Source of the DNA: a virus
Direction: 5' to 3' (one strand)
Virus record (IMG/VR): IMGVR_UViG_3300043449_000594
Span: 1-32,397 of that record
Length of the DNA: 32,397 nt
Positions 1 through 32,397 of this stretch are shown in pieces. The position numbers and the translations under genes were made by a program. The notes under the pieces are model-generated. The model saw nothing but the letters and a program-made list of their open reading frames with translations. It did no database searches and was not told where the DNA came from. The stretch's first letter is position 1, and the number at the start of each line of letters is the position of its first letter.

Positions 1-5
1 CGTTG

Positions 6-203
6 ATGCGCCAAAGACCAAACATTTATCGGAGATTTTCCGACCCGTCCGCGCTGACTGATTACGAACAGCGGATCCTAAATCTGCGGCGTCAGGGCAT
101 GGACTGGAAACAGATCGCCGCCGCGATTGGCAACGTAAATCCGAAATCGATCTCGATCCGATACAAAATCATCCAAGAGAAGCTGGCTGCTCAATGCGCA
201 TGA
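6..203 (+). CDS. Small helix-turn-helix protein
   Basis: The 65-residue product has a basic N-terminus and a predicted HTH at residues 17-55 of the sigma-70 region 4 / GerE type: a helix starting LTDYEQRIL, then QGMDWKQIAAAIG, then a recognition helix with many Ser, Ile and Arg residues. It ends IIQEKLAAQCA. The protein at 1550-1735 has the same layout and nearly the same ending (VIKEKLACQ), so the two are paralogues. It probably binds DNA as a small phage regulator; the target is unknown. The frame is open to the window edge (TTG at 3), so the true start could lie upstream. The stop overlaps the next start (ATGA at 200-203), which suggests translational coupling. Confidence 0.6.
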   Translation: MRQRPNIYRRFSDPSALTDYEQRILNLRRQGMDWKQIAAAIGNVNPKSISIRYKIIQEKLAAQCA

Positions 204-475
204 ATAACTACGCATATCTCGCCGCAGGCATCGCGATCGGCGTGGCTGTGGTTTTCTACCAGGTAGACACGCCTCGCGCGGACAGATGCGAGACCTACAA
301 AGTCGCGTCCAAGATTGCGACCGCATATGTCCTCAAGCCGCCGGCGGCGGAGGTCGTCTACAAGGCCTGCCCACAGGTCACGAAGGTTGAGCCTGCGCCA
401 GAGCCGGAGGTCGTCAAGCAAGAAGAGCCGGCGCCGCGTCGTTATCGACATCGGCGTCATCGCGTTAGGAGGTAA
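200..475 (+). CDS. Small single-pass membrane protein
   Basis: Ninety-one residues if it starts at 200, or 93 from the in-frame ATG at 194; the start at 200 overlaps the previous stop as ATGA. A hydrophobic segment (residues about 3-19, YLAAGIAIGVAVVF) forms one transmembrane helix or uncleaved signal anchor. It is followed by a soluble part with two Cys, a Pro/Glu-rich linker (about residues 62-78) and a strongly basic Arg/His tail. The protein is likely anchored in the inner membrane. I do not recognise a family. Its place among early-type genes, far from the lysis cassette, argues against a spanin role. The stop TAA at 473-475 lies in the next gene's Shine-Dalgarno region. Confidence 0.55.
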   Translation: MNNYAYLAAGIAIGVAVVFYQVDTPRADRCETYKVASKIATAYVLKPPAAEVVYKACPQVTKVEPAPEPEVVKQEEPAPRRYRHRRHRVRR

Positions 476-480
476 TGGTG

Positions 481-798
481 ATGGGCTTTTATCAAGACCG
501 AAAGATTGAGGCGCAGAAAGCCCGTATTGCGGAGCTTGAAGTGCTTCTTAGCCAAACCAATGAAGGCTACGCAGAGTGCATCGCAACGCGGGAGGACTAT
601 CGCGCCCGCATCGCGGAACTGGAAAAGATGCTCGCTGTTCATCGTCTGGCGGTTGACGTTGACGCCTTAAAAGCCCGCATCGCGGAACTTAAAGAGGCTA
701 TGCTACGAATTGGTCAACCGGGAAAACAAATCGTTTACTGCCGTGATGGACATGAGGAAACCGTGTTGTTAGCCCGCGCCGCTTTGGAGAAGAAGTGA
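481..798 (+). CDS. Coiled-coil protein with ARIAEL repeats
   Basis: A 105-residue protein made mostly of heptad-like helix. The block ARIAELE/K occurs three times (residues about 14-20, 41-47 and 64-70). AGGAGG at 467-472 sits 8 nt before the ATG at 481 but only 2 nt before the ATG at 475, so 481 is the better start. It is likely an oligomeric coiled coil; no enzymatic motif is visible. The downstream gene shares both the ARIAELE block and, at DNA level, the 16-bp string CCCGCATCGCGGAACT, so the two probably share ancestry or exchange sequence. The stop TGA overlaps the next start (TGATG). Function unknown. Confidence 0.6.
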   Translation: MGFYQDRKIEAQKARIAELEVLLSQTNEGYAECIATREDYRARIAELEKMLAVHRLAVDVDALKARIAELKEAMLRIGQPGKQIVYCRDGHEETVLLARAALEKK

Positions 799-1283
799 TG
801 ACTGACTTCTCCAGCACCTACCCCGACCTCGCGAATGTCGAAGACTGGCTAAACGCCAAGGGCTACACGGGTGAAGCCGGTGCATGTCATCAGGCGATGA
901 GTTTAATCCGTAGCCAAGAGAAGCGTATCGCTGACTTGCGTAAAGAAGCTGACATGATGCACAGCGAATACAAGACAGCCCGCGCCCGCATCGCGGAACT
1001 TGAAGCGGAACTCGCTTGCAGCATTGTGAGCGGGAACGACGCGCACGAACGGGCGCTTGGGTATGTGTATGAGTTAAATGATGCTGCGGAGATGCTGGCG
1101 AACCAAGCGCTGACGCTTAAAGAGTGGCACGAGCGTATTGTGGAACTGAAATCGGCGCTGCGTCCGTTAGCTGACTGCGAAGTGTCGCCACATTACCGTG
1201 ACGAAGAAGTGGTCATATCAGGCTTGAAGATTGGCGACCTCCGCGCCGCCCGCGCCGCTTATAGGGGAGAGAAGGATGGCTGA
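798..1283 (+). CDS. Coiled-coil protein, related to its neighbour
   Basis: A 161-residue protein starting at the ATG at 798, inside the previous stop (TGATG). The N-terminal 35 residues (DLANVEDWLNAKGYTGEAGA) look globular. The rest is mostly charged helix with the repeated ARIAELE block near residue 62 and a variant RIVELKSAL near residue 111. The C-terminus (ALRPLADCEVS...) resembles the end of many small phage proteins with ARIAELE motifs. No catalytic motif is seen. The gene is coupled to its upstream neighbour and overlaps the next gene by 8 nt. It could be an assembly or DNA-metabolism accessory factor, but this cannot be read from the sequence. Confidence 0.6.
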   Translation: MTDFSSTYPDLANVEDWLNAKGYTGEAGACHQAMSLIRSQEKRIADLRKEADMMHSEYKTARARIAELEAELACSIVSGNDAHERALGYVYELNDAAEMLANQALTLKEWHERIVELKSALRPLADCEVSPHYRDEEVVISGLKIGDLRAARAAYRGEKDG

Positions 1284-1545
1284 GACGAAGGAAATGCGTC
1301 GCGCCAGAAACCTCCGCATGCGGGAGAAGATGGCGAAGGATCCAGATTACGCCGCCCAGGTTCGCGCGCGGGTTAAGGCGGCCAAGGATCGATACGAGGC
1401 CAAGCTCAAATCTGACACGCTAGAGGGCGCAGCTCTGAGGGCCAGGCGTCAGGCAGCGCAGGATAAGTTCAAGACGGGGCAGATAATCACAACGCCTCGA
1501 AAGCCTGGTCGGATCGTATCAATGTGCGAGTGGAACGGGTGGTGA
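1276..1545 (+). CDS. Small basic protein of unknown function
   Basis: Eighty-nine residues, rich in Arg, Lys and Ala, with a long amphipathic helix (RARNLRMREKMAKDPDYAAQ) and a short C-terminal tail ending CEWNGW. An in-frame upstream codon at 1231 would give a longer product, but the purine-rich GGGGAGAGAAGG (1264-1275) lies directly before the ATG at 1276, and that start gives only an 8-nt overlap with the previous gene. The charge suggests nucleic-acid binding, but no known domain is recognised. It is part of the same rightward run of short early-type genes. Confidence 0.5.
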   Translation: MAETKEMRRARNLRMREKMAKDPDYAAQVRARVKAAKDRYEAKLKSDTLEGAALRARRQAAQDKFKTGQIITTPRKPGRIVSMCEWNGW

Positions 1546-1549
1546 GAGC

Positions 1550-1735
1550 ATGAGCAGTTTGGTTCGCAATAATTCAAAACCGCCGGTAGAGCAGCTGACG
1601 CCGGTCGAGGCCAAGGTCTGGGAGATGTTCGAGGCCGGCAAGACAGTCGATGAGATTGCGCAGGCGCTGAGCATGAAGGTCGTGTCCGTGCGCCGCCGGA
1701 TGCCTGTGATCAAGGAGAAGCTCGCATGTCAGTAG
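1550..1735 (+). CDS. Small helix-turn-helix protein, paralogue of the first gene
   Basis: A 61-residue protein with an HTH of the sigma-70 region 4 type at residues about 16-55: LTPVEAKVWEMFEAGKTVDEIAQALS, then a recognition helix SVRRRMPVIKEKL. It aligns without gaps to the C-terminal half of the protein at 6-203. Likely a small DNA-binding regulator. The gene begins 4 nt after the previous stop. Its last codons contain the next gene's Shine-Dalgarno (AAGGAG at 1712-1717), and its stop lies inside the next gene. Confidence 0.6.
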   Translation: MSSLVRNNSKPPVEQLTPVEAKVWEMFEAGKTVDEIAQALSMKVVSVRRRMPVIKEKLACQ

Positions 1736-1986
1736 GAGACATGGTCAACAACCCGCCGCACTACACCGGCCATCCCTCAACTGTTGAGTGCATCCAGATC
1801 ACCGAGCATATGGGGTTCTGCCTGGGCAACGCGGTCAAATACATTTGGCGGGCGGATCTCAAGGGAGACGCCATTTCTGATCTAGAGAAGGCAAAATGGT
1901 ACATCAGCCGCGAGATCCACCGGCGCCGGCTAATACAATCGTCTCAGGCCGGTCATGCCGAGAAAAATGATCCCGTTCGCTTGTAG
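1726..1986 (+). CDS. DUF3310 family protein
   Basis: An 86-residue protein. Residues 7-66 match the DUF3310 (phage nucleotide-kinase-like, SaV-like) pattern: NNPPHYTG, then VECIQITEHMGF, then GNAVKYIWRADLKG, then DLEKAKWYISREI. The family is common in phage early regions. Its biochemical role is not settled, although a nucleotide-metabolism link has been proposed. AAGGAG lies about 8 nt before the ATG at 1726; an alternative ATG at 1741 also has TAGGAG in front, so the first five residues are uncertain. The last ~18 residues overlap, tail to tail, the leftward repressor gene (1930-2151), and they lie beyond the conserved domain. Confidence 0.8.
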   Translation: MSVGDMVNNPPHYTGHPSTVECIQITEHMGFCLGNAVKYIWRADLKGDAISDLEKAKWYISREIHRRRLIQSSQAGHAEKNDPVRL

Positions 1987-2151
1987 CGTCTCTTGGATGA
2001 GCTGGATGGTGTCGTCAGAGATCGGCACCTCTCGCTCGCTCTCGGCGCGCTTGAGCGTGGCGATGGATATGCCGGCAAGCTCGGCCAGCTCCTCCTGCTT
2101 CATAACGAGGAGATGCCTGGCGGCTCTGATTTGTGCTGGTGTAATCGACAT
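1930..2151 (-). CDS. XRE (Cro/C1-type) HTH repressor
   Basis: A 73-residue protein with a canonical XRE HTH at residues 4-58: ITPAQIRAARHLLVMKQEELAELAGISIATLKRAE, then an IQETLQANGIIFL strand-helix end. This compact form, with a C-terminal IIFL segment, is common among alphaproteobacterial phages. A GAAGG Shine-Dalgarno lies about 5 nt before the start. It is the only leftward gene in the left part and faces the promoter at 2199-2227, where the palindrome TGATAC-N4-GTATCA would suit a dimer. A half-site (GTATCA at 2160-2165) sits in its own leader, so autoregulation is likely. A near copy of the palindrome lies before xis/int (31496-31511). It overlaps the DUF3310 gene by 57 nt, tail to tail. 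Confidence 0.8.
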   Translation of the reverse strand: MSITPAQIRAARHLLVMKQEELAELAGISIATLKRAESEREVPISDDTIQLIQETLQANGIIFLGMTGLRRLY

Positions 2152-2198
2152 GCGACCTTCGTATCAGACCGAATATTGATTGGCAATGAATAAGCCTG

Positions 2199-2234
2199 TT
2201 GACGGCTCTTTTGATTGCTGATACCTAAGTATCA
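2199..2234 (+). promoter_or_regulatory. Promoter with overlapping 16-bp operator
   Basis: TTGACG (2199-2204) and TACCTA (2222-2227) are 17 nt apart and could serve as -35 and -10 boxes for the rightward gene at 2253. The -10 region is inside a perfect inverted repeat, TGATAC-CTAA-GTATCA (2219-2234). A repressor bound there would block the promoter. The adjacent leftward XRE gene is the obvious candidate. The -10 box is weak, so the promoter call is less certain than the palindrome. Confidence 0.6.
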
Positions 2235-2252
2235 CCAACAGAGGAGATGGTC

Positions 2253-2594
2253 ATGCAAGTTCTTACCCACACATTTGTTCAAACCAGCATCGAACAATGC
2301 TCAGCTGGTCAATATTACTGGACGCGCGAGGAAGGCACTGTTGACGTCATCATCAACGGCAAGCTGATCACGGTGGAGGCTTCGCGCACGGAAGCTCTAT
2401 GGGCGCGCCCGACAGTATTTCTGCGCGGCTTTATTGGCCGTTACCGCACCAGCATGAAAAATTGGCGCGCGACGGTGACGGCTGACGCCGATGGCCGTGT
2501 CTCTGGCTGGTTTGGCCGCGACGATCGCTCTGGCCGCTACAACAAGCTGGCCGGAATTTCCTATGCTCCAGACCTATACAAGGCGGCGGCTTAA
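2253..2594 (+). CDS. Uncharacterised phage protein downstream of the operator
   Basis: A 113-residue protein of unrecognised family. It has a mixed alpha/beta look, with a strand-rich start (TVDVIINGKLITVEA), several Trp and Arg residues, and a basic middle (RYRTSMKNWRATVTA). GAGGAG (2241-2246) is 6 nt before the ATG at 2253 but abuts the ATG at 2247, so 2253 is preferred. It is the first gene after the operator-controlled promoter and is followed by a terminator-like hairpin, so it may be a single-gene unit responding to the XRE repressor. No HTH is visible, so a Cro-like role is not supported. Confidence 0.6.
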   Translation: MQVLTHTFVQTSIEQCSAGQYYWTREEGTVDVIINGKLITVEASRTEALWARPTVFLRGFIGRYRTSMKNWRATVTADADGRVSGWFGRDDRSGRYNKLAGISYAPDLYKAAA

Positions 2595-2598
2595 CGGG

Positions 2599-2620
2599 AG
2601 GGGCTACGGCCCCTCTATTT
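2599..2620 (+). terminator. Terminator-like hairpin
   Basis: A perfect 7-bp stem, GAGGGGC-TACG-GCCCCTC (2599-2616), followed by TATTTC. The U-tract is weak, so termination may be partial. It lies 5 nt after the stop of the 2253-2594 gene. Confidence 0.5.
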
Positions 2621-2651
2621 CAACCCGTTTTCAAGTTTACGGAGAGAACCC

Positions 2652-2900
2652 ATGAAATACGCAATCATCCCCATGCTGCTCCTGGCGACGCCTGCCGCAG
2701 CTCAGACCTCTCAATTCTACGGCGCTGATGGCGAATACCTCGGCAACATGCAGCCGGCTGGGCAGAACAATTTCATCTATGGCCGCGACGGCGACTACAT
2801 CGGCTCGACGGCTCCGGCTGGGCAGAACACGCTAATCTATGACGGCCAGGGCAATTACGTTGGCTCGGTTATTAACAGCGGGCCGCGCTCGCGTAATTGA
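2652..2900 (+). CDS. Secreted small protein with three Tyr/Asp/Gly repeats
   Basis: Eighty-two residues. The first ~18 (MKYAIIPMLLLATPAAA|Q) form a Sec signal peptide with an AAA-Q cleavage site. The mature part is three tandem repeats of about 20 residues of the form (F/L)IYG-x-DG-x-Y(I/V/L)G-S-x-x-AGQN. GGAGAG lies about 6 nt upstream of the ATG. Small exported repeat proteins like this are found in proteobacteria and their prophages, and this one could be a lysogenic-conversion (moron) gene altering the cell envelope. That is inference from export and position. It is bounded by the hairpin at 2599 and the terminator at 2972, so it may be an independent unit. Confidence 0.65.
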   Translation: MKYAIIPMLLLATPAAAQTSQFYGADGEYLGNMQPAGQNNFIYGRDGDYIGSTAPAGQNTLIYDGQGNYVGSVINSGPRSRN

Positions 2901-2932
2901 CGGCGACCGGGCTAAATGAGAGATTATGAGAG

Positions 2933-2950
2933 ACGGCGCACTAGCGCCGT
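2933..2950. repeat. Inverted repeat hairpin
   Basis: Perfect 7-bp inverted repeat ACGGCGC-ACTA-GCGCCGT in the gap after the secreted-protein gene. No T-run follows, so it is either an mRNA 3' hairpin or a protein-binding site. Confidence 0.5.
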
Positions 2951-2971
2951 AAGCGTTACCCAGATTTGCGT

Positions 2972-3005
2972 GGCCGGTGGATCAATCCCATCGGCCTTTT
3001 TCTTT
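2972..3005 (+). terminator. Rho-independent terminator ending the left module
   Basis: GGCCGGTGG (2972-2980) pairs with CCATCGGCC (2988-2996): 9 bp with one G-U, loop of 7 nt, followed directly by TTTTTCTTT. It separates the early or accessory left block from the late packaging genes. The remaining bases to 3124 show no gene or motif I can support. Confidence 0.85.
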
Positions 3006-3124
3006 GCGCGCATGCATCGATGTCCTGCCACAAAGGTAGCAGCATCCAGATGCCCGGCAGACGCAATCAAGCATCCATCTGACCCCAATACTGCGGCCTC
3101 GTTTGCACGCCTCTCTCCGGGCGT

Positions 3125-3775
3125 ATGACCTCGGCAGATGGGGCCGCAACCAACCAGATAGAACGGCAACAACGCATGACTGAGCCAGCAAAGAAGCTGA
3201 GCCGGACAGAGCGACTGCTGAACACGCGCCAGGCTGAGAAGCCGGTAGCAAAGCAGGCGCAAAGCCCCGGAAAGCCTGGGAAGACAGGCAGTCAAAAATC
3301 TGCGGCGCCTGAACAGTCTGCTAACCAACCTGTAGAGAAGAAGATAGGCAGACCATCAGGCTACTCAGAGGAGAGAGCCAGAGAGATCTGCGAGAGGATC
3401 TCAGCCGGCGCGCACCTGAACAAGCTCGTCGAAGAAGGCATCGTGCCAAGCCTCGCAGCTTATGCGAGATGGACGAGGGACAACGAAGCCTTTCGAGAAG
3501 CAGTCGCGCGCGCCCAGGAAGATCGAGCTGAACTCTGGGCTGACCAGCTTATCGAAATCGCCGACACCGACGAGGACGCCAACCGCGCTCGTGTGCGCAT
3601 AGATGCGCGCTGGAAGGTCATAGGAAGCCTGCTGTATCGCCGTTACGGGGTGAAGCAGAGCATAGACATCAATCAGAACGTCAATGTCGCTGTGGCCCAC
3701 GCTGATGCGTTGCTGCGCCTTGCAGGCCAGGCCAAGCAGATAGAGACGACCTACAAAGACGTCACGCCAACGTAG
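3125..3775 (+). CDS. terS: Terminase small subunit (Sf6-like)
   Basis: 216 residues from 3125, or 199 from the in-frame ATG at 3176; neither start has a strong Shine-Dalgarno. Residues 1-75 are Lys/Gln/Pro-rich and disordered. From about residue 76 the family pattern is clear: IGRPSGYSEERAREICERISAG begins an N-terminal HTH-like DNA-binding domain, with SLAAYARWTRDNEAFREAVARAQEDRAE as its second half. A central helical oligomerisation part (WADQLIEIADTDEDANRARVRIDARWKVI) follows, then a C-terminal tail. The protein recognises phage DNA at the packaging site and loads the large subunit. An ART-like gene separates it from terL. Confidence 0.85.
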   Translation: MTSADGAATNQIERQQRMTEPAKKLSRTERLLNTRQAEKPVAKQAQSPGKPGKTGSQKSAAPEQSANQPVEKKIGRPSGYSEERAREICERISAGAHLNKLVEEGIVPSLAAYARWTRDNEAFREAVARAQEDRAELWADQLIEIADTDEDANRARVRIDARWKVIGSLLYRRYGVKQSIDINQNVNVAVAHADALLRLAGQAKQIETTYKDVTPT

Positions 3776-4124
3776 CACAGCATCCTAACCTGTATTGCGT
3801 ATGGCTAGACATGCATGCAGATCAATGCGTTGCTGCATGGTTGATGTGTGTATGTGTGGAGATATGTGGGAGATCGGCGCTCCAGGGCGCGAGGGGGTGG
3901 CCGCGGCCCCCCTGGGGGCTGACCACCGGCGGCCCGGCCCTGACACAGCACCCTCTCTTGCTGTTCTCAAAAATCCCTCTGCCTATTCTCAAAAATCTCC
4001 CCAAAAAAATACAAAAAATTTGGACGAAAATAGCCCAAAACCCGGCATTTCATCCAAGTTTTGTGAAATCGAGCCGTTTGTACTGCAAACGATGTGGCTC
4101 CGTTAGATAGTCGAGATCTGCTCT
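3776..4124. other. Noncoding region beside terS with GC-rich hairpins then A-rich DNA
   Basis: No supported gene in 349 nt; the open frames here are short, basic and in low-complexity sequence. 3780-3870 is GT-rich with CATGCATGCAG and CTGCATGG segments. 3893-3927 holds strong GC hairpins: GGGGG-T-GGCC against GGCC-CCCCC, an alternative CCCCCC-T-GGGGG, and an outer GGTGG/CCACC. 3960-4080 changes abruptly to A-rich DNA with two copies of TTCTCAAAAATC. A regulatory or packaging (pac) region is possible because terS is adjacent; this is inference. Confidence 0.5.
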
Positions 4125-5144
4125 ATGGACGCATCTGCCTTTGTTCGCGGCTTGCTGGATGACCAGGAAGACCCGCAGCTTGCGTCGTATGATCCGCAGG
4201 GCGGCTGGAATACTGCGAAGCAAGCAGGCTCTCTGCTGGCGTCTATGACGACGCCTGGCGCTGTTGCGGATGCGGCTGGTTATCTTGGCGGCCCCTCTGT
4301 TCGCGAGAATGTCGGCGCGGGAAACTATGGGGATGCGGCGCTCCAGGCGCTGGGCCTAATCCCTGGCGCTGGTTTGCTCGGCAAAGCTGCTGTTGGCGCA
4401 AAAATGGCTATTGTCCCGGCTTTGGCGGCGAAGGGGCTGAAGGTTGAAAAGGCTTTGCCAAAGACCGAAATGTTTGCGCGAGCTGTCGAGAATACTCCTG
4501 GCGCGCGAATTGAGGATGGCTCGCTTGTTATGCCGGTTGCTCGCCGTCAGATGAGCGTGCAGCATAATCAACCGTCTGTTCGTGGCGGTGTATTCTATTT
4601 GCCGGAAGGCGACAAAAGATTGTCGTATTACAACGGCACTGGATACTACGGCGGCCAAGACAAGATTGCTGGCGAGACAGCGTTTAATAATCCGCTGTTC
4701 GTAAAAGGCGCGACAGGCGGCAAGGCGCCTGAAGCAGCTTTCGCGACATTGAGCGGCAAAGACGCAATGAAAAAATTAGACCGCGATGTGTTTTCTGCGG
4801 TCAATGAGCGCCATTGGATGTCTCGGCAAGACCCCGACATTTATCGCGAGCGTGTTGGAAATCTGCTTGCTGATTACGGTGCAGATCCTGACATTGCAGA
4901 TTATCTGATCCGCAACAGCTCTCAGGGTAATCAGCTCCGGTATGCGTTGCAGGAAAATATCATAGGGAATGCTGTTAGGAACGCAGGGCATGATGCAGTT
5001 TTAGGTTATAGCCTGAAGCGTAGCAAACGTCCTGGTGGCGATCCGTTTTTATCCGAGATCTTTGACGTTCGCGAAAGCCATTACCCTGGCAAAAACGGCG
5101 AATATCAAATCTGGGACAATTACAAGCCCGCTTCGCTTCTGTAA
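4125..5144 (+). CDS. Putative ADP-ribosyltransferase-like phage protein
   Basis: A 339-residue protein between terS and terL. The N-terminal third (residues 28-105) is small and hydrophobic (TTPGAVADAAGYLGG, LIPGAGLLGKAAVG), typical of linkers before toxin-like domains in phage polyvalent proteins. The C-terminal two thirds resemble phage ART/ADPRT-like domains: a GGVFYLPEGDKRLSYYNG stretch, AFNNPLFVKG (the family's xNPLxV strand), AGHDAVLGYS, and a final EYQIWDNYKPASLL like the usual EYVVFDPxQIKS ending. A classic R-S-E catalytic set cannot be assigned with certainty. If correct, it could be packaged and modify host proteins on entry. The stop overlaps the terL start (TAATG), so it is co-translated with packaging genes. 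Confidence 0.45.
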   Translation: MDASAFVRGLLDDQEDPQLASYDPQGGWNTAKQAGSLLASMTTPGAVADAAGYLGGPSVRENVGAGNYGDAALQALGLIPGAGLLGKAAVGAKMAIVPALAAKGLKVEKALPKTEMFARAVENTPGARIEDGSLVMPVARRQMSVQHNQPSVRGGVFYLPEGDKRLSYYNGTGYYGGQDKIAGETAFNNPLFVKGATGGKAPEAAFATLSGKDAMKKLDRDVFSAVNERHWMSRQDPDIYRERVGNLLADYGADPDIADYLIRNSSQGNQLRYALQENIIGNAVRNAGHDAVLGYSLKRSKRPGGDPFLSEIFDVRESHYPGKNGEYQIWDNYKPASLL

Positions 5145-6541
5145 TGTCGCAACCTGATCTCGCCGCCGCGCTCGACATCTTCATCGCGGCGTATCGCGAC
5201 GAGCCGGTCAAATTTGTCAGGAACGTCCTGGGCGCCGAGCCTATGCCCTGGCAAGAGCAGTTCCTGATGCATGTCGCAAAGGGCGAGCGTCGGATCTCGG
5301 TGAGAGCCGGTCACGGTGTGGGGAAATCCACCGCCTGCGCCTGGTTGTTGATCTGGTTTATGACGACCAGAATGCCGCAAAAGAGCGTCTGCACGGCGCC
5401 GACTGCGGGCCAGCTGTATGACGCGCTGTTCGCCGAGGTTAAGCACTGGGTGAATAAGCTGCCGGAGCCGTTGCGCGAAAGCCTCGACGTCTTCTCCGAT
5501 CGCATAGTTCAAAAGGGCGCGCCGGAAAGCTCGTTTATCACGGCGAGAACAAGTTCTGCTGAGAGACCAGAGGCGCTAGCGGGCGTCCATAGCGAGCATG
5601 TCCTGCTGATATGCGACGAGGCGTCAGCTATCCCGGAAGCGGTGTTTGAGAGCGCCGCGGGATCTATGTCGGGTCACAGCGCGACGACGATCCTGATCGG
5701 CAACCCGACGCGAAACACTGGGCTATTTTTTAGAACGCACCACCAGCTCAAGGGCGACTGGAAAACGATGCATGTCTCATGCGTCGATATTCCGTTGGTG
5801 AGTTCAGACTTCGTTGAGCAGATCAAAAGCACATATGGCGAGAACTCGAATGCGTTCCGTGTTCGCGTTCTTGGTGAGTTTGCTCTACGCGACGATGATA
5901 GCCTTATTGCAGCTGATCTTGTGGACAGCGCTATGTCGCGAGACGTTGCGCTCGACCCGCAAGCGGATCTCATCTTTGGCTGCGACATTGCGCGTTACGG
6001 ATCGGATAGATCGGTAATTTGCAAACGACGCGGTAACGTCGTCATCGAGATGCGCCATTGGTCTGGCGAGGATCTGATGGGAACGGTGGGGCGGATTGTC
6101 CATGAAGCGAATATGGACAAGCCCGCTGAGATTTGCGTGGACAGCATTGGCCTTGGCGGCGGTGTCGCCGATCGTCTGCGCGAATTGGGTTTTAATGTTC
6201 GCGATGTCAACGTCTCCGAGAGCAATGCGCTCAATCAGCAGGCGTATCGACTGAGGGACGAACTCTGGATTGCAGCTAAAGATTGGCTGGAGACCAGAGC
6301 GGTTAAACTGCCAAAGGATGATGATCTTCGCGCTGAGCTAATCGCGCCGAGTTATGCATTCGCCTCGAACGGCAAGATCAAGGTCGAGAGTAAATCTGAA
6401 TTGAAGAAACGCGGCATGCGCTCGCCGGATTTGGCCGACGCGCTGTGTCTTACGTTTGCTGGTCAAGGCGCCTTGGTTGGTGGCCGATCGATGAAATGGA
6501 TCACCGGCAAGCCTCTGCAGCGTCGCGTCTCTATTTGCTAG
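5144..6541 (+). CDS. terL: Terminase large subunit
   Basis: A 465-residue packaging motor ATPase and nuclease. ATPase domain: adenine-site Q in PWQEQF (residues 35-40), Walker A RAGHGVGKST (54-63), Walker B VLLICDEA (153-160), and coupling motif ILIGNPT (183-189). RNase H-fold nuclease: Asp281 in FGCDIARYGSDRS, Asp333 in CVDSIGLGGG, and Asp429/Asp432 in SPDLADAL. Length and domain order are normal for the family. The protein binds the portal, drives DNA into the procapsid and cuts the concatemer. The start ATG lies within the upstream stop (TAATG). The portal follows after 11 nt. Confidence 0.95.
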   Translation: MSQPDLAAALDIFIAAYRDEPVKFVRNVLGAEPMPWQEQFLMHVAKGERRISVRAGHGVGKSTACAWLLIWFMTTRMPQKSVCTAPTAGQLYDALFAEVKHWVNKLPEPLRESLDVFSDRIVQKGAPESSFITARTSSAERPEALAGVHSEHVLLICDEASAIPEAVFESAAGSMSGHSATTILIGNPTRNTGLFFRTHHQLKGDWKTMHVSCVDIPLVSSDFVEQIKSTYGENSNAFRVRVLGEFALRDDDSLIAADLVDSAMSRDVALDPQADLIFGCDIARYGSDRSVICKRRGNVVIEMRHWSGEDLMGTVGRIVHEANMDKPAEICVDSIGLGGGVADRLRELGFNVRDVNVSESNALNQQAYRLRDELWIAAKDWLETRAVKLPKDDDLRAELIAPSYAFASNGKIKVESKSELKKRGMRSPDLADALCLTFAGQGALVGGRSMKWITGKPLQRRVSIC

Positions 6542-6552
6542 GAAAGATCTGA

Positions 6553-8916
6553 ATGGCACGTCGTCGTCGCCGTCGTTCGTCTCCATCTCCGATGGATGCG
6601 GATCAGGCCGCATATCTCGAAAACTCTGCTCCCGTGCCGGGGGATGAAGATTACGCGGAAGACATGGCCGAAGGTGGCGTCGAGGATGACGCTGACGAGG
6701 ACAATAATTCTTACGGCCCTGGCAATGCGGATATGCGCCAGAAGCTCAATCCGCTCGACGAGACCGAGTTCCAGAACCGCGTCGGCATCGCCGTCCAGGC
6801 TGCAGAAAACTACATCGACACGCTAATCACGCCGATCCGCGTCCAGGCTGCTGAGTATTATCGCGGCGCGCCGTTTGGCGACGAGGAGGCGGGCAGATCT
6901 CAGGTGGTGCTTACGGAGGTGCGCGACACCATCCAGAGCATCATGCCGAGCCTCATGCGCATCTTCACGTCCGGCCAGCGGATTGTTGAATATATGCCGC
7001 GCACGGCTGAAGACGTCCCGACTGCCGAGCAGGCGTCGGATGCGGTGAATTTCATCTTCAACGAGATGAACCCCGGCTTCCAGATCCTTTACAGCGCGTT
7101 CAAGGATGCGTTGCTTAAAAAGGTCGGCGTCGTCACCTGGTGGGCGGAAAGCGAAGACCGCGTCATTGAGCGTCATTTCTCTGGCCTGCAGAGAGAAGAG
7201 CTGCTGCTGATGATGCAGCAGAACCCGAATGCTCAGCTGGTGTATGCGAACCCGGAGCCTGTAACGGATCCGATGACGCCCGAGACTTACTCGGTTTGCG
7301 TGCGTCTCGTTGACCAGGAGAGGAAATATCGTGTTCGCGCATTGCCTCCTGAGTGCTTTATCTGCGATCGGCGCGCTCGTGATACTGATAAGTTTTTTGA
7401 TCTGGTCGGCTATCGCGACCTCGTTACGGTCTCAGAACTCATCGAGATGGGATACAACGAGGAAGATGTAATCGAACACGGCTCCCCCGGAGAGGACAAT
7501 CTCTGGATCGCTCAGATGGAAGAATTTGAGCGCAACCGTGGCATGTATTTCCCGACCGACAACGACGACCCGACGATGCGTCGCGTGAAGTATATGAAAA
7601 TCTTCATGCGCATCGATAAGGACGGCGATGGCATTGCGGAACTCCGCTGCATTGAATGCATTGGCCGCGACTGCTTTGTCCTGAAGGATGAGATCGTCGA
7701 TCACGTCCCGTTCGCTGTGTTCTGCCCCGATCCCGAGCCGCATGCGATCTTTGGACATTCGGTCGCTGACGTCACGATGGATCTCCAGCGCATCAAATCG
7801 CACGTCATGCGCGCGACGCTGGACAGCCTGGCTCAGTCGATCTTCCCCCGCACGGCGATCGTCGAGGGCCAGGTCAACATTGACGACGTCCTGAACAAAG
7901 AGGTCGGCGCCGTCATCCGCATGCGCCAGGCAGGAGCTGTTCAGGATCTCTCCACCTCCTTCGTCGGCCAGCCGGCGATGGGCATCATTGAATACATCGA
8001 CGAGATCAAGGCGCAGCGCACGGGCGTCACCCCGGCGAGCCAGGGTCTTGATGCTGATCTCCTACAATCGACCACGAAAGCCGCGGTCACGGCGCAGATT
8101 TCGGCCTCCCAGGAGCGCATTGAGCTGATCGCCCGCACGTTTGCTGAAAACGGCATGAAGCAGCTGTTTGGCGGTCTCCTGAAGATGATCTGCCGCCACC
8201 AGGACAAGCCGCTCCTGGTTCGCTTGCGCGGCGATTATGTCCAGGTCGATCCGACGACCTGGGATCCGAATATGGACTGCTCGGTCTCGGTGGCCTTGGG
8301 CCGTGGCGATGACGCGCAGCAGATGGCGTTCCTGACGACGGTCGCTCAGAAGCAGGAACAGATCATCCAGCTCATGGGTTTGGACAACCCCCTGGTTAAG
8401 CTGTCGCAGTATCAATCGACGCTGAGCCAGATCGTGCGGAAAGCGGGTTACAAAAACCCCGACGCATTTTTCTCCCCGATCAGCCAGCAGCAGGAGGCGA
8501 TGCTCGCCCAGCAGCAGGCTGCAATGAAGGCGCAGCAAAAGGATCCCAACGTCCTGCTCGCCGAGGTCGAGATGGCGAAGGCGCAGGCTGAGACCTACGC
8601 CAAGCTCCAGCAGCTCGCGATCGATCGCGCCCAGCTTCAGCTGGATGCGGATCTCAAGCGCGACCAGATGGAAGCCGACATCATCCTGAAGGCTGCGGAC
8701 ATTGCCGCGAAGAGCGGCGTCCAGGTCGATTGGCCCTCAATCATTGAGATGACCAGGAAGCCTCGCCAGGACATCCAGAACCTGGCTCAGACGCTCATCG
8801 ACAACGAGAAGATCGCCTCGGCGCAAGTTCTCTCTCAGATCGGCATGGGCCAGGCGCCGCAACAGCAGCAGCCAATGCCGCAGCCTAACGCTCCGGCGCC
8901 GGCGATGCCGCAATGA
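6553..8916 (+). CDS. Portal protein (P22-like)
   Basis: A 787-residue protein of P22-like portal size. It begins with an Arg-rich stretch and an acidic segment (residues 20-55). The core starts at about residue 65 (LDETEFQNRVGIAVQAAENYI) and includes YRGAPFGDEEAGRSQVV, a typical phrase of this family, and a wing/stem part around SAFKDALLKKVGVV. The C-terminal ~150 residues are a Gln/Ala-rich helical barrel with QQQ tracts, ending in a Pro/Gln tail. As a dodecamer it forms the DNA gate, the terminase dock and the connector platform. The stop overlaps the next start (ATGA at 8913-8916). Confidence 0.92.
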   Translation: MARRRRRRSSPSPMDADQAAYLENSAPVPGDEDYAEDMAEGGVEDDADEDNNSYGPGNADMRQKLNPLDETEFQNRVGIAVQAAENYIDTLITPIRVQAAEYYRGAPFGDEEAGRSQVVLTEVRDTIQSIMPSLMRIFTSGQRIVEYMPRTAEDVPTAEQASDAVNFIFNEMNPGFQILYSAFKDALLKKVGVVTWWAESEDRVIERHFSGLQREELLLMMQQNPNAQLVYANPEPVTDPMTPETYSVCVRLVDQERKYRVRALPPECFICDRRARDTDKFFDLVGYRDLVTVSELIEMGYNEEDVIEHGSPGEDNLWIAQMEEFERNRGMYFPTDNDDPTMRRVKYMKIFMRIDKDGDGIAELRCIECIGRDCFVLKDEIVDHVPFAVFCPDPEPHAIFGHSVADVTMDLQRIKSHVMRATLDSLAQSIFPRTAIVEGQVNIDDVLNKEVGAVIRMRQAGAVQDLSTSFVGQPAMGIIEYIDEIKAQRTGVTPASQGLDADLLQSTTKAAVTAQISASQERIELIARTFAENGMKQLFGGLLKMICRHQDKPLLVRLRGDYVQVDPTTWDPNMDCSVSVALGRGDDAQQMAFLTTVAQKQEQIIQLMGLDNPLVKLSQYQSTLSQIVRKAGYKNPDAFFSPISQQQEAMLAQQQAAMKAQQKDPNVLLAEVEMAKAQAETYAKLQQLAIDRAQLQLDADLKRDQMEADIILKAADIAAKSGVQVDWPSIIEMTRKPRQDIQNLAQTLIDNEKIASAQVLSQIGMGQAPQQQQPMPQPNAPAPAMPQ

Positions 8917-9197
8917 GTGAACTCGACGCTGAGCAGCTCGCGCGCCAAGCGCAGAATATTCTGAACTCCGACGCATTCAAAATCGCGATGGAGAAGATGG
9001 ACGCCTACACGATCGAGATGTGGGCAAACGGGAATTTTAAGACGCCAGCAGAACGAGAAGAAGCCTATGGCCTCGTGCGCGGCGCAAGGACGTTCCGAGC
9101 GCGCCTGATTGGCCTGCTTGAGGACGCGAAACTCAGCAAGGCACAAGCCGAGACGCGGGAAAAACTCGCCCGCTCGCAAGGCACGCCCGCTCGCTGA
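8913..9197 (+). CDS. Small helical head-assembly protein
   Basis: A 94-residue, mostly helical protein (EQLARQAQNILNSDAFKIAMEKMDAYTIEMW, then EREEAYGLVRGARTFRARLIGLLEDAKL). It overlaps the portal stop by 4 nt and lies directly before the scaffold. Small helical genes at this spot are frequent in P22/SU10-like head modules, but their role is usually unassigned; head morphogenesis is the best inference. No motif identifies an enzyme. Confidence 0.7.
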   Translation: MSELDAEQLARQAQNILNSDAFKIAMEKMDAYTIEMWANGNFKTPAEREEAYGLVRGARTFRARLIGLLEDAKLSKAQAETREKLARSQGTPAR

Positions 9198-9214
9198 GCA
9201 ACCCAGAGAAATAG

Positions 9215-10234
9215 ATGTCTGATGGAACTCAGACGGCGCCGGCAAGCGAAAGCACCGGCACCGTAGAGGAAGCTGCGTCCAAAATCGAAGCGCTACTGTC
9301 GGGTAAGAAGCCCGAGAAACGGTTAGCGGCTCCGGCAGAGGAGGCGGCGCAACCGGCCCCGGAAGCTGAACAGGCGGAAGAGGCTGAAACCGAGGATCTC
9401 GCGCCAGAGACGACGGCGTCCGACGAGGACGACGAGGCGCCTGATGCTCACCCCGAACCCGATGATGAGGCTGAAGGCTCCGACGAGCCAGACCCGCTCT
9501 ACACCGTTAAAATAAACGGCAAGGAAGAGAAGGTCTCGCTCAAAGAAGCTCTAAACGGCTATCAGCGGCAGCAGGATTATACGCGAGCCAAGCAAGAGTT
9601 CGCCGCCGAGAAACGTCAATTTTCGACAGAACTGGACGCTGCTCGTCAGGAGCGTGAGGTCTACTCACAGCTGCTGCCGGCGCTTGTCCAGCGGATGCAG
9701 TCGTCTATGCCGTCTGCGCCCGATCAGTCGCTGATCGACATCGACCCCTCGGCGTATCTTCGTCAAAAAGAAGCATATGAGCAGGCAATGGGTGATCTCC
9801 AGGCCGCGACCTCTGAGAGGCAGCGTCTGGAGCAAGAAACCAAGGTCGAGCAGCAGCGTAGGCTCCAAGCCTTTGTGGCAGAGAACGCGGCGAAGCTCCC
9901 TGAGTTAATCCCAGAGTGGAAAGATCGCAAAGCCTATGAGCGCGATCGCCCCAAGGTTCGGGACTATCTCGTCAGTCGCGGTTTCTCCGATGAGGAGATC
10001 AACCAGGCTTACGACGCCCGCCTTGTTGCGATGGCTGCTGACGGCATGCGCTGGCGCGAGCTGCAGAAAAGCAAGTTCAAGCCAACGGCGCCGCCGGCTG
10101 AGAAGGCTCTGAGACCGACCCCGCCAAGCACATCTGCTCCGAAGGTTAATCGCGACGCGCAGGCTGCGCGCAATCGTCTCGCTAAATCTGGCCGCGTGGA
10201 AGACGCCGCTGCGGCCATTCGCGCACTCCTTTAA
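9215..10234 (+). CDS. Scaffolding protein
   Basis: A 339-residue protein with the usual composition of a capsid scaffold. Residues 1-95 are very acidic and disordered (long Glu/Asp/Ala/Pro stretches). Residues about 96-125 contain YTVKINGKEEKVSLKEALNGYQRQQDYTR, a motif common in SU10- and P22-like scaffolds. A long coiled coil (KQEFAAEKRQFSTELDAARQ onward) follows, and then a basic C-terminal part (NRDAQAARNRLAKSGR), which normally contacts the coat protein. It would template procapsid assembly and leave before maturation. It lies directly upstream of the capsid gene, as expected. Confidence 0.88.
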   Translation: MSDGTQTAPASESTGTVEEAASKIEALLSGKKPEKRLAAPAEEAAQPAPEAEQAEEAETEDLAPETTASDEDDEAPDAHPEPDDEAEGSDEPDPLYTVKINGKEEKVSLKEALNGYQRQQDYTRAKQEFAAEKRQFSTELDAARQEREVYSQLLPALVQRMQSSMPSAPDQSLIDIDPSAYLRQKEAYEQAMGDLQAATSERQRLEQETKVEQQRRLQAFVAENAAKLPELIPEWKDRKAYERDRPKVRDYLVSRGFSDEEINQAYDARLVAMAADGMRWRELQKSKFKPTAPPAEKALRPTPPSTSAPKVNRDAQAARNRLAKSGRVEDAAAAIRALL

Positions 10235-10246
10235 TGGACTAGAAAA

Positions 10247-12154
10247 ATGGCTACCGTAACCCGTTATGACTATTCTTCGTCGATCCGTGAGGATCTTGAA
10301 GACATCATCTATAATATCTCGCCGACCAAGACGGCGTTTATGAACAATGTTGGTCGCACGACTGCGGACAACACCTACCATGAGTAAATAACTGCTTGCT
10401 CATGTAAAATCTGGCTATATGCTGGGAACTCCTTAGAGCTTCATGCCCCGCAGAGGAAAAGTCATGAAGATTGGACAATCAGCAGGAAAGAGTTACGCAT
10501 ATCTTCTCGGTGTGTTTTTAGGCGACGGGTGTGTGACGCAGCAGCGAAGCACGAACTCTGGCCCCGGCGAAAAATCCTACCCGGTTTTCCGATTAAACAC
10601 GATTGACGAAGATTTTGCTGAAGCCACGAAATTGGCTCTCTCGGAATTTACCGACCGGCCAATCTCAATTCACAAACACGCTGTAAGCAAAAGCAGCAAG
10701 CCAAACTATTCGCTCAGATGCGGTGACCCCGAGATCGCGGCGCACCTGGTTGAGGTGACTGACGGGAAGCTAAAAATCCCGGATGTCGTCAAAACCTGGA
10801 GCCGGCAAGATAAGCTCTGGTTTATCGTCGGCCTGATGGATAGTGAAGGCTTTGTTGCTGCGAACCGAAACACGACGAACAGACGTTTCTACATGGGGTT
10901 CAAATCCTGTGACGTCTGGGTTCCAGATTTTGTAAAGATAATGGAAAGCGTCGGTATCATGGTCGGCAAGGTCTCTCAGGAAGAGCCTCGCAAGCCTGGA
11001 TACAAAACGCCGACAAGGTTCACCATCAAGATGCAATCTTGGGTGGACAGCGGCGCGAGGTTCAATATTGCTCGCAAACAGCAGCGTGTGGATGATTGGG
11101 CTTCAGCAGGGGCATATGAGCATCGCGCTCTGCACCCCCGTAGGCTATCCCCAACGACTAATATGCCAGACACCCAAATGGGTGAAGATAGAGCCTGACC
11201 TTACGGGAAACCGTAAGAGGAACCGAAGTGAAGTAGGTTCCCGCCGCTGTGAAGCGGTCAGTAGGCCATAGGATGGGCCGAAAGTAACAGTTTGGGCAGA
11301 CCGACATCCTTGCTGACGCCAACGGCTCCAACGCCGCTGTCGAAGGCGCGGACGCCACGGACACCGCCTTTGTGGCCCCGTCGCGTTGCGGCAACTACAC
11401 CCAGATTTCAACGAAGACGCTCAACGTCTCCGGCACGTCTGGCGCGGTTGACGCGGCTGGCATGAAGACGATTGAGGCTTACCTCATCGCCAAGCACGGC
11501 AAAGAGCTGAAGCGCGACATGGAGACGATCCTCCTGTCGAACCAGGCTGCGGTTGCTGGCGACGCCTCGACGGCTCGCAAGCTGGCCGGCTTCCCGACGT
11601 GGATCAAGACGACTGCTCAGACGCCTGCCGGCAACGGCATCGTCGTCGGCACCGTCACTGGCCCGGCGTATTCGGGCGGCGCTTCGACGGTTTCGGGCGC
11701 TCCGACGACCGCCTGGACGCTGACGAGCGGCGCGGCTGCTTTCACGGAAACCAACCTGAAAGACGCCATCCGCAACATGTATCAGAAGGGTGGTGAACCC
11801 AAGATGATGCTTGTGTCGCCGGTCAATAAGGCCCGCGTCTCCGGCTTCGCTGGTCTCTCGCAGACGCGCGTCAACACTGAAGTCAAAAATGGTCAGGCGA
11901 CCATTGTTGGCTCGGCTGACGTGTATCTGTCGGATTTCGGTTCGCTGGACATCGTCCCGTCGCTGTTCTGTAACGGCGCGTTCGCGTATTTCGTCGATCC
12001 TGATTACGCCAAGGTCGCCTATCTGCGTCCGTTCCAGCGCACGGAACTGGCCCGCACGGGTGACGCGAAGCGTTCGCAGCTGCTCGCTGAGTATACGCTT
12101 GTGGTCAATTCGCCCTACGCTCACGCGGTCGTGGCGAACATCACGAACAGCTAA
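10247..12154 (+). CDS. Major capsid protein, split by a group I intron; join(10247..10385, 11295..12154)
   Basis: Exon 1 (10247-10385) gives 46 codons plus one base and then runs into TAA (10385-10387). Exon 2 (11295-12154) has 860 nt. Joining them restores TGG and the phrase NTYHE-WQTDILADANG, which matches the DUF5309/SU10-like coat family (IREDLEDIIYNISPTKTAFM near the N-terminus, HEWQTD, then VEGADATDTAF). The spliced product is 332 residues, a normal length. Without splicing only a 46-residue fragment would be made from the normal start, so splicing is essential for the virion. The C-terminal part includes MMLVSPVNKARVSGFAGLSQTR split by strands, and VAYLRPFQRTELARTGD, another family signature. 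A strong terminator follows at 12178. Confidence 0.95.
10386..11294 (+). ncRNA. Group I self-splicing intron (909 nt)
   Basis: The 5' exon ends in U (10385) and the intron ends in G (11294), the group I rule. P1: exon CATGAGT (10379-10385) pairs with GCTCATG (10398-10404), 7 bp with the obligatory U-G pair at the splice site. P10: CTGCT (10392-10396) pairs with GGCAG at the 3' exon start (11295-11299). P3: CTGGC(T)ATAT (10411-10420) pairs with ATATGCCAG (11161-11169). P4-like: TGCTGGG with CCCCGCA. P8: CACCC-AAAT-GGGTG (11171-11184). P9-type hairpins: CTTACGG-GAAA-CCGTAAG (11200-11217), GGAACC/GGTTCC (11219-11241) and CCGCT-GTGA-AGCGG (11244-11257). P7 would be ACGACTA with GATAGAGCC, which pairs imperfectly; subgroup not assigned. 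Confidence 0.93.
10464..11198 (+). CDS. Intron-encoded LAGLIDADG homing endonuclease
   Basis: 244 residues from 10464, chosen because AGAGG (10452-10456) lies about 7 nt upstream; the in-frame ATG at 10443 lies inside P4-like sequence and has no Shine-Dalgarno. Two LAGLIDADG motifs are present: YLLGVFLGDGC (residues 13-23, acid D21) and WFIVGLMDSEG (119-129, acid D126), the arrangement of a monomeric two-domain enzyme. It should cut intron-less capsid alleles at the exon junction and drive intron spread; it may also act as a maturase. The last ~30 codons run through the intron's P3, P7 and P8 strands, so RNA structure and protein share sequence there. Both catalytic acids are intact, so it is probably active. 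Confidence 0.92.
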   Translation: MKIGQSAGKSYAYLLGVFLGDGCVTQQRSTNSGPGEKSYPVFRLNTIDEDFAEATKLALSEFTDRPISIHKHAVSKSSKPNYSLRCGDPEIAAHLVEVTDGKLKIPDVVKTWSRQDKLWFIVGLMDSEGFVAANRNTTNRRFYMGFKSCDVWVPDFVKIMESVGIMVGKVSQEEPRKPGYKTPTRFTIKMQSWVDSGARFNIARKQQRVDDWASAGAYEHRALHPRRLSPTTNMPDTQMGEDRA

Positions 12155-12177
12155 GTCGCGTAAAATCTTCAATCTGA

Positions 12178-12205
12178 GGGGTCGCCTAGTGCGGCCCCTT
12201 TTTTT
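12178..12205 (+). terminator. Rho-independent terminator after the capsid gene
   Basis: GGGGTCGC (12178-12185) pairs with GCGGCCCC (12191-12198), 8 bp with one U-G, loop CTAGT, then seven T (12199-12205). It would reduce read-through from the highly expressed capsid gene into the connector genes. Confidence 0.88.
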
Positions 12206-12216
12206 ATGGGCGATCA

Positions 12217-12543
12217 ATGGCCGAAAATTACAGAAAGCTGGACGTCGAGAATTTCGACTATGACCCGGCAAATGGCGTTCGTCAGCGTCTCGTCATCGAG
12301 CAAGACGGCGGTGTCCATCTCGAAAGCACCCAGGATGTCAGCCACATCCTAAAGGCGGCGCACGAAAGCCGCATGGAACATTCCAAACACGAAAAGCTCG
12401 GCGACGACGTCAAAATCGCTTCTGTCCCGATGCTGATCCGAGCCGACCTGATGAAAAAGGGCATCTGGCAGGACAAAAAGCGCCTGTTCCAGTGGCTGAT
12501 GAATGAAGGTCGGCCCTTCCTCACTAGGGATATTAGCCTGTGA
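12217..12543 (+). CDS. Phage structural/connector region protein
   Basis: A 108-residue protein. The N-terminal half (NYRKLDVENFDYDPANGVRQRLVIEQDGGVHLESTQDV) looks like strands. The C-terminal half (VSHILKAAHESRMEHS, then IASVPMLIRADLMKKGIWQDKKRLFQWLM) looks helical. Small proteins with this IPxLIRxDLMKKGI-x-D-KKRLxxWL ending occur between coat and adaptor in related podoviruses; their role is not established. It follows the capsid terminator with only a weak ribosome-binding site, and its stop overlaps the next GTG start (GTGA). Confidence 0.75.
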   Translation: MAENYRKLDVENFDYDPANGVRQRLVIEQDGGVHLESTQDVSHILKAAHESRMEHSKHEKLGDDVKIASVPMLIRADLMKKGIWQDKKRLFQWLMNEGRPFLTRDISL

Positions 12544-13235
12544 CGACATATGCTGACCCGACATTCACAGCCAATTACCAAGGTCTGTGTGCAAAGATCA
12601 GTGATACCCTTAACCGCGCTGATCTGACGTCGGTCATCCCGGATTTCACCGTCATGGCGACGACGCGGATCTCGCGCGACATGGCGCGGATCAAGCATCC
12701 CGGATCCATCACGCGCGCGATCGCCAGCGTCGTCAATGATTACGCGCCGCTGCCGACTGATTTCCTCTCCATGTATCAGCTCATGGATCAGGACACGCAG
12801 ATGGCCCTTATCTACATCACGCCGGATCAGTCGATGACGATCCAGGCGCAGGGATGGTCTCCGCAGACGACGATCGTCCCGGTTCTGGCGCCTTACTACA
12901 CGCCGACGCAGAACACGATCTACTACACGATCATGGGCAAGACGCTGCGCATGGTGCCGCCCCCGGCAAGCGCAACGCCGGCTACCCTTGAGATGTGGTA
13001 CTACTCAAATCTGCCAGCGATCTCGACGGGCAACCCGACGAACTGGGCGCTGACGCAATATCCCGACCTCTACCTGTATGGATCCCTTGTTCATACGGCG
13101 CCGTATCTCAAAAACGACGAGCGCATCCAGGTCTGGGAAGGCATCTATCAATCAATCCTAAATGACATCGAGGTTGAGGCGGATCGCTCCATCCGCCCGC
13201 AGACCAAACTTGTCGCCGCTCGCAAGAGCTTCTGA
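12540..13235 (+). CDS. Head-tail adaptor protein (SU10-like)
   Basis: A 231-residue protein that starts with GTG overlapping the previous stop. The N-terminal helices (LCAKISDTLNRADLTSVIPDFTVMATTRISRDMA) and the later phrases PLPTDFLSM and WALTQYPDLYLYGSLVHTAPYLKNDERIQVWEGIY match the family of SU10-like adaptors, related in role to T7 gp11 and P22 gp4. It would bind the portal base after packaging and connect it to the nozzle. The order portal, scaffold, coat, adaptor is standard. Confidence 0.82.
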   Translation: MTTYADPTFTANYQGLCAKISDTLNRADLTSVIPDFTVMATTRISRDMARIKHPGSITRAIASVVNDYAPLPTDFLSMYQLMDQDTQMALIYITPDQSMTIQAQGWSPQTTIVPVLAPYYTPTQNTIYYTIMGKTLRMVPPPASATPATLEMWYYSNLPAISTGNPTNWALTQYPDLYLYGSLVHTAPYLKNDERIQVWEGIYQSILNDIEVEADRSIRPQTKLVAARKSF

Positions 13236-13245
13236 GAGGTAAATC

Positions 13246-13488
13246 ATGCCCGCTACACAACTCTCCTCGCTTACCCCTGACACGGCGGCGTCAGTCACGA
13301 CGTCTGACACGGCCCCGAATGTCTTCACCCAGCTCTACATCGGCGGCGCCGGCAACGTGGCTGTCGTCACTGAGAACGGCGACACGGTCACCTTCACGGC
13401 TGTCCCGGTTGGGACAACCCTTTCGATCCGCGTCAAACAGGTCAAGGCGACCGGCACCACGGCGACTAACATCGTCGGCATGCTCTGA
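13246..13488 (+). CDS. Small beta-rich virion protein (spike-base-like)
   Basis: An 80-residue protein with a GAGAGG ribosome-binding site. The phrases TSDTAPNVFTQLYIGGAGNVAVVTENGDTVTF and PVGTTLSIRVKQVKATGTTATNIVGML are typical of a widespread small all-beta phage/GTA protein (spike base RCAP_Rcc01079-like). It probably decorates the virion or sits at the base of fibres. The position just before fibre genes agrees with this, but the exact location in the particle is inferred. Confidence 0.7.
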   Translation: MPATQLSSLTPDTAASVTTSDTAPNVFTQLYIGGAGNVAVVTENGDTVTFTAVPVGTTLSIRVKQVKATGTTATNIVGML

Positions 13489-13498
13489 GGGGTAAGCT

Positions 13499-13906
13499 AT
13501 GTCTGTCGTCTACTCATCGACACTCAAAAATAACCGTATGCAGCTTGTTGCGGATCTTGTCGCCGGCAAAACTGCGGCGTCGTCTGTCGGCTCCGCTACG
13601 GCTGGCACGATCGTTATCGGCACCTCGTCGCTGTCTGGCGCCACCGGTGTCCTGGTGAGCTTCACGCTCGGCACGACGCCTGGCACGGTGTCTGCGGGCG
13701 TCCTGACGATCTCCGGCACCCCGCTGACGGCTACGGCCTCTGGCACTGGCACGGCTGCGAAGGCCGAGCTGCGAGATAATGCAGGTAACGTGATTGTTTC
13801 CGGCCTGACTGTCGGCACAAGCGCCTCTGACATCATCATCAATGCGACGGCGATCTCATCGGGACAGAGCGTTACATTCTCCAGCGGCACAATTACTCAC
13901 GGGTAA
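13499..13906 (+). CDS. Beta-rich tail/fibre-associated protein
   Basis: A 135-residue Ser/Thr/Gly-rich protein composed of short strands (VSFTLGTTPGTVSAGVLTISGTPLTA, then AELRDNAGNVIVSGLTVGTSASDIIINATAISSGQSVTF). The ending resembles small phage structural proteins carrying the phrase LRDxAGNVIVSGLTVG. It probably forms part of the fibre attachment or virion surface. A GGGGTAAG ribosome-binding site precedes the ATG. No enzyme motif is seen. Confidence 0.7.
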   Translation: MSVVYSSTLKNNRMQLVADLVAGKTAASSVGSATAGTIVIGTSSLSGATGVLVSFTLGTTPGTVSAGVLTISGTPLTATASGTGTAAKAELRDNAGNVIVSGLTVGTSASDIIINATAISSGQSVTFSSGTITHG

Positions 13907-13917
13907 GGTAGTCTACA

Positions 13918-15486
13918 ATGCCTTCAAAGATGTATAACCGCGCGCGGATGACGGTGACGTCAACCGGCACTGGCGCTTTGTCTCTTGGCGTTGCTGTCGC
14001 CGGCTACCAGACGTTTTCGTCTGCTGGCGCTCAGAACAGCGACACCGTCAGCTACACGATCGAGGACGGCGTCAACTGGGAGATCGGCACCGGCACGTTT
14101 AACTCGGTTGCCGGCACACTCTCGCGCACGGTTACACAGTCTTTCAACGGCACTACCTATGGCACGTCAGCGATCAGCGTCACGACGAGCGCACAGGTTT
14201 ATATCACGGCCTTGGCGGCGGATATTGTCGTCTCTGGCGGCGCGCTCGGAACGCCATCATCCGCCACGCTCACCAATGCGACGGGCCTGCCGCTCGCCAC
14301 CGGCGTCACCGGCACACTCCCGGTTGCGAAGGGCGGCACCGGCATCACGAGTTTCGGCACAGGCGTAGCGACAGCCCTCGGCAACGCAGTCAACGGCGCT
14401 TCTGGCCTGTGTGTGCAGAATGCCAGCGGGTATCTATCGCTAACCGCTGCTACAGCCAGATTTCAGGTACAGCCTTCTACAGCTACAAACAGCGCGGTTA
14501 GCCAATACATAAACACTGGCGGTAATGCTTATATTGGTTTAGACAGCAGCGCAGGCGGGCTAACCAGCGCTTATGCTCTAAACATATATCATTCCGGCGC
14601 ATACCCGATTGTGTTCAGCACTAACGGTAGCGCTAAAGCCACTCTAGACGCCGCAGGCAACCTCGGTATAGGCTCAACCACGACCGCAGGAACAAGGCTA
14701 TATATTAACGGCGGCTCGTTATTTACAACTGGCCCCGGCTCTTACGGCGTTGGTATTTCGGGTTCGCTTACATCTGGGCGAATTGGAACCTATGACACAG
14801 GTAAAGCCACTGTCATAAACAGTTATTTTGACGATAGTGCGATTGAAATATCGGCTGGCGTTACAAGCGGTTATGTAACGGGTATTTCCATAACCGCGCG
14901 CAGTGCTTCCGCATACGCCGACACAATCCGCTTTGTTACGCGCGGAACAGGAAGCAACGAAGCAGCCCGCATCGACAGCAGCGGGAACCTGCTGGTTGGG
15001 GCGACTAGCGCCGTATCAAGTTCTAAGTTTCTTCTTTCAGGTGGGCTAAACACATATAATCTATTTGTTCTCAAAAACACTGATACTCAATCAGCAGGAC
15101 AGATATTCCAGCTTTTCTTAAACTCTGCTGGCAATACGGCAGGGTCTATAACGCATACTGGAACTACAACCATCAACTATGGTGCATCTTCTGATTACAG
15201 ACTTAAAGAAAACGTAGAGCCTATCACAAACGCTCTTGTCAAAGTCGCTTTGCTTAAACCATCGACGTTTACATGGGTTGGGACGGATGAAGCTGGAGAA
15301 GGCTTCATAGCTCATGAACTCCAGAGCGTTGTGCCGCTTGCTGTCGCTGGCGAAAAGGATGTCGTGAATAAAGATGGCTCCATAAAACCACAGCAAGTCG
15401 ATTACGGGAAACTTACGCCTCTCCTCACCGCTGCCATCCAAGAACTTGCCGCAAAAGTAACCGCACTGGAGGCCGCAAATGGCTAA
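13918..15486 (+). CDS. Tail fibre with S74-type chaperone domain (fibre 1)
   Basis: 522 residues. The N-terminal ~150 residues attach to the virion and are typical: RARMTVTSTGTGALSLG, VSYTIEDGVNWEIGTGTF, ending GTPSSATLTNATGLPLATG and VAKGGTGIT, a shared phage-fibre linker. The middle is a strand-rich shaft/tip. The end (from residue ~424, SSDYRLKENVEPI, then STFTWVG, then GFIAHELQSVVP) is a peptidase S74 / intramolecular chaperone domain, which trimerises and self-cleaves at the Ser of the S-D-x-R-L-K motif; here S425 is the likely residue. Base use becomes visibly more AT-rich from about 14,430 onward, so the tip was probably acquired by recombination. It overlaps the next gene by 8 nt. Confidence 0.88.
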   Translation: MPSKMYNRARMTVTSTGTGALSLGVAVAGYQTFSSAGAQNSDTVSYTIEDGVNWEIGTGTFNSVAGTLSRTVTQSFNGTTYGTSAISVTTSAQVYITALAADIVVSGGALGTPSSATLTNATGLPLATGVTGTLPVAKGGTGITSFGTGVATALGNAVNGASGLCVQNASGYLSLTAATARFQVQPSTATNSAVSQYINTGGNAYIGLDSSAGGLTSAYALNIYHSGAYPIVFSTNGSAKATLDAAGNLGIGSTTTAGTRLYINGGSLFTTGPGSYGVGISGSLTSGRIGTYDTGKATVINSYFDDSAIEISAGVTSGYVTGISITARSASAYADTIRFVTRGTGSNEAARIDSSGNLLVGATSAVSSSKFLLSGGLNTYNLFVLKNTDTQSAGQIFQLFLNSAGNTAGSITHTGTTTINYGASSDYRLKENVEPITNALVKVALLKPSTFTWVGTDEAGEGFIAHELQSVVPLAVAGEKDVVNKDGSIKPQQVDYGKLTPLLTAAIQELAAKVTALEAANG

Positions 15487-15808
15487 CACCTACGAATGGA
15501 AAATCAATCAGCTTGAGTGCTACCCGCAGGCTGACGGCCACACCGATGTAGTCTTTACGGTGCATTGGGATCGGTTAGCGACTGACGGCACCTACAACGC
15601 TCGCATCTACGGCTCTCAGGGCGTGACGCTCGACGCTGAAGCTCCATTCACGCCGTATGCCAGCCTGACGGAAACCCAGGTGGTTGGGTGGCTTGAGGAT
15701 GCTATGGGCGCTGAGACGCTCGAAGCCCAGAAGGCTGCTCTCGACAAACAAATTGAGGATCAGATCAACCCGCCGGTTATCCGGCCTCCGCTTCCTTGGG
15801 TGGCGTGA
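15479..15808 (+). CDS. Small fibre-associated protein, copy 1
   Basis: A 109-residue protein with the pattern NTYEWKINQLECYPQADGHTDVVFTVHW, then FTPYASLTETQVVGWLEDAMG, then LDKQIEDQINPP and PLPW at the end. This is a common small phage protein found next to fibres (a T4-like-phage structural family now annotated as a DUF). The start at 15479 overlaps the fibre stop by 8 nt and has CTGGAGG upstream. The gene after it is a tandem paralogue of the same length. Possibly a fibre assembly factor or tail component. Confidence 0.7.
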   Translation: MANTYEWKINQLECYPQADGHTDVVFTVHWDRLATDGTYNARIYGSQGVTLDAEAPFTPYASLTETQVVGWLEDAMGAETLEAQKAALDKQIEDQINPPVIRPPLPWVA

Positions 15809-16134
15809 TGAACACCTATGAATGGACGCCGGAGCGTCTTGACGCATACCCGGAAAAAGACGGGTTCAACGATGTCGTGTTCGTCGTCTACTGGCGCGCG
15901 ACTGCAACTGACGGCGAGCATGAGGCGACTGTCGCAGGCTCGCAGATGGTTGAGCTTGATCCAGAGGGCGATTTCACGCCTTACAACCAGCTGACGAAGG
16001 ATCAGGTTTTGTCCTGGGTTCAGTCGTCAATGGGGCAGGGCAAGATCGCCGAAATTGAAAGCTATCTGGATCAGCAAATCGCGAACCAGATCACACCGCC
16101 GGAAGCATCTCCGGCCTTACCTTGGAGAGAGTAG
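15808..16134 (+). CDS. Small fibre-associated protein, copy 2
   Basis: 108 residues. It aligns end to end with the previous product: NTYEWTPERLDAYPEKDGFNDVVFVVYW, then FTPYNQLTKDQVLSWVQSSMG, then LDQQIANQITPP and ALPW. The start is the ATG inside the previous stop (TGATG). This is an evident tandem duplication with substantial divergence, so the copies have probably specialised, for example as two layers of one ring or as partners for different fibres. Function unknown. Confidence 0.7.
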   Translation: MNTYEWTPERLDAYPEKDGFNDVVFVVYWRATATDGEHEATVAGSQMVELDPEGDFTPYNQLTKDQVLSWVQSSMGQGKIAEIESYLDQQIANQITPPEASPALPWRE

Positions 16135-16137
16135 AAA

Positions 16138-16296
16138 ATGGAAGGTCAGAACTTGAAGCTGGAATTGTCGGTTGCGGAATGGAATGTCGTTTTCGCGAAC
16201 CTGGGACGAGGCGCTTACATTGAGGTGGCGCCGATTATCCAGAAGCTCCAGAACCAGGCCAATGAGCAACTGAACCAGTCTCAGCCGAAAGAATAA
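16138..16296 (+). CDS. Small conserved phage protein (52 aa)
   Basis: ATG at 16138 with TTGGAGAGAG upstream, stop TAA at 16294-16296. The translation starts MEGQNLKLELSVAEWNVVFA and continues NLGRGAYIEVAPIIQKLQNQ, then a polar tail ending QPKE. The pattern LxLxxAEWNxVxxxLGxxxYxEVxxIIxKLQxQ is recurrent in small proteins of phages and prophages near fibre genes; their function is not known. It is tightly packed, 3 nt after the previous stop and 3 nt before the next ATG, which supports it as real. Confidence 0.75.
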   Translation: MEGQNLKLELSVAEWNVVFANLGRGAYIEVAPIIQKLQNQANEQLNQSQPKE

Positions 16297-16299
16297 CGA

Positions 16300-17334
16300 A
16301 TGCTCGGATTTGCCCCGCTTGCGTCAGCAGCAATATCGACTGCGGGGTATGTAGTCCGGGTATCCAGTTTTGCTATCAGCGAGGCTCAAGACACCGCTGC
16401 AGCATCGGTTAATCTGACTGCATCGGCGAGCCTTGCTGTTACAGAAACCGCTGACACAGCATCTGCCAGCGCATCAATTACAGCCTCGGCCAGTCTTGAT
16501 GTCACTGAGGCGACAGACACCGCCTCTGGATCTGTTTCCGCAGTCACCCTCGCCAACCTACTGGCGACTGAGGCGCAGGACACGGCCTCTGGCTCGGCTC
16601 AGATCAATCCGGCCTATGCGGATCTCGCCGCGACTGAGGCAGCTGATACCGCGTCGATCACGACAGCCATTGTCGCGTCTGCCGATCTTGCTGTCACCGA
16701 GGCGCAGGATACTGCGTCAGGATCAGCGGCTGCAATAACGCAGGCGAGCTTGGCGGCGACTGAGGCGCAGGACGTTGCCTCCTTTGCGGGCCAGGTATTC
16801 GACGCCTGCTCGTTTGCTCTGGTTGAAGCGCCAGACACGGCGAGCATCCAGGTTGGCATCTCGGCATCCGCCACCCTGACAGCCTCAGAAACGCCTGACA
16901 GCGCGTCTGGCGGCGTTGTGGTTCAGTGGGCGGTTATTCCATCAGGCCCGTCTGTATGGACGCCGCAGGCTAATGGCGAGGCCTTCTGGCAGGGCGTCAA
17001 CCCGGCTCTCCCGCCGAGCTATGTCACGCAGATCGGCGGCGCTCTTGGCTGCGCTTCTATCGGTGGCGCTCCGATAGCTGCAACCGCATCGCCTCCCTCT
17101 GGCGGGGCTATTGGCGCTCTCTGGACGCAACCGGCATCTAGCGTGGCTTACTGGGACAAAATAACCCCGCTGCAGCCGCAGGCGAATGTTCGCCCGACAG
17201 GCGCGCTTGGTGGTGCGCCGATCGGCGGCATAGCTGTGTCTGATGGCGTCGCGGATACCCCGACAGAGACGCCAGGATCTGCAGTCTGGACGCCAATCAC
17301 ATCGTCATTCACACCGCAACAACAGGCGGCTTAA
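16300..17334 (+). CDS. Fibre-like protein with nine 21-residue repeats
   Basis: A 344-residue protein. Residues about 28-205 are tandem repeats of 21 residues (one of 22) built on EAxDTASxxxxxxASAxLAVT; the first Glu codon is at 16381 and the ninth at 16888. The regular period suggests a beta-solenoid or repeated hairpin rod. The C-terminal part has Trp/Pro-rich phrases (WAVIPSGPSVWTPQANGEAFWQG, then SVWTPITSSF-like) repeated around GGAxxxxSIGGAPI, which appear twice and could be attachment elements. It is probably a thin fibre or rod protein of the virion. It starts 3 nt after the small protein and is followed 3 nt later by the next fibre. Confidence 0.7.
   Translation: MLGFAPLASAAISTAGYVVRVSSFAISEAQDTAAASVNLTASASLAVTETADTASASASITASASLDVTEATDTASGSVSAVTLANLLATEAQDTASGSAQINPAYADLAATEAADTASITTAIVASADLAVTEAQDTASGSAAAITQASLAATEAQDVASFAGQVFDACSFALVEAPDTASIQVGISASATLTASETPDSASGGVVVQWAVIPSGPSVWTPQANGEAFWQGVNPALPPSYVTQIGGALGCASIGGAPIAATASPPSGGAIGALWTQPASSVAYWDKITPLQPQANVRPTGALGGAPIGGIAVSDGVADTPTETPGSAVWTPITSSFTPQQQAA
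16381..16914 (+). repeat. 63-nt tandem repeat array
   Basis: Nine copies of a 63-nt coding unit (one copy of 66 nt), recognised by the recurrent GAGGCNCAGGACACNGC-like start of each unit. DNA copies are diverged but in phase. Copy number could vary between related phages by slippage or recombination. Confidence 0.75.
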
Positions 17335-17337
17335 ATC

Positions 17338-18768
17338 ATGGCTAATACGTTTACCCCGACATACAATCTGACGAAGCCGGAGATCGGCTCGGATACGAAT
17401 GCCTGGGGCGCGCATTTGAATGCCGATCTGGATACGATCGACGCCAACATGGTGTCTCGCATCCTGACAAGCGCTCAGACGCTGGCTGGCGCGATCAACC
17501 TCCCGTCGAACGGTTTGAATGTCGGCTCGGGCCAGCTGCGCGTGACGGGCGGGAACGTCACGGCCTCGGGTGGCCTGACGGTGTCGGGCGCAACGCTGCT
17601 TTCCACGACGCTGACGGTAAGCTCTAACGTCACCTTCCAGGGCGCATTCACGCTCAGCGGCACTGGCGCGACGAGCCTGGGCGGCGCGCTGTCAGTCACA
17701 GGCGCTACGACGCTGGCCTATAACGGCTTGAATGTCGGCGCGGGGCAGCTGAACTGTTCCGGCGGCAATGTCAGCACGACGGGCAATCTCTCAGTCTCTG
17801 GCTCAACGGCTCTGACGGGCAATGCGGCTCTCTCCGGGACGCTGTCAGTCGCGGGAGCCACCACGCTAGCCGCCAATGGCCTCAACGTCGGATCTGGGCA
17901 GCTCCAGGTTACGGGCGGCAATGTCACGGCGAGCGGATCCATTTCGGCCAGCGGCAACGTCAGCGCCACCGGCACCCTGTATGCGGGCGGCGCGACGACG
18001 CTAGCTTCCACGCTCGGCGTCACGGGAGCGACGACGCTCTCCAGCACTCTCGGCGTCTCTGGCGCTACGACGCTTTCCAGCAGCCTTAATGTGATCGGCG
18101 CGACGACGTTGGCCTCTAATGGCTTAACAGTCGGCTCAACTCAACTTGTCGTTTCTGGTGGCAACGTCAGCATGTCGGGCAATCTGTCGGTGTCCGGCAC
18201 GATCTCCGGCGCGGCTTCTCTCTCGACGCTAAGCGCATCTGGAGCGACATCCCTTACCTCGACGCTCGTCGTCAGCGGCGCGGCCACGCTGTCCAGCAAT
18301 CTGTCAGTCTCTGGCACCACGTCAATGACGGGCAATCTATTGATCGTCAGCGGCTCCAGTGAGCGCGCAATCACGCTCGGCAGCTCTGGCGGATATTTCT
18401 ACGGCAACGCCTCGGCGGCTGGCTGGAAGAATAGTGGCGGCTCTAACCTGGCTTACTGGGACACGTCCGGCAATTTCACAGCCGCTGGCAACGTCACCGC
18501 TTACTCCGACGCCAAGCTCAAAAAGAACGTCGAAACGATCCAGGATCCGATGTCTCTGGTTCGTCGTATGCGCGGCGTGTTCTATGATCGCATTGAGGAC
18601 GACAAGGCCGGCGTCGGCGTCATCGCTCAAGAGATGCAAGAGGTTCTGCCCCAGGTTGTGCATACCAATGACGGCACCCTCTCGGTTGCATACGGCAATA
18701 TCTCCGGCGTCCTGATTGAGGCTCTGAAAAGCATCGACGACCGCCTGGCTGCTGTGGAGGCGCGCTGA
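17338..18768 (+). CDS. Tail fibre with S74-type chaperone domain (fibre 2)
   Basis: 476 residues. The N-terminus (FTPTYNLTKPEIGSDTNAWG, then HLNADLDTIDANM) is the standard fibre attachment motif. The shaft (residues about 55-350) is repetitive: SGATTLxSxLxVSG units and four copies of NGLNVGSGQLxVxGGNV (near residues 58, 129, 180 and 261). The C-terminus (from ~389, YSDAKLKKNVETI, then GVGVIAQEMQEVLPQVV, ending in a coiled coil) is an S74 chaperone domain with the usual SDxxLK site. It is a second fibre or a branch partner of fibre 1; the repeats are quite unlike fibre 1's shaft. The stop overlaps the adhesin start. Confidence 0.88.
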   Translation: MANTFTPTYNLTKPEIGSDTNAWGAHLNADLDTIDANMVSRILTSAQTLAGAINLPSNGLNVGSGQLRVTGGNVTASGGLTVSGATLLSTTLTVSSNVTFQGAFTLSGTGATSLGGALSVTGATTLAYNGLNVGAGQLNCSGGNVSTTGNLSVSGSTALTGNAALSGTLSVAGATTLAANGLNVGSGQLQVTGGNVTASGSISASGNVSATGTLYAGGATTLASTLGVTGATTLSSTLGVSGATTLSSSLNVIGATTLASNGLTVGSTQLVVSGGNVSMSGNLSVSGTISGAASLSTLSASGATSLTSTLVVSGAATLSSNLSVSGTTSMTGNLLIVSGSSERAITLGSSGGYFYGNASAAGWKNSGGSNLAYWDTSGNFTAAGNVTAYSDAKLKKNVETIQDPMSLVRRMRGVFYDRIEDDKAGVGVIAQEMQEVLPQVVHTNDGTLSVAYGNISGVLIEALKSIDDRLAAVEAR

Positions 18769-19592
18769 TGCTACCTAATGGCGGCAATCGGCCTCCGCTA
18801 ACTATGCAGGACATCAATGGCCCATCCGGCTTCAATGGGCGTGGCAATAACCTGAATGCTTATCGCGGCACGTTGTTCTACCGCCCCGACAATAGTTCAG
18901 GTTATTTCCCTGCTGGCGCCATTGCCTTCACAGACTTTTATTCTACGCAGGGAACAAGCCCCGTCGTTCCTGGCAACGCAACCTACACTTCTGGCTCATC
19001 AATTACTCTGCCGTCATTATTCAACAAACTGTATGTCAGGTGTTATGGCGCCGGTGGTGGCGGTGGTGGTGGCTGCTACGTTCCGAATTACAATGAAGCA
19101 TATGGTGGATCTAGTGGTGGAGCCGGCGGCTCTACAACTTTCTGGGCTGGGTCTGGATTTGCTGTGACGGGACAGGGCGGCGGTGCCGGTGGTGGCGCTG
19201 GACTTACAATAACAAATGCCCTCGGCGGCGTTGTGCAAGATGGCAACGGCTCTGCTGGCGCGTCTGGCTCTGGTGGATCTGGTGGCTCTGCTGGCGGTGG
19301 CGGTGGCCGCGCAGGCGGCGTTCATAGCAATGGCGCCGCATATCCTTACACATTGTATCGGCAGGGTGGTGACGGCGGATCCGGCGGCACGGGCGGCAAC
19401 AGCGGCGAAATACTTGTGATGGACATCGACAGTATGGGCTGGGCCACAATCAAAAATTATTATGGCTTATCTGTTCCGATTTCCATTGGCGCAGCAGGAG
19501 GCGGCGGCTCTGGAGGAGTAAAGCTTGGTTCTGGCGCTGCCGGTAATGGATCATCAGGATCTGGTGGTTGGATTTACATCCGTTGGACGTGA
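18768..19592 (+). CDS. Glycine-rich receptor-binding adhesin
   Basis: 274 residues. N-terminal part: MQDINGPSGFNG, then RGTLFYRPDNSSGYFPAGAIAFTDFYS, a fibre-tip attachment phrase common in phages. Residues about 85-265 are Gly/Ser-rich with runs such as GAGGGGGGGC, interspersed with aromatic variable loops, and end in WIYIRWT. This resembles polyglycine-II adhesins (gp38 of phage S16 and relatives), in which Gly-rich strands hold specificity loops. It is translated in coupling with fibre 2 (TGATG), so it probably caps that fibre and decides receptor choice. The class is inferred from composition and context. Confidence 0.75.
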   Translation: MLPNGGNRPPLTMQDINGPSGFNGRGNNLNAYRGTLFYRPDNSSGYFPAGAIAFTDFYSTQGTSPVVPGNATYTSGSSITLPSLFNKLYVRCYGAGGGGGGGCYVPNYNEAYGGSSGGAGGSTTFWAGSGFAVTGQGGGAGGGAGLTITNALGGVVQDGNGSAGASGSGGSGGSAGGGGGRAGGVHSNGAAYPYTLYRQGGDGGSGGTGGNSGEILVMDIDSMGWATIKNYYGLSVPISIGAAGGGGSGGVKLGSGAAGNGSSGSGGWIYIRWT

Positions 19593-19599
19593 GGAATAA

Positions 19600-19803
19600 A
19601 TGATCGAAGAGCTAATCTCCCGCGTCTTTGCAACTCGCAACGCCGTCCATCTCGCTCACTGGGCGGAGACGTCTGGTTTCCGGCACAATGTCCTCGGCGA
19701 GTTTTACGACAGCCTGATCGACAAGGTGGACACCATTGTTGAGGCGCACCGTTTGGCGGCTGAGAAGCATCACGGTGAGTTTGCAAGTCATATGAGGGGC
19801 TGA
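19600..19803 (+). CDS. Small ferritin-like (DUF5856-like) protein
   Basis: Sixty-seven residues; GAGGAAT just upstream. The motif [38 protein letters not shown] resembles the first helices of DUF5856 / Dps-like phage proteins, with candidate metal ligands H17, H20, H29, E34, D37, D41 and E48. A full four-helix bundle would need more residues, so it is either a half-unit that dimerises or a shortened relative. In other phages similar genes sit near the tail module. The role (structural or metal-related) is not established. The stop is followed 1 nt later by the next GTG. Confidence 0.6.
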
Positions 19804-19804
19804 C

Positions 19805-21826
19805 GTGACGTTTATTCCGATGAGAATAACTCCCGGTGTTGTTCGTCAGGCTACGCCATACGACAGCGTTAATACATGGTGGGACACCTCCAATGTGCGC
19901 TGGCTGTCTGGCGCCATGATGCCGATAGGCGGATCGACGCGCATCACGCAGCAGGCGCAATCATCAAAGATCCGTGGCCTGTTCCAATGGCGTGACAGCT
20001 CGTCTCGCGAATGGACGGCGATCGGGACTGAGACAGGCATCCAAGTTCTGTTTGGCGTTCTCAATGACGTGACGCCGTCGAACTTTGTCTCCATGCTGTC
20101 GATCGCTGGCGGCGGCTACGGCACTCTCGTCTACGGTGACACGCAGACGATCTGGGATCCGTTCGGAACGACGGTGAACACGTCAAGCATCGTCACCGTT
20201 TCGATCGCGTCGCCTGGCGTTGTCACCTGGACGAACCACGGCCTGACGACTGATGATGCCATCAAGTTCACGCTCTCTGGCGGCGGCGCGCTTCCGACAG
20301 GGTTGTCAGCGAATACCCCGTATTATGTCATCCCAGTGGATGCGAATACGTTCAGGCTCTGCGGGCCTTCGACTGTCACCGGCTCGATCTCCGGCACGAC
20401 GCTGACGGTTTCGGCTGTCTCTAGCGGCACCCTGGCTGTCGGAGATTTCATCAACGGCGCCGGCGTCACCGGCGGCACCTACATCACCGCGCTAGGCACA
20501 GGATCCGGCGGCGTTGGCACCTACACTGTCAATACATCGCAGACGGTATCCAGCACGACGATCACGGCAATAGGCAAGAACAAGACGCCGATCAATACAA
20601 GCGGCTCGTCCAGCCCGACGATCACCGCCTCTCAGATCGTCGGCCAGGATACATACGGCAGGCAGCGCAATTACAACCCGCCGATCTTCCGCAAGCCCGA
20701 TCACTGGACGTTCGCATCGTTCGGGCAGGATCTCCTGTCTGTTTGCTCCTCGGATGGCCGACTGCTCCACCTGGCCCCGACAAACACCAACGTCCCCCCG
20801 ATGGACGTCCCGTCGAATGCCCCGACAGGCAACTACGCCGTGGCTGTCACGGCTGAGCGCGCTGTCATGCTTATGGGCGCAGGCGGCAATCCGCGCCGAA
20901 TAGCCTGGAGCGATTTCGAGAACTACAACGGTTGGACGTTCAACACGACGACGGGCCAGGCCGGCTATATCGATCTTGAGGCCACCTCGCCGATCATCAC
21001 CGGCGTTCGCGTTAAGGAGGGCATCCTTGTCCTAACGCAGCACGAATGCTTTCTGGTTCGCTATGTCGGCGCTCCGTATTTCTATGGCGCTGAAAAGCTC
21101 GGCACGACGACGTTCTCCGCTCCGAATGCGATCGCCTCTGGCGGCTCGTCAACGGTATGGTTCGGCCAGTCAGGTTTCTGGCGATATGACGGCGGCGCGA
21201 TCCGGCAGATCCAATGCCCGATGTTCGGCGACATCAAGAACAATTACGATCCGCTCTACGGCAACTATCGCGCGCACATGCACGAAAGCGGCGTTTTCCC
21301 TGAGTTCTGGTTTGAATACCCGGATCTGAATGCGCCTAATGGCGAGTGCAACAACTATGTGATCTGGAATTACGCCGACAACATCTGGATCCGAGGCAAC
21401 CGTCAGAGGACGGCGGCGGTTGGCGCAAATACTGCGGCTTACCCGATCGCGGCTGGTATTGATAACTATGTCTACCAGCAGGAAGATGGCTGGCTAGAGA
21501 ACGGCGCGAGCCGCGTCGGATCTGTTTGGGCTGAGACGTCTATTCTGGATTTCGGCCAGGGCGATCAAAACATCGACATCAACCAGGCGCTGGTGTCTAC
21601 CGATCCAGATAGCGTCGGCACCAACTACCAGATCAAGTTCTACTCCCGATATGCCCCGACGCAGACAGAGACGCTTTATGGCCCGTATGTGCCAAGGGTG
21701 GATGGCTACACTGACACGCGCGTGACGGGCAAAGACGTTCGCCTGCGGGTGGAGGCGACGAGCGATAATTACTGGAGCGTCGGCCAGATCCGGTTTGATG
21801 TCGTCAAGGGTGGAGGCGCTCGATGA
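19805..21826 (+). CDS. Tail nozzle-like protein
   Basis: A 673-residue protein. It starts at GTG 19805 with GAGGGG 5 nt upstream. The beginning ([34 protein letters not shown]) and later phrases ([66 protein letters not shown]) are typical of the beta-propeller nozzle of SU10/T7-like phages (role of T7 gp12 or P22 gp10). It would form a hexameric ring below the adaptor and end the DNA channel. Residues about 193-256 are an inserted module rich in Ser/Thr/Gly ([19 protein letters not shown], then [24 protein letters not shown]) seen in many unrelated phage proteins. Confidence 0.82.
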
Positions 21827-22074
21827 CGACGCCGACAAAGCCGACAGCCTTCCCATCTTTTGGCGCGGCTCCTCAAAAATACGACGCAATCTGGATGACG
21901 TCGTTCCTGTCTCAGCTTGCGCGTCGCATTGGTCTGCTCGCCGGGCCGAATATCATCCAGCCGCAGATCCTGCTGCAATCGCCAAACGGCACTGTCTACG
22001 AGATCACAGTAGATGATGCTGGGAACCTAATTAGAACCGTCGCAACGCGCGGCGTCGTCCAGCCGCCGATGTAA
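21823..22074 (+). CDS. Small tail-associated protein
   Basis: An 83-residue protein coupled to the nozzle gene by ATGA overlap. Residues: [35 protein letters not shown], a helix, then [22 protein letters not shown], a hairpin of strands. Small proteins with the YxIxVDxxGNL ending recur next to tail genes in podoviruses. Likely a minor tail component; function not demonstrated. Confidence 0.7.
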
Positions 22075-22084
22075 GGAAATAAAA

Positions 22085-23590
22085 ATGGCTAACGAATGGA
22101 TGTATATGCTTCCGGCGCTCACCAGCCAGAACAGCAACACGGCGACTAGCTCAAAGACCAACCAGGATCAGACCAGCGCGACAACGCAGAGTTCGTCCAC
22201 CAACGCGAACCAGACCGGGCAGAGCCAGGGCGGCAATTTTGGCCTATCGCTCAATCAAATCCCGCAATGGCTGGAAGATGCATCGCGAGCCGGCGTCGGC
22301 AGCGCTCAGAACTTGCTCAGCCAGCCCACGCAGGCCTATGGCGGCGATCTGACCGCTGGCCTCAACCAGTATCAGACGCAAGCTGGCAATATGTTCCAGA
22401 ATGCTGTCGATCAGTTCTCGCCGTATTTTGACCAGGCGAAATCGACGATCCAGTCAGGCCTGCAGGCGGCGCCGCAGATACAGGCTCAGTCGTTAAAAAA
22501 TGGCTTGTCGGGCATCTCCGACTACATGAACCCCTACATCCAAAACGTCGTCAACAGCGTCCAGGATTTTAGCCGGCAGAACCTTGATCAATCGCTCAAG
22601 CAGACCGCCGACCAGGCTATTGCCGCTAGGGCGTTTGGCGGCTCGCGTCACGGCGTCCAGGAAGGCGTCGCGACGGCTCAGAACAACCTGAACACCAACA
22701 ACCTGGTCGCCAATTTACTGAACAGCGGCTACGGCCAGGCGACGAATATGCTCAGCCAAGACGTGCAGAACAACCTGACGGCTCAGCAGGGCAATCAGTC
22801 GTCGTTCCAGAACTACCTGAACAATCTGCTCAGCGGCGGCGGCGCGATCGCCAATCTCGGCACGGCGGCGCAGAACTCGCTGAACACCGGCATTGGCAAT
22901 CTGCTGAACTTTGGCAACCTTGCCCAAGGGACTGAGCAGAATGCAAACACCGCCGCCTACAATGAGTGGATGCGCCAGCAGGGCGTCCCACTCCAGCTGC
23001 AGCAGCTCTACAACCAGACGCTCAGCGCAGCGCCGCACTCGACAGCTCAATCAAATGTCGGGAACCAGTATCAGAACACAAATCAGAACACGACTGGCAC
23101 ATCCACGGGTCAATCGAACACCAACTCCACGATGAGCGGCACGTCGTCCGGCAACTCGAACACGAACAGCTCTGGCTGGTCGATGTCTCCGGTTCAGCAG
23201 CAGAGCAGCAATCCGATTATGACTGGCATAGGCGGTCTGATGGGGATCGGCAGTCTGTTCGCTGCGCCGAAGGGTGGCATAAGCGCGATGTCCGGCATCG
23301 GGTCTGCTCTGTCTGCTGGCTTGGGTTTCTTGTCGGACAAAAACATGAAAACCGACGTCAAGAAGCTCGGCAAGGATGAGGAAACCGGCCTCGACATCTA
23401 CAGCTATCGCTACAAGGGCGATCCAAAAACCTACCCGAAAGTTGTCGGCCCGATGGCCCAGGATATTGAGAAGCATTATCCCGGAGCCACGAAACGGCGC
23501 GGCGATCGCCTGACGGTGCATCCTGGCGCCATGAACTCACTGGCCGGCAAGTTCGCCGGAGGCGAGGCTTCTGCGCGGGGGCTGCTGTAA
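22085..23590 (+). CDS. Gln/Asn-rich virion protein with S74-like C-terminus
   Basis: 501 residues. Most of it is rich in Asn, Gln and Ser, with long low-complexity stretches (residues 15-50 and 320-370), around a helical middle (QNVVNSVQDFSRQNLDQSLKQTADQAIAARAFGGSRHG). It ends, after a hydrophobic Gly-rich stretch (SGIGSALSAGLGFLSDKNMKTDVKKLG near 400-428), with an S74-like domain (LDIYSYRYKGDP, then VVGPMAQDIEKHYPG). The combination is typical of podoviral proteins between nozzle and internal core proteins; it may be a tail tip, needle or ejected protein. This is the third S74-like end in the window. AAGGAA lies upstream, and the stop overlaps the HNH start (TAATG). Confidence 0.75.
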   Translation: MANEWMYMLPALTSQNSNTATSSKTNQDQTSATTQSSSTNANQTGQSQGGNFGLSLNQIPQWLEDASRAGVGSAQNLLSQPTQAYGGDLTAGLNQYQTQAGNMFQNAVDQFSPYFDQAKSTIQSGLQAAPQIQAQSLKNGLSGISDYMNPYIQNVVNSVQDFSRQNLDQSLKQTADQAIAARAFGGSRHGVQEGVATAQNNLNTNNLVANLLNSGYGQATNMLSQDVQNNLTAQQGNQSSFQNYLNNLLSGGGAIANLGTAAQNSLNTGIGNLLNFGNLAQGTEQNANTAAYNEWMRQQGVPLQLQQLYNQTLSAAPHSTAQSNVGNQYQNTNQNTTGTSTGQSNTNSTMSGTSSGNSNTNSSGWSMSPVQQQSSNPIMTGIGGLMGIGSLFAAPKGGISAMSGIGSALSAGLGFLSDKNMKTDVKKLGKDEETGLDIYSYRYKGDPKTYPKVVGPMAQDIEKHYPGATKRRGDRLTVHPGAMNSLAGKFAGGEASARGLL

Positions 23591-24060
23591 TGACGCCGGA
23601 AGACATAATGGCAGTATTCCCCGATCGCATATCGCCAGAGCCAAATAGTGGATGCTGGATATGGGACGCGGCTGTCGCGTCACACGGTTACGGAACATAC
23701 GGTAAGAACAAAACAGCGCACAGATATTCTTGCGAATTATCACATGGCACAATTCCGCATGGGATGATGGCGCTGCACAAATGCGACAACAAGCTGTGCG
23801 TAAATCCGCAACATATTTATATCGGAAGCAAGAAAGATAATTCCCTTGATGCTTATTCGCGCGGTCAAATGGATCATGTGAGGCATCCTGCTTGCGAAAA
23901 ACATCCGATGGCTAAACTCAAGCCCGAGCATGTTGCAGAAATACGCTCGATTGTTGGAAGATTTAAGCGCGGACAGCGCTCGGAAATGGCTATCCGTTTT
24001 GGCGTATCACCGGCGACAATCAGTGACGTCAAGGCAGGCCTGTCATGGAGGACGGCATGA
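23590..24060 (+). CDS. Free-standing HNH endonuclease
   Basis: A 156-residue protein. The HNH core is plain: HRYSCELSHG (44-53), then ALHKCDNKLCVNPQHIYIGSKKDN (61-84) with H63, N72, H75 and N84. The N-terminal SGCWIWDAAVASHGYGTYG (20-38) is the usual HNH_3 lead-in. The C-terminal part (KPEHVAEIRSIV, then MAIRFGVSPATISDVKAGLSW) is a helix-turn-helix DNA-binding tail. It is a homing-type nuclease inserted between two virion genes: its start overlaps the upstream stop (TAATG) and its end overlaps the next start by 4 nt (ATGA). No intron signs surround it. Confidence 0.9.
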   Translation: MTPEDIMAVFPDRISPEPNSGCWIWDAAVASHGYGTYGKNKTAHRYSCELSHGTIPHGMMALHKCDNKLCVNPQHIYIGSKKDNSLDAYSRGQMDHVRHPACEKHPMAKLKPEHVAEIRSIVGRFKRGQRSEMAIRFGVSPATISDVKAGLSWRTA

Positions 24061-24713
24061 AGCTAACAGCAGATGATATTGCCTACCTTAGACAGGCGGC
24101 GGCCCGCGATCATTACAATCCCGACGATGCGCTTAAAGTATTCAACTACGAAAGCTCTGGTCGTCCAGACGTCTGGGGCGGCAAAGGCGGTAAATACTAC
24201 GGCATCTTTCAGGCCGGCCCAGCTGAAAGAGCGCAGTTTGGCATTGATACGAAAAACCCTAGCGCAAAAAATCAGATTGATGCGTTCGGTAAATTTCTGG
24301 CGTCGCGCGGCTTCAAGCCGGGCATGGGCCTGCAGGATCTCTATTCAACCGTCCTCGCCGGCTCTCCTGGTCACTACAACCGCAGCGACGGCGCCGGCAC
24401 TGTCGCCGAGCATGTCGCCAAGATGTCTGGCGGCTCTCCGCTTGCTTACTCAGGAACCTCCAAAGCACAGCCGAGCAACATCGGCGAGCTGATCGGATTG
24501 CTTGACGCTGAGCGATCGGCGCCGGCCTCCGAGCCTGTCCCTATGCCGACTGTCCCGACTGGCCTCGTCGGTATTCGCAAAGCCGCTATGGGTCTCGCTG
24601 ACGAAGCGCAGGACGAGCAGGACGATCAGGACACCGCCGCGTTTCAGCAGGCCATGCTGGATTTTCACAATCGAAACCACGCCCAGGCTCTCGGCCTGCT
24701 GGGAGGTGAATAA
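24057..24713 (+). CDS. Virion-associated lytic transglycosylase-like protein
   Basis: A 218-residue protein. GGAGG (24047-24051) is 5 nt before the ATG at 24057, so this start is preferred to the in-frame ATG at 24045. Residues 30-75 (FNYESSGRPDVWGGKGGKYYGIFQAGPAERAQFGID) match the lysozyme-like SLT fold, with Glu31 as probable acid; NYESSG and YGIFQ are the family hallmarks. Residues 140-218 are a Pro-rich then acidic helical tail. It would open a small hole in peptidoglycan during DNA ejection. The following two large genes fit the rest of an ejection core. Confidence 0.8.
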   Translation: MKLTADDIAYLRQAAARDHYNPDDALKVFNYESSGRPDVWGGKGGKYYGIFQAGPAERAQFGIDTKNPSAKNQIDAFGKFLASRGFKPGMGLQDLYSTVLAGSPGHYNRSDGAGTVAEHVAKMSGGSPLAYSGTSKAQPSNIGELIGLLDAERSAPASEPVPMPTVPTGLVGIRKAAMGLADEAQDEQDDQDTAAFQQAMLDFHNRNHAQALGLLGGE

Positions 24714-26143
24714 TGCCGCTTCCTCTTGATGAATTTTTCCGCCGCATAACCGGCCAGCCGATGGCTCTGCCTGGCGCCGTCGCCCCCACTGGCCCTGTTA
24801 CCGCCCCGACGCCGACCGCCGCCGCTGTCGCCGCACCGACGCTGCAGGAAACGCAGCAGCAAGATTTCAACAACGCCGCGCTAAGCCGTATGGGCCAGCT
24901 CGGCATGATGCTTGTCGCCGCCGGCCAGCGCATGACGCCGCGTGAGCGCGCGACGATCCTAGCGCAGGCGCCGCAGTATATGGACGGCATCCAGAACGAC
25001 ATGCAGACGGCGGCGCAGGCCCGTCTGATGAATACTCGCGCGCAGCAAGAGCAGGGCGATGTCGAACGCCGCAATGCTCTCTTTGAGCGCATGAAATCCG
25101 AGCCTGGCTTCGCCGAGAAATTTGGCGTCACGCCGGAAGCGCTTGCGACCCTGTCGCCGTCCTCCCTGGAGCAGATTGTCGTCCACCGCGCGACGCAGGA
25201 TCCGCTCGACCGCGCCGCCAAGATCGCCGCGATCAACGCCGCCTCCAAGCCAAAATTTGATAAGATCGGCACCGACGCACTAGGCCAGGATCAATATGGG
25301 TGGATATATCCCACTGGGAAAATTGATCCCTATGTCCAAGGAGGCGAAGGATCGTCAGCTGGCGCCGCGCCATCCCTTGGCAGTGTAGCAAGTCAGCTTG
25401 ATGGGAAAACGCCGCAGGAACGATTAGAAATAATCAAGAAAAATTATCCTGCATTAGCGTCAGAGGTTGAAGGTATCGCTATGGGTCGGATGCCATTCCC
25501 AACCAGGAAATTCGGCACGAAGCAAGGCGATGCGTTAAGCACTTTGGTGTCATGGATCGACCCGTCCTATACGCCAATGACATACGACGAGCGCAAAAAG
25601 ACTGAGCTTGACTATTCACCTGGCGGCACAGTCGGGAAGCAAATTCTATTTGCGAATACCGGCATCAAACACGGTGGCGAGCTTCTTGGTCTCGCCGACA
25701 AATTACCCAACCACACAAATTGGGGAATGTTCAATAAAACCGTTAATGAGCTAGACGCCGCACGACAAGTTAATGCAGCGAAAGGCGGCCCAGTTAATTC
25801 GTACAAGCAAGCCGCGATCAACTTCATGGACGAAATCGGCAAGGCATTGGGCGCAGGAGCGTCTGGTGAGCGCGAAGAATTGAAGCGTCAGATTGAAGCT
25901 GCGAACGGCCCTGAAGCGATCAAAGATGTCATCAGGACGCAGATCACCCTTTTGAAGGACAAGATCGAGACGCAGCAAGGCGAATACAAAAAAACTATGG
26001 GGCCGATGGCGGGAAATCCAAATTTTGTTTCGGAAGAAGCGCAGGCGTGGCTCAATAAAATATTCCAAAAAGAAGATACCGCGCCCGCAACTCAACAGAA
26101 CAATCTTCCGCATGGCGTTCGTTCAATTAGAAGGGTTAACTGA
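24713..26143 (+). CDS. Internal virion (ejection) protein
   Basis: A 476-residue protein that begins in the previous stop (TAATG). The N-terminal part is Pro/Ala/Thr-rich (VAPTGPVTAPTPTAAAVAAP). Then comes a helical middle (NAALSRMGQLGMMLVAAGQRMTPRERATILAQAPQYM, DVERRNALFERMKSEPG), a linker (GTDALGQDQYGWIYP) and a helical end with coiled coils (EREELKRQIEAANGPEAIKDVIRTQITLLKDKIETQQGEYKK). This matches the style of podoviral core proteins located after the transglycosylase. No enzymatic motif is clear. The stop overlaps the next ATG by 1 nt. Confidence 0.7.
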   Translation: MPLPLDEFFRRITGQPMALPGAVAPTGPVTAPTPTAAAVAAPTLQETQQQDFNNAALSRMGQLGMMLVAAGQRMTPRERATILAQAPQYMDGIQNDMQTAAQARLMNTRAQQEQGDVERRNALFERMKSEPGFAEKFGVTPEALATLSPSSLEQIVVHRATQDPLDRAAKIAAINAASKPKFDKIGTDALGQDQYGWIYPTGKIDPYVQGGEGSSAGAAPSLGSVASQLDGKTPQERLEIIKKNYPALASEVEGIAMGRMPFPTRKFGTKQGDALSTLVSWIDPSYTPMTYDERKKTELDYSPGGTVGKQILFANTGIKHGGELLGLADKLPNHTNWGMFNKTVNELDAARQVNAAKGGPVNSYKQAAINFMDEIGKALGAGASGEREELKRQIEAANGPEAIKDVIRTQITLLKDKIETQQGEYKKTMGPMAGNPNFVSEEAQAWLNKIFQKEDTAPATQQNNLPHGVRSIRRVN

Positions 26144-27801
26144 TGCCGACATATGAAATCGTCGGGCCTGACGGCGGAACTTATCATATTGACGCCGATA
26201 CGGAGGAGGCGGCGCTTTCCGCGTTCCATCCAGAGGCGAACAAATATCAGCAGGCCGCGTCAGATCTTTACGCCAAGCAGAAAAAAGCTGGCTTGACCGG
26301 CGGAATGTCGGAAGGTCTTGCAAGCCGTGTCCTGCAGGGCGGAACTCTCGGGTTCGGTGACGAGATCCTTGCCGGCCTGGAGACGCCGATCGAAATGGCT
26401 CGGCGTGGCGTCGGCCCGTCAGAGGGATACAAATACGCCAAGGCATTCCAAGACGTTAAACGAGACGAGGCGCGCCGGAACACCGGAGCGTTCGGAACGG
26501 CGGCTGAGATCGGCGGATCGTTTCTTCCTGGTGGCGTAGTCGCCAAAGGCGTTCAGCGTTTCTTTGGCGCTCCTGCTGCCCCAGGCACGGCTCTGACGAC
26601 AGTCGGATCCGCGACTAATCTACCGGCTGTGGCTGGTCAGGTTCTCCCAAAGGCGCAGAAGCTCAACCCGTTTGGGCAGAGCGTCGCCACGGGCGCAATC
26701 ACGGGCGGCGTCCAGGGTGCCGGAGAAGAAGGCACTGATGGTATTGTGCCGGGCATGGTTGCCGGCGCGGCTGGAGGCGCAGCTGGACACGCTCTTGGAT
26801 CTGCTCTGGATCGAGGTGCGGGTCTTGTTAATGGCGCGCCGCGCGTGGCCCCGGCTCCCTCAACAGATGCTATACACGACGCGGCTCAGAACGCCTACGA
26901 CGCATTTACGAATGCGGGTGGTCTATTCACTCAGCAGGGCGTCAATGACCTATCCAGCGCCATTAGAACCCGCCTGCAGAACGAAGGGTGGGCGCCGGAG
27001 CTTGCACCCCAGGTTACGGCTTTGCTTCGCCGGCTCGAAAGTTATCGTCAGGGTGGGGCGAGCGGCGTTGGACAGATGACGCCGCGAGAACTGCAAACCC
27101 TTCGCAAGATCGCGTCTAATATCAGTAAATCAGCTGATGATCAGACATCGTTCTATGGCGGCGTTTTGACCGATGAGCTGGACAACTTTTTGAGCGCGGC
27201 GAACCCGGCTCATTTTACTGGACGGCCAGGTGGAGCGTCGCAGGCGGATCTCGCTTATACCCTTCAAGGAGCGAATAAACTTTGGTCGCAATATAAGAAA
27301 TCGGCAGACATTGATCTTGCGAAATGGAAGGCTGAGAACCGGGCTGCATCGACATATTCCGGCGGCAACGAGAACAACGCCTTCCGGCAGAACCTGAAAA
27401 GCCTTTGGGAGAAGCGCGGTCGGGAAGGCTTTACGCCTGACGAGAACGCCGCATTCCAGACGGCTGTGCGTGGCGGGACTGCTGAGAATGTCGCGCGCGG
27501 CGTTGGCAAGTTAGCAGCATCGCGTGGTGGTTTGAGCGCGATGGCGCAGCTCGCGGCAATGCTGCATTCGCCCCATATCGCTATACCGCTGGAGGTGACG
27601 GCAGAGGGGGCTAAATACCTCGGCGATCGATTGACGCGGCGTAATCTTGAAGAGGTGTCGCGCGTCGTTCGCAACGGTGGCGTCAGAAGGGCAGCCGCAC
27701 CACCGGCAGGGAAACTGCAGAACTTTACTCGGCAGATGTCTCCTTATCTCGCCGGGCCTTCAGGAGCATTTGCGGTTCGAGGCCTTCTCGACGAGCCGTA
27801 A
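26143..27801 (+). CDS. Large internal virion / DNA ejection protein
   Basis: A 552-residue protein. The N-terminus (TYEIVGPDGGTYHIDADTEEAALSAFH) is a short domain common in phage ejection proteins. Next is an amphipathic region (ASRVLQGGTLGFGDEILAG, typical of this class) and a hydrophobic Gly/Ala membrane-active segment (residues about 180-225, VATGAITGGVQGAG, IVPGMVAGAAGGAAGHALG). The C-terminal half is helical (IRTRLQNEGWAPELAPQVTALLRRLE, LWSQYKKSADIDLAKWKAENRA, LEEVSRVVRNGGVRRA). It probably forms part of the trans-envelope channel during infection. It is the last gene of the virion operon. Confidence 0.75.
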   Translation: MPTYEIVGPDGGTYHIDADTEEAALSAFHPEANKYQQAASDLYAKQKKAGLTGGMSEGLASRVLQGGTLGFGDEILAGLETPIEMARRGVGPSEGYKYAKAFQDVKRDEARRNTGAFGTAAEIGGSFLPGGVVAKGVQRFFGAPAAPGTALTTVGSATNLPAVAGQVLPKAQKLNPFGQSVATGAITGGVQGAGEEGTDGIVPGMVAGAAGGAAGHALGSALDRGAGLVNGAPRVAPAPSTDAIHDAAQNAYDAFTNAGGLFTQQGVNDLSSAIRTRLQNEGWAPELAPQVTALLRRLESYRQGGASGVGQMTPRELQTLRKIASNISKSADDQTSFYGGVLTDELDNFLSAANPAHFTGRPGGASQADLAYTLQGANKLWSQYKKSADIDLAKWKAENRAASTYSGGNENNAFRQNLKSLWEKRGREGFTPDENAAFQTAVRGGTAENVARGVGKLAASRGGLSAMAQLAAMLHSPHIAIPLEVTAEGAKYLGDRLTRRNLEEVSRVVRNGGVRRAAAPPAGKLQNFTRQMSPYLAGPSGAFAVRGLLDEP

Positions 27802-27914
27802 TGCCGGACGACGAGATCCAATTCATCAAAGGGCTGTGCCTCATCGGTGCAGCCCTTTTTCTTTGCCGTTTGCTCTTTGGCATCGGCCAGCTGCTCCGCT
27901 GGGAAATACAATGA
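27801..27914 (+). CDS. Possible tiny membrane protein (37 aa)
   Basis: ATG at 27801 lies in the previous stop (TAATG). The product reads MPDDEIQFIKGLCLIGAALF, then a hydrophobic stretch to LLRWEIQ, so one transmembrane helix. The stop overlaps the endolysin ATG (ATGA at 27911-27914). Stop/start coupling on both sides and the membrane helix beside an endolysin suggest a holin-like role. However, a terminator-shaped hairpin (27828-27864) lies inside it, so it could instead be a chance frame between two transcription units. Confidence 0.5.
   Translation: MPDDEIQFIKGLCLIGAALFLCRLLFGIGQLLRWEIQ
27828..27864 (+). terminator. Terminator-shaped hairpin at the start of the lysis cassette
   Basis: AAAGGGCTG (27828-27836) pairs perfectly with CAGCCCTTT (27850-27858), loop 13 nt, T-run TTTTTCTTT. 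It is located 27 nt after the ejection protein stop. It would partly separate virion and lysis gene expression. Confidence 0.75.
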
Positions 27915-28339
27915 TCAATTCTCGCAATCTCGCTGATCTCAATCCTGTCGTGCAGGACATGGCGAAGAAATTCATCGCCGCTGCGAAGAAGGAGGGCATC
28001 GATGTCCTGGTTACTAGCACTTATCGTGATGGTGAGAGCCAGAACGCTCTTTACGCGCAGGGCCGCACAAAGGCGGGTCGTATTGTTACGAACGCAAAAG
28101 CCGGACAGTCCTGGCACAATTACCGCCTCGCGTTTGACGTCGTTCCGCTGGTGAACGGCAAGGCGATGTGGAACGACATGCGCACTTTCCAGCGCCTTGG
28201 TCAGATCGGCAAGAGCGTCGGCCTGGAATGGGCCGGCGATTGGAAGACGTTCAAAGAATACCCGCACTTTCAATGGACGGGCGGCCTGACGCTCGCCCAG
28301 CTCCGCGCTGGGAAACAACCTCCGACGAAACTCGCATGA
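27911..28339 (+). CDS. Endolysin, peptidase M15-type (L-Ala-D-Glu/D-Ala-D-Ala peptidase)
   Basis: 142 residues from the ATG at 27911. Zinc site as in M15 peptidases: SWHNYRLAFDVVP (H69, D76) and EYPHFQW (H119), with GLEWAGDW (104-111) before it; TSTYRDGESQNALYAQGRT (35-53) is the family's substrate-side segment. It would cut the peptide bridge of peptidoglycan at lysis. No signal peptide is present, so it needs a holin. Neighbouring small membrane genes and spanin-like genes complete a lysis cassette. An upstream extension of the open frame overlaps the ejection gene and is not needed. Confidence 0.92.
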   Translation: MINSRNLADLNPVVQDMAKKFIAAAKKEGIDVLVTSTYRDGESQNALYAQGRTKAGRIVTNAKAGQSWHNYRLAFDVVPLVNGKAMWNDMRTFQRLGQIGKSVGLEWAGDWKTFKEYPHFQWTGGLTLAQLRAGKQPPTKLA

Positions 28340-28479
28340 TCAGAGAACTTGCTCACTCAATTCTCGCGCTTGCAGTCCTGCTTTGCATCTTGATCGGCGC
28401 CGCTTTCCTGACGGGATGCGAGACAGCGAAATATGTTGAGTGCGTAGCACGAGACAACACCCGCAACCCCTGCAACTAG
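28336..28479 (+). CDS. Small lipoprotein
   Basis: A 47-residue product that overlaps the endolysin stop (ATGA). A hydrophobic signal (IRELAHSILALAVLLCILIGAAF) ends in the lipobox LTGC, followed by ETAKYVECVARDNTRNPCN with two more Cys. It should be a short outer-membrane lipoprotein. Short lipoproteins in lysis cassettes can be o-spanins, but a separate overlapping spanin pair lies just downstream, so this may have another role, such as superinfection exclusion. Confidence 0.65.
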   Translation: MIRELAHSILALAVLLCILIGAAFLTGCETAKYVECVARDNTRNPCN

Positions 28480-28488
28480 GAGCAAAAT

Positions 28489-28662
28489 ATGTTGACCTCT
28501 TGGAAAACGACTATTCCCGGCATTCTGGCGCTTTTGGCTGTCGCCTGGAACGCTTGGCAGACCAAAACAATCAATATCGATGACGTCATCGCCGCTCTGG
28601 TCGGCGTTGGTCTTGTCCAGGCGAAAGATTGGAATGTCACCGGCGGAAATAAAAGCCTGTGA
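28489..28662 (+). CDS. Small membrane protein, holin-like (57 aa)
   Basis: ATG at 28489 with TAGGAGC 6 nt upstream, stop TGA at 28660-28662. The translation is MLTSWKTTIPGILALLAVAW, a polar turn, IDDVIAALVGVGLVQAKDWN, and the ending VTGGNKSL. Two hydrophobic segments and the GxGLxxAKDxNVTGG ending match a small family that recurs in lysis regions of proteobacterial phages. It is a candidate holin or pinholin-type protein; experimental function is not known. It overlaps the next ATG (TGATG). Confidence 0.7.
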   Translation: MLTSWKTTIPGILALLAVAWNAWQTKTINIDDVIAALVGVGLVQAKDWNVTGGNKSL

Positions 28663-28871
28663 TGACGATCCTGATCATCGGCTTGCTGGGCGCTTTTGGC
28701 GTGACCCTATTTATCTTCGCTCTCTCCCTGGAGCGCGAGAAGGGTGTGCTGTCCGAGCGTCTGCGCAAGCTGGAGGAGCAGGCGGCGATCGACAAGAAGC
28801 GCGCCGAGATCATTGCCCAGGCAAGGACAGATGATGAAACGATCGATCGCCTTAACAGCGGCACTTTTTAG
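28662..28871 (+). CDS. i-spanin-like protein (Rz-like)
   Basis: A 69-residue protein that starts inside the previous stop. An N-terminal transmembrane helix (ILIIGLLGAFGVTLFIFAL) is followed by a periplasmic coiled coil (LEREKGVLSERLRKLEEQAAIDKKRAEII). This is the topology of an inner-membrane spanin, shorter than lambda Rz. The next gene, in another frame and overlapping by ~38-41 nt, is a lipoprotein, the arrangement of overlapping Rz/Rz1 pairs. The pair would fuse the membranes in the last step of lysis. Confidence 0.7.
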   Translation: MTILIIGLLGAFGVTLFIFALSLEREKGVLSERLRKLEEQAAIDKKRAEIIAQARTDDETIDRLNSGTF

Positions 28872-29043
28872 CCTGGCCGCATGCCAATCAACCGGGGGCA
28901 GCGGTTGCCCGCCCCTGGTCAATTATTCCGCCGACCAGATGAAGAGAGCCGCCGCTGAAATGCGAGCGCTCCATAAAGACGCCGAGCTGCGCCGCCTGGT
29001 TACTGACTATGGCAAATTCCGCGATGCTTGCAGGGTGAAATAA
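28831..29043 (+). CDS. o-spanin-like lipoprotein (Rz1-like)
   Basis: 70 residues from 28831 or 69 from the ATG at 28834, which has the better spacing to AAGGA (28823-28827). Signal and lipobox: KRSIALTAALFSLAAC, then QSTGGSGCPPLVNYSADQ and a helix (MKRAAAEMRALHKDAELRRLV). It begins inside the i-spanin-like gene in a different frame. Mature part is helical rather than Pro-rich, so the match to classical Rz1 is by position and lipobox rather than composition. The stop overlaps the next ATG by 1 nt (TAATG). Confidence 0.65.
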   Translation: MMKRSIALTAALFSLAACQSTGGSGCPPLVNYSADQMKRAAAEMRALHKDAELRRLVTDYGKFRDACRVK

Positions 29044-29321
29044 TGGACGAAGAACCGACCGGCCACATTAGATGGGATTTCTCTTTAGGTAATATCGTGA
29101 ACCTTGTGGCTCTGGCCGGCGCCGGCTTTATCGCCTGGGGGTCGATGACTGAACGATCTGATGCAACCCACCAGGGTCTGTCGCATCTGACGGTCGCGCA
29201 GAAAGACATCGAGACCCGCGTGAGAGATCTGGAAACTGGACAAGCCAGATCCGCAGAGAAGCTGGAAAGCATCTTAAAGTCTGTTGAGAGAATAGAGGCC
29301 GCAATAGAGAAGCGAAGATAG
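29043..29321 (+). CDS. Small membrane-anchored coiled-coil protein
   Basis: A 92-residue protein. Residues 17-34 (LGNIVNLVALAGAGFIAWG) are a transmembrane helix. Residues 45-92 form a coiled coil (LTVAQKDIETRVRDLETGQARSAEKLESILKSVERIEAAIEKRR). This topology occurs in many phage lysis cassettes, annotated as holin- or hemolysin-XhlA-like; a second spanin-like or holin partner is plausible. It ends the rightward lysis group, 3 nt before the convergent hairpin. Confidence 0.65.
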   Translation: MDEEPTGHIRWDFSLGNIVNLVALAGAGFIAWGSMTERSDATHQGLSHLTVAQKDIETRVRDLETGQARSAEKLESILKSVERIEAAIEKRR

Positions 29322-29324
29322 AAA

Positions 29325-29340
29325 GAGGGCCGTAGCCCTC
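29325..29340 (-). terminator. Hairpin between convergent genes
   Basis: GAGGGC-CGTA-GCCCTC (29325-29340), 6 bp. On the minus strand it is followed by TTTCTATC, so it is better as a terminator for the leftward genes 29339-29853. The T-run is short. Confidence 0.5.
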
Positions 29341-29536
29341 AATCAGCTTTCGCAGCGCAATGCCCCTCATGGTCGAGGGGACAGAAATACCCGGCTGGAG
29401 GAAACTCTAGCCGGGCCTTTTTTGTTTCTGGCGGGTCGAGAAACGTATGAACGAGGGCCGCCACCCCGAGGATGACGACCAGCCCGATCAGGAAAACGAT
29501 CATCGCCGCCTCGAAGATTTCAAGGGCGGCTCTCAT
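29339..29536 (-). CDS. Small leftward membrane protein
   Basis: A 65-residue protein with one transmembrane helix (AAMIVFLIGLVVILGVAALVHTF, residues 10-32) and a soluble C-terminal tail with two Cys and two His (YFCPLDHEGHC). A zinc-binding hook is imaginable but not established. Its start overlaps the stop of the gene before it (ATGA at 29533-29536), so the two are one operon. The C-terminal coding part contains the rightward terminator in the opposite direction. No family recognised. Confidence 0.6.
   Translation of the reverse strand: MRAALEIFEAAMIVFLIGLVVILGVAALVHTFLDPPETKKARLEFPPAGYFCPLDHEGHCAAKAD
29390..29423 (+). terminator. Strong rightward terminator ending the lysis operon
   Basis: CCCGGCTGGAG (29390-29400) pairs with CTCTAGCCGGG (29405-29415): 11 bp with one G-U and a GAAA tetraloop; then CC and six T (29418-29423). 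It lies within the leftward gene at 29339-29536 and stops rightward late transcription. Confidence 0.88.
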
Positions 29537-29853
29537 GCCGCCGCCTTACGCTTGGCCGGCTTCTCTTCGATCGTCTCCAGCTGATCCGAGATGATCTTGC
29601 TGAGCGCTTCCAGCTTGGGGTTCGCCGGCGCCTGCGTCTCAGAGACGAGGCCATAGTGGTCGCCCGACTGCTGGGTCGGCGCCAGGGAGGCAAGATCCAG
29701 GTTCCAGGCGACGCCGAGCATGCGCTGGGTGTCGTCATAGATCCACGGCTTGTTGGCCCGGCCATCGAACACTTGCTGAGCGACGATCGAGTTAATGGCG
29801 ACGGTCAGGCGCGAGATGGCGCGCTGGTCGTTGATGATAGCCTCAAAGCTCAT
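29533..29853 (-). CDS. Uncharacterised leftward protein
   Basis: A 106-residue protein with AGGAG 8 nt before the start. The N-terminal half is helical (AIINDQRAISRLTVAINSIVAQQVF), then PWIYDDTQRMLGVAWNLDLASLAP, then an acidic helix and a Lys/Ala tail (EEKPAKRKAAA). No known domain is recognised. It is first in a two-gene leftward unit facing the lysis cassette and lies on the opposite side of attP from int; such genes often serve in lysogeny or exclusion. That is inference from position. Confidence 0.6.
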   Translation of the reverse strand: MSFEAIINDQRAISRLTVAINSIVAQQVFDGRANKPWIYDDTQRMLGVAWNLDLASLAPTQQSGDHYGLVSETQAPANPKLEALSKIISDQLETIEEKPAKRKAAA

Positions 29854-30001
29854 TCTGACATCTCCTGGCCGCCCAGGGAGATGCGAACCCTCACGCGCGG
29901 CGGGCGGCCAGCCGGGGGAGGGTTATTGGTGCCGGGCGATCCCCAGTGGCGGGCGCCGGTAATTTTTGAGCGAGAGAACAGGCGGCGAACAATGTAGTGA
30001 A

Positions 30002-30035
30002 TTTTGTGGGAGATCTGTCCCACAAAACTCCCACA
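30002..30035. promoter_or_regulatory. Perfect 10-bp inverted repeat with an extra half-site
   Basis: TTTTGTGGGA-GATCTG-TCCCACAAAA (30002-30027). A further CTCCCACA (30028-30035) repeats the right arm and pairs with TGTGGGAG (30005-30012). No gene lies here. It could be an operator or integrase/excisionase arm sites. Confidence 0.65.
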
Positions 30036-30042
30036 TGGCCCG

Positions 30043-30063
30043 TTTTGTTCTAGTTTTTGTTCT
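30043..30063. repeat. Direct repeat TTTTGTTCT x2
   Basis: TTTTGTTCT at 30043-30051 and again at 30055-30063, 12 nt apart (about one helical turn), left of the probable att core. The spacing would suit arm-type integrase sites. Confidence 0.4.
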
Positions 30064-30070
30064 GGGGGTC

Positions 30071-30099
30071 TTGCCGAGGCGCTAGAGAAGCTGTAATGA
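30071..30099 (+). promoter_or_regulatory. Promoter-like sequence in front of the tRNA half
   Basis: TTGCCG (30071-30076) and TAATGA (30094-30099) are separated by 17 nt. A start near 30106 would be 16 nt before the first tRNA base. After integration this could drive the hybrid tRNA gene. Confidence 0.5.
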
Positions 30100-30207
30100 T
30101 TTCTGTGCTTTACAAAAGCGCGCGGGCGTAGTTCAGTGGTAGAACGACAGCTTCCCAATAAGCGCTTAAAATAAGAGCAGAAATCAGCAAAATCAATCAT
30201 TTACAGC
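30090..30207. other. Probable phage attachment site attP
   Basis: The core is the tRNA-Gly half at 30122-30158. It is flanked by inverted copies of GCTGTAATGATT (30090-30101) and AATCATTTACAGC (30195-30207, one extra base). The integrase gene ends at 30193, inside the right arm. A perfect 10-bp palindrome TAAGCGCTTA follows the core (30159-30168). The location next to int and the tRNA identity support attP. The crossover point and the arm sites are inferred. Confidence 0.7.
30122..30158 (+). tRNA. Partial tRNA-Gly(CCC): 5' half only
   Basis: Acceptor 5' strand GCGGGCG (30122-30128), TA, D-stem GTTC/GAAC around AGTGGTA, then ACAGC and the complete 7-nt anticodon loop TTCCCAA with anticodon CCC. 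The 3' side of the anticodon stem, the T arm and the acceptor 3' strand are absent: the expected GCTGT is replaced by TAAGCGC. It therefore cannot make a tRNA by itself and most likely is the att core shared with the host gene. Confidence 0.85.
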
Positions 30208-31281
30208 GTGGCCCTTGTTGCCCTGCGGGGCGATTGATGGAGACGCGGCGGCGTCCAAAGCGGCGCGCACGTCCTCGGCAGCAAGATGAGCATACCGCTG
30301 CGTGGTCGTAATCCGCTTGTGACCGAGCGCTTTTGACGCCGCCATCAGATTGCCTGTCGCGCGCACGACGCGGGAGGCGGTCGTGTGCCGGAGGTCGTGA
30401 AGACGGAGATCTGAGAGGCCAGCATTTTTCCTAGCCCGCCAATAGGCCGTGGAAAGGGTGTCCGGGCAAATTGGGTTGCTGGCCCCGCGTGGCGCATTGG
30501 CAAAATCATGCCGTTTAACGACATAGGTGAAAACCCGGGTCGGGTGCTTTCCCAGCTCGCCCTGAAGGATCGCCATAGCGGCCTTTGGCAGCGGGCGCCG
30601 GTCGACCGTCCCGCCCTTGCCGCGAACCGTCATCGTGGCGGTGTTCATATCCACGTCGTTCCATACCAGATTGCAGGCCTCGGCCCGGCGGATCCCGGTG
30701 GCGAGCAGGAACTTGATGATGGGCAAAAAGTCGCGCCGGCAGGCGGCGAACAACCGCTGTTCCTCGTCCACTGACATCTCGCGGACGCGCTCGGCGTCCA
30801 CCTTCAGGAGGTGTTCGCGCCAATTAATCCGTTTGACCGGCTGCTCAAAGAACTCGGCGTATCGAATGATTGCGCGCAGCGCCTCTGTGACCGAGCGATT
30901 AACCGTTGCGTTAGTGACGCCATCGGCTCGTCGCTTAGCGACAAGCTGAGCAATAAGCTGATTATCTATTGTCGCCAGCGCTCTTTTCGGCCCGATGTGT
31001 TTCTGCATCCACTCAATGAAGCGGAAAACGTCCCTCTTATCTTTCCGGTGCTGGCCCTTATGCTCCCACCAGGTGGTAGCAGCCATTGCGAACGTCCACG
31101 GGATGACTCCGTTTAGTTGCTTCAAATACTCAGATTTCTCGGCCTTGATTTCCTCGACCCGCCTTTCGGCTTCTGCACGCTCAGTAAGTGCTGTCGATCC
31201 GTAAAATCGATGACCTTGAAGCTGGAAATCGTAGTGGTAGATGCTCCCCCGCCTATAGAGGCCGCTGATTTTGGCTGACAT
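30193..31281 (-). CDS. int: Tyrosine recombinase integrase
   Basis: A 362-residue protein. Core-binding domain at residues about 60-160; catalytic domain at 165-340 with R198 (LLATGIRRAEA), H295 and R298 (LHDLRHTTAS), H321 (LGHKRI) and the nucleophile Y330 (TQRYAHL). The N-terminal YRRGSIYHYDFQLQGHRFYGST is the usual arm-binding strand domain. GGAGG lies 8 nt before the start. It would recombine attP (30090-30207, at its own 3' end) with the host tRNA-Gly(CCC) gene. The start lies 160 nt inside the preceding HTH gene, so the two are tightly coupled. Confidence 0.95.
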   Translation of the reverse strand: MSAKISGLYRRGSIYHYDFQLQGHRFYGSTALTERAEAERRVEEIKAEKSEYLKQLNGVIPWTFAMAATTWWEHKGQHRKDKRDVFRFIEWMQKHIGPKRALATIDNQLIAQLVAKRRADGVTNATVNRSVTEALRAIIRYAEFFEQPVKRINWREHLLKVDAERVREMSVDEEQRLFAACRRDFLPIIKFLLATGIRRAEACNLVWNDVDMNTATMTVRGKGGTVDRRPLPKAAMAILQGELGKHPTRVFTYVVKRHDFANAPRGASNPICPDTLSTAYWRARKNAGLSDLRLHDLRHTTASRVVRATGNLMAASKALGHKRITTTQRYAHLAAEDVRAALDAAASPSIAPQGNKGHAVND

Positions 31282-31472
31282 ACAGTAATCCTCCCAGAGA
31301 TAAATGCGTCAATGTCGGATGGCCTGAACCTGTAAGCCGGGCGGGTCTTATTGCCGACGTTCACGAAAGGGATTTTCCCTTCCTTGATGATCTTCCGCAT
31401 CTGACGGCTGCATATGCCGAGGACGCTAGACGCCTCTTCCAGGTTCATTAATTTAGCCATAGCTTCCGCCAT
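31122..31472 (-). CDS. Excisionase-like HTH protein (xis candidate)
   Basis: A 116-residue protein; AAGGAA is about 9 nt before the ATG at 31472. Residues 6-60 form an excisionase/MerR-type winged HTH: AKLMNLEEASSVLGICSRQMRKIIKEGKIPFVNVG, then YRFRPSDIDAFISG. The remaining ~55 residues are basic, low in order and overlap the int start in another frame. It is directly upstream of int, the usual place for a recombination directionality factor; it could instead be a regulator of int. The operator-like repeat at 31496-31511 is 24 nt upstream of its start. Confidence 0.75.
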   Translation of the reverse strand: MAEAMAKLMNLEEASSVLGICSRQMRKIIKEGKIPFVNVGNKTRPAYRFRPSDIDAFISGRITVCQPKSAASIGGGASTTTISSFKVIDFTDRQHLLSVQKPKGGSRKSRPRNLSI

Positions 31473-31495
31473 CGCACTGTTCCTTTTACTCTGCC

Positions 31496-31511
31496 TGATA
31501 CTTTAGTGTCA
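31496..31511. promoter_or_regulatory. Operator-like repeat upstream of xis/int
   Basis: TGATAC-TTTA-GTGTCA, the same 6-4-6 design as the perfect operator at 2219-2234 with one arm base changed (GTGTCA for GTATCA). It lies between the stop of the 31509-31820 gene and the start of the xis candidate. A site for the XRE repressor is a reasonable inference. Confidence 0.5.
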
Positions 31512-31820
31512 ATGCCCGTCCTTTTTATTGGCGGGCGTCATAAAATCATTAATGTCCACGACGTTGTTTTCCTTGACCTCGCCGCTGACGACGATCGCCT
31601 GGAAAGCCTCATCGGTCGCTTCTTCCAGAAAATCGATCACGTCTTCCACGTCGTAGCCTCTGGCCGAGCAGTTGGCGGCGATGAGCAGGGCGAAGGCGTT
31701 GACCACGTCTTGGCCCTTTGACGATCCGATGGCGGCGCCGATTTTCTCATAGAGCGCAAAAGCCGGCTTGAGCCGTTCTCGCTGCTCCTTGCTCAGCATA
31801 AATACGACGCCTTCCATCAT
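31509..31820 (-). CDS. Uncharacterised small phage protein
   Basis: 103 residues from the ATG at 31820. AAGGA lies 4 nt before it, 7 nt after the upstream stop; a second ATG follows at 31817. A longer frame to 31883 would overlap the upstream gene and lacks a clear ribosome-binding site. The protein is helical (LSKEQRERLKPAFALYEKIGAAIGSSKGQDVVNAFALLIAANCSA, then YDVEDVIDFLEEATDEAFQAIVV), ending DINDFMTPANKKDGH. I recognise no family. It belongs to the leftward early operon ahead of xis and int. Confidence 0.65.
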   Translation of the reverse strand: MMEGVVFMLSKEQRERLKPAFALYEKIGAAIGSSKGQDVVNAFALLIAANCSARGYDVEDVIDFLEEATDEAFQAIVVSGEVKENNVVDINDFMTPANKKDGH

Positions 31821-31827
31821 TTGATCC

Positions 31828-32088
31828 TTACGAAATCCGCCAGACGCGAACACCGTCTGAAAAAGAGCGGGTAGAGAACGCAACAGCGTAATTTGTCCGT
31901 CGCTTGAACTTATAGCTGGCGGCTAAAACCCGGCGCATCTCAGCACGACGAACGGCAGTCGGCCCTTTGGTTGGGATAAAAAAGCTGTCACCCACACGCA
32001 TGGTAGCGAACGGATATGCGACAGCGTCTGCGTCTCTCGCACCAGTGCGTGGCTCGGGAAGCGGGATACCTTTTTCGACCTTAAACAT
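31828..32088 (-). CDS. Small DUF7303-like phage protein
   Basis: 86 residues from the ATG at 32088, which has ACGGAG 6 nt upstream; an in-frame ATG at 32106 has none. Phrases: FKVEKGIPLPEPR, YPFATMRVGDSFFIP, a basic helix (AVRRAEMRRVLAASYKFKRR), then GVRVWRIS at the end. This order (IPxP, YPFxxMxVGDSF, KFxxR, VRVWR) is a recurring small phage family of unknown function in early regions. It overlaps the upstream HNH gene by 8 nt and is followed by the 31509-31820 gene after 7 nt. Confidence 0.7.
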   Translation of the reverse strand: MFKVEKGIPLPEPRTGARDADAVAYPFATMRVGDSFFIPTKGPTAVRRAEMRRVLAASYKFKRRTNYAVAFSTRSFSDGVRVWRIS

Positions 32089-32397
32089 CTTTTTCTCCGT
32101 TAGCATTTTGATACAGACCTCGTTTTGGCATCACTTTACTAAGCGCAGGCCTCTGGCGTTCGGCTTTGCTGAAACCGCGTGACTGGATCTTCTTTCCGCT
32201 CGTCTCAATGCCAATCGCCCGCATTTTGATACGTTTCGCGCGAGCGATTGCTTTAACGTCCTCAATCGTCTTTTCTCTTGCGCAAGCCTCATGGACTGGC
32301 CGGAGGTTATCTTCGACCTCATTCGTTCCGCCCAGGCCAAGCGGTCGCATGTGTTCGACGACCCAGCGCTTGCCCTTAATCTCCAGGCCACAAAGAG
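32081..32397 (-). CDS. HNH endonuclease, N-terminus cut by window end
   Basis: The leftward frame is open to the window edge, so only the C-terminal part is visible. Reading from the edge: LCGLEIKGKRWVVEHMRPLG, then LGGTNEVEDNLRPVHEACAR, then EKT. This is the HNH ββα-metal core (first His in VEH, the GGxN, the NLxPxH and CAxxKT) with the second half of a likely CxxC zinc pair at the edge. A basic tail follows (AIARAKRIKMRAIGIETSG and on). Phage HNH proteins of this type may be packaging or recombination nucleases or homing enzymes; the early operon position suggests the former is less likely. It overlaps the next gene by 8 nt. Confidence 0.8.
   Translation of the reverse strand, partial: LCGLEIKGKRWVVEHMRPLGLGGTNEVEDNLRPVHEACAREKTIEDVKAIARAKRIKMRAIGIETSGKKIQSRGFSKAERQRPALSKVMPKRGLYQNANGEKDV

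Follow-up and report, generated by a model that had tools for sequence, protein, structure and literature searches.

The phage record analysed here (the window) is 32,397 bases long and, towards one end, carries a xis/int locus on the minus strand. This comprises xis (31122-31472, ATG at 31472), encoding a 116-aa HTH_17/excisionase-family DNA-binding protein that scores 28.4 bits against the NCBIfam 'excise' domain, just under the 28.8-bit cut-off, and, downstream of it, a gene for a tyrosine integrase of 362 aa (30193-31281). Upstream of xis and on the same strand lies p5 (31509-31820), a small gene without assigned function. Next to int is a 37-nt plus-strand fragment (30122-30158) resembling the 5' part of a tRNA, which we take to be tRNA-Gly(CCC); it is identical in the related records G005 and G006, ARAGORN reported no full tRNA there, and it is the probable attP core. 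No nucleotide match to positions 28500-32397 of the window was found in the phage collection. At the 36-nt gap between xis and p5 (31473-31508), in front of xis, sits the unstranded palindrome TGATAC-TTTA-GTGTCA (TGATACTTTAGTGTCA, 31496-31511; TGACACTAAAGTATCA as read on the minus strand), exactly where an earlier note on this DNA had placed it. The outer end of one of its arms is the TGA stop codon of p5 (31509-31511).

A similar element lies at the other end of the window, beside a minus-strand gene (1930-2151) for a 73-aa regulator of the XRE (HTH_3) type, identified by profile match and structure model and proposed here as the binder of the sites. Between xre and the gene starting at 2247 is a perfect, likewise unstranded palindrome (TGATACCTAAGTATCA, 2219-2234), and reading both sequences bears out the earlier note in that the two differ by one arm base, with 4-nt centres of TTTA at 31496 and CTAA at 2219. 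A weak second xre-side site with two mismatches (TGATACGAAGGTCGCA, 2151-2166, unstranded) lies over the xre start codon. Downstream of the 2219 operator, two accessory genes are encoded on the plus strand, one (2247-2594) with no family found and the other (2652-2900) with a signal-peptide-like start, as judged by eye, and short repeats; a homologue of the latter stands beside xre in nine XRE relatives. Family searches with the accessory ORFs gave no assignment. The protein of 2652-2900 contains repeated (F/Y)YG-DG-Y-G-like units. Among the 20 of 146 records listed, all nucleotide matches to 1500-4000 of the window fall inside the DUF3310 gene.

If one mismatch is tolerated, TGATAC-N4-GTATCA occurs twice in the window, against 0.05 expected from 40 first-order Markov resamplings of it, in which the maximum was one. 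The looser form in which the earlier note had written the motif, TGATAC-N4-GTNTCA, is likewise in excess: at up to two mismatches it has 12 matches on the two strands together, where shuffles average 4.66 and 2 of 100 reach 12. The 6-4-6 spacing that the note saw preserved is true of both sites, but as evidence by itself it was rejected, because inverted repeats of this design number 10 in the window when perfect arms are required and 187 when one arm mismatch is allowed; the weight therefore rests on the common arm sequence.

The XRE protein scores 27.8 bits against HTH_3, above the curated cut-off of 23, which places it in the family; its homologue in G009 reaches 32.1 bits and that in G008 21.6 bits, slightly under the cut-off. 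The best of five structure models has a pLDDT of 90, and its top fold match is C.Kpn2I (TMq 0.79, Foldseek E 0.001); P22 c2, P2 C and Aca1 are among the further matches, no fold match falling below an E value of 0.001. There was also a weak match to a 'control protein' (E 0.0006), and comparison with PDB sequences gave one weak match, to a chain named DBP48. The genome collection contained no relatives of the XRE or the integrase. Searches for the XRE yielded nine further records at 66-94% identity, thus ten with the window. In all ten a site adjoins the gene, nine times with at most one mismatch and in G002 with two, so that the co-conservation of site and regulator on which the earlier note had set store is found in the relatives, and the association persists in G009 at 66% XRE identity. 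The G009 locus (L035, 9630-9665) has two sites beside xre with centres 20 bp apart, suggesting paired binding. All four records that are long enough to contain both loci (G005, G008, G009 and the window) carry a site at both xre and xis, which supports the idea, put forward in the earlier note, of one small repressor over the left accessory promoter and integration/excision.

Loci with other XREs provide a comparison. Eight of them (36-48% identity, different recognition helix; 118 kb) contain no site at up to one mismatch, nor does a ninth (L008, 42%), nor do the whole records G011 and G012, which also carry other XREs. A control of 13 XRE-less terminase loci (116 kb) similarly gave no site at this threshold; it excludes L045, L052 and L054, short fragments with a cargo site (see below), and L046, which is part of G006, and these four contain 1, 1, 1 and 0 sites, giving 3 in 17 loci overall. 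At up to two mismatches the other-XRE loci hold 2 sites against 1.3 expected and the XRE-less loci 1 against 2.75. It has to be noted that within the XRE-less control the absence of the gene is well supported only in L051 and phiM5, most of the 13 loci extending too short a way beyond the terminase gene on its upstream side. L051, with a terminase 83% identical, has the accessory gene and neither XRE nor site, and the closest isolate by terminase, Sinorhizobium phage phiM5 (73%), gave no XRE match and no site at up to two mismatches.

The site before xis is present in all five related records aligned, being exact in G005, G006 and G007, matched at 15 of 16 positions in G009, and degenerate in G008 (12/16, two arm mismatches). 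G007 and G008, which share a common start of the xis sequence, have a different excisionase and integrase just downstream of the operator, the G008-type proteins giving no blastp match to the window type better than E 0.5; p5 is retained in both (94% and 79%), and so is the site, weaker in G008. Conversely, G009 has xis and int genes related to those of the window (51% and 67% identity) and an HNH gene where p5 would be, and here the site stands at 15/16 within 60-nt flanks that match at only 18/60 and 14/60 positions; L072 presents the same case. Since the site is kept both with a swapped xis/int and with a swapped p5, it is independent of both neighbours. The conservation argument leans mainly on G009, because the flanks in G005 and G006 (57/60 and 54/60) are almost as conserved as the site itself; in G008 the site is less conserved than its own left flank (51/60). 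Near-identical records (G009, G010, L025 and L072, and G005 and G006 at xis) do not count as independent. At nine distantly related integrase loci (22-30% identity) a site with at most one mismatch is lacking. G006 and G007 have the xis site and gave no XRE match, which is likely due to truncation of the records, as G006 ends inside terS and G007 gives no terminase match. Comparison of window 30193-31472 with L019, L014 and L039 (G007, G008) reveals a clean module-exchange junction right behind the operator.

A third class of sites was found in relatives at a small ORF of 54-60 aa which adjoins the terminase gene and is directed away from it, and to which the window has no match. The palindrome fills the spacer of a near-consensus promoter in G010, L025 and the L045, L052 and L054 contigs as well as in G001, G002, G005 and G009; in the latter four the fit is exact and the promoter has the form TTGAC(C/T)-NN-operator-TA(C/A)(A/G)AT, for example TTGACC-N18-TACAAT in G001 and TTGACT-N18-TAAGAT in G009. 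This geometry is as a blocking repressor would need it. The site is present at all nine such ORFs found, eight times with at most one mismatch and in G005 with two, and it is intact in L052, where ORF identity is down to 40%. With their own strong promoter and their place beside the terminase gene, these small ORFs are candidates for cargo or anti-defence genes. The ORFs at L003 747-929, L004 685-855 and L024 5769-5933 represent two sequence types at one place.

Across the long XRE records, the window has 2 sites with at most one mismatch, G005 has 2, G008 1 and G009 5, where 0.025-0.05 are expected in each, and 8 of these 10 lie at gene borders. Many copies inside coding regions, which the earlier note had named as the contrary outcome, are not what the window contains, its only such sites being the two at gene borders, although in G009 two of the five lie in genes, namely 8658 (start of terS) and 29450 (in a structural gene), the other three standing at gene borders. 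The 29450 site fell outside the filter of the table of sites and was seen in the whole-record scan. Sites in or at genes, which were counted as chance or unexplained, are G009 8658 (also in G010 and L025) and 29450, together with G002 1266, G008 15245, G009 38222 and G010 15375.

As to promoters, the outer arm of the xis operator forms a putative −35 box, TTGACA (31507-31512, minus strand), with a weak candidate −10, TAAAAG (31483-31488, minus strand), at an 18-nt spacer. This pair was obtained by scoring with sigma70 weights, in which the promoter had to overlap the site and the flanks were shuffled 100 times; a consensus scan turned up no sigma70 pair in either 31300-31700 or 2000-2400. The best-scoring −35 box lies in the same register at all five xis sites scored (window, G006, G007, G008 and G009, with the score reached by 7, 8, 0, 22 and 4 of 100 shuffled flanks, respectively). 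At the xre side, shuffled flanks reached the score in 4 (G003), 4 (G005), 9 (G008) and 59 (G009) of 100 cases, and at the window's own sites 2151 and 2219 in 41 and 97; at the cargo promoters the figures are 0, 0, 0 and 1 (G001, G002, G005, G009). Promoter pairs at the two xre-side sites of the window, which fell outside the overlap rule of the scoring and were missed by the consensus scan, can be read by eye: the 2219 operator would lie across the −10 (TACCTA at 2222-2227) of a TTGACG-N17-TACCTA pair directed rightward, and the 2151-2166 site lies over the −10 of a TTGCCA-N17-TACGAA pair. From −35 to ATG the distance at xis is 41, 41, 33, 33 and 35 nt (window, G006, G007, G008, G009) and at xre 36 nt in the window, G003, G005 and G008, so that the transcripts would be almost without leader; at the xis genes of G007 and G008 (33 nt) a usual start would lie just inside the ATG, so that the fit is off by about 3 nt.

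The position of the regulator relative to phage immunity is indicated by three relatives. G005 possesses a separate 98-aa XRE, which is cI-like, and a divergent 76-aa Cro/YdaS-like gene, with homologues of the pair in G008 (86%) and G009 (50% and 61%); the window, which ends before that region, contains no such pair. No TGATAC site lies beside the pair in G005, G008 or G009. For this reason the 73-aa XRE as the immunity (CI-type) repressor was rejected, and, because these three relatives have a separate cI/cro-like pair, the protein looks like a second, accessory repressor. A different perfect palindrome, TAACAA-N5-TTGTTA, is found on either side of cI at L018 11231 and 11871 (G005) and L039 14135 and 14774 (G008), and these copies are likely the operators of the true immunity switch; other inverted repeats lie near the pair in G009. 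In G005 and G008, according to ORF calls, p5, xis and int come last in a leftward gene run, at the start of which stands one TAACAA-N5-TTGTTA copy. The xis site thus appears to be a control point inside a set of genes that the switch region already governs. The earlier note's suggestion that the sites would bracket the regulatory ends of a circular genome fits the 40,402-base G005, where sites 4448 and 35308 would, if that genome is closed, be about 9.5 kb apart, with the cI/cro-like pair between them.

Taken together, we consider it probable, at roughly 0.77, that the 31496 site is an operator of the 73-aa XRE, which would repress xis-int, its own region and cargo genes and serve as a second lock. 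In the model proposed here, an XRE dimer would bind TGANAC-N4-GTNTCA, the half-sites lying one helical turn apart, and by covering the −35 box TTGACA before xis would keep RNA polymerase from starting the near-leaderless xis-int transcript. Further targets of repression would be its own promoter region along with the accessory genes next to it and, in relatives, the strong promoter driving the small cargo ORF that precedes the terminase gene. Given the gene run of G005 and G008, the XRE would act on excision/integration apart from immunity. The protein would be made mainly in the lysogen, a guess based on the tail-to-tail arrangement of its gene and the last gene of the neighbouring rightward run. 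Binding by the XRE, repression over activation and the promoter positions are inferred from sequence, conservation and association; the probable binder of the conserved motif is a second, small repressor that would shut off excision/integration and a few passenger genes. The wider proposition, that an accessory repressor apart from CI joins excision/integration to cargo as an Aca-like brake, with the operator and not the recombinase being conserved and xis/int modules of differing origin set behind one switch, stands in our estimation at even odds.

A different reading of the same sites, which we consider unlikely, is that the XRE is a CII-like activator which, bound at the −35 region, switches on integrase, cargo and xre itself as lysogeny is established. 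The −35 region is where CII-type activators also act, and the best-scoring −35 box is indeed overlapped by the site at xis and, in G003, G005 and G008, by that at xre; the −10 of xis is weak, as at an activated promoter, and the set of xre, int and an ORF opposite the late genes resembles lambda pRE, pI and paQ. An activator, however, usually needs one geometry, which steric repression does not, and the register of the sites varies from the −35 (xis, xre) through the spacer (cargo) to the −10 (gene 2247, as read by eye), while the near-consensus cargo promoter needs no activator. These three different placements with respect to promoters are the reason for preferring repression to activation.

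That the xis site is instead bound by Xis or Int in autoregulation, or by a CI-like protein, its likeness to 2219 being incidental, would accord with its place directly before xis and with the autoregulation of integrase and RDF described for KplE1 (PMC2951348). Against this, the site is kept with two unrelated xis/int types, similar sites lie by xre and the cargo ORFs, far from att, and the surroundings of cI in G005 and G008 have another palindrome; the proposal seems very improbable. The site as a property of the integrase or excisionase was rejected, given its persistence across unrelated modules. The least credible account in our view is that 31496 is a chance resemblance or reflects common ancestry of the p5-xis junction, without function. 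The left flank is indeed nearly as conserved as the site among the window, G005, G006 and G007 (54-57 of 60), and the G008 copy is degraded, but G009 keeps 15/16 with unrelated flanks and has five sites at up to one mismatch against 0.025 expected, three of them at gene borders.

Of the systems with which the proposed repressor can be compared, C.Kpn2I, its top fold match, is a small regulator as well, but no restriction-modification gene was found among those XRE neighbours that were searched. In the lambda CII regulon, too, one small HTH protein is linked with the region that encodes it, with the integrase promoter and with a promoter running opposite to the late genes; here, in contrast, the site is a palindrome and not a direct repeat, the promoter register varies and repression is more likely. 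Aca proteins (PMC9410906) are autorepressing and bind an inverted repeat placed within the core promoter that drives small phage genes, at times together with a second repeat. The likeness consists in the small HTH protein with a fold match to Aca1 and in a repeat within a strong core promoter, that of the cargo ORF, in relatives and not in the window. However, xre is divergent from the accessory genes, whereas an Aca gene lies in the operon behind acr, sites are here also found far away, before xis-int, and no anti-CRISPR was identified; because of this arrangement and the lack of a known anti-CRISPR the XRE is not filed as an Aca.

In cluster A mycobacteriophages (L5/Bxb1), one repressor likewise has several dispersed sites in the phage genome, which number 20-30, are asymmetric and lie mostly outside promoters (PMC6550527). 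The long records considered here differ from such stoperator systems in having 1-5 palindromes (at most one mismatch) each, 8 of 10 at gene borders, and the repressor there is the immunity repressor, whereas three relatives here have a separate cI-like gene. KplE1 intS shares an extra negative control on the recombination module, exerted there by IntS and TorI at attL (PMC2951348); the present site, by comparison, is separated from the att-like sequence by about 1.3 kb and outlasts replacement of int/xis, and its likely binder is a different one. No paper listed in the literature searches, which largely did not cover subscription papers, describes a second, small accessory repressor of a phage whose operators are dispersed between xis-int and cargo genes.

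If this repressor model is correct, excision and integration answer to two repressors, and prophages have a second lock on excision beyond the control of immunity, with the operator marking the junction where recombinase modules swap without control being lost. Small XRE genes by cargo genes are hard to tie to distant targets by sequence; here a target list is possible, and the operator could serve as a sequence signature for accessory (cargo) genes in uncultivated phages. An operator-like sequence across the terS start in G009 (L035 8658-8673, TGATGCTTTCGTATCA), also present in the near-identical G010 and L025, may be a fourth target or a chance occurrence.
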